From: a virus | Virus record (IMG/VR): IMGVR_UViG_3300028925_004690 | Location: 1-46,172 of that record | DNA length: 46,172 nucleotides | Strand: one strand, 5' to 3' | Shown here: in pieces, positions 1 to 46,172 of the stretch | How the letters are laid out: the number at the start of each line of letters is the position of its first letter | Position numbering within the stretch: position 1 is the stretch's first letter | The notes under the pieces: model-generated | What the model saw: only the letters and a program-made list of their open reading frames with translations | Database searches by the model: none | What the model was told of the DNA's origin: nothing | Program-made: the position numbers and the translations under genes

Positions 1-1
1 A

Positions 2-1132
2 ATAGGGTTTTTAAAGTCAGTCAAAAAGATGTTACAAGGCGGATCTGGTGGGTCAAACGTCTCCGTCAAATGGGATGGTGCACCTGCTATATTCTGTGGC
101 ACAAATCCTGAAAACGGCAAGTTCTTTGTCGGCACTAAATCTATATTCAACGCAACTCCTAAAATCAACTATACAAACGTAGACATCAAAAGAAATCACG
201 GTGGCGCTCTTGCAGATAAATTACAAGTTGCATTAAAGTATTTTCCATCACTTGGTATCAAAGGTATACTTCAAGGCGATTTACTTTTCACCAGTAGTGA
301 TAAGAAGATGGCTAAAGTTGGTGGTGAAGACTCTATCATATTCACACCTAATACAATTACATATGCAGTACCAGTAGTTAAGTCTGGATTGTTTGGTAGT
401 TCTATTTACAATAATATCAAAAAGGCAAAGATTGGTATTATCTTTCACACTTCATATTCAGGTAAAACAATGAAAGGACTAAGTGCAAGTTTTGGTGCAA
501 GTGTAAGTTCTTTGAAAAAGAATAGTAACATATTCTTTGATGACGCTAACTACAAACAAGTTCAAGACCCTGGATTTAATTCAGCAGAAGAAACTCAATA
601 TAATAATATTATCAAAATGGCAGAAGGATCTGCTTACAAGGCTGGTGCATTTATCGACAAAATAAAAAAAGATAAAGGACCATTATCTCTTGGTGTGCAA
701 CTTAAAATATTCTTCAATACATATATAAGACAAGGTCAAAAGATTGAGAATACAACAAAGTTAGCAAATAACTTTGAAGTGTATTTTAGAGACAGATTAA
801 AAAAAGAAATAAATAGTAAGAAGACCGCTGCTACTAAACAGAAGTATGAAGAAATACTAGAAGTTGGTATGAAGATATTGAGACCGAATAGACAAGGGTT
901 ATACTTTGCAGTTGCAACTTATATTACAATGCAAACAGCAAAGTCAATGCTTTTAAGTAAACTAAATAATATACAAAGTATCGGTTCATTTTTAAGAACG
1001 AAGAATGGATACAAGGTTACAAATCCAGAAGGATATGTTGCAATCAAAAAGAGTGGTGCAGTTAAACTTGTAGACAGATTAGAGTTTAGTCGTGCTAACT
1101 TTACGATGGCAAAAGATTGGGTAAAAGGATAA
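2..1132 (+). CDS. KxDG nucleotidyltransferase-like protein, N-terminus cut by window edge
   Basis: The frame is open to the left edge, so the true start lies outside the window; the first ATG at 29 is internal. A KWDG motif in the context VSVKWDGAPAIF resembles motif I (KxDG) of the DNA/RNA ligase and nucleotidyltransferase superfamily, whose lysine takes the AMP. It is followed by GTKS and later GDLLF and GIIFHTS, which could be the later motifs of that fold. Similar proteins occur in marine T4-like phages as a conserved family of unknown function (DUF6267-like, from memory). Its stop shares one base with the next ATG (TAATG). A nucleotidyl-transfer role is inferred from the motif only; the substrate is unknown. 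Confidence 0.6.
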   Translation: MGFLKSVKKMLQGGSGGSNVSVKWDGAPAIFCGTNPENGKFFVGTKSIFNATPKINYTNVDIKRNHGGALADKLQVALKYFPSLGIKGILQGDLLFTSSDKKMAKVGGEDSIIFTPNTITYAVPVVKSGLFGSSIYNNIKKAKIGIIFHTSYSGKTMKGLSASFGASVSSLKKNSNIFFDDANYKQVQDPGFNSAEETQYNNIIKMAEGSAYKAGAFIDKIKKDKGPLSLGVQLKIFFNTYIRQGQKIENTTKLANNFEVYFRDRLKKEINSKKTAATKQKYEEILEVGMKILRPNRQGLYFAVATYITMQTAKSMLLSKLNNIQSIGSFLRTKNGYKVTNPEGYVAIKKSGAVKLVDRLEFSRANFTMAKDWVKG

Positions 1133-1740
1133 TGAAAACACTAAAACAATTTCTAGAAGCGATTGAGATTGATACCATTATGACTCGTATCATAATGATT
1201 GGTGGACCTGGTTCTGGTAAATCAACTTATTCAGAGTTCTTAAATAAACATTTTAAGATACCTCATATCTACATGGGTGATATGATGAGAGAATTACAAA
1301 AGACAAATCCAGAAGTTGCAAAGATTATGGACTCTGGTGATCTAGTTCCTATAAAATATGTGATGAAGGCATTGCAAGATAGACTAGAGAAACCTGATAC
1401 AGAAACAGGTTATATACTTGATGGCTTTCCTAGAAACATAGAACAGCTAAACAAGATGAAAGATCAAGATATCAAATATGATTATGTTATCTTTCTTGAT
1501 GTATCAGAAAAAGAAGTTATTAAAAGATTATCTGCTCGTGGTAGAAAAGATGACAAACCAGAGATTATTAAGAATAGAATAGGTGTGTATGAAAAAGAAA
1601 CTGGTCCAGTTCTAAGACAATTAGAAAAAGACAGTTCAAACGATATTGATAAAACATTCTTAAAGATTAAGGCAGAAGGCTCTGAACCAAAAGATATCGC
1701 AGATAAGATTATTAAAGGCATAGAAAATGAAAACATTTAA
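1132..1740 (+). CDS. Adenylate kinase-like P-loop kinase with capsid-targeting-like N-terminus
   Basis: Predicted nucleoside monophosphate kinase (ATP + AMP to 2 ADP). The Walker A motif GGPGSGKST lies at residues 24-32. The adenylate kinase signature DGFPRN follows, and an RGRKDDKPE...R segment matches the LID region of a short-lid form. About 202 residues is close to the family norm. Residues 1-16 (MKTLKQFLEAIE...) precede the usual kinase start at Met17 and resemble the N-terminal targeting peptides of T4 internal head proteins. I start at ATG 1132, which overlaps the previous stop by one base and has AAAAGGA just upstream; an in-frame TTG at 1117 is less likely. The 3' end overlaps the next gene by 14 bases. 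Confidence 0.85.
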   Translation: MKTLKQFLEAIEIDTIMTRIIMIGGPGSGKSTYSEFLNKHFKIPHIYMGDMMRELQKTNPEVAKIMDSGDLVPIKYVMKALQDRLEKPDTETGYILDGFPRNIEQLNKMKDQDIKYDYVIFLDVSEKEVIKRLSARGRKDDKPEIIKNRIGVYEKETGPVLRQLEKDSSNDIDKTFLKIKAEGSEPKDIADKIIKGIENENI

Positions 1741-4171
1741 ACAGTTAAGAGAATCAATCATAGATATTCCTAGAAGTGTATATGCCCCTCTTGTATTTGA
1801 TGACGCTAATACTTCTAATCCTAAGATAAAACAATCAGTATTGGATATGATTGAAAATCAGATTAAAGAATTCGAAACAGAATATCCTGTTATCAAAATT
1901 GCATTGATAGGTTCTATTCTTACAAAGAGATATAGAAATGACGCTGACTTAGATATCAATGTTCTATTTGATGTACCTGCTGATAAGGCAGAAGATGAAA
2001 GAATAAGATTATCGAAACAATATCTATCTGTAAGTAATCCTGATAACATTCAAGGTAAAGATATACCAGGTTCACAACATCCTGTTAACTATTATTTCAT
2101 TACAGATCAAGAAACTTATGATGACCAAAACTCTAAGGCAGATGCTGTATTTGATATTAGAGGTAACAAGTTTATTAAACGACCAGATGATTTTGATTTT
2201 GATATAAACTTATATCTAAAAGACTTTGAAAAGAAAGTACAAGAATTAGATGTTGTTAAGGGTGAACTCAAAAGAGATATAGTTGACTATAACGAACTAT
2301 CAGAATTAAAACCAGGTGAGATTAAAAACTTACAAGATAAGTTAGATATTAAATTGAAAGAAATAGAAGCAAGTTTAGAAGATATAATCAACATAGGTGA
2401 TCTAGTTGATGCTGAAAGAAGAACAGCATTTGATACTGATATGTCACCAGACGAGATTAGAACATTTGGTGTTAAGAATAGACTACCTAAAAATGTTATC
2501 TATAAGATGTTAGAGAAATATCATTACTTAACATTCTATAAAAAATGTAAAAAGATATTAGACGATGGAGAAGTTTCAGACGCTGAAATAGATTCATTGA
2601 AAAACGAAAATGCCCAAAGTAAAACTAGGGCAGTCAACGAGGCATTAGATAAAGGCAACAAACTGATTTTCGCTTTTGGTAGGTTCAACCCTCCTACTAC
2701 TGGCCACGGTAAACTTATGAAGGAAGTGATTACACAAGCCCGAAAGAACAATGCTAATCACATTGTTTATGCTAGTGCCTCTACTGACAAAAGAAAGAAT
2801 CCATTAGATGTAAAAACTAAAGTTAAATTTATGAAGAAGATGTTTCCTGAAAATAAGATACAGGCTGCTGGAGGCACACAAAGAACATTCATGGAGATAC
2901 TAAAGTTTTACGATAAGATGTATGGTGAAATTATTATGATTGCTGGTAGTGATAGAATTAATGAGTTTCAAAAACTTGCAGACAAATACAATGGTACAGA
3001 TTACAATTACAAATCTGTTAAAGTTGTATCATCAGGCGAAAGAGATCCTGACGCTGAAGGTGTTACTGGTATGAGTGCAAGTAAGATGAGAGACATGGCG
3101 AAGAATGACGACTACAGAAGTTTCAAGACAGGTGTAGTTGGTCTCTCTGCTACAGATAGTAAGGCACTATTCAATGCAGTTAAAAAAGGAATGGGTATTA
3201 ATGAAAAAGTAGAAAGTTTTACTAACTTTATTAATAACGATTTACGAGAAGAATATCATCAAGAGAAAATATTTAATATCGGAGACATGGTAGAACATAT
3301 GGATGGTTCTAAGGGTATGGTTATTAGACGAGGTTCTAACTATGTATCATACGACTCTGATGGATTGATTAAGAAGGCATGGTTGTATGATTTACAAACA
3401 CTTGATGAAGCACCAAGAATACCTAGAAAGAAAGGTCAACCTGCAGGTTCAGATAAACATTCTGACTTATATACAGATGAGAACCCAAAGGGTACTATCA
3501 AAGGTCTCGGATTTAAAGATGTAGAAACTGCAAGAGCAAGTGTAAGTAAGATAAAGAGTTCGGGTAAGACACACGCACACAAAATTCAAGCTGCTGTTGC
3601 TATGGAACAAAGAGCAAAAGAAATGGGTAAGTCTGCTGAAGCAAAGATATATCGTACATATATTGACCAGATGAAGAAGAAAACAAAAGAAATGCAGAAA
3701 GAAGATTCAATTATAGATGAATTACAGAAAGAATTTTCACTACCTGGCAATAGATTTACTGACTATATAAAGAGTAAAACAGTAGATCGTAGAGCAGTAC
3801 AAACGGGCATCAGTCTATTCAAACAAAAAATGAAGTCTGCCAGTGTATTTAAAGACAGAGCAGGTCTTGCTGCAGACATAGCACAAAAAGTTGGTGTTGG
3901 ATTTCGTGAGTTTCAAGATGTATTAACAGCAATGGGACTACTAGAATACTATGAAATAGGTACAGATCAGTCTGCTCATCATACTATGTCAATGACCCCA
4001 GGTCAACCGATACAGAATTTTAGAAGATACACTATGAAGATAGATGAAAAAGATATTGAAAAATTTGCCAATGAAGGTGATACAATAGATAAATATAAGA
4101 AACGATACGGTGAGAGTTGGAAAGAAGAACTCGATAAAGCACTTATAAAGATGAGGAATCAACTACAATGA
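1727..4171 (+). CDS. Multidomain protein: nucleotidyltransferase + NMN adenylyltransferase-like domain
   Basis: A large protein of 814 residues. Residues 1-15 (MKTFKQLRES...) look like a T4 capsid-targeting sequence with a possible protease site LRE|S. Residues about 58-82 carry GS...DADLD, typical of pol-beta/MNT-type nucleotidyltransferases (GS at 62-63, Asp74 and Asp76). From about residue 314, GRFNPPTTGH, GSDR and SGERDPDAEG...GMSASKMR match the HxGH-type NMN adenylyltransferase (NadM-like) domain common in cyanophages. From about residue 560, a conserved phage region containing GTIKGLGF and HAHKIQAAVAME follows, and the tail is charged. A role in NAD synthesis or nucleotide transfer is inferred. 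The next ATG overlaps the stop (ATGA). Confidence 0.75.
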   Translation: MKTFKQLRESIIDIPRSVYAPLVFDDANTSNPKIKQSVLDMIENQIKEFETEYPVIKIALIGSILTKRYRNDADLDINVLFDVPADKAEDERIRLSKQYLSVSNPDNIQGKDIPGSQHPVNYYFITDQETYDDQNSKADAVFDIRGNKFIKRPDDFDFDINLYLKDFEKKVQELDVVKGELKRDIVDYNELSELKPGEIKNLQDKLDIKLKEIEASLEDIINIGDLVDAERRTAFDTDMSPDEIRTFGVKNRLPKNVIYKMLEKYHYLTFYKKCKKILDDGEVSDAEIDSLKNENAQSKTRAVNEALDKGNKLIFAFGRFNPPTTGHGKLMKEVITQARKNNANHIVYASASTDKRKNPLDVKTKVKFMKKMFPENKIQAAGGTQRTFMEILKFYDKMYGEIIMIAGSDRINEFQKLADKYNGTDYNYKSVKVVSSGERDPDAEGVTGMSASKMRDMAKNDDYRSFKTGVVGLSATDSKALFNAVKKGMGINEKVESFTNFINNDLREEYHQEKIFNIGDMVEHMDGSKGMVIRRGSNYVSYDSDGLIKKAWLYDLQTLDEAPRIPRKKGQPAGSDKHSDLYTDENPKGTIKGLGFKDVETARASVSKIKSSGKTHAHKIQAAVAMEQRAKEMGKSAEAKIYRTYIDQMKKKTKEMQKEDSIIDELQKEFSLPGNRFTDYIKSKTVDRRAVQTGISLFKQKMKSASVFKDRAGLAADIAQKVGVGFREFQDVLTAMGLLEYYEIGTDQSAHHTMSMTPGQPIQNFRRYTMKIDEKDIEKFANEGDTIDKYKKRYGESWKEELDKALIKMRNQLQ

Positions 4172-4596
4172 CAAAATATTTTAAGACAATGCGTGAAGCA
4201 TTAGAAGAAGCAAGACAATTTAGAGATCCAAAAACAGAACTAAAAATTGTTAAAAATAGTAAAGTTATCGTCATAGATAAATCTGAATGGCCTACCTACA
4301 AAGTAAAAGGTTGGTTACAGGCAGAAGAAGTACAAGTCAATGAAGCAAGATATGAAGTAGAAGCAACAACAGGTTATAAGGGTATCAATTCATACGATCA
4401 CAATATTCGAATTGTTGTTAATGCTAAAAGCGAAGATGACGCTGAAGATGTAGCAGTGGATGAACTTGAGAAGTTAAGAAAGCAAAGAAAAATAGGACCA
4501 GGCGGTGGTGGTTATCTTGAAGATACAGAAATTACTGCTGTTGAAAAAACAAATCAATCACTAGGATTAAAAAGTAAAGGTGGACCAACTCCGTGA
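4168..4596 (+). CDS. Conserved hypothetical with capsid-targeting-like N-terminus
   Basis: I do not recognise a family. The 142-residue product starts MTKYFKTMREALEEAR, which fits the shared N-terminal pattern of its neighbours and contains LEE|A, a plausible prohead-protease site. The middle is beta-rich and the C-terminus has a GGGG linker. It starts inside the stop of the preceding gene (ATGA) and its own stop overlaps the next GTG start (GTGA), so it is translationally coupled on both sides. Confidence 0.7.
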   Translation: MTKYFKTMREALEEARQFRDPKTELKIVKNSKVIVIDKSEWPTYKVKGWLQAEEVQVNEARYEVEATTGYKGINSYDHNIRIVVNAKSEDDAEDVAVDELEKLRKQRKIGPGGGGYLEDTEITAVEKTNQSLGLKSKGGPTP

Positions 4597-6752
4597 CCAA
4601 AAAGTTTAAAAATTTAAGAGAGTTTACTACTGCTCAAATGGCGAGACTCAAAAAAGAGTATGAACCATTAAAAGGCAAAACTATGTCAATGGATCAAATC
4701 AAAAAAATGAACTCTATATTAAATACTTATTCGGTTGATATGCTTATGAAATTAGCAAAGGGTGATGTACCTTTTCTATCAACTAGTGCTAAATCTAAAC
4801 TAGTTATAAAACATGGAAAGAAATGGACAGACTTTAAAGAACCATTAGACATGGCCGAAGCAGATGAACTACAACAAGAGGCGTGTTGGGTAGGATATAA
4901 ACAAGTTGGTATGAAAAAGAAAGGTGATCGTCAAGTTCCTAATTGTGTCAAAGAAGAATTAGTAGAATCAAAAATGCAAGTTTCAAATATTAAAACTCTT
5001 TCACATAGAACAGCATTTAGATCTACAATCAAAAAAGTTTTACCTAGTGTAGTTGCATATGGTTCTGATAGTAATCCAGACTTTCTAACATTTGTTGGTA
5101 GTAAATCAGATTTAGAATCACTTGCTACAATGGCTAAACAATACAAAGTTGGTCCTATAAGAGAGAGTATGGATGATGATTGTCCTACTTGCAATGGCGG
5201 AGAGTGTCAATGCGTAAATGAAATAACAGTTAAAGTATGTGAAGACTGTGGCGGTGAAGAATGTATATGTGTTTCTTTAAAAGAAATGATGGAAACACGC
5301 CAAGGTCAAGGATTACCTCCACACCTTGCAAAACTATTTAATAAAGATGGAAACTTTAAAGATCCTAAGACACAAAAGAAATATCAAGATATGATTGATC
5401 GTCAAGGTAAAAAGAATTTTAAAATAACAGATGTAACACCTAAAGGTTATGGACCAAAAGAGGGTCTAGATAAAGAAGATGAAAAGTCAGTAGATGATGT
5501 AGTGAAACAACTAAAGAAAGCTGTTAAAGCACATCAGGGTCAAGTCAAGTCTTTAACCAAAGATTTAAAAGACGAAGCAGACTTAAGCAAAACACAAATT
5601 AAAATGGTACACAAAAAAGCAGATGACTTACCTAAGAGTGATTTTATCAAACGATATGGTAAAGATGGTGATAGTGTACGATTTGCAACCGCAACAAACA
5701 TGGTTAAAAAGAAACTAGGTGTTGCAGAAAATTTAATAAAGGGAGAGAACGAAATGAACGAATCTTACAAAGGTAACTTCAAAGCGGCTATGGAAGAACT
5801 TGGGATTAACTCCCTAGATGAATTAAAGTCGGTAGAAGAACAGAAGGCATTCTTTAGTTATGTTGATAGTCTAGAAGAAGGACTAACAGCAGGACAAAAG
5901 AAACTACCACCTGCATTACAAAAATCAATTCTTGCTAAACAAGGTGATAAAAAAGAAGAACTTTCTGATAAACAGAAAAAAATGGATATGAATAAGAATG
6001 GCAAAATTGACGGTGAAGATTTAGCAAAACTAAGAACTAAAAAAGAACAAGCAGATTCACCTGCACAACAAGCAGCAATCGCAATTTCTAAAAAAGAAAA
6101 AGAAATGAAAGAGTTGAAAGCAGAAACAGATCCTACTAAAGTAGAAACAATGAAAAAAGAAATGATGAATGCTATGAAAAAGATGCCTGAAATGGCTGAT
6201 ATGTCTAGTGAAATGAAAAAAGAAATGATGGAAATAATGAAGAAAAAGATGAACGAGTATGGTAGTATGAATAGTATGAATATTACTGCTATGAAAGAAA
6301 TGTCTGAAACGAAACCTATGAATGTTACGAAAATGAACGCTATGACTGATCCAAAGAAAATGAATGCTATGCATAGTCAAGATCCGAGACAAGATATGAT
6401 TAAAAAGAATTCGGAAGATGATATCAGAGCAATGAAGACAATGGAAATGGACATGGCAAAAAATAATGATGATACAGAAACGCCAAGTATGGAAACTATG
6501 AAGGCGATGATGATGAAAAAAGACGAAACAATGAAAAAAGAAACTGCTAAGAAAAGAATGAATGCTATGAAAGACGCTAACCCTATGTACGCTATGAAAA
6601 CTGCTGGAATGGAAATGATGAAGGCAATGAGAGAAGTACAAAAAGGTAAGCAAAATATAAAAGGTATGTATGGCGAAAAATACTTACCAACAAAAGAAGG
6701 TTCATTAGAAGCAGCAGTTTTAAAATCTGTTTCAACTAAAAAAACTGACTAA
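4593..6752 (+). CDS. Large modular protein with Cys clusters, EF-hand-like loop and Met-rich tail
   Basis: 719 residues from a GTG start that overlaps the previous stop. The N-terminus MTKKFKNLRE fits the local capsid-targeting pattern. Around residues 199-227 are two cysteine clusters (CPTCNGGECQC and CEDCGGEECIC) that could bind metal. A module beginning MNESYKGNFKAAMEELG (residue 388) resembles a small stand-alone phage protein family and has its own ribosome site. DMNKNGKIDGEDL looks like an EF-hand/dockerin calcium loop. The last 200 or so residues are extremely rich in Met and Lys, with repeated AMK, MNAM and KKEMM units. Function unknown; a head-internal or scaffold role is conceivable from the neighbourhood. 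Confidence 0.7.
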   Translation: MTKKFKNLREFTTAQMARLKKEYEPLKGKTMSMDQIKKMNSILNTYSVDMLMKLAKGDVPFLSTSAKSKLVIKHGKKWTDFKEPLDMAEADELQQEACWVGYKQVGMKKKGDRQVPNCVKEELVESKMQVSNIKTLSHRTAFRSTIKKVLPSVVAYGSDSNPDFLTFVGSKSDLESLATMAKQYKVGPIRESMDDDCPTCNGGECQCVNEITVKVCEDCGGEECICVSLKEMMETRQGQGLPPHLAKLFNKDGNFKDPKTQKKYQDMIDRQGKKNFKITDVTPKGYGPKEGLDKEDEKSVDDVVKQLKKAVKAHQGQVKSLTKDLKDEADLSKTQIKMVHKKADDLPKSDFIKRYGKDGDSVRFATATNMVKKKLGVAENLIKGENEMNESYKGNFKAAMEELGINSLDELKSVEEQKAFFSYVDSLEEGLTAGQKKLPPALQKSILAKQGDKKEELSDKQKKMDMNKNGKIDGEDLAKLRTKKEQADSPAQQAAIAISKKEKEMKELKAETDPTKVETMKKEMMNAMKKMPEMADMSSEMKKEMMEIMKKKMNEYGSMNSMNITAMKEMSETKPMNVTKMNAMTDPKKMNAMHSQDPRQDMIKKNSEDDIRAMKTMEMDMAKNNDDTETPSMETMKAMMMKKDETMKKETAKKRMNAMKDANPMYAMKTAGMEMMKAMREVQKGKQNIKGMYGEKYLPTKEGSLEAAVLKSVSTKKTD
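5741..5756 (+). promoter_or_regulatory. Internal ribosome-binding site and in-frame ATG
   Basis: GGGAGAG at 5741-5747 lies six bases before an in-frame ATG at 5754 inside the 4593-6752 gene. The residues that follow match the start of a free-standing phage protein family as I remember it. A shorter product of about 332 residues could be made from this site. Confidence 0.5.
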
Positions 6753-6760
6753 GGAAAAAT

Positions 6761-7453
6761 ATGAAATACGGTAAAACATTTACTGAAGCTCTTAGAGAGA
6801 TCAGTAAACTACAAGAAGATGGCCATACGGATGTTGCCTCTGCTGTTAGACAATGTAAAACAGCAATAGAGGACGCTTCTGAAATGTTATCTAAACTTCA
6901 AGGTATGAATCCAGAAGGTGATTTACCAAGTTGGTGGATGAATAAGATTGCAATTGCAGCAAATAGTATGAATAAATTAAGAGATTATCTCTTAGTGCCT
7001 TCTACTAATGAAGCAAAAGAGATTCCACCAATAGAAAAAGACAATGCACCCGGTGTTAAGATTGCAAAGATCAGAGCAAAAGATGATGATTCTAATAAAG
7101 TTGTTGACTTAAAAACAAAACTATCAAAAGAAAAAGACACCGATAAATTAGAAAGACAGATAGTTGCCTTAACAGGTCAAATTGGTGTTTTAAAGGCACA
7201 ACTTGAAAACGAAAAGAATAAGAGTGTAAAACCTGAACCTAATCCAATAACTGGTGAAGTACCTTTACGAACTGGCATTGCGGCTGCATTACTCGACAAG
7301 AGCGCTAAGAAAAAAGTAAAAGATGTTCTTAATAGAGTTAAACAGAAAAAAGAAATTAAAGTTGGTGGTAAGACTAAAGTTGATATTGATCCAGATATGG
7401 ATATAGGTCAATTTTCAGGCGGAAATAAAACTCCTACTTCTAACTTAGGATAG
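6761..7453 (+). CDS. Conserved marine T4-like phage protein, possibly virion-associated
   Basis: 230 residues. The N-terminus MKYGKTFTEALREISK fits the local targeting pattern, with a possible LRE|I cut. Residues about 25-80 (AIEDASEMLSKL, SWWMNKIAIAANSMNKLRDY) match a module conserved in cyanophage proteins of unknown function. Residues about 115-165 form a charged coiled coil. The C-terminus contains an Ala-rich stretch and a Lys-rich tail. The gene lies eight bases after the previous stop with AAGGAAAA upstream. A structural or head role is inferred from position only. Confidence 0.65.
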   Translation: MKYGKTFTEALREISKLQEDGHTDVASAVRQCKTAIEDASEMLSKLQGMNPEGDLPSWWMNKIAIAANSMNKLRDYLLVPSTNEAKEIPPIEKDNAPGVKIAKIRAKDDDSNKVVDLKTKLSKEKDTDKLERQIVALTGQIGVLKAQLENEKNKSVKPEPNPITGEVPLRTGIAAALLDKSAKKKVKDVLNRVKQKKEIKVGGKTKVDIDPDMDIGQFSGGNKTPTSNLG

Positions 7454-7456
7454 TCT

Positions 7457-7984
7457 ATGAAAGATTATCGAATTCTTTATCGAGAGGCAAAAGGAGATTT
7501 GCCTCGTATCTACTGTGATATGGATGGAGTCTTGGCTGACTTTATGGTTGCTGCTAAAATGGCAACAGGTACGACATTCACCCAAGATGAGACTGATAAA
7601 CATTGGAAGAAGATAAGAAATACTAAAAACTTTTGGTCAAATATGCCATGGATGAGAGATGGAAAACAACTTTGGAATTATATTAAAAAATATAATCCAC
7701 ATATCTTATCTGCATACACGATTGAAGATCCTAATTGTAAACCAGGTAAAAATGCATGGTTAAGAAAAAATCTAGGGTACACGCAAAATTTTATGATAAA
7801 CTTAGTGAGGCGTAGAGAAAAGAAGGACTTTGCCATGAAAAGTAGTGACAACAAAAGACAACCTGCAATCTTAATTGATGACTATCCTAAAAATGTCGAT
7901 CAATTTAAAGCCGCTGGGGGCATTGGTATACTACATACTTCTGCTTCAAACACTATTTCCCAGCTGAAGAGATTAGGATTTTGA
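7457..7984 (+). CDS. HAD-family 5'-nucleotidase-like phosphatase
   Basis: The DMDGVLADF motif (Asp21 nucleophile, Asp23 acid/base) is the HAD motif I of the 5'(3')-deoxyribonucleotidase (NT5C) type. ILSAYT fits motif II, and ILIDDYPKN near the C-terminus fits the metal-binding motif IV. The 175-residue length fits the family. It probably removes phosphate from (deoxy)nucleoside monophosphates. Twelve residues before the core (MKDYRILYREAK) resemble a T4 capsid-targeting peptide, with YRE|A as a possible cut. It is the last gene of this series; a late-promoter-like box overlaps its stop. Confidence 0.8.
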   Translation: MKDYRILYREAKGDLPRIYCDMDGVLADFMVAAKMATGTTFTQDETDKHWKKIRNTKNFWSNMPWMRDGKQLWNYIKKYNPHILSAYTIEDPNCKPGKNAWLRKNLGYTQNFMINLVRRREKKDFAMKSSDNKRQPAILIDDYPKNVDQFKAAGGIGILHTSASNTISQLKRLGF

Positions 7985-7990
7985 TAAATA
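7983..7990 (+). promoter_or_regulatory. T4-late-type promoter box (GATAAATA)
   Basis: GATAAATA differs by one base from the T4 late -10 box TATAAATA. It overlaps the stop of the nucleotidase and lies about 50 bases before a structural gene with a good AAGGAGAG ribosome site, so it would give an mRNA with a normal leader. Confidence 0.6.
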
Positions 7991-8041
7991 GTAGTGTTAT
8001 ATAACAAACGAAATACAACTTATTAATAAGGAGAGATTAAA

Positions 8042-9229
8042 ATGGCAATATGGGGAAAAACGAGTGGAGCTGAAAGTAGACCTAAGAATCTACCTATGGA
8101 TTCCAACTCTGGTTATTCCCGAGAGTTTGTAACTGCAAATAAAAAAGGTTGGGTTTTTCAACCTGGTGTAGCAAGTGCTGCAACTGGTAATGATAATACA
8201 AGTGCAGACCCAGAAATTTTAATAGCAATTAGAAATTTATCGGTAACATTCAAATCTGGAAACTTAATGTCAATTGACTGGGCTGATGGCGCTTACGCTG
8301 ATGCTGCAGACTTTGATTTAATTCTAACATTTGATGAAGAAATTACAGTTACCAGTGCGGCTGCAACTGCAAACCAAACTATAACAAACAAAGTATTTAT
8401 TCTACTAACAGAATTAGGTGCAACTGACATGGCGTCAGACGGTACTATTGCGTGTCAATATAAGTCTGGTACAGGAACAAATGCAATAACATTCAGAGGA
8501 AGAAGAAGTCAGACTGCTGCAGGTTTCTTAGCATTCCATGATAACTTTATTCATGTAAACGGTACTGCAACAATGCAATCAGATGATGAAACTTTTTCTG
8601 GTATATTGTCAGAAACAGATGGCGGTCAAGCAGACGATAGTATCGTCTTAGATGCCTCTGGTGGTGCTTCTGGTACAGTTGCTGGTGCATTAACAGCTTC
8701 AACAACAGTTACAGTTGATGGTGTTAGTGGAACAATCGCTGTTGGACAAGTAGTTACAGTAAATGGCGCTGGTGGAACACCTGCTGCTTCAATTACTGCT
8801 GCTTTCGATAGTGATACAGGAATAAGTACAGATAATACATTAACAATCACAGCGGTTGAGGATCAAACTGAATTTACAGTTTCAGAACCAATTACAGTTG
8901 CAGACAATATTAACTTATTGTTTTCTGCTGACGCAGGTGAGGGTATTGAACAGAATAGTGTTTCAATGTCATTAGAAGGCGCTGACGGTGCAACTAGTGT
9001 TGTTGGAGATCAAGCATATAGAACTGGTTTTGGTGTTGATACACAAATCGGAAGAGTTGGACTATTAGAGGACAACGATGGATTTATTATCAATGAAGAT
9101 ACTAGTGGTGGAGATGTTAGAGTAGGGGCTGAAGAATTTACTACTGACGCTTCTGGTTTAGTAACAGAAACACAATCAGGTTCTGCTTCTGGAAGTGCTG
9201 AAATACTAAAAGGCGTTACTACTTTATAA
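8042..9229 (+). CDS. Virion structural protein of marine T4-like phages
   Basis: 395 residues. The N-terminal MAIWGKTSGAESRPK and the following KKGWVFQPGVASAATGND are typical of a structural protein family of marine myoviruses that I recognise by pattern. The rest is Gly/Ala/Thr/Ser/Asp-rich and beta-rich, with repeated ITV/TVT motifs as in fibre or decoration proteins. There is no signal peptide or membrane segment. It sits behind AAGGAGAG and a late-promoter box, and is followed by a hairpin terminator. The exact place in the virion cannot be told. Confidence 0.75.
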   Translation: MAIWGKTSGAESRPKNLPMDSNSGYSREFVTANKKGWVFQPGVASAATGNDNTSADPEILIAIRNLSVTFKSGNLMSIDWADGAYADAADFDLILTFDEEITVTSAAATANQTITNKVFILLTELGATDMASDGTIACQYKSGTGTNAITFRGRRSQTAAGFLAFHDNFIHVNGTATMQSDDETFSGILSETDGGQADDSIVLDASGGASGTVAGALTASTTVTVDGVSGTIAVGQVVTVNGAGGTPAASITAAFDSDTGISTDNTLTITAVEDQTEFTVSEPITVADNINLLFSADAGEGIEQNSVSMSLEGADGATSVVGDQAYRTGFGVDTQIGRVGLLEDNDGFIINEDTSGGDVRVGAEEFTTDASGLVTETQSGSASGSAEILKGVTTL

Positions 9230-9246
9230 TAAGTGGTAATAAGTCT

Positions 9247-9254
9247 TATAAATA
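9247..9254 (+). promoter_or_regulatory. T4-late promoter box TATAAATA
   Basis: A perfect TATAAATA lies 18 bases after the structural gene stop. A transcript from it would start near 9260 and run at once through the GC hairpin at 9263-9280, so that hairpin would be its 5' stem-loop. The next gene starts at 9369. Confidence 0.65.
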
Positions 9255-9262
9255 ATTTGTAG

Positions 9263-9283
9263 AGGGGCAATTTCGCCCCTTTG
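9263..9283 (+). terminator. Hairpin, terminator-like
   Basis: AGGGGC at 9263-9268 pairs with GCCCCT at 9275-9280 around a six-base loop and is followed by only a short T run. It probably ends transcripts of the structural gene upstream, or acts as the 5' stem-loop of the transcript from the late box at 9247. Confidence 0.6.
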
Positions 9284-9368
9284 CATTTGATCCCTGACGA
9301 GATAATTTCAATGTCTGGGCTAACATTCCCCGAATACATAAGGGGTTTAAATATGGAGAAATAATAAA

Positions 9369-9914
9369 ATGGCTGATAAAAAAATCACGGCATTAACTTC
9401 ATTAGGAGTTGCTACTGCAAGAGAAGACTTGCTTCATGTAGTTGATGATCCTTCTGGAACGCCAATTAATAAAAAAGTAACGATTGCTGAAATGGTTAAC
9501 GCTTTAGCGGCACCTGTTGCTTTAGCTGATACTGCTGCAATTACAGCAACTGCTGCTACTAATGGTGGAAGAACAAACGTCTTCCCTAACACTGGACAAA
9601 ATACAACTGTAACATTACCAACACCAAGTGCTGGTTTGACTTTCAGATTTATTTACGGTGGTGAAGCTGCAGACGCTACTGACCACATCATTAAGACTGC
9701 TGGTAATACTATCTTTTTCAAAGGTGCTTTAACTCACCTAGATACTGATGGTGACACTAACGCTGTTGTGTTTTCAGATGGTAACTCAAACAGTATAATT
9801 TCATTAATAACACCTGCTTCATACGTTATAGACCTAGTTGGCGCTTCAGCTACTGTCTATCATGTGTCAGGTTTCGTTTCTGATGCTACTGTTCCAACAT
9901 TTACTGACGCATAA
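9369..9914 (+). CDS. Structural protein, fibre/decoration-like
   Basis: 181 residues beginning [13 protein letters not shown], the N-terminus of a widespread class of phage structural and tail-fibre-associated proteins. It is rich in Ala, Thr, Gly and Asp with predicted beta strands. The pattern [10 protein letters not shown]...NKKVTIAEM is commonly seen at the head of phage fibre-like proteins. It lies between two GC-rich hairpins and so forms its own unit, with GGAGAAATAATAAA upstream. Confidence 0.65.
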
Positions 9915-9942
9915 TATTAGTCAGTAATAACTAAGACTATGA

Positions 9943-9966
9943 GGAGGGGGTTCGCCCCCTCCTTAA
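9943..9966 (+). terminator. Strong hairpin terminator with TTCG loop
   Basis: GGAGGGGG at 9943-9950 and CCCCCTCC at 9955-9962 form a perfect 8-bp stem closed by a TTCG tetraloop, with only a weak T run after it. It follows the structural gene directly. Confidence 0.85.
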
Positions 9967-9985
9967 CTTAACATGGAGAATACAA

Positions 9986-10216
9986 ATGACTATATCATTA
10001 GATAAACTGAAAACAAGACGAGAAGAACTCGCAAAGAATTATGACGACCTAACTAAAAATATTTTTGAAGGCGAAAAACAAGTAGTAAACTTAAAAGATC
10101 AACGAAATGCAATGGGCGGTGCCCTACAACAAGTTGAAATGTTTATTAAAGAAGAAGAAGAAAGTGACGTAATGCCAGAAGAAAAGGCAGCAGCACTTAA
10201 TATCGCAACTTCATAG
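9986..10216 (+). CDS. Small coiled-coil protein, unknown
   Basis: A 76-residue helical protein with heptad-like LxxxREEL and EKQVVNLKDQR segments and an acidic EEEESD stretch. It has no signal peptide or cysteines. ATGGAGAAT lies upstream as a ribosome site. It starts the gene run that follows the strong terminator. Family not recognised. Confidence 0.65.
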   Translation: MTISLDKLKTRREELAKNYDDLTKNIFEGEKQVVNLKDQRNAMGGALQQVEMFIKEEEESDVMPEEKAAALNIATS

Positions 10217-10226
10217 AAAGATAATT

Positions 10227-10352
10227 ATGGAAAAGAAAGATAACAGTTCTCAACCTTTACAAGAGATTTTAGAGAGTAATCCTAATGCTGAACTAATTGA
10301 GGAAGAGGAACTTGACAAAGATTCAAAAAAACAGATTAAGGAAAAGAAATAA
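10227..10352 (+). CDS. Small acidic/basic hypothetical protein
   Basis: A 41-residue frame beginning MEKKDNSSQPLQEIL, ending in a Lys-rich tail. It fits exactly between its neighbours: 10 bases after the previous stop and with TAATG overlap to the next gene, which supports translation. Confidence 0.55.
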   Translation: MEKKDNSSQPLQEILESNPNAELIEEEELDKDSKKQIKEKK

Positions 10353-10795
10353 TGAAAAGTTTTAAACAATACAACGAGGCTTATACTGACGCTGGTGCTT
10401 TAAAACAAGCGGAAGATGAAACTCATGCAGCTTTTAATGTTCAAGATCCTCTTGCACTACAAAAACTTAATGGTTATGTTGGTGCATTAGCAGATAAAGA
10501 ATATTTACAACCAAATGCAGCAGTCGAGCAATTGGCTATGCGACTAGGTACTGTGGGACTAAATTTTAGATTACCTAATATCGAAGGTGATAAAGGTAAT
10601 ACTACTGTTGAAGTAAATCAATTCGGTGGTAGATATGGAAAGACTACAGACAATTCTAACGGACCTATGTCTGATGGAACTGAAATAGAAAATGGTGACG
10701 GAATTTCTCATAAGAAAGATGGCGGATTAAAGTTAGAGTTCAATTGGGAAAAACAAGCAAATAACACATATAAGGTTTTTGCAAATTTAGTATAA
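10352..10795 (+). CDS. Hypothetical protein with capsid-targeting-like N-terminus
   Basis: 147 residues starting MKSFKQYNEAYTDAG, another copy of the MKxFKxxxEA pattern of T4 internal proteins, with YNE|A as a possible cut. The remainder is polar with a Gly/Asn/Asp-rich centre and beta-rich C-terminus. It starts at the stop of the preceding small gene (TAATG, with AAGGAAAAG upstream). Family not recognised. Confidence 0.65.
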   Translation: MKSFKQYNEAYTDAGALKQAEDETHAAFNVQDPLALQKLNGYVGALADKEYLQPNAAVEQLAMRLGTVGLNFRLPNIEGDKGNTTVEVNQFGGRYGKTTDNSNGPMSDGTEIENGDGISHKKDGGLKLEFNWEKQANNTYKVFANLV

Positions 10796-10821
10796 TACGA
10801 TTTTAGATTGGTGATTTTATA

Positions 10822-11190
10822 ATGGTTGATTTTTCAACTTTGACGCCTGAGAATATTAATATGTTCGCTATGAAACAATATGATAACCCCTCTTGTGTTG
10901 ATGAACAGGAATTTTTAGATGATATGAAGCGTTTCAAATACTTGAAACGCCTATTTAGAAAATATGAAACATCTAAGGACTTAAAGGCAAGACTGATTAT
11001 AAATCATATAATCATTCTAACAAATGTATTCGGTGTAGATGCCGCAACAACCCTCCTGTACTTCAAAATAGAGAAAAATCATTGGATAATATTAAAGACA
11101 TTTTTGGTGTATCTACACTTTATGCCAGAGACGGACTTAATACATACACCGATTGATAGAAAAGTATTAGTAGAACTAGGAAAGATTTAA
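10822..11190 (+). CDS. Conserved T4-like phage protein of unknown function
   Basis: 122 residues, helical. The segments LTPENINMFAMKQYDNP, FLDDMKRFKYLKRLFRKY and LKARLIINHIIILTNVFG match a protein widely conserved in marine T4-like phages, usually beside structural genes. No catalytic motif is seen. Its stop overlaps the next start by one base (TAATG). Confidence 0.7.
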   Translation: MVDFSTLTPENINMFAMKQYDNPSCVDEQEFLDDMKRFKYLKRLFRKYETSKDLKARLIINHIIILTNVFGVDAATTLLYFKIEKNHWIILKTFLVYLHFMPETDLIHTPIDRKVLVELGKI

Positions 11191-11747
11191 TGAGTAGAGT
11201 AGTTGACGCCCTGATAACATATAGAGTACTAAAACTATTGGTTACACCATTCAATAAAACTAAAGCATTTAAACTTGGTATTATTGATGAGAAGGGTAAA
11301 GTTTTACTCAAGATGAAGCAGATCAAGAAGATGGATAGTAGTTTTACAAAAACTCAAATGTTGAAATCTTATACTTTATTGATTCGTTTTGTGTTTAATT
11401 TGAAAAGACTATTGAGTAAAGTGGGTATTCGTGGTGCATTAGGAACAGCAGCTGCTGCGGCAATTGCTTTCTTAAAAGAAGAAACCGAGACTACTGAGCA
11501 ACTCGAAAAAGAAGTGTATAAGTACTTAAAAGAAAACGGATTTGAATTTGAAATGAATGAGGGTTACGGTGAACCTTTAGTTGAAGGTCAGTATAAAGTC
11601 AGACACGATATATATGATCTAGATGGCGAGATAGTCATAAATAAAGACGATACGATTGATTTTAAGACGGCTACAGACAATATACTTGGGTATGATGTAT
11701 TCAAGTATCAAGATGTTTATTTAACAACTGAGGATTTATATGTCTAA
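11190..11747 (+). CDS. Conserved phage protein, homologues sometimes called prohead protease inhibitor
   Basis: 185 residues. The N-terminal half (VVDALITYRVLKLLVTPF, FKLGIIDEKGKVL, LLIRFVFNLKRLL) matches a family conserved among T4-like phages; from memory, some homologues are labelled inhibitor of the prohead protease gp21, which I cannot verify. An Ala-rich helix (GTAAAAAIAF) follows, then an acidic beta-rich domain. It overlaps the next gene by eight bases. Confidence 0.6.
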   Translation: MSRVVDALITYRVLKLLVTPFNKTKAFKLGIIDEKGKVLLKMKQIKKMDSSFTKTQMLKSYTLLIRFVFNLKRLLSKVGIRGALGTAAAAAIAFLKEETETTEQLEKEVYKYLKENGFEFEMNEGYGEPLVEGQYKVRHDIYDLDGEIVINKDDTIDFKTATDNILGYDVFKYQDVYLTTEDLYV

Positions 11748-12480
11748 AATAGAAGAAGACGCTCCAGTAAATGCAACTGGTACTGCCGTTACAGGCACAG
11801 GTGATGATAGTTCAACTGTAATCGTTAAAAAAAGAAAAGAGATGAGAGATCGTCTACTAAGAAGATTTAAGATTAAAGAAACAATCGATAGACTGATTCC
11901 AACTTTAGAATATCCTAAAGATGAAATAACTGAACGCAAGAAACAACTCAAAGCAATGGCAGTTGGTTCTAAAGATGTTCCTAACTTTGGTAACTCTGAT
12001 AATCGATACAATCAAGAAGGTGTCGCACAAGATCCAGATGTCAAATCTAAAGACGGTACTCAACCTAAAAAATATTACAAAACATTATCAAAGTCAGAAA
12101 AAGAGAAAAGAGCAAAACATTTCTCTAAACAAGACTACAAAAAATCAGATGATAATGATGATTACAAACCAGCTCCTGGCGATAAAGACGCTAAGACTAA
12201 ACTATCTAAGTACACAAAAAAATATAAACAGATGTATGGTGAAGAGTTTGTAATGGAAGAAATCAAAGGTATAACTAATAAAGCGAAGAAATCAGGGATG
12301 CCTTATTCAATTCTTAAAAAAGTTTACGATAGAGGTATGGCTGCTTGGAAAGGTGGACATAGACCTGGTACAACGCAACAACAATGGGCGTTTGCAAGAA
12401 TTAATTCTTTTATAACAAAGAGTCCTGGTACTTGGGGTAAGGCAGATAGTGACCTTGCGAAAAAAGTAAGAGGACAATGA
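11740..12480 (+). CDS. Conserved marine phage protein with C-terminal HRPGTTQQQWAFAR domain
   Basis: 246 residues in three parts: an N-terminal basic helical segment; a middle Lys-rich region with KYYKTLSKSEKEKRAKHF and KPAPGDKDAKTK; and a C-terminal domain with GMPYSILKKVYDRGMAAWKGGHRPGTT... (a DUF5824-like pattern, from memory). The middle and C-terminal modules recur in cyanophage proteins, often next to head genes. Function unknown. It overlaps neighbours at both ends. Confidence 0.7.
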   Translation: MSKIEEDAPVNATGTAVTGTGDDSSTVIVKKRKEMRDRLLRRFKIKETIDRLIPTLEYPKDEITERKKQLKAMAVGSKDVPNFGNSDNRYNQEGVAQDPDVKSKDGTQPKKYYKTLSKSEKEKRAKHFSKQDYKKSDDNDDYKPAPGDKDAKTKLSKYTKKYKQMYGEEFVMEEIKGITNKAKKSGMPYSILKKVYDRGMAAWKGGHRPGTTQQQWAFARINSFITKSPGTWGKADSDLAKKVRGQ

Positions 12481-12647
12481 GTAAGTCTTATAAAGATTTT
12501 GTAAAAGAATATAGTATGGGACTACAAGTTCCTGCTACAAGTTATTTGAAACCTTTAGGTTCACTTATTTCTGGTAAACCTTTACGGAAGAAAGAAAGTG
12601 TATCTAAAGATAAGATTATGAAGAAGAAAAAGATATCAAAAAAATAA
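12477..12647 (+). CDS. Small basic protein with capsid-targeting-like N-terminus
   Basis: A 56-residue frame that starts in the stop of the previous gene (ATGA). MSKSYKDFVKEYSMG follows the local targeting pattern; the C-terminus is a run of Lys/Ser residues that could bind DNA. It could be an internal head peptide; this is inference. Confidence 0.6.
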   Translation: MSKSYKDFVKEYSMGLQVPATSYLKPLGSLISGKPLRKKESVSKDKIMKKKKISKK

Positions 12648-12657
12648 GGAGACAATT

Positions 12658-12831
12658 ATGTTAACAACAGTAAAAAATTGGTGCGGAGATAGATTTAAAG
12701 AAAGAACATCTTGGGATGGCGGAATGCTTATCGGTGGATGTCTTTGTGTAATTCTACTTGGCGGTATTGCTAAATGGGCTGCTTGGGCAGGACTCGTTTG
12801 GGGTATCTATACAATAGTTAAATCACAATAA
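12658..12831 (+). CDS. Small membrane protein
   Basis: 57 residues with a long hydrophobic, Gly-rich stretch (MLIGGCLCVILLGGIAKWAA and the following WAGLVWGIY) that would form one or two membrane helices. Upstream is AAGGAGAC. Similar small membrane proteins are seen in cyanophages at similar places. A lysis link is possible because lipase and spanin-like genes follow, but is not shown. Confidence 0.6.
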   Translation: MLTTVKNWCGDRFKERTSWDGGMLIGGCLCVILLGGIAKWAAWAGLVWGIYTIVKSQ

Positions 12832-12841
12832 GGATTCTAAC

Positions 12842-13624
12842 ATGGATGATAATAAGTTAACTGAACTATCATCTAACTTTACTTGGACAACAGCCTCTTA
12901 TATGGCAGAGTTGTCCAAGTATTGTTATGACAGCGAAGTAAAATTTAAAGACGCTATAGCAGATAAATCTTGGACTATCAAATACTTTGACTTTGGTGGT
13001 ACTCAAGCATATGCTCTTAACGGTAAAGATAATTTCATATTAGTTTTTAGAGGAACACAACCTAATGAATGGCAAGATATCAAAGCAGATTTAGATGTTA
13101 AGAAAGTTAATTCATCAACTGTCGATGGTCATGTAGAAGGTAAAGTTCATAGAGGTTTCAAATATGCTCTGAATGATGTTTGGAAAAACATTAAAGAACA
13201 TATGGAAAAATGTAATACAAATCAAAAACAAATATTCATAACAGGTCATAGTCTAGGTGCTGCTCTTGCTACACTAGTTGCAGGTAGATTAAACAATCCA
13301 GATGTAGTTTTATACACATACGGATCGCCTAGAGTTGGAAGTAAGAAGTGGAATTCTATGCAGAAGTTCACTCATTATAGATTTAGAAACAATAACGATT
13401 TGGTGACTAGAATACCACCTGCGTTTATGGGTTTCAGACATAATGGAAAATTTATGTACTTTGATACAGATAGTGAAGTATCAGTAAATCCAACATTTAA
13501 GAAAAAATTAGTAGAATGGTTTAAAGGAATGATTAAAGGTATATTTACACTTTCATTTGATTCTTTTAGTGACCATGATATATCTACATATCATAAACTA
13601 TGTAAATTTCAGGAGATGAAATAA
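12842..13624 (+). CDS. Class 3 lipase (alpha/beta hydrolase)
   Basis: 260 residues with the lipase_3 layout. An oxyanion-region motif FRGTQPNEWQDI lies at about 70-80, and the nucleophile elbow GHSLGAALA has Ser137. GSPRVG follows, then NNDLVTRIPP with Asp186 as the likely acid, and a C-terminal SDHDISTYHKL supplies the likely histidine. No signal peptide is visible, so export would need another route or lysis. It should cleave acyl esters such as phospholipids or triglycerides. It sits directly upstream of a membrane protein and a spanin-like pair, which suggests a role in envelope breakdown at lysis. Starts behind AAGGATTCTAAC. Confidence 0.85.
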   Translation: MDDNKLTELSSNFTWTTASYMAELSKYCYDSEVKFKDAIADKSWTIKYFDFGGTQAYALNGKDNFILVFRGTQPNEWQDIKADLDVKKVNSSTVDGHVEGKVHRGFKYALNDVWKNIKEHMEKCNTNQKQIFITGHSLGAALATLVAGRLNNPDVVLYTYGSPRVGSKKWNSMQKFTHYRFRNNNDLVTRIPPAFMGFRHNGKFMYFDTDSEVSVNPTFKKKLVEWFKGMIKGIFTLSFDSFSDHDISTYHKLCKFQEMK

Positions 13625-13932
13625 TGTGGGAAATAATTAATGATATGGCAACTAACAGATTGTGGATTTACACAGCATTAGTTGGTTCATTATTTGGTCT
13701 TGCATTTTCAACATACTTTAAAGGCACAAGAATAGGTCTTTGGATGTATGGTAAGTTTGATACATTTGCAGACTATCTAGTTGAACGCTGGGGATTAACT
13801 TGGTTACAACAACCAGATGACGCATGGAGAAAGAAGTATCCATATGTTACTAAAAAGATTGACGAGATAGAAAGAAACTCTATAAAACGAGTAGTAGAGT
13901 TAGAAAAAAGAATAATTAAATTAGAAAAATAA
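13624..13932 (+). CDS. Conserved membrane protein of marine T4-like phages
   Basis: 102 residues with one N-terminal membrane helix (about 12-32), then a soluble part with YGKFDTFADYLVERWGLTW and DDAWRKKYPYVTKKID, a pattern seen in many cyanophage genomes, and a short coiled coil at the C-terminus. It is coupled to both neighbours by TAATG overlaps. Function unknown; context is a lysis-type gene group. Confidence 0.7.
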   Translation: MWEIINDMATNRLWIYTALVGSLFGLAFSTYFKGTRIGLWMYGKFDTFADYLVERWGLTWLQQPDDAWRKKYPYVTKKIDEIERNSIKRVVELEKRIIKLEK

Positions 13933-14363
13933 TGTTTAAAATAAAACTTATTATAATGTTGATTGCGGCAGTAGGTATTGCTGGTGGATTTGCTTATGTA
14001 TATAAACTTAAAGCAGACAATGCTGTACTTAAAGCAAATCAAATACAACTAGAAACTGCTATCAATGAGCAACAAGAAGTTATAACTCAACAAAAAGAGT
14101 CATACGAAAATATCTTAACTACAAATAAAGAACTAAGTGCTAAACTAGAAGTGCTTCAAAAAGACAATGACGAACTTACTAAGAAGTTTGCTAAGTATGA
14201 TATCGCAACTTGGGGTATGGAAAATCCTGAGGCAGCACAGAAAGTTATCAACAAAGCTGTTCGTCATGTAAATAGATGTATAGAGATTGCTTCTGGTTCT
14301 CCTCTTGTTGAGCAAGATGATTATAATAAACAATGCCCTGCATTGATAGAGAGTTTAAAATGA
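13932..14363 (+). CDS. Inner-membrane spanin-like protein (i-spanin candidate)
   Basis: 143 residues: an uncleaved N-terminal membrane helix (about 5-25) followed by a long coiled coil (about 27-90) and a C-terminal globular part with two cysteines. This is the layout of Rz-type inner-membrane spanins, which span the periplasm to join an outer-membrane lipoprotein and fuse the membranes at lysis. The next gene, overlapping by four bases, encodes a lipoprotein, as expected for an Rz/Rz1 pair. The call rests on architecture and context. Confidence 0.6.
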   Translation: MFKIKLIIMLIAAVGIAGGFAYVYKLKADNAVLKANQIQLETAINEQQEVITQQKESYENILTTNKELSAKLEVLQKDNDELTKKFAKYDIATWGMENPEAAQKVINKAVRHVNRCIEIASGSPLVEQDDYNKQCPALIESLK

Positions 14364-14707
14364 GAGTATTAATTATAGTATTAACAATGTTTCTAATGAC
14401 TGCTTGTGCTGGTATTAAGAAAATAGAAACAGTAAAAGTTGCTATTGCAAAACCATCTCTTAATCTAGACTTACCTAACCCACTTACTTCAAATGATGTA
14501 GAGTGGATTGTAATTAACAAAGACAACTATCAAGAGGTCTTTGATAAACTTACAGCAGATGGTAAACAACCTGTACTATTTGCACTTACAGATAAAGGTT
14601 ATCAAGCATTGGCAATAAACTATGCAGACATAAGAAAAGTGATTGCAGAACAGAGACAAATTATCATTTCATATCAGGAATATTACGAACCACAACCTTC
14701 AGAATAG
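14360..14707 (+). CDS. Lipoprotein, outer-membrane spanin-like (o-spanin candidate)
   Basis: 115 residues from ATG 14360 (overlapping the previous stop). The signal peptide ends in a lipobox LMTACA, so Cys15 should be lipidated. After it comes SLNLDLPNPL, then EWIVINKDN, FALTDKGYQALAIN and IAEQRQIIISYQEYYEP, a pattern found in Rz1-like proteins of marine phages. It may bind the coiled-coil protein encoded just upstream. An upstream in-frame start at 14333 would destroy the signal peptide and is rejected. Confidence 0.65.
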   Translation: MRVLIIVLTMFLMTACAGIKKIETVKVAIAKPSLNLDLPNPLTSNDVEWIVINKDNYQEVFDKLTADGKQPVLFALTDKGYQALAINYADIRKVIAEQRQIIISYQEYYEPQPSE

Positions 14708-14714
14708 ATAAATA
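14707..14714 (+). promoter_or_regulatory. T4-late-type box GATAAATA, leaderless geometry
   Basis: GATAAATA overlaps the preceding stop codon and is followed by exactly five bases and then the ATG at 14720. If the box occupies -13 to -6, transcription starts at the A of the ATG. Confidence 0.6.
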
Positions 14715-14719
14715 TTAGT

Positions 14720-15169
14720 ATGTCAGATTTAGAAAAAATCAATACTAAGATAGCTTTATTAGAAAAGGATGCAGAGGCAAGCGAGAATATTCATCACAGA
14801 CTAGAAGTTGCTATTGAAAAACTATCTGATTGTGCCATATCTTTAAAGGGTATGTTAATACAACAAGAAACTAAACTATCTAAGGCAGAGCAAACAGATG
14901 AGGATATCTTTATCACTTTAGAGTCTCGAAGAAAAGAATGGGACAATGATCTCAAGGAATTGCATTCCAGAATAAATACCGAGAGTAAGTATCTAAGAGA
15001 AATGCACTCGTTATCTGAAGCAAAGATAATGGAAGAAATTCGTGGTATCAGAGCTGGGTTAGATAATAGAGTTGGTATGTTAGAGAAGTGGCGATGGGTA
15101 ATCATAGGTTGTGCCATTATGGTAGGATTACTGATGAATAACCCAGTATTCTTCGAAATGATTGCTTGA
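14720..15169 (+). CDS. Tail-anchored coiled-coil membrane protein
   Basis: 149 residues: a long N-terminal coiled coil (about 1-115) and a single C-terminal membrane helix (about 126-146, KWRWVIIGCAIMVGLL). Proteins of this shape starting MSDLEKIN are common in T4-like cyanophages and are unassigned. There is no ribosome site, consistent with a leaderless transcript from the box at 14707. The stop TGA is embedded in the -35 box of the next promoter. Confidence 0.65.
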   Translation: MSDLEKINTKIALLEKDAEASENIHHRLEVAIEKLSDCAISLKGMLIQQETKLSKAEQTDEDIFITLESRRKEWDNDLKELHSRINTESKYLREMHSLSEAKIMEEIRGIRAGLDNRVGMLEKWRWVIIGCAIMVGLLMNNPVFFEMIA

Positions 15170-15194
15170 CTTTTCAACCAATTTTTGTTATAAT
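15166..15194 (+). promoter_or_regulatory. Sigma-70-like promoter of the primase gene, leaderless
   Basis: TTGACT at 15166-15171, a 17-base spacer and TATAAT at 15189-15194. Six bases separate TATAAT from the ATG at 15201, placing the A of the start codon at about +1. Confidence 0.85.
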
Positions 15195-15200
15195 GTATAG

Positions 15201-16214
15201 ATGTCATCTTATATAGATATTAAATTTCTCAATCTTTTATCTACAAGACTTCCAAAATTCAAAAGAAAATCGGATAAACTATTTAACTTTAGATGTCCGC
15301 ATTGTGGTGACTCTAAAAAGTCATCTAACAAGGCAAGGGGGTTTGTGTATGAGAAGAAGAATGAACTGTTTTTCAAATGCCATAACTGCGGTATGGGCCA
15401 ATCACTCGGCAATCTCATTAAGTTTATTGATCCACTTCTACATAAAGAATATATCTTTGAACGATTCAAAGATGGTAGAGTAAGTGAAGAAAAGACTGAA
15501 CTTGATTTTACTCCTTCAAAAGAACTAAAAATAAAAGATAGAGTTGAGCGACAACTTGACACACTCATTCGATATGATAAGTTAGTCACAACTCACCCAG
15601 CAAAACAAGTACTATACAAAAGACTTATACCTAAAGAACATTGGGATAAGTTTTTCTTCTGTCCTAACTTCTATGAGTGGACTAATAGTATAATACCTAA
15701 TAAGTTTCCAGATACAAGACAAGATCACCCTAGAATTGTAATACCTTTCTATGATAGAGCAGGTAAATTCTTTGCATTTCAAGGTCGTGCATTTGGTAAA
15801 GAGCAACCTAAGTATATCACAATCAAATTTGATGAGTCTAAACAAAAAATCTATGGTTTAGATAGAGTTGATTTGAATAAACCTGTGATGATAACAGAAG
15901 GTCCTATCGATAGTTTGTTTGTTGACAATGCAATTGCACTCGCTGGGGCTGATGCTGTTGTAAATATACAACACACTCAATGCACTATGATCTTTGATAA
16001 TGAACCTAGAAACAAACATATTGTAGACCGTATGATTAAGGCTGTAGATGAAAAATTTAATTTGGTCATCTGGCCAAAGTCTTTACAAAACAAAGACATA
16101 AATGATATGATAATTGCAGGAAAGACCCAAACACAAGTGGCAAGTCTTATATATAGTAATACATTTAGCGGACTTTCAGCACTTCAACAAATAAACCAAT
16201 GGAAAAGGATATAA
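15201..16214 (+). CDS. DNA primase (T4 gp61-like)
   Basis: 337 residues. An N-terminal zinc ribbon (Cys32, Cys35, Cys60, Cys63 in FRCPHCGDS and FFKCHNCGMG) is followed by a central DnaG-type core. It includes RIVIPFYDRAGKFFAFQGRA, the TOPRIM Glu motif MITEGPIDSLFV at about 228-240 and the acidic MIFDNEP at about 262. It makes RNA primers for lagging-strand synthesis, acting with the replicative helicase. It has its own sigma-70-like promoter and no Shine-Dalgarno sequence. The end runs up to the RNR gene. Confidence 0.9.
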   Translation: MSSYIDIKFLNLLSTRLPKFKRKSDKLFNFRCPHCGDSKKSSNKARGFVYEKKNELFFKCHNCGMGQSLGNLIKFIDPLLHKEYIFERFKDGRVSEEKTELDFTPSKELKIKDRVERQLDTLIRYDKLVTTHPAKQVLYKRLIPKEHWDKFFFCPNFYEWTNSIIPNKFPDTRQDHPRIVIPFYDRAGKFFAFQGRAFGKEQPKYITIKFDESKQKIYGLDRVDLNKPVMITEGPIDSLFVDNAIALAGADAVVNIQHTQCTMIFDNEPRNKHIVDRMIKAVDEKFNLVIWPKSLQNKDINDMIIAGKTQTQVASLIYSNTFSGLSALQQINQWKRI

Positions 16215-16219
16215 CCCCT

Positions 16220-18145
16220 ATGTCGAATCATCTACCTACAAGCTATCAACAATACATTCATAAATCAAGATATGCGAGGTTTGTAGATGAGGATAAAAAG
16301 AGAGAGAGTTGGCCTGAAACTGTAACAAGATACTTTGATTTCATGGCAAATCATCTAAAAGAAAATCATAAACATAGTATACCTAATAGAGAAGAACTAG
16401 AAGAAGCAGTTCTAAATCTAGATGTAATGCCTTCTATGAGAGCATTGATGACTGCTGGGCCTGCATTAGATAGAGACCATACTGCTGGTTACAATTGTAG
16501 TTATATTCCTATTGACAATGTAAGATCATTTGATGAAGTAATGTATATACTATTATGTGGCACTGGAGTTGGTTTTTCAGTAGAAAGAGAACTTGTAGAC
16601 AAGTTGCCAACAGTTGCTGAGCGTGTTGAAAAATCAGAAACAATAATCGTAGTAGAAGATAGTAAAACAGGATGGGCAAGATCATTCAAAGAACTAATCG
16701 CTATGTTATACTCTGGTCAGATACCTAAGATTGATGTATCTAAAATCAGACCTGCTGGTGCAAGACTTAAAACTTTTGGTGGTCGTGCTTCTGGTCCTCA
16801 ACCATTAGTTAATCTATTTGATTTTGCAATCAATACATTTAGAGATTCTGCTGGTAGAAAACTTGATAGTTTAGAATGCCATGACCTAGTGTGTAAAGTA
16901 GGTGAAGTAGTTGTAGTTGGTGGTGTAAGAAGATCAGCACTAATCTCACTAAGTAATATTCAAGATGATAGAGTTCGTAAAGCGAAAATGGGACAATGGT
17001 GGGAGATGAATAGTCAAAGAGCATTGGCAAACAACTCTGCTTGTTATACTCGTACTCCTGATATGGGATTGTTTATGCATGAATGGAAATCATTATATGA
17101 TTCTAAATCAGGCGAGAGAGGTATCTTTAATCGTGAGGCTGCGAAAAAGAAAGTTGCAGAAAATGGTCGTAGAGATCCTAACCATGAATTTGGTACTAAC
17201 CCTTGTTCAGAAATCATATTAAGACCATATCAATTTTGTAATCTAACAGAAGTAGTCATTCGTGCTATAGATGAATCAAAAGATTTAAAAAGAAAAGTTA
17301 GACTTGCAAGTCAACTAGGTACATATCAATCTACACTTACAGATATTAAATATCTAAGAAAGATATGGAGAGACAATACAGAAGAAGAAAGACTACTTGG
17401 TGTATCACTCACAGGTATTATGGACAATCAATTAACGATTGAAGCAGATCCTAAACTATTAAAGTCTATGCGAGAAATGGCAGTAGAAACTAATAAAGAT
17501 TTTGCAAAGAAACTCAAGATACCTCAATCAGCTGCTACAACTTGTATCAAACCTTCTGGCACAGTCAGTCAGTTAGTTGATAGTGCTTCAGGTATTCATA
17601 CAAGACATAGTGATTATTATATTAGAACTGTAAGAGGTGATAATAAAGACCCACTAACTCAAATGATGAAAGATCAAGGTATACCAAATGAACCAGATGT
17701 AATGAATCCTACTTCAGTTAGTGTATTCTCTTTTCCTACTGCTTCACCTAAAGGTGCAGTTACAAGGGATGAGTTTACTGCTATCGAACAGTTAGAGATT
17801 TGGTTAAAGTATCAAAGAAACTGGTGTGAACATAAACCTTCTTGCACAATATCAGTAAGAGACTCTGAATGGATGGAAGTTGGTGCGTGGGTGTATAAAC
17901 ACTTTGACGAAGTATCTGGTGTAAGTTTCTTACCTCATTCTGACCATACATATCAACAAGCACCTTATCAAGATATAGATAAAGAAAAGTATAATGAACT
18001 TAAAAAGTTAATGCCTAAGTCAGTTGACTTTGAAAAACTAAAAAATTACGAAAATGATGATAATACAACTGGTACTCAAGAACTTGCTTGTACAGCAGGC
18101 GCTTGTGAGATTGTAGACATCACTTCACAACCAGCAGGAATTTAA
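16220..18145 (+). CDS. nrdJ: Class II (B12-dependent) ribonucleoside-triphosphate reductase
   Basis: About 641 residues. It resembles the monomeric adenosylcobalamin-dependent RNR of the Lactobacillus leichmannii type: LPTSYQQYIHKSRYAR at the start, GTGVGFSVER, GGVRRSALISL, FGTNPCSEI (with the candidate thiyl cysteine), CIKPSGTVSQL and a C-terminal pair in CTAGACEIV spaced five residues apart as in that enzyme. It reduces ribonucleotides to deoxyribonucleotides for phage DNA synthesis and needs host or environmental B12. I prefer ATG 16220, with AAAAGGA ten bases upstream and no overlap; an in-frame ATG at 16199 would add seven residues and overlap the primase gene. Confidence 0.9.
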   Translation: MSNHLPTSYQQYIHKSRYARFVDEDKKRESWPETVTRYFDFMANHLKENHKHSIPNREELEEAVLNLDVMPSMRALMTAGPALDRDHTAGYNCSYIPIDNVRSFDEVMYILLCGTGVGFSVERELVDKLPTVAERVEKSETIIVVEDSKTGWARSFKELIAMLYSGQIPKIDVSKIRPAGARLKTFGGRASGPQPLVNLFDFAINTFRDSAGRKLDSLECHDLVCKVGEVVVVGGVRRSALISLSNIQDDRVRKAKMGQWWEMNSQRALANNSACYTRTPDMGLFMHEWKSLYDSKSGERGIFNREAAKKKVAENGRRDPNHEFGTNPCSEIILRPYQFCNLTEVVIRAIDESKDLKRKVRLASQLGTYQSTLTDIKYLRKIWRDNTEEERLLGVSLTGIMDNQLTIEADPKLLKSMREMAVETNKDFAKKLKIPQSAATTCIKPSGTVSQLVDSASGIHTRHSDYYIRTVRGDNKDPLTQMMKDQGIPNEPDVMNPTSVSVFSFPTASPKGAVTRDEFTAIEQLEIWLKYQRNWCEHKPSCTISVRDSEWMEVGAWVYKHFDEVSGVSFLPHSDHTYQQAPYQDIDKEKYNELKKLMPKSVDFEKLKNYENDDNTTGTQELACTAGACEIVDITSQPAGI

Positions 18146-18300
18146 TGACATTAGAAAAGAAATGCGATAACTGTTCCGCAGAATATACAGTTAAACACGA
18201 ACTGCCAGAAGATTATGTGGAACAATTTTGTCCATTCTGTAGTCACGAACACGAAGAAGAAATTGAAATAAAAACAGACATAGATGAAGATTGGGATTGA
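18145..18300 (+). CDS. Small zinc-ribbon protein
   Basis: 51 residues with CDNC and CPFC pairs about 20 residues apart, the layout of a zinc ribbon, and an acidic C-terminus (HEHEEEIEIKTDIDEDWD). It starts at the stop of the RNR gene (TTTAATG) and overlaps the next gene by 17 bases. Function unknown. Confidence 0.7.
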   Translation: MTLEKKCDNCSAEYTVKHELPEDYVEQFCPFCSHEHEEEIEIKTDIDEDWD

Positions 18301-18877
18301 TTACAGTCTAAGTTGTCCTGGAGTATGCATAAACACTAGTACTGATGAATTCAGATACGAAGATTGTAAGTTCTACTATCTAACAACTAGAAAGAAATTT
18401 GTGGGTGCATACAAGCACAATGGTGTATCCTTCGAGGGTACTGAACATAAACCATATTCGTCTGAACCTGAACGATATGAGAATATCGCAGATTGGGTTG
18501 TAGATATAATCAACTCATACTATCCTAAATCGATGGCTTCTAAGAAGAATCATACTATCAATCTAGAAGATTACTCTTATGCCTCAAAGGGCAGAGTCTT
18601 TCATATTGCTGAGAATATGGGACTACTCAAACACAAACTCTATCTAAATAACTGGGACTATAGTCTACTTGCACCTTCTGTTATAAAGAAGTATGCTACA
18701 GGTAAAGGTAATTCTAATAAAGAAGCAATGACTGAGCAGTTCGCCTTAGATACTGGTCTCAATGTATTAGATATGTTCGAATGTAAATATACATCACCTG
18801 CTACAGATGTTGTGGATGCGTATTACATTTGCAAATATCAGCCAGAAATTAGTGAAAATCCAATTTTGTCTAAATAG
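18284..18877 (+). CDS. RuvC-like Holliday-junction resolvase
   Basis: 197 residues with an RNase H/RuvC fold signature: GIDYSLSCPGVCI with Asp6, a second acidic site in NLEDYSYASKGRVFHIAENMG, and the C-terminal TDVVDAYYICKY. A basic region (SVIKKYATGKGNSNKEAM) matches the DNA-binding stretch of RuvC. Likely resolves branched DNA before packaging, the job done in T4 by the unrelated endonuclease VII. Overlaps the small zinc-ribbon gene. Confidence 0.75.
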   Translation: MKIGIDYSLSCPGVCINTSTDEFRYEDCKFYYLTTRKKFVGAYKHNGVSFEGTEHKPYSSEPERYENIADWVVDIINSYYPKSMASKKNHTINLEDYSYASKGRVFHIAENMGLLKHKLYLNNWDYSLLAPSVIKKYATGKGNSNKEAMTEQFALDTGLNVLDMFECKYTSPATDVVDAYYICKYQPEISENPILSK

Positions 18878-18883
18878 AAGCAT

Positions 18884-18903
18884 ACGACATCCAATGGATG
18901 CGT
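18884..18903 (+). other. Bulged hairpin after the resolvase gene
   Basis: CATCC at 18888-18892 pairs with GGATG at 18896-18900 over an AAT loop, extended by ACG/CGT across one bulged A. There is no T run, so a simple intrinsic terminator is unlikely. It opens a 460-base region (18878-19337) with only one possible small gene. Confidence 0.5.
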
Positions 18904-18960
18904 AACAACTCCGAAATTTGATTTGATATCTCAAACTTCACTAAAACCTAAGGCGTGATT

Positions 18961-19086
18961 ATGGCAACATTTAGAGTGCTCATAATTAAAATTTTAAAAA
19001 AGATGATTAGAGATTCTTATCATCCAGAAAGACACTATCTAAGAGGGATACAAGTATCAAACCTAGATAATTCTATCGACAAATAG
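18961..19086 (+). CDS. Possible small basic protein
   Basis: A 41-residue frame (MATFRVLIIKILKKM...) with AAGGCG about nine bases upstream. It lies alone in a long intergenic region and has no recognised family, so it may not be expressed. From its stop to 19252 I see only AT-rich sequence and a loose inverted repeat (ACACTCAAAAAT with ATTTTTAGTGT at 19182). Confidence 0.35.
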   Translation: MATFRVLIIKILKKMIRDSYHPERHYLRGIQVSNLDNSIDK

Positions 19087-19252
19087 AGATTTTAAAATAC
19101 ACATAACGAATCATAGTTATAAGAACGCCCTAGGACTCATAAAAACACTCAAAAATCACTTAGAATCACCTTAAAATACGCATTTTTAGTGTGTCTTTTA
19201 TGCAACACTTCTAATTTAAATAAAAAACTCAATGAAATCAATAGGATAAAAT

Positions 19253-19264
19253 GGCATATATGCC
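19253..19264. promoter_or_regulatory. Palindromic operator-like site
   Basis: GGCATATATGCC is a perfect 12-bp palindrome ending nine bases before the -35 box of the promoter at 19274. The position suggests a protein-binding site, but no regulator is known. Confidence 0.35.
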
Positions 19265-19273
19265 CGATAGTGC

Positions 19274-19301
19274 TTGAATCTGCCGTGGAATAGTATATAA
19301 T
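19274..19301 (+). promoter_or_regulatory. Sigma-70-like promoter
   Basis: TTGAAT at 19274-19279, a 16-base spacer and TATAAT at 19296-19301. It would give a leader of about 30 bases before the ATG at 19338. Confidence 0.65.
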
Positions 19302-19337
19302 AAGAGTATATTAACAAACTAACCGAAAGAAAACATT

Positions 19338-19496
19338 ATGACTTTACAACAAATATTTGAAACATTTAAAAATCTTAAAACTTCATCTGATAAATTAACT
19401 TTTATTGATGAGTTAAAAGTGATGACTCAAAATAACATTATCAATTTTGATATCAACTTCGAAACTATCGAAGAAAACATTATGAACGAAAGATAG
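19338..19496 (+). CDS. Small hypothetical protein
   Basis: 52 residues, MTLQQIFETFKNLK..., helical and acidic at the C-terminus. It is placed directly after a good promoter and heads a run of small genes, so it is probably an early protein. Family not recognised. Confidence 0.6.
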   Translation: MTLQQIFETFKNLKTSSDKLTFIDELKVMTQNNIINFDINFETIEENIMNER

Positions 19497-19500
19497 AAAT

Positions 19501-19605
19501 ATGACAATACTATTATACATTACATTATCACTAACTGCCTTCTTTGCTTATTGTACGGCAGTTGCTTACTATCAATCTTTCAAAGAAGAAATCGGAGAAC
19601 TTTAA
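19501..19605 (+). CDS. Small membrane peptide
   Basis: 34 residues: one membrane helix (LLYITLSLTAFFAYC...) followed by a short charged tail. It lies four bases after the previous stop and two before the next ATG, with AGATAG upstream. Function unknown. Confidence 0.5.
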   Translation: MTILLYITLSLTAFFAYCTAVAYYQSFKEEIGEL

Positions 19606-19606
19606 A

Positions 19607-19957
19607 ATGATTAAAATTTTCAAAACTGCTAAATCTTTACAAGACGGCATTACAAATATGATGGCTGGCGCTAAAGAAGATTATGCTCAAACAATGGGTA
19701 GTTCAGATTCTGCTTACACTAAACAAAAACTTGAAAAGTATGATTCAGAAACAACTATCAAAAACGGCAAGAAGTATGTCAAAGTTATTCATGACCGATC
19801 TGTTTTTGCTTTTATAGTAAAAGAAGATTTTAAACACTTCAGACGAGGTGATGTATTAAAACCTGCAGGTTGGGCTGCACCGGCACTTAATCAACCAAGA
19901 GGTAATGTTCTAGAGGGTAACTACCCTATCCAGTGGACGGGGCCACTTTACTTATAA
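19607..19957 (+). CDS. Conserved phage hypothetical protein
   Basis: 116 residues from ATG 19607, with GGAGAAC 10-15 bases upstream. The C-terminal pattern FRRGDVLKPAGWAAPALNQPRGNV and NYPIQWTGPLYL matches a small protein seen in many cyanophages and other T4-like phages; its function is unknown. No signal peptide. An in-frame start 63 bases upstream overlaps the previous gene and is rejected. Confidence 0.7.
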   Translation: MIKIFKTAKSLQDGITNMMAGAKEDYAQTMGSSDSAYTKQKLEKYDSETTIKNGKKYVKVIHDRSVFAFIVKEDFKHFRRGDVLKPAGWAAPALNQPRGNVLEGNYPIQWTGPLYL

Positions 19958-19958
19958 G

Positions 19959-20030
19959 ATGATTAGTAGTTTTTTAATATTCACAGGTTTATCAGTTTTA
20001 TCAATAATCGTAATCGGGAAAATAACATGA
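19959..20030 (+). CDS. Possible 23-residue membrane peptide
   Basis: MISSFLIFTGLSVLSIIVIG... is almost entirely hydrophobic and starts one base after the preceding stop codon. Too short to be sure it is made. Confidence 0.3.
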   Translation: MISSFLIFTGLSVLSIIVIGKIT

Positions 20031-20071
20031 TATAGTATAGGTAAATGGCAAAAACACCGAGAGTAATTTCA

Positions 20072-20163
20072 CCCATAATGAAACGAAATCTATGCCATCG
20101 GATGAATGATTATGGGACCCTTAGTCGCTCGTGAACAGATCGAGTTGAAGCACACGAAAGGGT
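20072..20163 (+). ncRNA. Candidate structured RNA with two stacked hairpins
   Basis: CCCATAAT (20072-20079) pairs perfectly with ATTATGGG (20109-20116). The very next base begins a second stem, ACCCTT (20117-20122) with AAGGGT (20158-20163), which contains an inner CTCG/CGAG stem (20128-20131 with 20141-20144). The two stems touch and could stack. It lies in the 183-base gap before the gene at 20214, either as that gene's leader or as a free small RNA. I do not recognise a known RNA family. Confidence 0.5.
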
Positions 20164-20213
20164 AGAGACAAAATATGCTTCACAAATTATAATATGAATA
20201 AGGAGAATACATT

Positions 20214-20408
20214 ATGAAAAAAAGATACTTAGAAGGATCAACAGACACAGATATAGTCAACTATATGTTCGGTACTGGTGAGAGTGAATCAAAGACTCAT
20301 TTTTTGAGTTATAAAACAATAGGTGATAAAAATGCCTATATGGTAGGGTACTTGTCTAGTGCATTACAAAATGCTCATAGAGACTTAAAAAATGCGAGGG
20401 GTGAATAA
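20214..20408 (+). CDS. Small hypothetical protein
   Basis: 64 residues, MKKRYLEGSTDTDIVNY..., with a strong AAGGAGAATACATT ribosome site. It lies downstream of the structured RNA candidate. No recognised domain. Confidence 0.6.
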   Translation: MKKRYLEGSTDTDIVNYMFGTGESESKTHFLSYKTIGDKNAYMVGYLSSALQNAHRDLKNARGE

Positions 20409-20410
20409 TT

Positions 20411-20623
20411 ATGATTGAGATATTTGAAATGATAAAAGACTTGAAACAAATTAGTCAAGTTCTAGAAGATGAGGAAACACCAATGCATCCTCAAACTATC
20501 TTTGCTAAGTTCAAAGTTAGAGAACTAATCACCAAATATGAGAATAAAATTACGGATTATGAGAAGTCTTTCGGTTCAAATAGAACTAATAGTCAAGTAA
20601 ATCAAGAACTTAATAGTGCTTGA
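20411..20623 (+). CDS. Small helical hypothetical protein
   Basis: 70 residues, mostly charged helix (MIEIFEMIKDLKQISQVLED...). It starts two bases after the previous stop. Its own stop TGA is part of the -35 box of the next promoter. Family not recognised. Confidence 0.55.
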   Translation: MIEIFEMIKDLKQISQVLEDEETPMHPQTIFAKFKVRELITKYENKITDYEKSFGSNRTNSQVNQELNSA

Positions 20624-20648
20624 CATTTACTCAAAAGTCTGATAGAAT
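20620..20648 (+). promoter_or_regulatory. Sigma-70-like promoter
   Basis: TTGACA at 20620-20625, 17-base spacer, TAGAAT at 20643-20648. The transcript has a leader of about 28 bases including AAGGAG before the ATG at 20683. Confidence 0.75.
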
Positions 20649-20682
20649 ACAGAAATAACTAATAAAACAAGGAGAATACATT

Positions 20683-20994
20683 ATGAACGGCGTTTACACA
20701 CAAGAATTTATATTCGAAGAATTTAAACAATTAAAATCAAGACCAAAGAAAGTCGCATGGTTGACCGATATGAGATCGGCAAGAATCAATCATCCCGAAA
20801 TGTTTAGAGGTACTAAGGTATCAGTCAAGAATTTTGACAAACTGATTGAAGTATGGTCACAAAAGAACCCTAAAAAATATGCTGAAGATTTAATCGGCAT
20901 TACTGCTAGAGTAGAGGCAGAACGAATTGCAGAAAAGGCAAAACATAGTGGTGGTAAACCTGTGTTTTCGGGCAGAGGTCCTAACGCAAAATAA
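20683..20994 (+). CDS. Hypothetical protein under its own promoter
   Basis: 103 residues, soluble, basic, with VYTQEFIFEEFKQLKSRPKK at the N-terminus and a Gly-rich C-terminus. It has AAGGAGAATACATT before the start. It is the first gene of a run that continues with exported proteins. Family not recognised. Confidence 0.6.
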   Translation: MNGVYTQEFIFEEFKQLKSRPKKVAWLTDMRSARINHPEMFRGTKVSVKNFDKLIEVWSQKNPKKYAEDLIGITARVEAERIAEKAKHSGGKPVFSGRGPNAK

Positions 20995-21314
20995 TGGTTA
21001 TTCGAAATTTCTTTATGTTGTTGATTATAAGTACACTATTGGTCTTTGGCTTTGCCAGGGCCGATAGTTATACTGAGGCAGTTACTGGTCATGTAATCAC
21101 ACAAAAGATACAGAATAATGACATGGATCATAGTGCTGTTGCAAATGCAGAACTTAATAGACAAATGCACCAGTTAAGTTTAGAGATACTTGCTGTTGTG
21201 TTTAATAATATGCCTAATATATTAGATGGCATATCAGCACAAATGAGATTAGAGGCAGACAAGATGTATAAGTGTTCGCTTCAAGATGATTATAAAAACA
21301 AAGATTGCAAATAA
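20994..21314 (+). CDS. Exported hypothetical protein
   Basis: 106 residues with a signal peptide (MVIRNFFMLLIISTLLVFGF, likely cut after ARA). The mature part has a helical centre and two cysteines near the C-terminus that could form a disulfide. The start overlaps the previous stop (TAATG) and the stop overlaps the next start. Periplasmic location is inferred. Confidence 0.6.
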   Translation: MVIRNFFMLLIISTLLVFGFARADSYTEAVTGHVITQKIQNNDMDHSAVANAELNRQMHQLSLEILAVVFNNMPNILDGISAQMRLEADKMYKCSLQDDYKNKDCK

Positions 21315-21673
21315 TGAGTAGTACGATATATACATATCAAAAATCAAAGAGAAAACCTATACCTTTAACTAGAGATAGGTTGTTGACGCTGAAAGAACAC
21401 GAAAGAGCATTGAAGAAGTTGGGTGTTGATTCAAGTCGACCTACTGATTTATCAGATGGTCCGTTAGTGAAGCGGTTATCACGCCTGCCTGTCAAGCAGG
21501 AGACCACGGGTTCAAATCCCGTACGGACCGCCAGTAAGATGGGCGGTAGTGGTACTGTACCTATTGAGAACTGGAAGCTTCAAGAGAGTAAAAACTTTAC
21601 AGTTGCACCTGCTTATAATAAAGGTGCATATCAAGTTATTACTAAAAACAATATTAAAGACATAGGCAAATGA
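21314..21673 (+). CDS. Conserved phage protein frame interrupted in-frame by a tRNA gene
   Basis: An open frame of 119 residues. Residues 1-48 (with TRDRLLTLKEHERALKKLGV) and 76-119 (MGGSGTVPIENWKL...) look like the two conserved ends of a small protein family of marine T4-like phages. Residues 49-73 are the translation of a complete tRNA-Asp (21458-21533). The frame is kept through the tRNA, so full translation is possible. An ATG at 21539, right after the tRNA, could start the second half separately. Starts at the previous stop (TAATG). Confidence 0.5.
   Translation: MSSTIYTYQKSKRKPIPLTRDRLLTLKEHERALKKLGVDSSRPTDLSDGPLVKRLSRLPVKQETTGSNPVRTASKMGGSGTVPIENWKLQESKNFTVAPAYNKGAYQVITKNNIKDIGK
21458..21533 (+). 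tRNA. tRNA-Asp (GTC), CCA encoded
   Basis: A complete cloverleaf. The acceptor stem is GGTCCGT with ACGGACC, followed by discriminator G and an encoded CCA. The D arm is GTGA...TCAC. The anticodon stem is CCTGC/GCAGG with loop CTGTCAA (anticodon GTC at 21491-21493). The variable loop is five bases, and the T arm is ACGGG-TTCAAAT-CCCGT. It decodes GAT and GAC. It lies inside an open reading frame on the same strand. Confidence 0.95.
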
Positions 21674-22182
21674 AATATCAAGGCAAAATATTTACAACAT
21701 TATATATTGCGTGTATAATCGCTATATTATTAATCAGTACAGGATGCTCTCAAACAAGTGCAAGAAGTCATATAGGTACAGTTGCAGGTGGTGTGAGTGG
21801 TTTTACTACTTGTCGTGCATTACTTGATACAAATATAGCATTGACTGCTTTTTGTACACTTGTTGGTGCTCAATTAGGGGCGAGTATGATGTATAGAAAT
21901 GATATGAATATTCACAACGCAGTCTTTATAGATACATTAAACACAGCACCTGGCAAACGATCACATACAACCTGGGGCAATGGTTCTAATTGGGGATCAG
22001 TAACTATCAATAGAAGTTATCTAGTCAGAGGTATTAAGTGTACAGATTATGAGTCAGTTATAAGTGTAACACAATCTTGGCCATTGAGTGGTATTAATCG
22101 AGAGAGTGAATTCGGTACTGCTTGTAGAAAACCTGACGGCAGATGGACTATAAAAGAAACTACACAAAAGGGGTGGTGGTAA
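21670..22182 (+). CDS. Glycine-zipper surface-antigen-like lipoprotein
   Basis: 170 residues: signal peptide with lipobox ISTGCS, then a glycine-zipper-like segment (IGTVAGGVSG...LVGAQLGASM), then a domain with GKRSHTTWGNGSNWGSVTI and FGTACRKPDGRW. The layout resembles the 17-kDa surface antigen lipoproteins of alphaproteobacteria such as Rickettsia. It would sit in the outer membrane of the infected cell. It overlaps the upstream gene by four bases and the next by one. Confidence 0.65.
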   Translation: MKYQGKIFTTLYIACIIAILLISTGCSQTSARSHIGTVAGGVSGFTTCRALLDTNIALTAFCTLVGAQLGASMMYRNDMNIHNAVFIDTLNTAPGKRSHTTWGNGSNWGSVTINRSYLVRGIKCTDYESVISVTQSWPLSGINRESEFGTACRKPDGRWTIKETTQKGWW

Positions 22183-22379
22183 TGAGTACTTGGTTTGACG
22201 AGAAAACATTTTCAGAACCTCCTATGTCTTTTAAAAGATATATGAAAAGATTAGGAAAACTATGTAATGCATATGATAATGCTAAAGATCAAGAAATGAA
22301 AACTATGTGGTCAATAAAAATGACAGAACTTTATAAGATATATATTGACTCAAGACCTAGAAATGGAACATATCACTAA
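22182..22379 (+). CDS. Small hypothetical protein
   Basis: 65 residues from ATG 22182, directly after GGGGTGGTGGTA. Basic, helical, without signal peptide although its neighbours are exported. TAATG overlaps at both ends show coupling. Family not recognised. Confidence 0.6.
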   Translation: MSTWFDEKTFSEPPMSFKRYMKRLGKLCNAYDNAKDQEMKTMWSIKMTELYKIYIDSRPRNGTYH

Positions 22380-22768
22380 TGCATAATCCTTTTCATAGAT
22401 TTATGGTTACTATGATGTTTATTGCTATATGTTTAGTAATACTAGGTGATTTTGTTATGGCAGAAGAGAAAAGTAAATCACAATGGTTAAGTGAAAACCC
22501 TTGTATGATTAAAACTGAAACTTCTACAATAGAAAAATGTTTAGACTCAGAGTGTTTAATCAAAGAAACGATTGTAACTAAAGAAGAAGTATTGAAATGT
22601 AAAGATGGCTATGATGGTCCTAACTATTGGGAACTATATGCACAATTTTACTATGACGGATTGACTACTCCTGCTTATTGCAGGCAGTATGCGAGACCAG
22701 ACCACCCTTTTAAGACACCGGGTATGGTTTGTTTAAATGAAAAAGGTGTCTGGGAAGAAAAGAAATAA
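22379..22768 (+). CDS. Exported cysteine-containing hypothetical protein
   Basis: 129 residues with an N-terminal hydrophobic segment (FMVTMMFIAICLVILGDFVMA) that is a signal peptide or anchor. The mature part holds seven cysteines (NPCMIK, EKCLDSECL, LKCKDG, AYCRQY, MVCLNE), suggesting disulfides in the periplasm. Coupled to both neighbours by TAATG overlaps. Function unknown. Confidence 0.6.
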   Translation: MHNPFHRFMVTMMFIAICLVILGDFVMAEEKSKSQWLSENPCMIKTETSTIEKCLDSECLIKETIVTKEEVLKCKDGYDGPNYWELYAQFYYDGLTTPAYCRQYARPDHPFKTPGMVCLNEKGVWEEKK

Positions 22769-22911
22769 TGACTAAATTATTAGTAATTATTACCTGTATT
22801 GTTGTCCTTACTGTACATGGTGGCGAATTTAAGGACAAAATAAATCTTGAAAGAATTTTTGAGATATCTTATAATATAATGAATCAAAGTGAAGGAGAAT
22901 CAAATGAATAA
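22768..22911 (+). CDS. Small exported protein
   Basis: 47 residues with a signal-like N-terminus (MTKLLVIITCIVVLTVHGG). It overlaps both neighbours, and the promoter for the next gene lies inside it. Function unknown. Confidence 0.5.
   Translation: MTKLLVIITCIVVLTVHGGEFKDKINLERIFEISYNIMNQSEGESNE
22847..22875 (+). promoter_or_regulatory. Sigma-70-like promoter
   Basis: TTGAAA at 22847-22852, 17-base spacer, TATAAT at 22870-22875. It would serve the lipoprotein gene at 22904, giving a short leader with GAAGGAGAATCAA. Confidence 0.6.
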
Positions 22912-23521
22912 AATTATATTGATCGCTTTAATGAGTTTAACTATGGCAGCTTGTGCTAATACACAGTATCCAGTTCAACTTGAAGCGAATGTTGATGAGG
23001 GGCGAACACTAAATCAAATACCACAATGGTATGTTGACGCTGCAATCGACAAGGGTCTGATTACGAACCGTAATGCCGATGAGTACATTTATGCTGTCGG
23101 TCAAGGTACTAGTCCAGACTTACAACTTGCAGTTGAAAAGGCAATTATTGTTGCTAAGGCAAATCTTGCTGATCAACTTGAAGGTGAAATGAATAAGAGA
23201 ACTGAATTGTATGTTACAGAAGTCGGTCAAGAAGGCAATAAAGAAGTTGCCTCTAAGATTGAGAGTACAATTGTGAATGTTATTCAAAAAATCAAAGTGC
23301 AAGGTTACGAAGAATGGAACAAGGATGTTTACGAAACACCTAGTGGCGAATATAGAGTATATGTTGGTCTGAAGATGGGTGTTGGTAATGCTAACAGACT
23401 GTTCAATTATATCGTAGGTCAGGCAACTACTGGTACAGACATAGATTCACTTGCTGAAGAAGCAATTGAAGAAGTTATGAGTTCACCAGTTGAAGCTGTT
23501 GCAGTAGAGGAGATCAGTTAA
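22904..23521 (+). CDS. LPP20-like lipoprotein
   Basis: 205 residues from ATG 22904 (GAAGGAG upstream). Signal peptide with lipobox MAACAN. Then IPQWYVDAA, DEYIYAVGQGTSPDLQLAVEKA and YRVYVGLKMG, the pattern of the LPP20 lipoprotein family found in proteobacterial outer membranes. An in-frame start 15 bases upstream is less likely. The stop overlaps the glutaredoxin start. Possibly host-derived; its role in infection is unknown. Confidence 0.7.
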   Translation: MNKIILIALMSLTMAACANTQYPVQLEANVDEGRTLNQIPQWYVDAAIDKGLITNRNADEYIYAVGQGTSPDLQLAVEKAIIVAKANLADQLEGEMNKRTELYVTEVGQEGNKEVASKIESTIVNVIQKIKVQGYEEWNKDVYETPSGEYRVYVGLKMGVGNANRLFNYIVGQATTGTDIDSLAEEAIEEVMSSPVEAVAVEEIS

Positions 23522-23796
23522 TGAGTATTGTTGTTTACAGTAAACCACAATGTCCCTATTGCGATAAGGCGAAGGCGTTATTAACACGCCTTGGCCATGA
23601 CTATACAGAAAAAGTCGTAACGGTAGACATGACACTTGAAAACTTATATGAAGTATTAGGTAAACAGGTGAGAACTATTCCTCAAATTGTAATTGATGAC
23701 ATACACATAGGTGGCTACAATGAACTTGTAGAACATTATGTATCTAAAGGTATTATCAATTTTAAAGGGGAAAGAGTCTCAAATGAAACTAACTAA
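23521..23796 (+). CDS. Glutaredoxin
   Basis: 91 residues. KPQCPYCDKAKALL holds the CPYC redox site (Cys11, Cys14), TIPQIVIDD the cis-proline, and HIGGYNEL the glutathione-binding GG motif. It reduces disulfides with glutathione and could serve redox proteins of deoxynucleotide synthesis; class II RNRs usually use thioredoxin, so the partner is open. It starts at the stop of the lipoprotein gene. Confidence 0.9.
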   Translation: MSIVVYSKPQCPYCDKAKALLTRLGHDYTEKVVTVDMTLENLYEVLGKQVRTIPQIVIDDIHIGGYNELVEHYVSKGIINFKGERVSNETN

Positions 23797-23974
23797 TTTT
23801 CAATTAACTAACTATAAATTTGTTTTTAAAAATAATGAATTCTTTGAATGTATATCAGATCACTTTGATAATGCTATGTTGCTCGTTGAGGCATCACACA
23901 TTACTAGAGATTTAAAATATACTGCTGATGATTTATTAATTGTTGAAGAACGAAAAGTAAAATATAATATATAA
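23783..23974 (+). CDS. Small hypothetical protein
   Basis: 63 residues from ATG 23783, overlapping the glutaredoxin gene by 14 bases, with AAAGGGGA upstream. The sequence is aromatic-rich at the N-terminus (FQLTNYKFVFKNNEFFE). Family not recognised. Confidence 0.55.
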   Translation: MKLTNFQLTNYKFVFKNNEFFECISDHFDNAMLLVEASHITRDLKYTADDLLIVEERKVKYNI

Positions 23975-23983
23975 GGAGAGTAT

Positions 23984-24142
23984 GTGCTATTAGTACTAGA
24001 TATAAAGAAAGAAGAACTACAAGAATTTATGCAATACATAGATGTATCTTATTCAGGCGGTAACGTGCCAGAAGAAATAATGCCTATTGCCGTTGCAGTA
24101 AATAAAAGTCTTAAAAATAGAAAGAAGAAAAAAAATGGGTAA
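23984..24142 (+). CDS. Small hypothetical protein (GTG start)
   Basis: 52 residues from GTG 23984 behind AAGGAGAGTAT; the ATG two bases earlier is in another frame and stops at once. The C-terminus is a Lys/Arg run. It overlaps the next gene by eight bases, which supports coupling. Confidence 0.5.
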   Translation: MLLVLDIKKEELQEFMQYIDVSYSGGNVPEEIMPIAVAVNKSLKNRKKKKNG

Positions 24143-24386
24143 ATTTATAAAAACACCAATGGATGAGAAGATAACATCTTATCTTGCCATAGAACTATAT
24201 AAGAAGGATCCTATGAATCCTGTCTTAGCAAAGTTTATGAGTATGAAGAATGAAGAAGGTTATTCTTTAACAAAAGTTATGAACGAATATAAGAAAACAA
24301 ATGAGCATCCTGACCATTTCAATACAGACGGTACATGGAGATCAAGTACTGGTAAAGTTTCATTCACACAATTTTTAAATGATTGA
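24135..24386 (+). CDS. Hypothetical protein
   Basis: 83 residues, MGKFIKTPMDEKITSYLAIE..., soluble and charged. It shares the phrase MGK(F/I)IK(T/F)PMD with the N-terminus of the protein encoded at 25429, which may show a common origin of that short segment. Overlaps both neighbours. Confidence 0.6.
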   Translation: MGKFIKTPMDEKITSYLAIELYKKDPMNPVLAKFMSMKNEEGYSLTKVMNEYKKTNEHPDHFNTDGTWRSSTGKVSFTQFLND

Positions 24387-24396
24387 AGAGGATGAA

Positions 24397-24744
24397 ATGG
24401 CTGAAAAGATGGCCAATCTTCGAGCAAAGAAGAAACCAGCAAAACTATCTAGTATCGATCAAGGTGTATTAGATTTACCAGAAGATCATCCACTATCTTA
24501 TGTTAATGTTAAGAAGTATATCGCAACACAAGAAGGTCTTGTTAAAGTCGGTAAACAACAACAGAATATGAGAAGTGAAAATCAAAAGTTAAAAGATGAG
24601 GGTATGAGAACTAGACTGGATGCTGAGGCATATATTCGCAGTATGAAAAAATATCTAAGTTCAGGTGACTGGACTAGTTTATTCTATGGGGAATATGAAG
24701 ATAAGTTAATAGAATGGAAGGTAGTTGCTACATCATATAAATAA
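24397..24744 (+). CDS. Hypothetical protein
   Basis: 115 residues from ATG 24397, which has GAAGAGG five bases upstream; an in-frame ATG at 24379 has no ribosome site. A basic N-terminus with LPEDHPLSYVNVKKYI is followed by a helical region. The late promoter of the next gene overlaps its 3' end. Function unknown. Confidence 0.6.
   Translation: MAEKMANLRAKKKPAKLSSIDQGVLDLPEDHPLSYVNVKKYIATQEGLVKVGKQQQNMRSENQKLKDEGMRTRLDAEAYIRSMKKYLSSGDWTSLFYGEYEDKLIEWKVVATSYK
24736..24743 (+). promoter_or_regulatory. T4-late promoter box TATAAATA, leaderless geometry
   Basis: A perfect TATAAATA inside the last codons of the preceding gene, five bases before the ATG at 24749. No Shine-Dalgarno sequence is present. 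Confidence 0.75.
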
Positions 24745-24748
24745 TACT

Positions 24749-25426
24749 ATGAGAGATTTTCAACAATACATAAATGAGGGTGTATATGACCCTAATATAT
24801 TCAAGGCATTCTTTCTTGCTGGGGGACCTGGTTCTGGTAAGTCTTGGGTTTCATCAAAAACATTATCTGGTATAGGACTAAAAATTATAAACAGCGATGA
24901 TGTATTTGCTAATGCATTAAAGAGAGAAAGTATGTCTTTAAACTTTGCAGGATATAGTGATGCTGAAATTGCAAGGCGTGATAAGATAAGAGATAAGGCA
25001 AAGAGTTTAACTGGTACTAATCTTAAACAATCATTAGAAGGTCGTTTAGGATTAATCATGGATAGTACAGCAAGAGATTACGATAGAATATCAAATGAAG
25101 CAAGTTTAATGAAACAACTTGGCTACGATACCTACATGGTATTTGTAAATACAAGTTTAGAGGTTGCATTACAAAGAAATTCAATGAGAGATAGAGTCTT
25201 ACCAGACGCTATTGTCATTCAAAATCATAAGACCGTTCAAAAGAATATAGGTGCGTTTCAACGAACCTTTGGTCAAAACAATTTTGTTATTGTAGATAAT
25301 AACAGAAGAGCAGAAGATGTCAATCCTAGTGTTTATAAATCGATACGAAGAATGATAAATCAAAAACCAACATCACCAAGGGCAATAGCATGGATAAAGA
25401 GAGAACTAACGAAGAAACGAAGGTAG
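24749..25426 (+). CDS. P-loop kinase (zeta-toxin-like) with capsid-targeting-like N-terminus
   Basis: 225 residues. After a MRDFQQYINEGVYDP head (INE|G fits the T4 prohead-protease site), FFLAGGPGSGKSW is a Walker A motif with Lys31. It is followed by NSDDVFANAL, as in the zeta-toxin/AAA kinase fold, and Arg-rich lid residues (LQRNSMRDRVLP). Related proteins in cyanophages are unassigned kinases. It should transfer phosphate from ATP to an unknown small molecule or protein. The start is set by the late promoter at 24736; an in-frame start at 24725 precedes the promoter. Confidence 0.75.
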   Translation: MRDFQQYINEGVYDPNIFKAFFLAGGPGSGKSWVSSKTLSGIGLKIINSDDVFANALKRESMSLNFAGYSDAEIARRDKIRDKAKSLTGTNLKQSLEGRLGLIMDSTARDYDRISNEASLMKQLGYDTYMVFVNTSLEVALQRNSMRDRVLPDAIVIQNHKTVQKNIGAFQRTFGQNNFVIVDNNRRAEDVNPSVYKSIRRMINQKPTSPRAIAWIKRELTKKRR

Positions 25427-25428
25427 AA

Positions 25429-25902
25429 ATGGGAAAGATTATTAAGTTCCCAATGGACAAAGTCATTCGCAGAAAACGAGAAGAAGGACCTAAACTTAGC
25501 GAAGCAGAAGCACAGATGATGAAAGAGGAAACTTTCATAGAGAATCTATCTGAGCAAATAACTTTAGATATCATTGAAGATTTAAGAGATAATGCTGTCG
25601 CTATGGATAGCGATGTATTTCTACAAGATTTAGCAGTAATGGTCGAAACATTGAAAGCAATGCTCAAACGAGACTTTGGTCATAAACACCCAATGCAAGC
25701 CATTACCGATAATCTTACAAAGATAATCACAACACCAGATGGTAGAAAGTTTACCGATATTAACTATGCGAGAATATCTGTACACCCTAAGGTAAATGCT
25801 GAGGATTTCTTAGAAACAATCGGTAAGTTACAAAAAGAAATAAAAGATGATGATCCTACTAAAGAAGGCGAACTTGAAATAGAGTTTATTCCTGAGGAAT
25901 AG
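25429..25902 (+). CDS. Hypothetical protein
   Basis: 157 residues from ATG 25429 (GAAGGTAG upstream), two bases after the kinase stop; an earlier in-frame ATG at 25390 would overlap the kinase by 37 bases. MGKIIKFPMDKVIRRKRE leads into an acidic helical protein with an all-acidic end (EGELEIEFIPEE). Similar small proteins lie beside RNase H in marine myoviruses. Function unknown. Confidence 0.65.
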   Translation: MGKIIKFPMDKVIRRKREEGPKLSEAEAQMMKEETFIENLSEQITLDIIEDLRDNAVAMDSDVFLQDLAVMVETLKAMLKRDFGHKHPMQAITDNLTKIITTPDGRKFTDINYARISVHPKVNAEDFLETIGKLQKEIKDDDPTKEGELEIEFIPEE

Positions 25903-25905
25903 ACC

Positions 25906-25934
25906 TTGACAATCCGAGTGGATTGTGTTATAAT
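25906..25934 (+). promoter_or_regulatory. Sigma-70-like promoter of the RNase H gene, leaderless
   Basis: TTGACA at 25906-25911, 17-base spacer, TATAAT at 25929-25934, then six bases and the ATG at 25941. Confidence 0.85.
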
Positions 25935-25940
25935 AATGAT

Positions 25941-26804
25941 ATGATTATAGTTGACTTAAACCAAATAATGATTTCGAACTTAATGGTTCAAATCAACGGA
26001 AGACAGGCAGTAGACCTATCCGAAGACCTTGTTAGACACATGGTCTTAAATTCACTTCGTGGACACAACAAAAAGTTTCGTAAAGAATATGGCGAAATGG
26101 TTATTGCTTGTGATTCAAAGAATGTATGGAGACGAGAAGTGTTTCCAAATTACAAGGCAGGGCGTAAAGCAAGTCGTGAAAAATCAGATCACGATTGGAA
26201 TGCTATCTTTGCTATGTTGGGTAATATTAGAAGTGAGATAAGAGAGTTCTTACCATACAAAGTTTTAGAACTAGAAACTGCTGAGGCTGATGATATTATT
26301 GCTGCAGTAGTCAGACGAGTTCAAAATCGTGTAGGACCTAACCATCTGAAAAAGATGCTTATTTTATCAGGAGATAAAGATTTTATACAATTACACAATG
26401 AATGGGTTAAACAATATAATCCAGTACTAAATAAGTATGTAGGCACAGATGAAAATCCTGCCTTATATATAAAAGAACATATACTAAAAGGTGACAGAAG
26501 CGATGGAGTCCCTAATGTATTGTCAGATGATAATGTTTTCATAGAAGGTAGACGACAGAAACCTTTAAGTAGAAAGAAAATAGATTCATGGTTAAATGAA
26601 GTCTTTATGACTATGACCGAAGAAGAAGAAAAGAACTACAATCGCAACAAGAAATTGATTGACTTAACTTGTATACCTCTAGAGTTAGAGGACAAGATTA
26701 ATAATGAGTTTGATAATGTTGAAGTGGCATCAAGAGATAAAATCTTGAACTACTTTATAACAAGAAAACTTAAAACTTTAATTGAGGTTATTGATGAATT
26801 CTAA
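25941..26804 (+). CDS. rnh: RNase H / 5'-3' exonuclease (T4 rnh-like)
   Basis: 287 residues of the FEN-1/T4 RNase H family. MIIVDLN carries the first metal Asp; IACDSKNVWRREVFPNYKAGR holds the next acidic site and the arch region basics. LETAEADDIIA and LSGDKDFIQL give further carboxylates, and DRSDGVPNV matches the DNA-binding helix-hairpin region. It removes RNA primers and adjacent DNA from lagging-strand fragments. The start is fixed by the promoter: an upstream in-frame TTG lies inside the promoter. Confidence 0.9.
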   Translation: MIIVDLNQIMISNLMVQINGRQAVDLSEDLVRHMVLNSLRGHNKKFRKEYGEMVIACDSKNVWRREVFPNYKAGRKASREKSDHDWNAIFAMLGNIRSEIREFLPYKVLELETAEADDIIAAVVRRVQNRVGPNHLKKMLILSGDKDFIQLHNEWVKQYNPVLNKYVGTDENPALYIKEHILKGDRSDGVPNVLSDDNVFIEGRRQKPLSRKKIDSWLNEVFMTMTEEEEKNYNRNKKLIDLTCIPLELEDKINNEFDNVEVASRDKILNYFITRKLKTLIEVIDEF

Positions 26805-26834
26805 TCTCAAAAGAACTGTTAAGGAGAAATAACA

Positions 26835-27407
26835 ATGGCTATAATAAGAAGAAATCCAGACGGATCAGTACAAAGTGATAGTAGAGGTCAAGGACCTACA
26901 CAATCACACCCAGCATTAATGACTAGAAGTGGTATCAATGCATTAGCAGAATCAGGCAGAGCTTTGCCTTTGTTAATGGATGAGATTGCTTCAAAGATTA
27001 ATAATGCAAAAGATAAAACAAGAAAACTAAAAGTACTTAAAGAAAACGATTCAGTCGCTTTAAGACAAGTACTAAAAGGTGCATTTGATCCTAATATCGA
27101 ATGGTTAATACCTGAAGGTGATGTTCCCTACACACCTAATGACGCCCCTCTAGGAACAGAGCATAATATTCTTTCTCAAGAAGCAAAGAGATTATATCTG
27201 TTTACAAAAGGTGGTGATAATACCTTATCATCTTTGAAAAGAGAAACAATTTTCGTTCAAATGCTAGAAGGACTATCTGCTGGCGAAGCAGATTTTTTGA
27301 TTAATGTTGTTAATAAGAGAATTAACAATAAGTACAAAGGATTCACAGCGAATCTAGTCAAAGAAGCATTCGGATGGGATGATAACTTTATGAAAGTTGA
27401 AGGATAA
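26835..27407 (+). CDS. Conserved T4-like phage protein (DUF6433-like)
   Basis: 190 residues. LKVLKENDSVALRQVLKGAFDPNIEWLIPEG, then PYTPNDAPLGTE and a C-terminal VKEAF match a conserved protein of marine and enteric T4-like phages, called DUF6433 from memory. Function unknown. It has AAGGAGAAATAACA upstream and is closed by the terminator at 27429. Confidence 0.75.
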   Translation: MAIIRRNPDGSVQSDSRGQGPTQSHPALMTRSGINALAESGRALPLLMDEIASKINNAKDKTRKLKVLKENDSVALRQVLKGAFDPNIEWLIPEGDVPYTPNDAPLGTEHNILSQEAKRLYLFTKGGDNTLSSLKRETIFVQMLEGLSAGEADFLINVVNKRINNKYKGFTANLVKEAFGWDDNFMKVEG

Positions 27408-27428
27408 TCCACGCTATCATTAAGAAAG

Positions 27429-27452
27429 ACCCCTATTTTACTAGGGGTTTTT
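27429..27452 (+). terminator. Rho-independent terminator
   Basis: ACCCCTA at 27429-27435 pairs with TAGGGGT at 27442-27448 over a six-base loop and runs into TTTTT. It separates two transcription units; a new promoter begins five bases later. Confidence 0.9.
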
Positions 27453-27456
27453 CTGC

Positions 27457-27485
27457 TTGACTATCCGAAGTAAATAGTGTATAAT
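27457..27485 (+). promoter_or_regulatory. Sigma-70-like promoter, nearly leaderless
   Basis: TTGACT at 27457-27462, 17-base spacer, TATAAT at 27480-27485, then five bases and ATG 27491. Confidence 0.8.
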
Positions 27486-27490
27486 TAAGT

Positions 27491-27760
27491 ATGAAATTAA
27501 ATCATCACGAAAAGAAGATCATTAATGGTATTCTAGACAGCAGAAAGGCGAGATATGAAACGCCTAGACGCAAGATAGATGGACCATATAAAGAATGTAA
27601 ATATTATGAGGCAGCTATTTCTTTAATGGTAAAAGGAATAGTTTATGCTGAATCGACAAACGAATTACTAGTAGAAGGACCTGCATTACCTGATCCAGAA
27701 TATAGATGGTTTGTATGTAGACCTTGGAAAACAAAAAGAGAGTTGAGGAAAAACATATGA
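27491..27760 (+). CDS. Small basic hypothetical protein
   Basis: 89 residues, MKLNHHEKKIINGILDSRKAR... It is the first gene of a unit that continues with a peptidoglycan hydrolase. No recognised domain. Its stop overlaps the next ATG (ATATGA). Confidence 0.6.
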   Translation: MKLNHHEKKIINGILDSRKARYETPRRKIDGPYKECKYYEAAISLMVKGIVYAESTNELLVEGPALPDPEYRWFVCRPWKTKRELRKNI

Positions 27761-28485
27761 AATACTACATGAAAAAATATTCATCATTACTTAAATACTA
27801 CATAAAAGAAAATAGTGAAGAAGTTAAATCAGGTCTTATTGCTTTTCTGATTACTTTCATTACATTTATGTTTTTAAATATCAGTTTTAAACCAGAACCA
27901 CTAGATGTAATCATCTGTGAAGATGGTGAATGTTCGTCAATAAAAGCAGAAAAGATTATCATTCAAAATACAAAAGAAGTAGATGATGAATTTATTGATA
28001 GTGTAAAGAAAGTTTTAGATGAACCACTTATAGAATCTAGTACACACAAAACATTTTTAGATTCAATGGATAAATGTATTGACTATGTCTATCTAAGTGT
28101 ATCGCCTGAACATCAACTGCCTAAGAAACTTGTACTTGCTCAAGCAATACTAGAGTCTGCTTGGGGTAAATCTAGATTTGCGAATGAAGGTAATAATCTA
28201 TTTGGTATAAGAACATTTGATAAAAGTACAGACTATTTACTACCTATCACTTGGGATCCAAACAAATGGCCAGGGTGGGGTGTAAAAGTTTATGAGAGTA
28301 AATGTGCTAGTGTTAGAGATTATGTTCGTATCATCAATGAAGTATGGGCATATGAAGAACTTAGAGAAGCAAGAAAAAGTAATCCAAACATTACAGCAAT
28401 AGAACTTGCAAGTTATCTTGATAAGTTTTCAACTAATCCTAATTACGAAAATCTAGTGGTGAGAATAATCGAAACAAAATTATAG
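27757..28485 (+). CDS. Membrane-anchored glucosaminidase (Bax/FlgJ-like endolysin)
   Basis: 242 residues from ATG 27757. A basic N-terminus is followed by one membrane helix (about 28-47, GLIAFLITFITFMFLNI) and a linker. The catalytic domain reads LAQAILESAWGKSRFANEGNNLFGIR, the glucosaminidase family 73 pattern with the acid Glu near residue 132. It then has YESKCASVRDYVRIIN and YLDKFSTNPNYENLVVRII as in Bax-like proteins. It should cut the glycan backbone of peptidoglycan from the periplasmic side, anchored by its signal-anchor helix. Confidence 0.85.
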   Translation: MKYYMKKYSSLLKYYIKENSEEVKSGLIAFLITFITFMFLNISFKPEPLDVIICEDGECSSIKAEKIIIQNTKEVDDEFIDSVKKVLDEPLIESSTHKTFLDSMDKCIDYVYLSVSPEHQLPKKLVLAQAILESAWGKSRFANEGNNLFGIRTFDKSTDYLLPITWDPNKWPGWGVKVYESKCASVRDYVRIINEVWAYEELREARKSNPNITAIELASYLDKFSTNPNYENLVVRIIETKL

Positions 28486-28486
28486 A

Positions 28487-29044
28487 ATGAATATATTTTA
28501 TCTACACGAAGAACCAAAGACCTGTGCTGAACAGCACTTAGACAAACATGTGGTTAAAATGCTTATCGAGTATGCTCAACTAATGTCAACTGCTCATAGA
28601 ATGCTTGATGGTCAAGAGTATGTTGCTAAATCAAAGACAGGTAGAAAAGTAACTAGATACAGATTAGATAATCCTAATGAAGAAGCAACTGTCTATAAAG
28701 CTTGTCATCTAAATCACCCAAGTGCTGTATGGGTTCGTGCTAGTGCTTACAATTACTACTGGTTGTATCGAATGTGGTCTCATCTACACGAAGAATTTCA
28801 AATCAGATATGGTAAAGATCATAAATCATATGTTGTACTCAAAGAACTATTGAGAAACCCACCTAAAAATATACCCCTAAATATTCCTTTTAATCAACCA
28901 ACACAAGCAATGCCAGATGATGTAAAGCACGAAGATAGTATTACTGCTTATCGAGACTATTATATCAAATACAAGAACAGTTTTGCTACATGGAAAACAA
29001 GTGTACCTGAATGGTATAGTGAGGGAATAAATGCCAACATATAA
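28487..29044 (+). CDS. Conserved phage protein, pyrimidine-dimer-glycosylase-like
   Basis: 185 residues. MNIFYLHEEPKTCAEQHLDKHVVKM, LNHPSAVWVRASAYNYYWLYRMW and RYGKDHKSY match a protein common in T4-like cyanophages and, more distantly, pyrimidine dimer DNA glycosylase-type proteins. Conserved His, Lys and Trp residues are visible. A DNA repair role is possible; the assignment is by pattern only. Confidence 0.55.
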   Translation: MNIFYLHEEPKTCAEQHLDKHVVKMLIEYAQLMSTAHRMLDGQEYVAKSKTGRKVTRYRLDNPNEEATVYKACHLNHPSAVWVRASAYNYYWLYRMWSHLHEEFQIRYGKDHKSYVVLKELLRNPPKNIPLNIPFNQPTQAMPDDVKHEDSITAYRDYYIKYKNSFATWKTSVPEWYSEGINANI

Positions 29045-29348
29045 TTTTAGAAACAAAAAGACAAATGAAGAATGGCAAGATTTAATGACGATTGCTGAGA
29101 TGGAAAAGTTTGTCAAGAAAAAACACATTGAATTATTACCACCGACTCAAATGAATATTGTATCAGGTGTAGGATCTATGGATAGTAAGACTGACTCTGG
29201 ATGGAAAGAAGTTATGTCTAAGATTTCTGAAGCACATCCTGTCAGTCACCTTGCTGATAGATATGGTAAGAAGTCAGTAAAAGACACACAGGTAGATAAG
29301 GTAATAAAAAAACACAGAGACCGTAAAGTAAAAGGCGGTGGGGCGTAA
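29031..29348 (+). CDS. Conserved phage hypothetical protein (FmdB-like without the zinc site)
   Basis: 105 residues. MPTYNFRNKKTNEEW resembles the start of FmdB-type zinc ribbon proteins, but the cysteines are missing. A conserved DSGWKEVMSKISEAHPVSHL segment follows, known from marine phages. It overlaps the previous gene by 14 bases. Function unknown. Confidence 0.65.
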   Translation: MPTYNFRNKKTNEEWQDLMTIAEMEKFVKKKHIELLPPTQMNIVSGVGSMDSKTDSGWKEVMSKISEAHPVSHLADRYGKKSVKDTQVDKVIKKHRDRKVKGGGA

Positions 29349-29352
29349 GTAT

Positions 29353-29360
29353 TATAAATA
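29353..29360 (+). promoter_or_regulatory. T4-late promoter box TATAAATA
   Basis: A perfect TATAAATA four bases after the upstream stop. Transcription would start near 29366, giving a leader of about 113 bases before ATG 29479. Confidence 0.75.
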
Positions 29361-29365
29361 ATAGT

Positions 29366-29478
29366 ACTAATGCTATCGAGTATATCTCAACATACTCATT
29401 CTAGATAAAAAGAGTCAGATGTTGTGAGGTCAATCCGATAAGGCGTTATAGATGAGCGCTCATCAAACAGGAATATAT
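29366..29478 (+). promoter_or_regulatory. Structured 5' leader
   Basis: The leader contains the perfect 14-base palindrome GATGAGCGCTCATC (29451-29464) just before the ribosome site CAGGAA, and an interrupted pairing of CTCAACAT with ATGTTGTGAG around 29386-29428. A short frame starting ATGCTATCG near the 5' end stops after about a dozen codons. The hairpin could restrict access to the ribosome site. Confidence 0.4.
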
Positions 29479-29946
29479 ATGGCAGACTTTGACTTTTTAG
29501 ATGGTTTTGACACAGGTGGTGATTGGGGATTTTCTTCAGTTGCTGAGAAACCATCAGGAAAAACACAATCAGACTCAGAAACAACTAAAGCAGTTGTTAA
29601 ACAAACAGCTGATGGTGTCGGGAAAGCTGTATCTAAAGAGGTTCTTTCTACAATCGAAGGTAAACTTGATCGAATCTATTCAGCAATAAATTCAACTAAA
29701 TCTGAAATCAAAGAAAAGAATGAAACAGAATTAGAGATTGCTAAAAAGCAAATGGATGATGAGTACGATTTAAGAAAAGATAATCTTGGTAAAGATCAAA
29801 AAGAAAAATATGCTAAGTTAGAAAAATTAATAATCCCCTTATTGATTAAGTTAGCAAAATCACCAGAAGATTACATCTATTGGCCAAATAGAGAAAGTGT
29901 AATCGAAACACAACTAAAAAAAATAGTAGAGATAACGAGAGGTTAA
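29479..29946 (+). CDS. Conserved marine T4-like protein, probably virion or late function
   Basis: 155 residues from ATG 29479, which has CAGGAA upstream; the earlier in-frame ATG at 29452 lies within the leader palindrome. MADFDFLDGFDTGGDWGF, a central coiled coil, and the C-terminal YIYWPNRESVIETQLKKI match a protein conserved in cyanophage genomes. Late promoter control suggests a structural or assembly role. Function unknown. Confidence 0.7.
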   Translation: MADFDFLDGFDTGGDWGFSSVAEKPSGKTQSDSETTKAVVKQTADGVGKAVSKEVLSTIEGKLDRIYSAINSTKSEIKEKNETELEIAKKQMDDEYDLRKDNLGKDQKEKYAKLEKLIIPLLIKLAKSPEDYIYWPNRESVIETQLKKIVEITRG

Positions 29947-29947
29947 T

Positions 29948-30322
29948 ATGAAAGTATCTGAAAATACTTCTATTAGTATGCCCGCTAGAAATTTAATCTC
30001 TATTATAACAACTGTTATCGTAGGTGCATGGTTTGCTTTTGGCGTTATTGAAAGATTGAACTCCATAGAAACACAACTACAGTTAATTGAAAAAGATATA
30101 CAAGCAGCAAACGAGTTTATAGAAGGTGTGCCAAAAGGCGACATGGTTTCTCCACAGATACAAGAACTCTATATGTTAGTAGAGTATCTATCAGGTAGTG
30201 TAGAGAAAATACAAGTGAAGATTGAAGAAGAAATACCTAACATTAAAAAGAATGCTATGACCATACAATTTCATGAGGATAGAATAATAGATGTAGAGGA
30301 GAAAGCTAATGGGAGTAATTGA
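29948..30322 (+). CDS. Membrane coiled-coil protein
   Basis: 124 residues: SISMPARNLISIITTVIVGAWFAFGVIERL gives one membrane helix (about 15-35), followed by a helical coiled-coil region. The same layout, starting with a SISMP motif and VIERLNSIET, is conserved after the previous gene family in cyanophages. Overlaps the next gene by 14 bases. Confidence 0.65.
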   Translation: MKVSENTSISMPARNLISIITTVIVGAWFAFGVIERLNSIETQLQLIEKDIQAANEFIEGVPKGDMVSPQIQELYMLVEYLSGSVEKIQVKIEEEIPNIKKNAMTIQFHEDRIIDVEEKANGSN

Positions 30323-30536
30323 AGTAGTAGTCGTATTAAGTCTTTGGACTTTTCAAGGTGATGTTCGGAAAGTTGAAGGTTGGTACCATCAGGATAATTT
30401 AAGTACTTGTTTGGCGTCAAAAAGATATGCTGAAAAAAATGCAGGCAAAACAAACAAATACACTTGCTCAGTTGAAGAATGTTTAATGAAAACAGACTCT
30501 ACTGGTGCTAAACATTGTGACAAGATCATTAACTAA
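30309..30536 (+). CDS. Small hypothetical protein with cysteines
   Basis: 75 residues with a short hydrophobic N-terminus (MGVIEVVVVLSLWTF) and four cysteines in the second half, suggesting an exported, disulfide-linked protein. Overlaps the preceding gene. Family not recognised. Confidence 0.5.
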   Translation: MGVIEVVVVLSLWTFQGDVRKVEGWYHQDNLSTCLASKRYAEKNAGKTNKYTCSVEECLMKTDSTGAKHCDKIIN

Positions 30537-30560
30537 TAAACAAAACAGTAAGGAAATAAT

Positions 30561-31022
30561 ATGCAATTAAGTGATAACTTCAGTTTAAACGAATTTACAA
30601 AATCAGATACAGCAGTTAGAAAAGGTATTGACAATACACCTAATGATGTTCATTTAGAAAACATGAAAGCACTATGCGAAAATGTTTTACAAAAAGTAAG
30701 AAGTCATTTTGGCAAGTCTGTTAGAATCACAAGTGGTTATAGATCACCTGAACTATGTGAAGCAATTGGTTCAAGTTCTAAATCTCAACACGCTAAAGGT
30801 CAGGCTGCTGATTTTGAAATAACAGGTATCGATAATAAAGAACTGGCAAAATGGATTAGAGATAATGTAGAATTTGACCAGTTGATATTAGAGTTTTATA
30901 CCGAAGGTGATCCGAATAGTGGTTGGGTTCATTGCTCTTATAGTGATGATAACAGAAAACAAGTGTTATCTGCCAGTAAAACCGATCAAGGCACTCATTA
31001 TTCACACTCTGAATTAAAATAA
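30561..31022 (+). CDS. Peptidase M15-type endolysin
   Basis: 153 residues. SGYRSPELCEAIG, SSKSQHAKGQAADFEI (zinc His and Asp) and WVHCSY (last zinc His) match the peptidase M15 (VanY/L-alanoyl-D-glutamate peptidase) fold. It should cut peptide stems of peptidoglycan. No signal peptide, so a holin or membrane damage is needed. AAGGAAATAAT lies upstream. Confidence 0.85.
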   Translation: MQLSDNFSLNEFTKSDTAVRKGIDNTPNDVHLENMKALCENVLQKVRSHFGKSVRITSGYRSPELCEAIGSSSKSQHAKGQAADFEITGIDNKELAKWIRDNVEFDQLILEFYTEGDPNSGWVHCSYSDDNRKQVLSASKTDQGTHYSHSELK

Positions 31023-31026
31023 CTGC

Positions 31027-31055
31027 TTGACTTTTTAGTCATTTACTGTTATAAT
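31027..31055 (+). promoter_or_regulatory. Sigma-70-like promoter of the exonuclease gene, nearly leaderless
   Basis: TTGACT at 31027-31032, 17-base spacer, TATAAT at 31050-31055, then seven bases to ATG 31063. Confidence 0.85.
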
Positions 31056-31062
31056 AGCAGTT

Positions 31063-31767
31063 ATGAATCAGTTAAATAAATTTATGAAAGACAACTATAG
31101 TCTAAAGTCTTTCAAGCACAACGCCCCATCTTGGGCTGGCCCAGACTTACCCACACAATCAATCAAAGGTAAACGATACTATGTAACCCCTAAGGGTGAG
31201 AAGTATCCTTCTATTACTACTGTCTTATCAGATAGAGGTAAAGAGGGTATTCGTAGATGGCGTGCTCATGTAGGTAATGATGTTGCAAATCAGATAATGA
31301 GATCAGCTGCAAGACGAGGTACTGCTGTACATACATTGATAGAGAACTATCTTAACAATGAAGAACTGACAAAACAAGAAGTGTTACCTCTTGCATTGTT
31401 TACGATAATGAAAGATCAACTAGATCATGTTGATAACATAGTATTACAAGAAGCAGCATTGTATAGTGATAAGTATCAGATTGCAGGTAGAGTTGATTGT
31501 ATCGCTGAATATGATGGTAAGTTATCTGTCATTGATTTTAAAACATCCACAAAAGAGAAGAAAGAAGAATGGTGTGAGAACTATTTTATTCAATGTTCTG
31601 CCTATTGTGAAATGTATGAAGAAAGATTTGGTCAACCCATCGAGCAAGTCGTGATTCTTATGGTTACAGAAGATGGTGCTGTTCAAACATTTGTGAAAGA
31701 TAAGAAAGCTTATCTACCCTTACTCAAAGAGGCAATAGCAGACTTTACAATTTCAAACTTGGGGTAA
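31063..31767 (+). CDS. PD-(D/E)XK exonuclease
   Basis: 234 residues. SAARRGTAVHTLIENYL, then AGRVDCIAEYDGKLSVIDFKTS (Asp and Asp-x-Lys of the nuclease core) and YFIQCSAYCEMYEE match the RecB/Cas4-type nuclease found in T4-like cyanophages, where it is annotated as exonuclease. Likely role in DNA repair, recombination or host DNA breakdown. Its 3' end overlaps the lone minus-strand gene by 15 bases. Confidence 0.8.
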   Translation: MNQLNKFMKDNYSLKSFKHNAPSWAGPDLPTQSIKGKRYYVTPKGEKYPSITTVLSDRGKEGIRRWRAHVGNDVANQIMRSAARRGTAVHTLIENYLNNEELTKQEVLPLALFTIMKDQLDHVDNIVLQEAALYSDKYQIAGRVDCIAEYDGKLSVIDFKTSTKEKKEEWCENYFIQCSAYCEMYEERFGQPIEQVVILMVTEDGAVQTFVKDKKAYLPLLKEAIADFTISNLG

Positions 31768-32067
31768 TTCTTTTTTGACTTCTGGTCTATATCTCATGGG
31801 CGTTATAGACTTATTGTCCCATAGATAAGGTTGACACTCGATTCTAAAAGCAACATAATCATCTTTATTTAAACTCGGTGGAAAGTTGTCATCTTCTCCT
31901 AAGTAATGCTCTTTTAGAGAGTCAATAACTTCATCACCATCTTTAGATATATGACTATCACATAATTCCTCTGATAGAAATGCTATATCTGTATGGTAAG
32001 TAAAGTATGCCTGATCTGCACCTTCAAAGGTAAAGATTGCAGTAATTAAAAAGACAATTGAGAACAT
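31753..32067 (-). CDS. Exported protein, only minus-strand gene
   Basis: 104 residues from the ATG at 32067 (minus strand). MFSIVFLITAIFTFEGADQA is a signal peptide, followed by an acidic mature part with two cysteines (ELCDS and ECQPY). It has its own late promoter: TATAAATA on the minus strand (32073-32080) lies exactly five bases before the ATG, the same leaderless layout as on the plus strand. It converges on the exonuclease gene. A longer in-frame start at 32139 would pass through the promoter and is rejected. Family not recognised. Confidence 0.65.
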   Translation of the reverse strand: MFSIVFLITAIFTFEGADQAYFTYHTDIAFLSEELCDSHISKDGDEVIDSLKEHYLGEDDNFPPSLNKDDYVAFRIECQPYLWDNKSITPMRYRPEVKKELPQV

Positions 32068-32072
32068 AAAAC

Positions 32073-32080
32073 TATTTATA
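32073..32080 (-). promoter_or_regulatory. T4-late promoter box TATAAATA on the minus strand
   Basis: The plus strand reads TATTTATA; on the minus strand TATAAATA is followed by GTTTT and then ATG at 32067. Confidence 0.75.
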
Positions 32081-32085
32081 AAAAG

Positions 32086-32226
32086 ATGAAAAAAATTAAA
32101 AGTAATCCAGTCGCAAGAGCAAATAAGAATAGACCGCAAGTCATTCCTAATAAGAAGATACCTAAGCGTAGTGATTTAAAAGACGATTTAAAGAAAGAAC
32201 TGCTTGACAAACCAAATAGAAAGTGA
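32086..32226 (+). CDS. Small basic peptide
   Basis: 46 residues, very rich in Lys, Arg and Asn (MKKIKSNPVARANKNRPQV...). It fills the gap between the divergent late promoter and the promoter of the gp33-like gene, and its stop lies in the spacer of that promoter. Similar small basic peptides precede gp33-like genes in marine phages as far as I recall. Confidence 0.5.
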   Translation: MKKIKSNPVARANKNRPQVIPNKKIPKRSDLKDDLKKELLDKPNRK

Positions 32227-32232
32227 TATAAT
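32204..32232 (+). promoter_or_regulatory. Sigma-70-like promoter of the gp33-like gene, leaderless
   Basis: TTGACA at 32204-32209, 17-base spacer, TATAAT at 32227-32232, then six bases to ATG 32239. Confidence 0.85.
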
Positions 32233-32238
32233 AGTATT

Positions 32239-32463
32239 ATGGATAATATAATTACACCGAATAAATTCGCTTTAATAATTGAGAATATTGTTAAAGAGAA
32301 AAGAACTTCATATATGGACGCTATAGTATCCTATTGTGATAAGACTGGTCTTGACCCTGCTACAATAAGATCGCTTGTTAATAAAACATTAAAAGAAAAA
32401 ATCGCATATGAAGCTCAGGGACTGAATATGTTAAAAGAGAAAACGGCGAAACTGCCGATATAA
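32239..32463 (+). CDS. Late-transcription coactivator (gp33-like)
   Basis: 74 residues. KFALIIENIVKEKRTSYMDAIVSYCDKTGLD and VNKTLKEKIAYEAQGLNML...AKLPI match the short proteins annotated as gp33-type late promoter coactivators in marine T4-like phages. In T4, gp33 binds RNA polymerase and links it to the sliding clamp so that gp55-directed transcription from TATAAATA boxes is activated. Its own gene has a sigma-70-like leaderless promoter, fitting expression before late genes. It has no ribosome site. Confidence 0.7.
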   Translation: MDNIITPNKFALIIENIVKEKRTSYMDAIVSYCDKTGLDPATIRSLVNKTLKEKIAYEAQGLNMLKEKTAKLPI

Positions 32464-32473
32464 GGAGAACGAT

Positions 32474-32713
32474 ATGGGAATTTATAAATTCTTTAATAAC
32501 ATTCTAGAAAAATTGATTGCACCAGGAGAACCAGTGCAATTTCTGACAAAATCAGTACTAGAATTAACTGACCCAATTACTAGAACTGATCTTAAACATA
32601 AGACAAAAAAAGAACTAGAGATAATTGGTAGAAATCTAGGTATCGAAGTAGATAGAAGATTGAAAAAAGATAAACTAGTAGCACAAATCAAAAAACGAAT
32701 CAGGACGGTATAG
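32474..32713 (+). CDS. Small protein with SAP-like helix pair
   Basis: 79 residues, behind AAGGAGAACGAT. The C-terminal part LKHKTKKELEIIGRNLGIEV...KKDKLVAQIKKRI has the helix-turn-helix spacing of SAP/Rho-N-type DNA- or RNA-binding motifs. Function unknown; it sits among replication and transcription genes. Confidence 0.6.
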   Translation: MGIYKFFNNILEKLIAPGEPVQFLTKSVLELTDPITRTDLKHKTKKELEIIGRNLGIEVDRRLKKDKLVAQIKKRIRTV

Positions 32714-32715
32714 CA

Positions 32716-33045
32716 ATGATTAAAAAAACTGAAAAAGTAACAGTATATTGGAAGACCGATCATGCGTATGCTAAAGATATCCGATGGGATACAGAAGAAG
32801 AAGCTGAGGCTCACGAACTTAGAGCAAAAGCTTTGGAACTTAAACGTGAAAGGTCTCAGCGAGCGATTGATGTCTTTAAAGGAGTTCGGGAAGATAGTCA
32901 GGGATACTGGCCTCAGAACTCGACTATGAGGGGTCAAGGAGATCAGCATGTTTTTGCTACAACTGAAACTATGCGAGATTGGCTTGTAACTAATGAAAAT
33001 CTTGTAATGAATTTTTATAATAAATTGGATGAATTAGAAAGATAA
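32716..33045 (+). CDS. Hypothetical protein
   Basis: 109 residues, charged, with an EEEAEAHELRAKALELKRER helix and a C-terminal helix. Two bases after the preceding stop. No recognised domain. Confidence 0.6.
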   Translation: MIKKTEKVTVYWKTDHAYAKDIRWDTEEEAEAHELRAKALELKRERSQRAIDVFKGVREDSQGYWPQNSTMRGQGDQHVFATTETMRDWLVTNENLVMNFYNKLDELER

Positions 33046-33068
33046 ATTAGGAGTGTATAGTAGGTAGA

Positions 33069-33683
33069 ATGAATGGTTTTGAAGTTTATAAAATCTACTT
33101 GGCTGTCAAACTTCACTTCACAAGCAAAAACCAATCTTATGACTTCCATAAACACAATGGTAGAACAACGGCAAGGTTGGGCACCTTTACTAAAAGACGG
33201 GATAGGTATTTTTTTCACAAACTTTCTAAACTTTATAATGATAGGGATGTTGCTGATTACTTTGTTAGCAATTTTGTTACCAATACTAATTTATGGGTTG
33301 GTGACATTATCGGTAGACTTGGTGATGAGAACTTTAAACTATGGCAAAAGAAGATAGAGTCATTAAGTTATTACTATGAACAGGATATAGATTATATTAT
33401 TGAACAGATGAATACAAAAGATATTACATTTGATAACATATTCATTTCAAAAGGTGGTCAACATCCATACATATTAAAGTACTTTCTTTCTAAAAGAATA
33501 AACTTTGAAACATTTATAATACTAGATGATATACTAAACTTTTCTAGGCATTTAAATAAAAGTATAACAGAAAAAGTATTATGGCCAAAACTATATGAAA
33601 GAATGATTAGATACAAACCATTTCTAAAATACAATACTACAAAATATAAACAAATACTAAAGAAAAAGATTAAGGATATATAA
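33069..33683 (+). CDS. DNA helicase loader (T4 gp59-like)
   Basis: 204 residues. GFEVYKIYLAVKLHF, TKRRDRYFFHKLSKLY, YFVSNFVTNTNLWVGDI and the C-terminal FETFIILDDILNF...KPFLKYN follow T4 gp59 along its whole length, including the KRRDKYFF-type core. gp59 loads the replicative helicase onto gp32-coated forks; gp32 is encoded 1.2 kb downstream. A different frame over the 5' half is a shadow. Confidence 0.85.
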   Translation: MNGFEVYKIYLAVKLHFTSKNQSYDFHKHNGRTTARLGTFTKRRDRYFFHKLSKLYNDRDVADYFVSNFVTNTNLWVGDIIGRLGDENFKLWQKKIESLSYYYEQDIDYIIEQMNTKDITFDNIFISKGGQHPYILKYFLSKRINFETFIILDDILNFSRHLNKSITEKVLWPKLYERMIRYKPFLKYNTTKYKQILKKKIKDI

Positions 33684-33952
33684 TGAAAAACTATTGGGAT
33701 ATAATTATGAATGATAGGATAAATGCTCTTAGTAGAGCACCGATGCAAGTTAAACTAATGTCTATGCAAATATTAGCATGGATGTGGTCTGCTGTGTTTG
33801 GCATTTACATTGTTGAAAATATCTATGCTTTTGGCATATCAGCACTGGCACACGCTTTGTTAGTTGCCGCAATATTTCTAACAGCTTATTATTTTAAAGA
33901 AGTACAAAAACAATCAGGTCTTGGTAGATCAATACACGGAGAACACGAATGA
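33683..33952 (+). CDS. Small membrane protein
   Basis: 89 residues with two membrane helices (about 27-45 and 50-68, AWMWSAVFGIYIVENIY and ALAHALLVAAIFLTAYYF) and a charged tail. Starts at the gp59-like stop (TAATG) and overlaps the next gene by four bases. Function unknown. Confidence 0.6.
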   Translation: MKNYWDIIMNDRINALSRAPMQVKLMSMQILAWMWSAVFGIYIVENIYAFGISALAHALLVAAIFLTAYYFKEVQKQSGLGRSIHGEHE

Positions 33953-34581
33953 GTGAAGATGTAAAAGTACAAGTACATACATTAGGAGAAATAATTATCA
34001 AGATAGAAATGCCTAAAACATTTATTGACGAGATTAATAATGTCTTTGATGAAAAAGAAAAAACAACAATAGATTGGACTACTCAACTTGCAGGTAAAAT
34101 TAAGAAAGAAAAATTAGTTAATTATTTATTAGATGATAGTATAAAAGGTACTTTTCAAATGTGTTTTCAAGAATATATGAAAAGAGCAGGTTTAGTATTA
34201 CAACAAACACATCAAGTAGTTTTAGATAACGCTTGGATAAATGATATGTTTGCAGGTGAATATAATCCTGCTCACTTTCATTCAAGTAAAAATAGTTTAG
34301 TAGGTCTTTCATCTGTATTATTTTTAAAAACACCTGATACATACGGTGAAGAGATAATCAATCCTCAAACTCCATCAAACGGACATTTAGAATTTATAGG
34401 TGGTCAACAGCATTCACTAGCAATATCACAGCTTAGGTTAAGTCCTAAAGTTGGTGATTTCTTTATATTTCCATATACACTGGTGCATACTGTTTATCCG
34501 TTTAGTGGCACAGATCAAGTAAGAAGAACATTATCATATAATTGTGATATAGTACCTAAAATACTAGTAAAAGCAAAATAA
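33949..34581 (+). CDS. 2OG-Fe(II) oxygenase-like protein
   Basis: 210 residues. YNPAHFHSSKNSLVGLSSVLFL and VGDFFIFPYTLVHTVYPF...RRTLSYN give the His-x-His/His iron triad and the Arg for 2-oxoglutarate, as in the double-stranded beta-helix oxygenases common in marine T4-like phages. The substrate is unknown; modification of DNA, protein or a host metabolite is possible. Placed between the helicase loader and gp32. Confidence 0.75.
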   Translation: MSEDVKVQVHTLGEIIIKIEMPKTFIDEINNVFDEKEKTTIDWTTQLAGKIKKEKLVNYLLDDSIKGTFQMCFQEYMKRAGLVLQQTHQVVLDNAWINDMFAGEYNPAHFHSSKNSLVGLSSVLFLKTPDTYGEEIINPQTPSNGHLEFIGGQQHSLAISQLRLSPKVGDFFIFPYTLVHTVYPFSGTDQVRRTLSYNCDIVPKILVKAK

Positions 34582-34598
34582 AGGAGAGGATAAGTAGT

Positions 34599-34751
34599 AT
34601 GGAATATATGTCAATGTATTACACTAAAGAGGCAGAATGTCAAGAGAAATCGAATGAAATCTCTAAATTAAAACAAAGAATACACAAATTAGAAGAAAAA
34701 GTCGCTATTTTAAACGAAGATAGAAAACGAGAATTATATACTAGTGCTTGA
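34599..34751 (+). CDS. Small coiled-coil protein
   Basis: 50 residues, MEYMSMYYTKEAECQEK... with a coiled coil (ISKLKQRIHKLEEKVAILNE). AAGGAGAGG lies upstream, and the stop TGA lies in the -35 box of the gp32 promoter. Function unknown. Confidence 0.6.
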   Translation: MEYMSMYYTKEAECQEKSNEISKLKQRIHKLEEKVAILNEDRKRELYTSA

Positions 34752-34776
34752 CTTTATCATCAAAAGATGTTATAAT
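34748..34776 (+). promoter_or_regulatory. Sigma-70-like promoter of the gp32 gene
   Basis: TTGACT at 34748-34753, 17-base spacer, TATAAT at 34771-34776. The leader is about 80 bases. Confidence 0.8.
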
Positions 34777-34793
34777 AATACTATTACTATCGT

Positions 34794-34801
34794 TATAAAT
34801 A
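34794..34801 (+). promoter_or_regulatory. T4-late promoter box TATAAATA before gp32
   Basis: A perfect TATAAATA 18 bases downstream of the sigma-70-like -10 box. It gives the gene a second, late start with a leader of about 55 bases and AAGGAG before ATG 34863. Confidence 0.75.
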
Positions 34802-34862
34802 ACTATGTGCGATTTATATAGCACAAAACATATACAAATACAATCATACAAGGAGATACAAT

Positions 34863-35771
34863 ATGAATACAAGTATAGCGGCCCTCAAAAGGTCAAAGTC
34901 TAATCTAGACACACTCATTGGCGAACTATCAAAAGTTGCCGAACCTACAAAACAAAAGAACTCTTATGCAGATGATCGATTCTGGAAACCTGAACTAGAT
35001 AAAACTGGTAATGGTTATGCAGTCTTTAGATTCTTACCTGCTGTTAAAGATGAAGATTTACCATGGGCAAGATTGTGGTCACACGCATTCCAAGGGCCTG
35101 GTGGTTGGTTAATCGAGAACAGTTTAACTACTCTTAACAAGAAATGTCCTATTAGTGAAGCAAATAGTTTACTATGGAATTCTGGTGTAGAAGCAGATAA
35201 AGAAATTGCTCGTAAGAGAAAAAGAAAACTATCATACATTGCTAATATTCAAATCATTAGTGATCCAAAACATCCTGAAAATGAAGGTCAAATCAAACTA
35301 TTTAAGTTCGGTAAGAAAATCTTTGATAAGATTACTGAAGCGATGAAACCTGAATTCGAAGATGAAACTCCAATCAACCCATTTGATTTTTGGGAAGGTG
35401 CAAACTTCAAACTTAAAATCAGAAAAGTTGACGGGTATTGGAATTATGATAAATCTGAATTCGATGGCGCTTCTGCTATTGCAGACAATGACGAAGCAAT
35501 CGAAACTATATGGGATAAACAATATCCTTTAAAACCATTTCTTGACTCATCAAACTTCAAGTCTTATGATGAATTAAAAGCGAAACTTGATAAAGTTTTA
35601 ATGGGTTCAAGAAGTACTGGAACTGCTGAAGATGTTGCGATCCCACCTGCAACTCAAACAGCTGCACCAGTTGTACAAGAAACAGTAGATACAACATCCT
35701 CTCCAGTTGTTGAAGATGATAGTGATGAAACACTTGATTACTTTAGTAAACTGGCAGAAGAGGACGCTTAA
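34863..35771 (+). CDS. Single-stranded DNA-binding protein (gp32-like)
   Basis: 302 residues. An N-terminal basic segment for cooperative binding (LKRSKSNLDTLI) precedes the OB-fold core with YAVFRFLPAVKDEDLPWARLW, KKCPISEANSLLWN and GQIKLFKFGKKIFDKI. The C-terminus is an acidic protein-binding tail (DDSDETLDYFSKLAEEDA). It coats single-stranded DNA and organises replication, recombination and repair. Only one cysteine is seen at the place where T4 gp32 binds zinc, so the zinc site appears lost. It has both an early-type and a late promoter, and a terminator follows. Confidence 0.9.
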   Translation: MNTSIAALKRSKSNLDTLIGELSKVAEPTKQKNSYADDRFWKPELDKTGNGYAVFRFLPAVKDEDLPWARLWSHAFQGPGGWLIENSLTTLNKKCPISEANSLLWNSGVEADKEIARKRKRKLSYIANIQIISDPKHPENEGQIKLFKFGKKIFDKITEAMKPEFEDETPINPFDFWEGANFKLKIRKVDGYWNYDKSEFDGASAIADNDEAIETIWDKQYPLKPFLDSSNFKSYDELKAKLDKVLMGSRSTGTAEDVAIPPATQTAAPVVQETVDTTSSPVVEDDSDETLDYFSKLAEEDA

Positions 35772-35794
35772 TCTCTCCACCTGTTCTGTACATT

Positions 35795-35825
35795 AGGGGT
35801 TGGGTTTCACTCAACCCCTTTTTTC
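35795..35825 (+). terminator. Rho-independent terminator after gp32
   Basis: AGGGGTTG at 35795-35802 pairs with CAACCCCT at 35812-35819 over a nine-base loop and continues into a T run. Confidence 0.9.
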
Positions 35826-35857
35826 TAATCAATACAGCGAATCAAGTGATTCGTTTT

Positions 35858-35865
35858 TATAAATA
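35858..35865 (+). promoter_or_regulatory. T4-late promoter box TATAAATA of the porin gene
   Basis: Perfect TATAAATA; transcription should start near 35871, at the foot of the hairpin at 35870-35890. Confidence 0.75.
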
Positions 35866-35869
35866 ATAG

Positions 35870-35890
35870 CATTGTTTTTATGAAACAATG
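35870..35890 (+). other. 5'-terminal mRNA hairpin of the porin transcript
   Basis: CATTGTTT (35870-35877) pairs with AAACAATG (35883-35890) around a TTATG loop. It would lie at the very 5' end of the porin mRNA, a position known to protect mRNAs from decay. Confidence 0.55.
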
Positions 35891-35920
35891 AGATATCAAA
35901 CTTAAATTAAGGAGAACAAT

Positions 35921-36817
35921 ATGAGTTCTATTAAAACTATGGTAGGGGCAATCGCTCTTGCTATGGCACTTACTTCTATATCTGTCGCTGAAACTACGGT
36001 GACACTACCAGATGTAAATGCCTCAATATATGGTAAGTTAAATTACATGGCTTACTACAACGAAGATACATCGGGCAACGGTGTATGGAAGTCTGGCAAT
36101 AATGCTTCAAGAATTGGATTAACAATTGAAGAAGCTGGTGATATAAATGCTTTTGGTAAAATCGAAGTTGGCGTAAATGTTGATGACGATTCAAATAACA
36201 CTTTTACATCTAGACTTGCATACTTAGGAGTTGACGGTGGTGATCTTGGCAAACTTAGTGTAGGTCGTCAAAATTCAGTATTTACTGCTGTGACTGGCGC
36301 TACAGATGTTTTCAATGTATATGGTTCTAACGCAGATCAAAACCAAGGTGATAGATTATCTAACACTTTAGTTATATCTAATAGCATTGGACTTGCTAGT
36401 ATTTCTACTCTTATTCAAATGGATGGAACAGACAATACTAAAGACATTGACAAACATGAAATTGCTGCTACATTAAGTGGTGTTTCTGTAGGTTATTCAA
36501 AAGATAACAATACAGACATTAGTTATATGGCAGCGTCTGGATCAATTGATCTAGCCGAACTATCTGTTACTGGTGCATATTCTGTTAAAGATAATGCTGG
36601 TACAGAAACTAAAGGTTATGAAGTTGTTGCCTCAATCGGTAGCATTAACGCAGGATACGGTGAAATCGTAGATGGCGATACTTTCATAACTGCTGGAATA
36701 GATCATCCAATTACTGGTGCTCTTTCTGTTTATGCTGAATATCAGTTAGAACAGAATGATACTGCTGGTGCAAAAGATCAGAATAACTATGCTATAGGTA
36801 CTAAGATAGTATTTTAA
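35921..36817 (+). CDS. Outer-membrane porin
   Basis: 298 residues. A signal peptide (MSSIKTMVGAIALAMALTSI..., cut near SVA|ETT) is followed by repeated amphipathic beta strands typical of Gram-negative general porins. INAFGKIEVGVNVDD, SRLAYLGVDGGDLGKLSVGRQNS, VSVGYSKDNN and the closing strand NNYAIGTKIVF with terminal Phe are all hallmarks of barrels inserted by the BAM complex. It is framed by two terminators and has its own late promoter, a 5' hairpin and AAGGAGAACAAT. Host acquisition is likely. A role in nutrient uptake or in blocking receptors against rival phages is inference. Confidence 0.85.
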   Translation: MSSIKTMVGAIALAMALTSISVAETTVTLPDVNASIYGKLNYMAYYNEDTSGNGVWKSGNNASRIGLTIEEAGDINAFGKIEVGVNVDDDSNNTFTSRLAYLGVDGGDLGKLSVGRQNSVFTAVTGATDVFNVYGSNADQNQGDRLSNTLVISNSIGLASISTLIQMDGTDNTKDIDKHEIAATLSGVSVGYSKDNNTDISYMAASGSIDLAELSVTGAYSVKDNAGTETKGYEVVASIGSINAGYGEIVDGDTFITAGIDHPITGALSVYAEYQLEQNDTAGAKDQNNYAIGTKIVF

Positions 36818-36840
36818 GTATTGAGATATCAACTTAAATT

Positions 36841-36865
36841 AGGGGTCCTTAGTGACCCCTTTTTT
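36841..36865 (+). terminator. Rho-independent terminator after the porin gene
   Basis: AGGGGTC at 36841-36847 pairs with GACCCCT at 36854-36860 over a six-base loop and runs into TTTTTT. Confidence 0.9.
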
Positions 36866-36869
36866 ATGT

Positions 36870-36877
36870 TATAAATA
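36870..36877 (+). promoter_or_regulatory. T4-late promoter box TATAAATA, near-leaderless
   Basis: TATAAATA, six bases, then ATG 36884. It directly follows the terminator T run. Confidence 0.75.
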
Positions 36878-36883
36878 GTTATT

Positions 36884-37165
36884 ATGGAACAGTTCTTGAT
36901 TATACTTGCTGAATTTGGTTTACCTGTTGCAGGTTCATTTGCTATGGGTATATTCATTTATATCATTCTTAGATATATTCTAGGTTCGGTTATAGGTCAA
37001 GTTCAAACAATGCACTCAATCATAACTCAATTAGATAATAGAGTCAGAAACATTAACAATGATGTTATAAAGTTAGATTTACTAATCTCACATACTCTAG
37101 GTGTTCCGCCAGACGAAGAAAGAATTGCTCGTGCTGATGGTAAGAAGGATGCAAGGAGAGATTAA
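36884..37165 (+). CDS. Small membrane protein, paralogue of the next gene
   Basis: 93 residues: one N-terminal membrane helix (FGLPVAGSFAMGIFIYIIL) and a cytoplasmic-type helical tail with LDNRVRNINNDVIKLD. The same arrangement occurs in pairs in cyanophages. It aligns with its neighbour over the helix and the NDVIKL segment. No ribosome site, in keeping with a leaderless start. Function unknown. Confidence 0.65.
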   Translation: MEQFLIILAEFGLPVAGSFAMGIFIYIILRYILGSVIGQVQTMHSIITQLDNRVRNINNDVIKLDLLISHTLGVPPDEERIARADGKKDARRD

Positions 37166-37425
37166 TGGATTATTATTTAGTTAGTGTATTACAAGACTAT
37201 GGATTCCCAATGTTCGCAGCTGTGGCAATGGGGTACTTCATATATTTCATATACACTTTTATCACTACTCAAATTAAAGTCAAACTAGGTCAAGCAAATA
37301 CAGTTCTAATCGCATTGATAGATAGAATAAGAATGTTAGATAATGACATTATTCGGTTAAAGTCTAAAGTCAAAACGACAATCGAATTAAAAGAAAACCT
37401 CAAAAAAAGTAAAAACAAAGACTAA
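37165..37425 (+). CDS. Small membrane protein, paralogue of the previous gene
   Basis: 86 residues with one membrane helix (YGFPMFAAVAMGYFIYFIYTF) followed by IDRIRMLDNDIIRLKSK. The shared pattern FGxPxxxxxAMGxFIY and xNDxIxLK shows tandem duplication with the gene before, to which it is coupled by TAATG. Function unknown. Confidence 0.65.
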   Translation: MDYYLVSVLQDYGFPMFAAVAMGYFIYFIYTFITTQIKVKLGQANTVLIALIDRIRMLDNDIIRLKSKVKTTIELKENLKKSKNKD

Positions 37426-37431
37426 CCCAAT

Positions 37432-37439
37432 TATAAATA
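37432..37439 (+). promoter_or_regulatory. T4-late promoter box TATAAATA of the curli cassette, leaderless
   Basis: TATAAATA, then GTAGT and ATG 37445. It is the only promoter I see before the run csgF to cyclase. Confidence 0.8.
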
Positions 37440-37444
37440 GTAGT

Positions 37445-37951
37445 ATGAAAACACTAATCAAACTAGTGTTATTCGGTGCGGCGTTGTTATGGTTATGTGG
37501 GTGGGCATTTGATAACACCATAAAATATGTACAAGCTTCTGAACTTGATTTCCAATTCGGCAATCCAGCGTTTAGTGGCAATGGGTATGGTACCCATGTT
37601 CTAAGTGTAGATCAACTACAAACTCAAAGAAAAAAAGACAAAGAAGATAAAGCAAGATCAGCTGCTTCAGCAGCAAAGCGTGAACTAAACAATACTACAA
37701 TCGCCAAGTTCGTTAAGAATGTTGAGAGTAGAATATATGCTAACTTATCAAAACAGTTAGTTGATAATATGTTTGGTGTTTCTTGTGATAGTTCAACAAC
37801 GACCTGTGCTACAAGTGGTACAGCAGATGTTGAAGGATCAACAATCTATTGGGTTAAAGATGCTACAACAGACAACATTACATTAACAATAACAGATCCT
37901 AACGGCACCGTCAGCACAATGACTGTACCTGTTGGCGACTTTGTATTTTAA
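37445..37951 (+). CDS. csgF: Curli assembly protein CsgF
   Basis: 168 residues. After a signal/anchor segment ending near VQA, ELDFQFGNPAFSGNGYGTHVL is the conserved mature N-terminus of CsgF, the part that inserts into the CsgG pore. The rest has FVKNVESRIYANLSKQLV and a beta-rich end, YWVKDATTDNITLTI...GTVSTMTVPVGDF, matching CsgF's C-terminal half. An extra Lys/Ala-rich helix and a CDSSTTTCATSG loop lie between. CsgF caps the outer-membrane CsgG channel and helps nucleate curli fibres at the surface. Confidence 0.85.
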   Translation: MKTLIKLVLFGAALLWLCGWAFDNTIKYVQASELDFQFGNPAFSGNGYGTHVLSVDQLQTQRKKDKEDKARSAASAAKRELNNTTIAKFVKNVESRIYANLSKQLVDNMFGVSCDSSTTTCATSGTADVEGSTIYWVKDATTDNITLTITDPNGTVSTMTVPVGDFVF

Positions 37952-37961
37952 GGAGAGAGAA

Positions 37962-38309
37962 ATGGACAAGAAAAGTATAGTGCAATATTTTATTTACATA
38001 CCTATCGTTGCTACGGTATTAGGTTTACTTTATACTGGTATCACTACATTTAATAACATACAGACTAATCTAGAACAGTCAACATTACAATTAGAATTAT
38101 TGAAGAAAGACCTCAATCAAATAAGTAGTGAGATCACTAGAACGAAAGAGGATTTTACAAGAGAGTTGACTAGAATGGCGACTGAAATGGCTGAGGCAAG
38201 AGCATACATTGACACTTCTAGAGAAAATGGTTACACAATACAAAATACCGTTAGTCAAAACACATACGATATTAAGGAACTAACAAGACAATTAAATGGA
38301 GGTTGGTAA
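37962..38309 (+). CDS. Membrane coiled-coil protein in the curli cassette
   Basis: 116 residues from ATG 37962 (AAGGAGAGAGAA upstream). One membrane helix (about 9-30, YFIYIPIVATVLGLLYTGI) is followed by a long coiled coil (about 35-85). An in-frame start 30 bases upstream would overlap csgF. Its role is unknown; position suggests an inner-membrane part of the curli machinery. Stop overlaps the next ATG. Confidence 0.6.
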   Translation: MDKKSIVQYFIYIPIVATVLGLLYTGITTFNNIQTNLEQSTLQLELLKKDLNQISSEITRTKEDFTRELTRMATEMAEARAYIDTSRENGYTIQNTVSQNTYDIKELTRQLNGGW

Positions 38310-38749
38310 TGATATTCTTCCGTAGTTTAATAATAAGTGTAATTGCGATATGGTTTATATCTACAATTAATTCACACGCTGCCAATGAATATCTGAATAG
38401 TGGGGGTATGTCTTGCTCTCAAGGTAGTATTGAACCATATGCTGAATGGTCAGAACGAGAAGGAACTAGTGGGTCCTTTTATACAAATAATGGTGACTTA
38501 AACACATTTACATATCCTCAAGGCGAAACAGACGAGTGGCGTGCTGGGGTTAGATTTCGTTGGAACTTAGGTTCATCTTGTAATAAGGTAACAAGAAAGA
38601 TTATGCAAGAGAATGAAATGTTAAAACAAGAGTTAGAACTATTGAAATTATGTGGTAGATATAAGAACTTAGAATTAGGTCCTGAATTTGCTACTGTAAA
38701 AAGAAAGTGTGCTAACATTAAACCGAAAGAACCGCTAGAAGTAAAATGA
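38309..38749 (+). CDS. Small exported protein in the curli cassette
   Basis: 146 residues from ATG 38309 (GGAGGTTGG upstream). Signal peptide (MIFFRSLIISVIAIWFIS... cut near SHA|AN). The mature part is aromatic and Gly-rich with WRAGVRFRWNLGSSC, resembling an outer-membrane beta strand. It then has a helix and four cysteines in total. It takes the place where curli operons often carry csgE, but I see no CsgE motif. It overlaps csgG by four bases. Confidence 0.55.
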   Translation: MIFFRSLIISVIAIWFISTINSHAANEYLNSGGMSCSQGSIEPYAEWSEREGTSGSFYTNNGDLNTFTYPQGETDEWRAGVRFRWNLGSSCNKVTRKIMQENEMLKQELELLKLCGRYKNLELGPEFATVKRKCANIKPKEPLEVK

Positions 38750-39558
38750 GAAACTTTGCTTTATTTCTAGTATTAATGTTAACAGGTTGTGCTACTGTAC
38801 CTGGTGATTATCCCTACAAGGAATCACCACCTAAGGCATATGGTACACCGACAGGTGAGATATTAAATTATTACGATCATTTAGATCAAGAAGTTATTAC
38901 AGTTGCTGTATATCAATTTGCCGATAAGACTGGTCAAAGAAAACCGAGTACAAAGTTTTCACAATTAAGTATGGCAGTTTCTCAAGGTGCAGATGTATGG
39001 GTAATACAAGCACTCAAAGAGACAGGTGATGGTACTTGGTTTAGAGTTGTTGAAAGAGCAAGTTTAGGTAATCTTGTTAAAGAGAGACAACTAATCAGAT
39101 CAACAACCGAGTTATACGATGGATCAGACAAGGGTCAAGCAGTTCTAAAACCTATGTTATTTGCTGGTCTTTTATTTGAAGGTGCGATTGTAGGTTATGA
39201 CGCAAATGTAGAAAGTGGTGGCGATGGTGCAAGATATTTTGGTATAGGCATACACGAAGAATATAGAGTAGATCAGGTAACTGTATCTATGAGAATTGTA
39301 TCAGTACATACAGGTGAAATAATGATTGCTGTATCATCAACAAAATCTATTGCGAGTTTTAAAACTGGTAGAGATGTATTTAAGTTTTTAGATATGGGTA
39401 CAAAGGCATTAGAATTAGAGTCGGGTGCAGCTGTAAACGAACCAGTTAATTATGCATTGAGATCAGCAATAGAACATTGTATATTGCAAATATTAGATGA
39501 GGGTAAAATAAAAGGTCTGTGGAAAACTAAATTAAGACCTCACGGAATAAACGGATAA
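38746..39558 (+). CDS. csgG: Curli secretion channel lipoprotein CsgG
   Basis: 270 residues. Signal peptide with lipobox LTGCAT (Cys15). ITVAVYQFADKTGQRKPS, GADVWVIQALKETGDGTWFRVVERASLGNLVKERQLIR, GIHEEYRVDQVTVSMRIVSVHTGEI and YALRSAIEHCI are the defining blocks of CsgG, whose nonamer forms the outer-membrane pore for curlin export. The length agrees with bacterial CsgG. In the same overlapping run as csgF and curlin-like genes. Confidence 0.92.
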   Translation: MRNFALFLVLMLTGCATVPGDYPYKESPPKAYGTPTGEILNYYDHLDQEVITVAVYQFADKTGQRKPSTKFSQLSMAVSQGADVWVIQALKETGDGTWFRVVERASLGNLVKERQLIRSTTELYDGSDKGQAVLKPMLFAGLLFEGAIVGYDANVESGGDGARYFGIGIHEEYRVDQVTVSMRIVSVHTGEIMIAVSSTKSIASFKTGRDVFKFLDMGTKALELESGAAVNEPVNYALRSAIEHCILQILDEGKIKGLWKTKLRPHGING

Positions 39559-39569
39559 AGGAAAAACAA

Positions 39570-40250
39570 ATGAAGAAAATTTTAAGTATTGTTATGTTTA
39601 TGATGTTTAGTACAGCGTATGCAAATGATATTTACATCACGCAATCAGGTGCTAGTTTAGACTTAGATATATTACAAGACGGAGAGAATAACACAATAGG
39701 TAATTCTACAACCGTGTCTAGTGTTATAGGTGCAACGACTAACTTTAATATCAAACAAATTGGTAATGCCAATGTTATCACCTTTGATATTAATGGTGCC
39801 AACTACACAGGTACTTGGGATATAACAGGTAACTCAAACAACATTGACTTTAATTGTGATAGTGGTGCTTCTAACTCAAGTTGTGCTACTGCTACTGCAA
39901 ATATAACATGGACAGGTAGTTCACAAAATATTGATTTAGATATCGGTGAGACTGCTTCTGCTTCAAGTGCTACAGTTAATATAACTGGTGCGTCTGGTTC
40001 TGATTCAAATGTTATTGCTGCTACGATAGATGGTAACTCTGCTATTCTAACACTTACAGTTAATGGCGATTCAAATAATTACTTAATTGATATTGATGGT
40101 AATGGTGACTCAGTTGGTCATACATTAATTCACACTCATACAGGAGATACAGCAGATGTAGACATTGTACAATCTGGTACAAATGATAATATGTTAAATC
40201 TAACTACTGTAGGAAACAGCCACGATATTGATATAACTCAACGAGACTAA
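39570..40250 (+). CDS. Curlin-repeat fibre protein (CsgA/CsgB-like)
   Basis: 226 residues. A signal peptide (MKKILSIVMFMMFSTAYA) is followed by imperfect curlin-type repeats with spaced Gln, Gly and Asn: ITQSGASLDLDILQDGENN, FNIKQIGNANVITFDI, DIVQSGTNDNM, DIDITQRD. The strand-turn pattern rich in Asn, Ser and Thr is that of the secreted amyloid subunits CsgA and CsgB. Its most likely route out is the CsgG-CsgF channel encoded just upstream. The centre is more degenerate, with a CDSGASNSSC pair. AAAGGAAAAACAA is the ribosome site. Confidence 0.75.
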   Translation: MKKILSIVMFMMFSTAYANDIYITQSGASLDLDILQDGENNTIGNSTTVSSVIGATTNFNIKQIGNANVITFDINGANYTGTWDITGNSNNIDFNCDSGASNSSCATATANITWTGSSQNIDLDIGETASASSATVNITGASGSDSNVIAATIDGNSAILTLTVNGDSNNYLIDIDGNGDSVGHTLIHTHTGDTADVDIVQSGTNDNMLNLTTVGNSHDIDITQRD

Positions 40251-41350
40251 TGAAACTTTTTGTAATATTACTTCTTCTTGCAAGTGTAAGTAATTCTTAT
40301 GCAAGTATAGGAGAGGTGATATTGCATGAAGGCAATGGCGTCATTGAAAGAAAATCAAACGGCGAAGAAGTCACTTCACAAATAGACGAAGAAGTCTTTT
40401 CATACGACACAATCAAAACAGGTAAAGGTAAAACAGCAATAGAGTTTATTGATATGACTCGTGTTGATGTTACCGAACACTCTAAACTTATCATTGATGA
40501 ATTTGTTTACGACCCTAATACTAAGACAGGTAAACTATCACTCAAAGCAGGACTAGGTACAATCAGATATGCCTCTGGTCAAATTGCAAAAACTAGTCCA
40601 ACAAGTGTAACGATAACAACACCTACTGCTACAATAGGTGTTCGTGGTACAGACTTTTCTATGACTGTAGATGAGATAGGAAGTTCTACAATCATTCTAT
40701 TACCAAGTTGTGATACAAGTGGTAACTGTTATGTTGGCGAGATATCAGTAGAGTCAGACGCAGGTCAAGTCATACTCAATCAAGCATTTCAGGCAACAGT
40801 TGTTGATACGATTTCTAGTTCGCCTATGAAACCTGTCATCTTAGGTTTAGATGAAAATATGATTGGTAATTTATTGATTATATCTAGACCAGCTGAGATA
40901 ACTAAAGAATTAGAGAGATCAGAATATATACAAGTTGCTAGTGCTCTTGACTTAGACTTTCTACAATTTGATGATTTAGAAATTGACTATCTAGAAGAAG
41001 ATGAAAGCGCTTGGGCAACAGCACTTGATATAGATTTTCTAGAGCAAGATTTCTTAGGTGACATTCTCAAACAATTAAATGACCAGTTAGCAAAACGAAT
41101 GAGAAGTGAGTTCGATAAAAAGAGATCGGGTGATGGTGTGGTCACAGGTAAAGATGAAGCAACAGGTATTATCATACTAAATGAAGAACCGCAATGGTTA
41201 GTGATACGAGAAACAGAATCAAACTACTTTGAACTAAGACTGGATCAAGAGTATGGATACAATATAAATATAGTGCAAGGCGATGATGAAATTTACGATT
41301 ACGAAATAGGAGGAAATGTCAATGAGATTAATATTATACAGTCTAATTAG
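40250..41350 (+). CDS. FecR-domain exported protein with curlin-like C-terminal tail
   Basis: 366 residues. Signal peptide (cut near SYA|SIG). The FecR domain runs from about 20 to 140, with the hallmark TPTATIGVRGTDFSM at 124-138. A linker with repeated ALDLDFL/ALDIDFL units follows (about 224-262). The last 30 residues (NINIVQGDDE... and NEINIIQSN) look like curlin repeats. It is probably periplasmic. FecR proteins are often paired with CHASE2 cyclases, one of which is encoded two genes on. The start overlaps the curlin gene stop. Confidence 0.75.
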   Translation: MKLFVILLLLASVSNSYASIGEVILHEGNGVIERKSNGEEVTSQIDEEVFSYDTIKTGKGKTAIEFIDMTRVDVTEHSKLIIDEFVYDPNTKTGKLSLKAGLGTIRYASGQIAKTSPTSVTITTPTATIGVRGTDFSMTVDEIGSSTIILLPSCDTSGNCYVGEISVESDAGQVILNQAFQATVVDTISSSPMKPVILGLDENMIGNLLIISRPAEITKELERSEYIQVASALDLDFLQFDDLEIDYLEEDESAWATALDIDFLEQDFLGDILKQLNDQLAKRMRSEFDKKRSGDGVVTGKDEATGIIILNEEPQWLVIRETESNYFELRLDQEYGYNINIVQGDDEIYDYEIGGNVNEINIIQSN

Positions 41351-41672
41351 TTTAGCAGTAGTATTTTTTATATTTACTGTACATATCAGTTATGCAAACG
41401 ATTTTAATTTAACTATTGTTACTAGTAATAATGGTGACCTTGATGTTCTACAAGATGGCGAAGATAACGACATTGATTTTGATGTACAAAGAATGAATGG
41501 TTTTGATATAGATTTAACACAAGTTGGTGATGACAATACTATTGATGTAGATGTTGATGGCAGAACGAGTAATGGTTCTTCAATGGCAATCACACAAACA
41601 GGAGATAATAAAAGTTATAGTGGCACTTTCTATTGTGGTCATTCTTCCTGTTCTATGACCGTAAACCAGTAA
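41322..41672 (+). CDS. Second curlin-like fibre protein
   Basis: 116 residues from ATG 41322, which has AGGAGG eight bases upstream; the ATG at 41316 is too close to it. Signal peptide to about ISYA. Repeats DLDVLQDGEDNDIDFDVQ, DIDLTQVGDDNTIDVDV and MAITQTGDNKSY carry the curlin Gln-x-Gly-x-x-Asn pattern. It could be the nucleator (CsgB-like) or a minor subunit to the larger curlin protein. It overlaps the FecR gene by 29 bases and the cyclase by one. Confidence 0.7.
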   Translation: MRLILYSLISLAVVFFIFTVHISYANDFNLTIVTSNNGDLDVLQDGEDNDIDFDVQRMNGFDIDLTQVGDDNTIDVDVDGRTSNGSSMAITQTGDNKSYSGTFYCGHSSCSMTVNQ

Positions 41673-43507
41673 TGAAAAAGATATTCACTCACTGGACGAT
41701 AGGTCTATTAACACTAGCAATACTTACCTTTATTGGGTTGAACGACCCATACCTCAAACAAATACTAAGACTCAAGTCATTTGATTACCTTCATCAATTT
41801 GAAACAAAAGAAATATCACCTGATATAGGTGTGGTAACAATAGATGAATTGTCTATTGAGAAGCATGGTCAATGGCCGTGGGATAGAAGAATACTTGCTG
41901 ACCTCGTACTCAAACTTAGAGAGGCACAAGTAGGTATTATTGTCATGCCGATACTCTTTTCTGAATATGATAGAATGGGTGGTGATGAAGAATTTATCAA
42001 TACAATAAATCAAATGGGTGTAGTAGTTGCACAGGTAGGTACAACACAAATTAATAAGAATGCTGTACCGAGAGGTGTTGCAAAGATAGGTGACCCACTA
42101 CCTTGGTTGTATGAATGGCCTGGTATGTTAGGACCAATCAAAGAGATTGGTGAATATGCAGATGGTGTTGGTGTTATCAATACGGCACCAGAGATAGATG
42201 GTGTTGTCAGACGAGTGCCTTTGATTATGAGAATTGGTGATGAAACATATCCTGCGATTGCTTTAGAAACTATAAGAGTGGCGACTGGCGATCCTAGTTA
42301 TCAGATTAAGGCGGGCGAAGGGGGAGTAATTGCTGTAAGGGTACCTGGTTACGATACAATCGCTACTGACGCACACGCAAGAATATGGTTAAGATGGAAT
42401 AAAGAGTTCGATACCATATCAGCAAGTGAAGAAGACTTTTCCGAATTCGCAGGTCGTACTGTTATTATCGGTATAACTGCCGAAGGATTGAATAGTATTA
42501 TTGCAACACCATTAGGGGAAATGCACGACTATATACTATCTGCTTCGACTTTACAGACGGTATTAGACGGAGATCAAATCAACAGGTACGATTATAGTCT
42601 ATTCCTAGAATTGATTATTTCAGTAGTTCTAGGCGTCTTAATTGTACTACTTGCAAGATTTACACCGTACTGGTTTATCGGCTTGACAATAGTATTATCT
42701 TATGTTATACTCGTATTTACTTCATATTATTTGTTTACCGAATACCTTATTCTCGCAGATGTAAGTTGGTCCATTATTTGCTTGACAATAGTAGGTATGC
42801 ATAGTATATTCAATCGGTTCGTTTTAGAGTTTCAATTGAAACAACAAATAAGAAAACAATTTGAAACATATCTAGACCCAAGACAAGTGGCAATATTACA
42901 GAAAGATCCAAGTAAACTAAAACTCGGTGGTGACAGACGAGAGATGAGTTTCTTGTTTATGGACATTATAGGGTTTACACCTATTTCAGAATACTACAAA
43001 AACAAAGATGATCCTGAAGGACTCGTAGAACTTGTTAATGAGTTTCTAGATGATATGACTAAAATATTACTCAACAATGGTGCCATGATTGATAAGTTTA
43101 TGGGTGACTGTATCATGGCAGTATTTAATGCACCGATTGATATGGAAGATCACGCAGAGATGGCAGTCAAGAGTGCTATGGAAATAGAAGCAAAGACAAA
43201 AGAACTCAAGGCATTATATAAAGAACGAGGACTACCTGATATCAATGTCGGAACAGGTGTGAACACAGGTACAGCAATCATTGGTAACATGGGTAGTTCA
43301 AATCGTTTTGACTATTCAGTTATAGGTGACGCAGTTAATCTGGCTGCGAGACTAGAGGCAACTGCTGGTCGAGGTGATTATAAAGATTGCCCAACATTAT
43401 ATTCAAGTTACACTCAAGAAAAACTCAAGAATATCAAGTCAGTTGAAGTAGATAAGATCAAAGTTAAAGGTAAGGAAGAGTTAATCACAATCTTCAAACC
43501 ATTATAA
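41672..43507 (+). CDS. CHASE2-domain adenylate cyclase
   Basis: 611 residues from ATG 41672 (overlaps the previous stop). An N-terminal membrane helix is followed by a periplasmic CHASE2 sensor (about 35-300, with GVVTIDELSIEKHGQWPWDRRILADLV and YADGVGVINTAPEIDGVVRRVPL). Three membrane helices (about 305-385) come next, then a class III cyclase domain. Asp431 in FMDIIGF and Asp479 in KFMGD bind metal. Lys475 and the DYSVIGDAVNLAARLE block mark ATP as substrate. It should make cAMP in the infected cell in response to an envelope signal, perhaps through the FecR protein. Confidence 0.85.
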   Translation: MKKIFTHWTIGLLTLAILTFIGLNDPYLKQILRLKSFDYLHQFETKEISPDIGVVTIDELSIEKHGQWPWDRRILADLVLKLREAQVGIIVMPILFSEYDRMGGDEEFINTINQMGVVVAQVGTTQINKNAVPRGVAKIGDPLPWLYEWPGMLGPIKEIGEYADGVGVINTAPEIDGVVRRVPLIMRIGDETYPAIALETIRVATGDPSYQIKAGEGGVIAVRVPGYDTIATDAHARIWLRWNKEFDTISASEEDFSEFAGRTVIIGITAEGLNSIIATPLGEMHDYILSASTLQTVLDGDQINRYDYSLFLELIISVVLGVLIVLLARFTPYWFIGLTIVLSYVILVFTSYYLFTEYLILADVSWSIICLTIVGMHSIFNRFVLEFQLKQQIRKQFETYLDPRQVAILQKDPSKLKLGGDRREMSFLFMDIIGFTPISEYYKNKDDPEGLVELVNEFLDDMTKILLNNGAMIDKFMGDCIMAVFNAPIDMEDHAEMAVKSAMEIEAKTKELKALYKERGLPDINVGTGVNTGTAIIGNMGSSNRFDYSVIGDAVNLAARLEATAGRGDYKDCPTLYSSYTQEKLKNIKSVEVDKIKVKGKEELITIFKPL

Positions 43508-43510
43508 ATA
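43503..43510 (+). promoter_or_regulatory. T4-late promoter box TATAAATA, leaderless
   Basis: The box overlaps the stop of the cyclase gene and lies five bases before ATG 43516. It starts the tail-gene unit. Confidence 0.75.
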
Positions 43511-43515
43511 GTAAT

Positions 43516-44028
43516 ATGGCAAAGACTGTATTTGATAGAATTTTAGACAAGGCAACTGCACCTAAGTCATTTGACTGGTATAGAAAACAGGTCAAAGATA
43601 TGACTACACCTGGTGCAAAGTCTTTAATAACAAGAGGTAAAGCGACATTACGACCTAAGTATGGTATGATGAACTTGTTTGGATATGATGCTAAACACAA
43701 AGCAACATTACCTTATTATGATAAGTTTCCATTGATATTTCCAATAGAACCTGCAAAGGGTGGTTTCATTGGTATTAATTTTCATTATTTACCCTTTGGT
43801 GCAAGAGTAGCATTCCTAAAACAACTATCACAGTATGCCACAGATGAGAATTTTGATAACAAAACAAGATATAATTTAGATTGGGTTAATAACTCTTTCT
43901 ATAGAAAGACAACAAAACGATACTTGAATAGTCAAGTTAGAACATCATTTTTAAACATACCAGCAAATGAAATGGCGGTTGCAATATTTTTACCAGTCGC
44001 AAGATTTGTAGGTGGGAGACCTTACTAA
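43516..44028 (+). CDS. Conserved marine T4-like virion/assembly protein
   Basis: 170 residues. YGMMNLFGYDAKHKATLPYYDKFPLIFP, then GGFIGINFHYLPFGARVAFLKQL and a final FLPVARF match a protein found next to baseplate genes in all marine T4-like phages I can recall. Its assignment varies between databases and I give none. Starts leaderless from the late box. Coupled to the next gene by TAATG. Confidence 0.75.
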   Translation: MAKTVFDRILDKATAPKSFDWYRKQVKDMTTPGAKSLITRGKATLRPKYGMMNLFGYDAKHKATLPYYDKFPLIFPIEPAKGGFIGINFHYLPFGARVAFLKQLSQYATDENFDNKTRYNLDWVNNSFYRKTTKRYLNSQVRTSFLNIPANEMAVAIFLPVARFVGGRPY

Positions 44029-44972
44029 TGGCAATATTTAGAGCAGGAAAAAGAGTAGGACCATTCGATATAAGAGTAGGTTTTCCTAGAGACAAGAGTT
44101 TAGATAGAGTCGATCAAGACCCTAGATTGAGACAACAGGGTAATCAAGAAAATACCATTGGTCGTTTTCGTTCTATGATGGCCAAGTCAGAAGGTTATGC
44201 TAGAACTACAAGATTTGCAATTAGATTATCTTTACCAACTAATCTTGCAGACATAGTTTCACCTCAAAGAAATCCTAACGATAACAGACGCACCTCAGAA
44301 GATCCTAATGCTGCTACTATGCACCAATTGTCTACTGAAATGGGAAAACAAGTAAACATACATTGTGATTCTATCACCATGCCGGGTGTTGACTTACAAA
44401 CACAAAAAATTCAATACGGATCAGCACCAGAGTATGATCTAGTACAAGCAAGAGCATTTACTGGTCAGATCAATGCTTCTTTTTATGCAGATAAATATTT
44501 ACGAGAAAGACAATTCTTTGAAATGTGGCAAAAGATGGCAGTTAATCGTATTACACATAAAGCAAATTATTACGACAACTATGTTGGTAAAATGCATATA
44601 TACCAATTAGGTTCATTAGATGGAGAAGGTGATAGAGATATACCAACTTATGGCATAGAGGCAACAGAAGTTTATCCTCAAACGATAAGTCAGATTGACT
44701 ATAACTATGAAGGTAATAATATAGTAAAAGTCAATGTAGCATTTAACTACAAACAATGGTTCAATCTCACCGCTGACCATGTTGCAGGTATGCAGTTTGG
44801 TAAAGGAACTCAAACTCTACACGATATTAAAGGCAGAGCTGGTATTGATGGTCTATTAGATAGACTACCACCAGAAATCGCAAGAACAGGTAGAAGTATA
44901 TTCAATCAAGCAAAACAACAACTACCTATAGGAAGATTAACAAAAGGGAAAATATTTCCACCATTTACATAA
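44028..44972 (+). CDS. Tail-tube-like baseplate protein (gp48/gp54-type)
   Basis: 314 residues. A basic N-terminus is followed by RTTRFAIRLSLPTN, NIHCDSITMPGVDLQTQ, and DYNYEGNNIVKVNVAFNYKQW, the strand pattern of the phage tail-tube fold used by T4 gp19, gp48 and gp54. The extra N- and C-terminal extensions and its place before the gp26-type gene suggest the junction protein that starts tube growth on the baseplate. Confidence 0.65.
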   Translation: MAIFRAGKRVGPFDIRVGFPRDKSLDRVDQDPRLRQQGNQENTIGRFRSMMAKSEGYARTTRFAIRLSLPTNLADIVSPQRNPNDNRRTSEDPNAATMHQLSTEMGKQVNIHCDSITMPGVDLQTQKIQYGSAPEYDLVQARAFTGQINASFYADKYLRERQFFEMWQKMAVNRITHKANYYDNYVGKMHIYQLGSLDGEGDRDIPTYGIEATEVYPQTISQIDYNYEGNNIVKVNVAFNYKQWFNLTADHVAGMQFGKGTQTLHDIKGRAGIDGLLDRLPPEIARTGRSIFNQAKQQLPIGRLTKGKIFPPFT

Positions 44973-44998
44973 TTTTACATTATAAAGGAGACTAAATT

Positions 44999-45712
44999 AT
45001 GGCACTACCAAAACTGAATACTCCAACATATGAGTTGGAAATACCAAGTACAGATGAGAAGATAAAGTATCGACCATTCTTGGTAAAAGAAGAAAAAATA
45101 TTAATGATGGCTATGGAAGCTGACAAGAATAAGGAAACTATTCAAGCAGTAAAAGATATAGTACATTCTTGTACATTTGAGAAACTAGATATTGCTAATT
45201 TACCTATGTTCGATATTGAATATATATTTTTAAATATTAGAGCAAAGTCTGTTGGCGAAACTTCTAAACTAAAAGTACTATGTCAAGATGATGGTAAAAC
45301 ATATGCAGATATTGAGATAAATTTAAACGATATTAATGTACAAGTTGATGAAGATCATACAAATAAAGTTGAGTTATCTGAAGATATGGGTATGATTATG
45401 AAATATCCTACACTTGAATCATTTATTGATCTAGGATTAACTAATATTACACCTGCTAATATGTTAGATGTCATTGGAAATTGTATTTTACAGATATATG
45501 AAGAAAAGGGTGAAAAAGTATATGATCCTAAAGATCAAAGTAAAAAAGAATTGATTGAATTTCTTGAGCAGTTGAATACACAACAATTCAAAGATGTTCA
45601 AAACTTTTTTGATACAATGCCTAAACTAAAACACGAAATAGAGGTATTAAATCCTAAGACTAAAAAGAAAAGTAAGATAACATTGACTGGGCTCAACGAT
45701 TTTTTCGAATAG
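44999..45712 (+). CDS. Baseplate hub/tail assembly protein (gp26-like), frame-0 product
   Basis: 237 residues. MALPKLNTPTYELEIPST, YRPFLVKEEKILMMAMEAD, FDIEYIFLNIRAKSVGE and the C-terminal HEIEVLNPKTKKKSKI match the T4 baseplate protein family (gp26). It starts behind AAGGAGACTAAATT. Two codons before its stop is the heptamer T_TTT_TTC (45700-45706), a classic -1 frameshift site. A shift there would make a fusion of 300 residues. Such short/long pairs are typical of tail-assembly chaperones. Confidence 0.85.
   Translation: MALPKLNTPTYELEIPSTDEKIKYRPFLVKEEKILMMAMEADKNKETIQAVKDIVHSCTFEKLDIANLPMFDIEYIFLNIRAKSVGETSKLKVLCQDDGKTYADIEINLNDINVQVDEDHTNKVELSEDMGMIMKYPTLESFIDLGLTNITPANMLDVIGNCILQIYEEKGEKVYDPKDQSKKELIEFLEQLNTQQFKDVQNFFDTMPKLKHEIEVLNPKTKKKSKITLTGLNDFFE
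45700..45706 (+). other. Programmed -1 frameshift slippery site (T_TTT_TTC)
   Basis: Frame 0 reads GAT TTT TTC GAA TAG. A one-base slip back lets both tRNAs re-pair on TTT TTT and continues at CGA (45706) in an open frame to 45900. I see no obvious strong stem right after it. Confidence 0.75.
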
Positions 45713-45900
45713 CCCTTTCACACGACAACCTAGAGAATTATTATAGTACTAATTTTGCTTTAATGCAACACCATAATTACTCTCTGGCAGACTTAGAGAA
45801 TATGATACCGTTTGAAAGGGAAATATATGTTGATATGTTAGTTCAATATATAAAAGAAGAAAACGAAAGAATTAAACGAGAAAGTAGTAATCAAGGATAA
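45706..45900 (+). CDS. -1 frame extension of the gp26-like gene (gp51-like)
   Basis: 64 codons, RIALSHDNLENYYSTNFALM... to SSNQG. Upstream the frame is closed by a TAA before 45680 and has no ATG, GTG or TTG until the ATG at 45755, which would cut off the conserved-looking start. The SLADLENMIPFEREIYVDMLVQYI block recalls a small baseplate assembly protein in marine T4-like phages. It is therefore best read as the second half of a frameshift fusion, like lambda G-T. Confidence 0.7.
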   Translation, partial: RIALSHDNLENYYSTNFALMQHHNYSLADLENMIPFEREIYVDMLVQYIKEENERIKRESSNQG

Positions 45901-45903
45901 ACT

Positions 45904-46172
45904 ATGAGTGAAGAAGTAAATAAAATTGAAGTCAAAGTAGCAGAACCAAAACAAAAGATACAAGTTGATCTTGAGGTTGATACTTCTATTAAAGACTTGG
46001 GTATAAACCCTTATGCAAAGATTATACACTTAGCAAGGGCAATAGACGCCTGGCGTATTTTCCCTAGAGTATTCATAACAACATATATCTTTTTATTATA
46101 CAAAGTTGTCATATGGTATATGGCATTAGGCAATCCATCAATGGAACAATCTGGTCTCGTAAGTATCGTAGT
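45904..46172 (+). CDS. Membrane protein, cut by window edge
   Basis: Open to the right edge. An acidic and basic N-terminus (MSEEVNKIEVKVAEPKQK) is followed by AKIIHLARAIDAWRIFPRVFITTYIFLLYKVVIWYM, a membrane helix. The layout recalls small membrane or holin-like proteins next to baseplate genes in marine phages. The ATG lies three bases after the previous stop, with AAGGATAAACT upstream. Confidence 0.6.
   Translation, partial: MSEEVNKIEVKVAEPKQKIQVDLEVDTSIKDLGINPYAKIIHLARAIDAWRIFPRVFITTYIFLLYKVVIWYMALGNPSMEQSGLVSIV

Follow-up and report, generated by a model that had tools for sequence, protein, structure and literature searches.

A curli-type gene cassette with a FecR-domain protein and a CHASE2 cyclase in a viral contig related to pelagiphages

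The DNA analyzed here, from a marine T4-like phage (the window, the whole 46,172-nucleotide stretch of IMG/VR record IMGVR_UViG_3300028925_004690) carries a genuine curli-type cassette: eight genes on the plus strand, between positions 37445 and 43507, are all present and are separated by overlaps or gaps of at most 12 nt, as an earlier note on this DNA had claimed. Profile searches clearly identify four of them, as CsgF, CsgG, a CHASE2 adenylate cyclase and a protein with a FecR domain, and the curlin-like identity of two others, cur1 and cur2, is upheld by their relatives. On balance, the cassette probably encodes a late, FecR-anchored adhesive fibre of the curli type, resembling the alphaproteobacterial (type VIII) systems. 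The infected cell would thereby gain an adhesive coat, holding neighbours, debris or polysaccharide, or blocking competing phages.

Cassettes of this kind have already been published. CsgF and CsgG, along with a "sibling capture" proposal, were reported in 2020 (PMC7029224), since when curli-making phages of the abundant SAR11/OM43-type bacteria have been known; the full set of CsgF, CsgG, two CsgA/B proteins, FecR and cyclase was described in pelagiphages in 2022 (PMC9599517), contrary to the earlier note, which treated a complete set including fibre subunits, FecR and cyclase as undescribed. The scan of related genomes proposed in that note indeed finds the same order, csgF-csgG-curlin-FecR-curlin-cyclase with two short genes ahead, in the pelagiphage modules of HTVC008M (KC465899) and Melnitz (MZ577097). 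Two differences set the present contig apart: two additional genes separate csgF from csgG, and the cur2 protein, at 118 aa, is a minimal form without an N-terminal domain, where HTVC008M has a PA14 domain. No account of the roles of the FecR protein, the second curlin and the cyclase was found in the literature on these phages, and the FecR tail and anchor match, the domain swapping of cur2, the leaderless starts and the Hyphomonas operon described below were not found in PMC9599517, PMC7029224 or PMC9004378.

The association of these genes is conserved. All 47 non-identical csgG loci with full flanks also carry csgF and fecR, 45 of them also have the cyclase and 41 a detected curlin gene directly downstream, although these counts, like the others given across related sequences, are not independent. 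The conserved module begins upstream of csgF, on the same strand, with mcc1 (36884..37165, 93 aa, phrog_18771) and mcc2 (37165..37425, 86 aa, no Pfam match), each with one predicted transmembrane (TM) segment and a coiled coil. A histidine kinase has been reported upstream of csgF (PMC9599517); we infer that mcc1 and mcc2 are the genes published there as "HK". A kinase identity was rejected, because no Pfam kinase match was found in these 86-93 aa products or in two relatives.

In contrast, the two additional genes, which the earlier note had counted as members of the set, are no core part of it, being missing from all but near-identical contigs. They are mcc3 (37962..38309), encoding a TM segment and a long periplasmic coiled coil and similar to HTVC027P gp13, and a small exported protein gene (38309..38749), inserted together with it and similar to HTVC027P gp14; the two were inserted locally and have their relatives in a gene pair of a pelagipodovirus. 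Start codons were corrected for both, to 37962 and 38309, and for the cyclase, to 41672. As a whole, the earlier interpretation stands as to gene identities, the absence of CsgE and the late promoter, and falls as to the novelty of the full set and the gene membership. An Rfam search of the sequence returned tRNA as its sole match.

The claim of a leaderless T4-late promoter is supported by a conserved position rather than by abundance, as the 10 copies of TATAAATA in the window are no excess over the 8.3 expected by chance. One copy (37432..37439) lies 5 nt ahead of the csgF ATG; exactly this distance recurs in 48 of the 93 distinct sequences upstream of csgF and never (0 of 97) before csgG starts. 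Such a spacing would be expected if the transcript were leaderless, and transcription is predicted to start at or beside the csgF AUG; a second copy (36870..36877), 6 nt ahead of the mcc1 ATG, would serve mcc1 and mcc2. The next late promoter, TATAAATA-N5-ATG (43503..43510), again at a conserved position, would serve the gene for a DNA end protector that starts at 43516, and so marks the end of the module. Leaderless late starts, as judged by spacing, recur in this phage group, and are not seen in a T4 stretch. Expression of such cassette genes has been reported in ocean metatranscriptomes (PMC9599517).

The earlier identification of two curlin-like proteins holds in part. Both are exported and have relatives matching curlin, but neither protein of the window reaches the curated cut-offs: cur1 (39570..40250, 226 aa, ending in IDITQRD) has no curlin profile match, and cur2 (41316..41672, with a C-terminal Cys pair and MTVNQ) scores only E 0.019 with Curlin_rpt and 2e-4 with the NCBIfam CsgA profile. 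Among relatives, Curlin_rpt is found in 10 of 30 cur1 proteins (best 8e-5) and reaches 1e-11 in the cur2 slot, where several proteins exceed the Pfam cut-off. The AF2 model of cur1 is all-beta, and a Foldseek search with it ranked the CsgA fibril low (E 0.70). A likeness due to chance Gln/Asn composition was rejected, on the grounds of these relatives and of the excess of phi-x-phi-x-Q motifs over shuffled sequences (P 0.002 for cur1, 0.009 for cur2). Cur1 would be the main secreted subunit and cur2 a second one. The cur2 slot features swappable N-terminal domains: of its 65 distinct proteins, 9 are PA14-like and 16 ThuA/Rossmann-like, and others, as here, have none; many relatives may thus display a domain which is missing from the present protein.

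These swapped domains bear on the purpose of the coat, which might mainly exclude superinfecting phages or protect the infected cell instead of capturing new hosts. Such roles are among those suggested in PMC9599517, the same phages encode porins, and the Melnitz study saw no clumping in culture (PMC9004378). The adhesin-type PA14 domains suggest outside binding, however, and a late promoter is late for excluding other phages, so that we regard this alternative as possible but doubtful.

As for the secretion channel, in E. coli curli the CsgG lipoprotein forms an outer-membrane channel, at whose mouth the N-terminal peptide of CsgF is inserted. Profile searches substantiate both phage proteins, as the earlier note had it. 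CsgG (38746..39558; Pfam 5e-48, and 3e-47 against E. coli CsgG structures in the PDB), an outer-membrane lipoprotein channel, has the lipobox LTGC, whose C15 is invariant in the alignment. CsgF (37445..37951; Pfam 6e-13, above cut-off, phrog_35372 3e-59) retains in its mature N-terminus, ELDFQFGNPAFSGNGY, the F-x-NP-x-F peptide, also present in relatives, although a phmmer search of the PDB returned no CsgF chain. By homology to E. coli, the phage CsgG would form the outer-membrane channel, with the CsgF peptide at its mouth.

The cassette shares with E. coli curli (csgBAC/csgDEFG) the CsgG lipoprotein channel, the CsgF N-terminal peptide and, putatively, exported subunits with Gln/Asn repeats. 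Unlike that system, it has no clear CsgB and adds a FecR-domain protein and a CHASE2 cyclase, and csgD is not seen. Nor was CsgE, an accessory periplasmic gate, detected, either here, as had been noted before, or in the genomes of HTVC008M and Melnitz, which are complete; alphaproteobacterial curli operons also lack CsgE, according to PMC9599517.

Modelling of CsgG/CsgF and synteny led to the proposal, for Melnitz, that the pore acts in lysis (PMC9004378). As a gated, pinholin-like lysis or depolarisation device, it would leave the fibre genes as passengers; the tiny TM coiled-coil proteins mcc1 and mcc2 that accompany the cassette would fit this, as would the resemblance of mcc3 and the exported gene to a podovirus pair located three genes upstream of an M15 peptidase. 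Yet curlins, FecR and cyclase remain with csgFG across wide divergence, and a bare pore needs neither the CsgF channel peptide, which is kept, nor a domain-swapping cur2 slot. We therefore consider a lysis device unlikely.

The FecR-domain protein (40250..41350), named as such in the earlier note, is matched by Pfam FecR at 2e-9. It has a signal peptide and is made of a FecR beta domain (residues 21-190), a low-confidence linker and a six-strand C-terminal part (residues 307-364), and it ends in a curlin-like repeat. Of 91 distinct sequences, 82 close with the pattern IxIxQ...IxIxQ at their very C-terminus, and its last Q is invariant; among other ORFs only 12 of 1205 have the pattern, and among shuffled tails 1.5%. 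In the AF2 model (mean pLDDT 73.8), strands over 307-364 are spaced as rungs of about 20-22 aa. Comparison of the tail profile with the phage curlin units gave P 2e-4 and a probability of 46%, while a Pfam scan of the isolated tails found no curlin repeat.

At the other end, residues 20-90, a range set by a weak hit to this entry at the sequence level, superpose on the "cell surface anchoring domain" of PDB 5ix9 with a TM score of 0.74 over the target, 27% identity and an rmsd of 1.0 A over about 60 residues. This entry, an adhesin anchoring domain of an antifreeze protein, is presumably MpAFP of Marinomonas. The known anchor is linked to an RTX adhesin, whereas in the phage protein the similar part is joined with a FecR fold and with rungs resembling curlin. 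The signal peptide, curlin-like C-terminus and adhesin-anchoring fold match suggest that this protein anchors or nucleates a fibre and is not a regulator of iron. Once exported, it may replace CsgB or serve as the foot of the fibre; its FecR part would remain in the channel or periplasm, in the manner of the anchoring domain of an adhesin, while the C-terminal rungs would dock to cur1. A BFVD search with this protein returned just two phage FecR proteins.

In the reading of PMC9599517, FecR would be an iron-dependent regulator, and it would control expression of the cassette jointly with a histidine kinase and the cyclase. The Pfam match and the FecR/CCSSD fold, which matches the anti-sigma regulators PupR and BDI_1681, are in its favor. 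A role as a Fec regulator was rejected nonetheless, since the N-terminal anti-sigma part is missing: the signal peptide stands at the start, the sole hydrophobic stretch spans residues 3-21, and neither a cytoplasmic anti-sigma domain nor another TM segment was found. With a curlin-like C-terminus and no kinase match in the two short genes upstream of csgF, this explanation is very improbable. A further proposal, made in PMC7029224 and PMC9599517, is that CsgG-CsgF stays open and lets a transporter-poor host import large nutrients such as cofactors and siderophores. It would fit the missing CsgE gate, but it leaves curlins, FecR tail, CsgF and late timing unexplained and is the least credible.

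The last gene encodes a class III adenylate cyclase (41672..43507, 611 aa), correctly assigned in the earlier note (CHASE2 1e-41, cyclase 2e-19). CHASE2 and TM segments are accompanied by the features of the class, namely two metal-binding Asp, the Lys/Asp purine pair, Asn and Arg: D431, K475, D479, D553, N556 and R560 are all present, and five of the six positions are kept in 61 of 61 sequences, N556 being Ser in 18. PADLOC matches to PycC were discarded as due to the shared cyclase domain. The enzyme may read the state of the envelope, perhaps the loaded FecR protein or the fibre, and make cAMP. A search of these phages for proteins that bind cNMP found none, and the target would therefore have to be the host's.

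Taken together, the tail motif, the swapped domains and the match to an anchoring domain lead from a list of genes to a fibre model of anchor, shaft and head that can be tested. More tentatively, the fibre foot could be of a type new to curli, with FecR held in periplasm or CsgG channel and its C-terminal rungs templating the fibre, the cyclase reading the load of the fibre and signalling by cAMP, and cur2 carrying an exchangeable binding head. If true, the virus would, ahead of lysis, equip its host with an amyloid adhesin that is both anchored and sensing. Should fibres form, planktonic cells could be coated or aggregated by phages, which would affect how often cells meet, recombine and sink.

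Several observations count against the FecR-anchored fibre: the sub-threshold curlin scores of cur1 and cur2, the absence of CsgE and of clumping with Melnitz, tails devoid of a Pfam curlin repeat, the mean pLDDT of the FecR model and a bacterial FecR tail lacking the Gln pattern. The latter belongs to Hyphomonas sp. TMED17, in which a 705-kb bacterial contig carries a chromosomal csgF-csgG-curlin-FecR-cyclase operon. It differs from the phage cassette also by a single large curlin (504 aa) and the lack of mcc genes. Its CsgG clusters with those of the phages (support 98/82) on a long branch, which fits either a donor or a recipient. Operons of this type are present in 1 of 105 genomes of the family, and the other matches checked from a FecR-profile search of class and phylum genomes are FecR domains with no csg or cyclase genes in the short stretches retrieved for them. 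FecR and cyclase have been stated not to be found in bacterial curli operons; the Hyphomonas operon qualifies this statement.

The window is a fragment, taken from IMG/VR, of the genome of a marine T4-like phage, with genes for primase, ribonucleotide reductase, SSB, DNA end protector and tail tube. Ten genes follow one another on a single strand from 36884 to 43507 (+), overlapping or with small gaps between them: mcc1, mcc2, csgF, mcc3, a gene for a small exported protein, csgG, cur1, fecR, cur2 and a CHASE2 adenylate cyclase gene. The mcc genes encode short coiled-coil proteins with a predicted transmembrane segment, cur1 and cur2 exported curlin-like ones. An earlier note had described a same-strand run of eight genes; these are present, but the run extends upstream to include mcc1 and mcc2. 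Start codons of mcc3 (37962), of the exported protein (38309) and of the cyclase (41672, overlapping the cur2 stop) are not those of the longest ORFs. Over the cassette, the isolate nearest in DNA sequence is the Pelagibacter phage HTVC008M (70% identity, 57% of the query). On the upstream side, at 35921-36817, lies a full-length, phage-encoded porin of Gram-negative type (Porin_4, 2e-17), adjoining the cassette in close relatives as well; its sole match among phage records is the HTVC008M "outer membrane porin" (36% identity).

CsgF, CsgG, FecR, CHASE2 and the cyclase domain each score above the Pfam cut-off, as the earlier note had anticipated. Almost the full length of CsgG can be aligned with the E. 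coli protein of solved structures, and its lipobox Cys is kept in 18 out of 18 aligned phages. In E. coli, the F-x-NP-x-F peptide of CsgF lines the CsgG barrel; this peptide is retained at the start of mature phage CsgF, ELDFQFGNPAFSGNGY. A phmmer search of PDB with the window protein found no CsgF chain. All 6 catalytic positions are present in the cyclase, five of them invariant in 61 sequences and N556 replaced by Ser in 18. The two curlin-like proteins of the window fall below curlin cut-offs by themselves in profile searches, and their assignment is drawn from relatives: Curlin_rpt is matched by 10 out of 30 cur1 proteins, several second-slot proteins exceed the cut-off (best 1.3e-11), and curlin motifs are more numerous than in shuffles. 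The AF2 model of cur1 is all-beta (pLDDT 86.8), with no firm structural relative found by Foldseek.

The order mcc1-mcc2-csgF-csgG-cur1-fecR-cur2-cyclase recurs in related phages, in a set of 155 loci, mostly from IMG/VR. All 47 loci with non-identical csgG and sufficient flank have csgF and fecR; 45 have the cyclase, 41 a detected curlin immediately 3' of csgG and 40 the mcc pair, which is at times on the opposite strand or has csgF between its two genes. The curli-type secretion cassette is real and conserved, and is probably a working one. Additional cargo genes, such as ferredoxin-like and short conserved ones, lie between fecR and cyclase in seven loci. The pair formed by mcc3 and the exported gene (37962-38749) is limited to the window and near-identical contigs, and resembles the adjoining genes gp13-gp14 of podovirus HTVC027P, three genes upstream of an M15 peptidase; judged by sequence, this is an apparent gene exchange across phage families, into mid-cassette.

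Contrary to the earlier note, the complete set is already on record. CsgF/CsgG were reported in 2020, and "sibling capture" proposed (PMC7029224); a lysis role was proposed in 2022, clumping not being seen (PMC9004378). Another paper of that year described the full complement, CsgA/B, FecR and cyclase included, in both myo- and podoviruses, and reported that it is expressed in metatranscriptomes (PMC9599517); the cassette is therefore of an already known kind. The same paper puts a "histidine kinase" at the position of the two short genes preceding csgF, which have no kinase match in Pfam; from position, we infer that they are the same genes. By term search, that paper does not mention PA14, promoters or Hyphomonas, and none of the mainly non-subscription literature searched brings curli, FecR and CHASE2 together. 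The present analysis adds a structural hypothesis for FecR, a swappable putative head on cur2, a bacterial counterpart of the cassette and predicted leaderless starts of late genes.

The FecR protein has a signal peptide and no further hydrophobic stretch, and is therefore not built like inner-membrane anti-sigma FecR. Close to its end lies a curlin-like repeat, INIVQGDDEIYDYEIGGNVNEINIIQ; 82 out of 91 distinct relatives carry both IxIxQ arms at the very C-terminus, an arrangement seen in 12 out of 1205 unrelated ORFs from these loci and in 1.5% of tails after shuffling. All 35 aligned sequences keep the last Gln. Comparing the tail profile to that of phage curlin units gives P 2e-4, with a probability of just 46%, and isolated tails have no Pfam match; homology of the tail sequence to curlin units is therefore suggested, not proved. 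In the AF2 model (pLDDT 73.8), residues 307-364 form six strands, the rungs recurring about every 20-22 residues. Foldseek recognizes in it the FecR/PupR fold and 5ix9, a "cell surface anchoring domain" (62 columns, 1.0 A), which is also the top sequence match, a weak one (E 0.095, profile positions 20-90). It follows that the FecR protein may act as a fibre anchor or nucleator.

Between fecR and cyclase, the second curlin slot encodes proteins with a conserved C-terminal Cys pair, by which 65 distinct ones were chosen, and a variable front: PA14-like in 9, ThuA/Rossmann-like in 16 and mostly repeat-only in the remainder. Pfam PA14 scores 4e-10 in one relative (L043) and 3e-6 in HTVC008M; ThuA, in another (L036), reaches 5e-4, under its cut-off. 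The window cur2 is of the shortest type. Such exchange of the front domain suggests that this putative fibre subunit displays a binding head. Two loci (L032 and L033) feature another, distinct N-terminal domain, with no Pfam match.

The late promoter sequence TATAAATA, not over-represented in the window, is located 5 nt ahead of the csgF ATG in the window and in 48 out of 93 distinct upstream sequences, and likewise ahead of the DNA end protector gene in 13 out of 13; none was found at this spacing ahead of csgG or mcc2. Sites at 24736, 37432 and 43503 (+) and 32080 (-) lie exactly 5 nt ahead of an open-frame ATG, and one at 36870 lies 6 nt ahead. In HTVC008M, where ORFs of 40 or more codons were counted, the 5-nt spacing holds for 5 out of 21 sites. 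A 49-kb stretch of T4 contains 18 sites; no ORF begins within 12 nt of any of them, and 13 are followed by an ORF start at 13-49 nt. If transcription begins at the same distance as from T4 late promoters, the A of AUG would be +1. Promoter position supports the leaderless start proposed for csgF, and a leaderless late-gene architecture is likely in the window and in HTVC008M, and absent from the tested T4 stretch.

Scanning GTDB with a CsgG alignment gave 80 loci. Phage-like contigs account for five of these; the MAGs to which they belong are labelled Pelagibacter, Pirellulales, Flavobacteriales, Sphingobacteriales and Rhodobacteraceae, and the contigs probably represent misbinned or infected-cell DNA. 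At another of the 80 loci, Hyphomonas sp. TMED17 carries csgF-csgG-curlin-FecR-cyclase on a 705-kb contig with bacterial genes on the flanks. In the tree, its CsgG clusters with those of the phages (98/82) and has a long branch; a donor lineage and phage-to-host transfer are therefore both possible. Within the family of this Hyphomonas, the FecR is found in just 1 out of 105 genomes. This operon qualifies what PMC9599517 says of bacterial T8SS operons, namely that they lack FecR and cyclase.

Follow-up and report, generated by a model that had tools for sequence, protein, structure and literature searches.

The last complete gene of the window, by which we mean the whole 46,172-nt stretch analysed here (positions 1-46,172 of the IMG/VR record IMGVR_UViG_3300028925_004690, from a marine T4-like virus), very probably encodes two tail-assembly chaperones, a short one of 237 aa and a long one of 300 aa, the latter produced by a -1 programmed frameshift. 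We put the probability of this reading, which is based on sequence comparisons, at nearly nine in ten; that slippage occurs, how often it occurs and that the products act as chaperones in this virus are what we infer. According to the proposed mechanism, most ribosomes would stop at TAG 45710 and release the short form, and a minority would slip back one base on the heptamer T_TTT_TTC while both ribosomal sites hold tRNA-Phe, and would then translate 64 further codons to give the long form. By analogy with gpG and gpGT of lambda, the role of the short form would be to coat the tape measure protein and that of the C-terminal domain of the long form to recruit tail tube subunits, and both forms would depart before the tail is completed.

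In outline, the frameshifted chaperone and the short/long pairing of T4 have already been reported for T4-like phages. The review of Atkins et al. (2016; PMC5009743) describes G-T frameshifting as widely conserved "except T4"; the PRFect paper (PMC10885494), citing Vladimirov, Gautam and Davidson (2022), mentions a short gene plus a longer fusion gene in some T4-like phages, and the Adele paper (PMC12846349), citing Vladimirov et al. (2022), poly-T slippery sequences in TAC-N genes of T4-like phages. With that pattern already known from T4-like phages, the gain here lies mainly in breadth, in a possible upstream stimulator and in a clade without the heptamer; measured against the open-licence literature of PubMed Central, the upstream element and the route taken by that clade may be new details. 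The rule of chaperone frameshifting, from which the 2016 review excepts T4, is extended to marine pelagiphages and cyanophages, and the frameshift reading yields testable products.

The gene, its slippery heptamer and the -1-frame extension

The short form is encoded on the plus strand at 44999-45712, with its TAG at 45710-45712, and the 3' end of the gene reads GAT TTT TTC GAA TAG. The 237-aa protein belongs to the family PF12322 (T4_baseplate), which it matches at 2.9e-63 and 213.9 bits against a curated cut-off of 24.5, and it also matches phrog_150, "baseplate hub" (4.2e-71). Matches to it were found in 822 of 50,697 phage records at 1e-5. An NCBIfam search gave no match for either the short form or the extension, and a search of solved structures by sequence gave nothing convincing for the short form.

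The -1 frame is open on the same strand from 45706 up to a TAA at 45898-45900, that is, for 64 codons plus the stop. The predicted long product thus comprises 236 + 64 = 300 aa, with the junction NDFFRIALSH. The 64 residues of the extension match phrog_634, "baseplate hub assembly catalyst" (4.8e-29), and also positions 235-278 of phrog_150 (2.9e-6), and matches to them occur in 585 of the 50,697 phage records at E 0.1.

Relatives were collected by a scan of IMG/VR, which returned 589; the best 80 of these 589, near-duplicates among them, were combined with further scans and 19 named phages into a set of 194 single-gene loci, window included. Three truncated loci (L077, L147 and L196) were left out, and 191 loci with a stop remained. 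From the heptamer-bearing loci only, 72 representatives with less than 85% nucleotide identity were chosen, and five loci without the heptamer (L092, L094, L098, L099 and L189) were left out of the codon-column analysis and of the counts on the 72. The gene of L189 stops early, which is probably a sequence error.

The heptamer T_TTT_TTC lies at 45700-45706 on the plus strand, with a single codon (GAA) between it and the TAG. An in-phase heptamer followed by the extension was present in 186 of the 191 loci; elsewhere in the 72 dereplicated homologous genes NNT TTT TTN was found in phase at only 4 of 16,750 codon positions, so the presence of the heptamer at this one place is beyond chance. When codon columns were compared in this heptamer-bearing set, the first Phe codon was TTT in 72/72 representatives, and among the 218 scorable columns only this one showed no synonymous variation. 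We rely on this comparison of columns, the computed probabilities being conditional on the heptamer and uncorrected for relatedness. The codon preceding this TTT was GAT, AGT, TCT, GCT or AAT (Asp, Ser, Ala or Asn), always with T as third base. The homologous Phe-Phe in gp26 of T4 and X20, both not frameshifted, is encoded by TTC TTT.

The extension evolves as a -1-frame protein under purifying selection. Among 26 close representatives, which contain no -1 stops within it, the differences at codon positions 1, 2 and 3 numbered 2587, 1237 and 4997, and synonymous to nonsynonymous single-base codon differences stood at 3275:1769 in the -1 frame versus 988:3780 in frame 0. The preliminary description had placed T_TTT_TTC in this phase before the TAG, followed by 64 open -1 codons with a start-less head and conserved residues before the first ATG, and had predicted products of 237 and 300 aa; its coordinates and arithmetic hold, and the constraint it supposed is seen. 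The comparison of relatives for heptamer, phase and extension that it proposed was favourable, given the 186/191 loci, the codon-level invariance and the -1-frame constraint.

The most probable alternative, still an improbable one, is that translation of the extension starts afresh, either by independent initiation or by termination-reinitiation, and yields a small protein of its own, the heptamer being incidental. GenBank largely treats it so: among 20 named single-gene records (L082-L087, L090-L102 and L210), 13 give the extension a gene of its own, which in some cases begins at an internal ATG, 7 omit it and none has a joined CDS. Moreover, a start codon lies 0-14 nt past the shift in 18 of the 72 heptamer-bearing representatives, for example nt-1, Cr30, RHphI1_9, Atu04, MA01 and S-CRM01, which makes re-initiation possible in those, and an ATG or ATT overlaps the stop in most members of the heptamer-free clade described below. 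Starts near the stop occur in several distant heptamer carriers, and in distant carriers of this kind the extension may be synthesized separately alongside slippage. However, the first start codon is more than 30 nt past the shift in 50/72 representatives. The -1 frame of the window has a stop at 45673 and then no ATG, GTG or TTG before ATG 45763; this ATG is 57 nt past the shift, inside the conserved part of the extension, and initiation there would cost the extension its conserved first 19 residues. The codon-level conservation of the heptamer (72/72 in a set chosen for it, 186/191 before selection) and the covalent fusion of the same domain in gp51 of T4-type phages also speak against a separate protein. 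On the frameshift reading a common annotation error is corrected, the extension having been called a separate gene or missed in 20/20 records.

Less probable still is slippage of RNA polymerase on the T run, which would yield a shifted message. The run reaches 7 or 8 T in 10/72 representatives, but it is only 6 T in the other 62, and a run of 6 T is short for polymerase slippage; the codon phase and the spacing of the Shine-Dalgarno (SD)-like motif upstream fit ribosomes instead. That Phe-Phe is conserved merely as protein, while the extension decays as what is left of a formerly fused gene, is scarcely credible: the GL..FF motif is indeed present in the non-frameshifted gp26 of T4, but the codon-level conservation of the heptamer, the strong constraint and the lack of -1 stops in the 26 representatives contradict it.

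Candidate stimulators around the site

GAGG, AGGA or GGAG occurs within 20 nt 5' of the heptamer in 49/72 representatives, but in only 10.1% of the 14,950 in-phase windows taken from the rest of these genes. The proportions were 42/56 outside the group to which the window belongs and 7/16 inside it. The window itself has none of the three motifs there and only GGG, a candidate weak SD-like element at 45689-45691 (plus strand), 8 nt before the heptamer. The Gly under the motif is invariant, so the motif possibly reflects protein constraint in part. Codon choice, counted with relatedness ignored, was nevertheless biased: outside the group the Glu preceding this Gly was GAG in 26/38 (background 27%) and the Gly itself GGA or GGG in 29/56 (background 28%), and inside the group the Gly was GGA or GGG in 15/16 (background 16%). 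It is possible from these patterns that the upstream element, itself weak in the window, stimulates frameshifting. An internal Shine-Dalgarno sequence stimulates -1 frameshifting in dnaX. The arrangement here resembles dnaX in that outside the group of the window the motif mostly ends 8-11 nt 5' of the heptamer; it differs from dnaX in that the relatives have no consistent downstream stem-loop and the motif of the window is weak.

A conserved downstream RNA stimulator was considered and rejected, as the 70 nt starting 6 nt past the heptamer had a median z of -1.15 over the 72 representatives; z was below -2 in 19/72, with mononucleotide shuffles as the sole control. No RNA stimulator was found in the corresponding 70 nt of the window (z +0.7).

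Relation to T4 gp26 and gp51 and to tail-assembly chaperones

Genes 26 and 51 of T4 are separated by 50 nt and read from opposite strands, and their products share the PF12322 match. T4 gp26 covers positions 14-235 of phrog_150 and ends there, while gp51 covers positions 13-280 and matches phrog_634 too. Profile comparisons related the short form to gp26 (probability 99.6%, E 1e-23) and to the N-domain of gp51 (98.0%, 3e-13), gp26 to the gp51 N-domain (99.2%, 1e-19), and the extension to the C-terminus of gp51 (95.8%, 7e-9); the control comparison of the extension with gp26 gave nothing. Based on these comparisons and on the coverage of phrog_150, we read T4 gp26 as the short form and its paralogue gp51 as an in-frame fusion that constitutes the long form. 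T4 thus resembles the window in homology, of gp26 to the short form and of the gp51 C-terminus to the extension, and differs from it in having two genes on opposite strands, of which the long one is an in-frame fusion and gp26 lacks a slippery site. The preliminary description had called the extension gp51-like and the T4 proteins products of separate genes. The homology to gp51 stands, although the counterpart is the C-terminal part of gp51 and not the whole protein; the genes are indeed separate, but gp51 alone already makes up a complete long form, with gp26 as its short paralogue. The record of the window, a linear fragment of 46 kb, contains one family match only; a second, fused copy may lie elsewhere in the genome.

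A divergent gp26 was located 47-53 nt from gp51 in all 10 T4-gp51-type loci found, among which gp51 is broken in L206 and gp26 is cut by the locus end in L200. Klebsiella phage KP15 (L209, 2001-3295) has both chaperone genes, long and short, in tandem on the same strand, whereas those of T4 diverge. An unrooted tree was built from 31 single-gene rows with the heptamer, 5 without it, and T-even gp26 and gp51 rows. The gp51 rows formed one clade (100/99), and T-even gp26 and gp51 together stood apart from all other rows (97/98). The gp26 of Aes508 and of KP15 had long branches near gp51 (82/55), and because of these two rows an origin of T-even gp26 and gp51 from one duplication is likely from the tree but not proved.

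Upstream of the putative chaperone gene lies a tail tube protein gene (44028-44972, plus strand; phrog_45, 3.8e-32), and downstream a small gene (45904-46172, plus strand; phrog_10198, 6.7e-16) that is cut by the end of the window. The relative L001 has the order DNA end protector, tail tube, chaperone gene, small gene and a 607-aa gene, the last of which matched only phrog_315, "endolysin" (1.9e-6), and no tape measure family. The long downstream gene of HTVC008M has its matches among tape-measure families (phrog_58, 8.4e-12). The putative chaperone gene thus has a tail tube gene on one side and a tape measure gene on the other, the former seen in the window, which ends before the latter, and the latter in HTVC008M.

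The same position between tail tube and tape measure, here in relatives, is found in lambda, and the two systems would also agree in a short form accompanied by a long form that arises when ribosomes slip back one base shortly before the short gene ends, which implies a low-abundance long form. They differ in that the short form of this virus is larger. The slippery heptamer of lambda differs from T_TTT_TTC. When the short form was modelled with AF2 (pLDDT 87.2) and the model compared with 803 chains, the best match was the tail assembly chaperone of HK97 (PDB 2ob9), which aligned with residues 1-85 at Z 8.0 over 83 residues and 4.0 A, a score in the range of chance resemblances; Foldseek gave E 6.7. 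Residues 5-95 matched the uncharacterised 3fgx at Z 7.6, and the next unrelated chain reached Z 4.4. Likeness to the HK97 protein thus concerns the predicted fold of residues 1-85; identity is only 6%, and the remainder of the short form was unmatched. A gp51-type model compared with the PDB gave no chaperone match, a chaperone fold being still compatible with it, and the N-terminal domain of gp51 gave nothing convincing when solved structures were searched by sequence. The viral structure library returned mostly gp26-like proteins. The model of the short form supports, without proving, a chaperone fold in its N-domain. For the comparison with lambda gpG/gpGT made in the preliminary description, gene order is a firmer support than the HK97 fold match. 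A T4 review (PMC3004832) counts both gp26 and gp51 among the hub assembly chaperones, with gp51 required yet absent from the particle. The record of Konradin already labels both products "tape measure protein assembly chaperone".

Relatives without the heptamer and neighbouring genes

The heptamer is lacking in Menlow (L092), K364 (L094), VPALA (L098), allotria (L099) and L189, and also in Cygsa01 (L210). Menlow, allotria, K364, VPALA and Cygsa01 formed one clade in the unrooted tree (98/98), and the heptamer-free clade (L092, L094, L098, L099, L210 and L212-L229) retains the -1 domain. The junction reads GAR ATT TTC ATY TAA in 18/18 Ackermannviridae-type loci, where the -1-frame codon overlapping the stop is ATG in 3 and ATT in 15. 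K364 and Cygsa01 have TAATG at the stop, and VPALA has no ATG there. The preliminary description had held that relatives without the heptamer but with a separate start for the downstream frame would count against frameshifting; such relatives were found only within this one separate clade (K364, Cygsa01 and the 3/18), the other 15/18 having ATT and VPALA neither codon. Judging from these junctions, it is possible that the clade expresses its -1 domain by an unusual slip or by re-initiation. The -1 domain is unannotated in the records of Menlow and allotria.

Tentatively, and with more doubt than confidence, we suggest that T4-like phages and their kin may make the same short/long pair in three ways: by a slip on T_TTT_TTY helped by an internal SD 8-11 nt upstream, by an undescribed slip or AUG/AUU re-initiation in the heptamer-free clade (Ackermannviridae, K364, VPALA and Cygsa01), and by duplication and fusion in T-even phages.

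A run of non-structural genes at 37445-43507 adjoins the tail genes of the window and constitutes a phage-borne curli-secretion and cyclase cluster. It encodes CsgF (37445-37951, 6.1e-13), CsgG (38746-39558, 5.2e-48), a FecR-domain protein (40250-41350, 2.2e-9) and a protein with CHASE2 and adenylate/guanylate cyclase domains (41633-43507, 1.4e-41 and 2.2e-19), with two small repeat-rich proteins encoded between the named genes. The window also carries a Gram-negative porin-like gene at 35921-36817 (PF13609, 1.6e-17) and a tRNA-Asp gene at 21458-21533.
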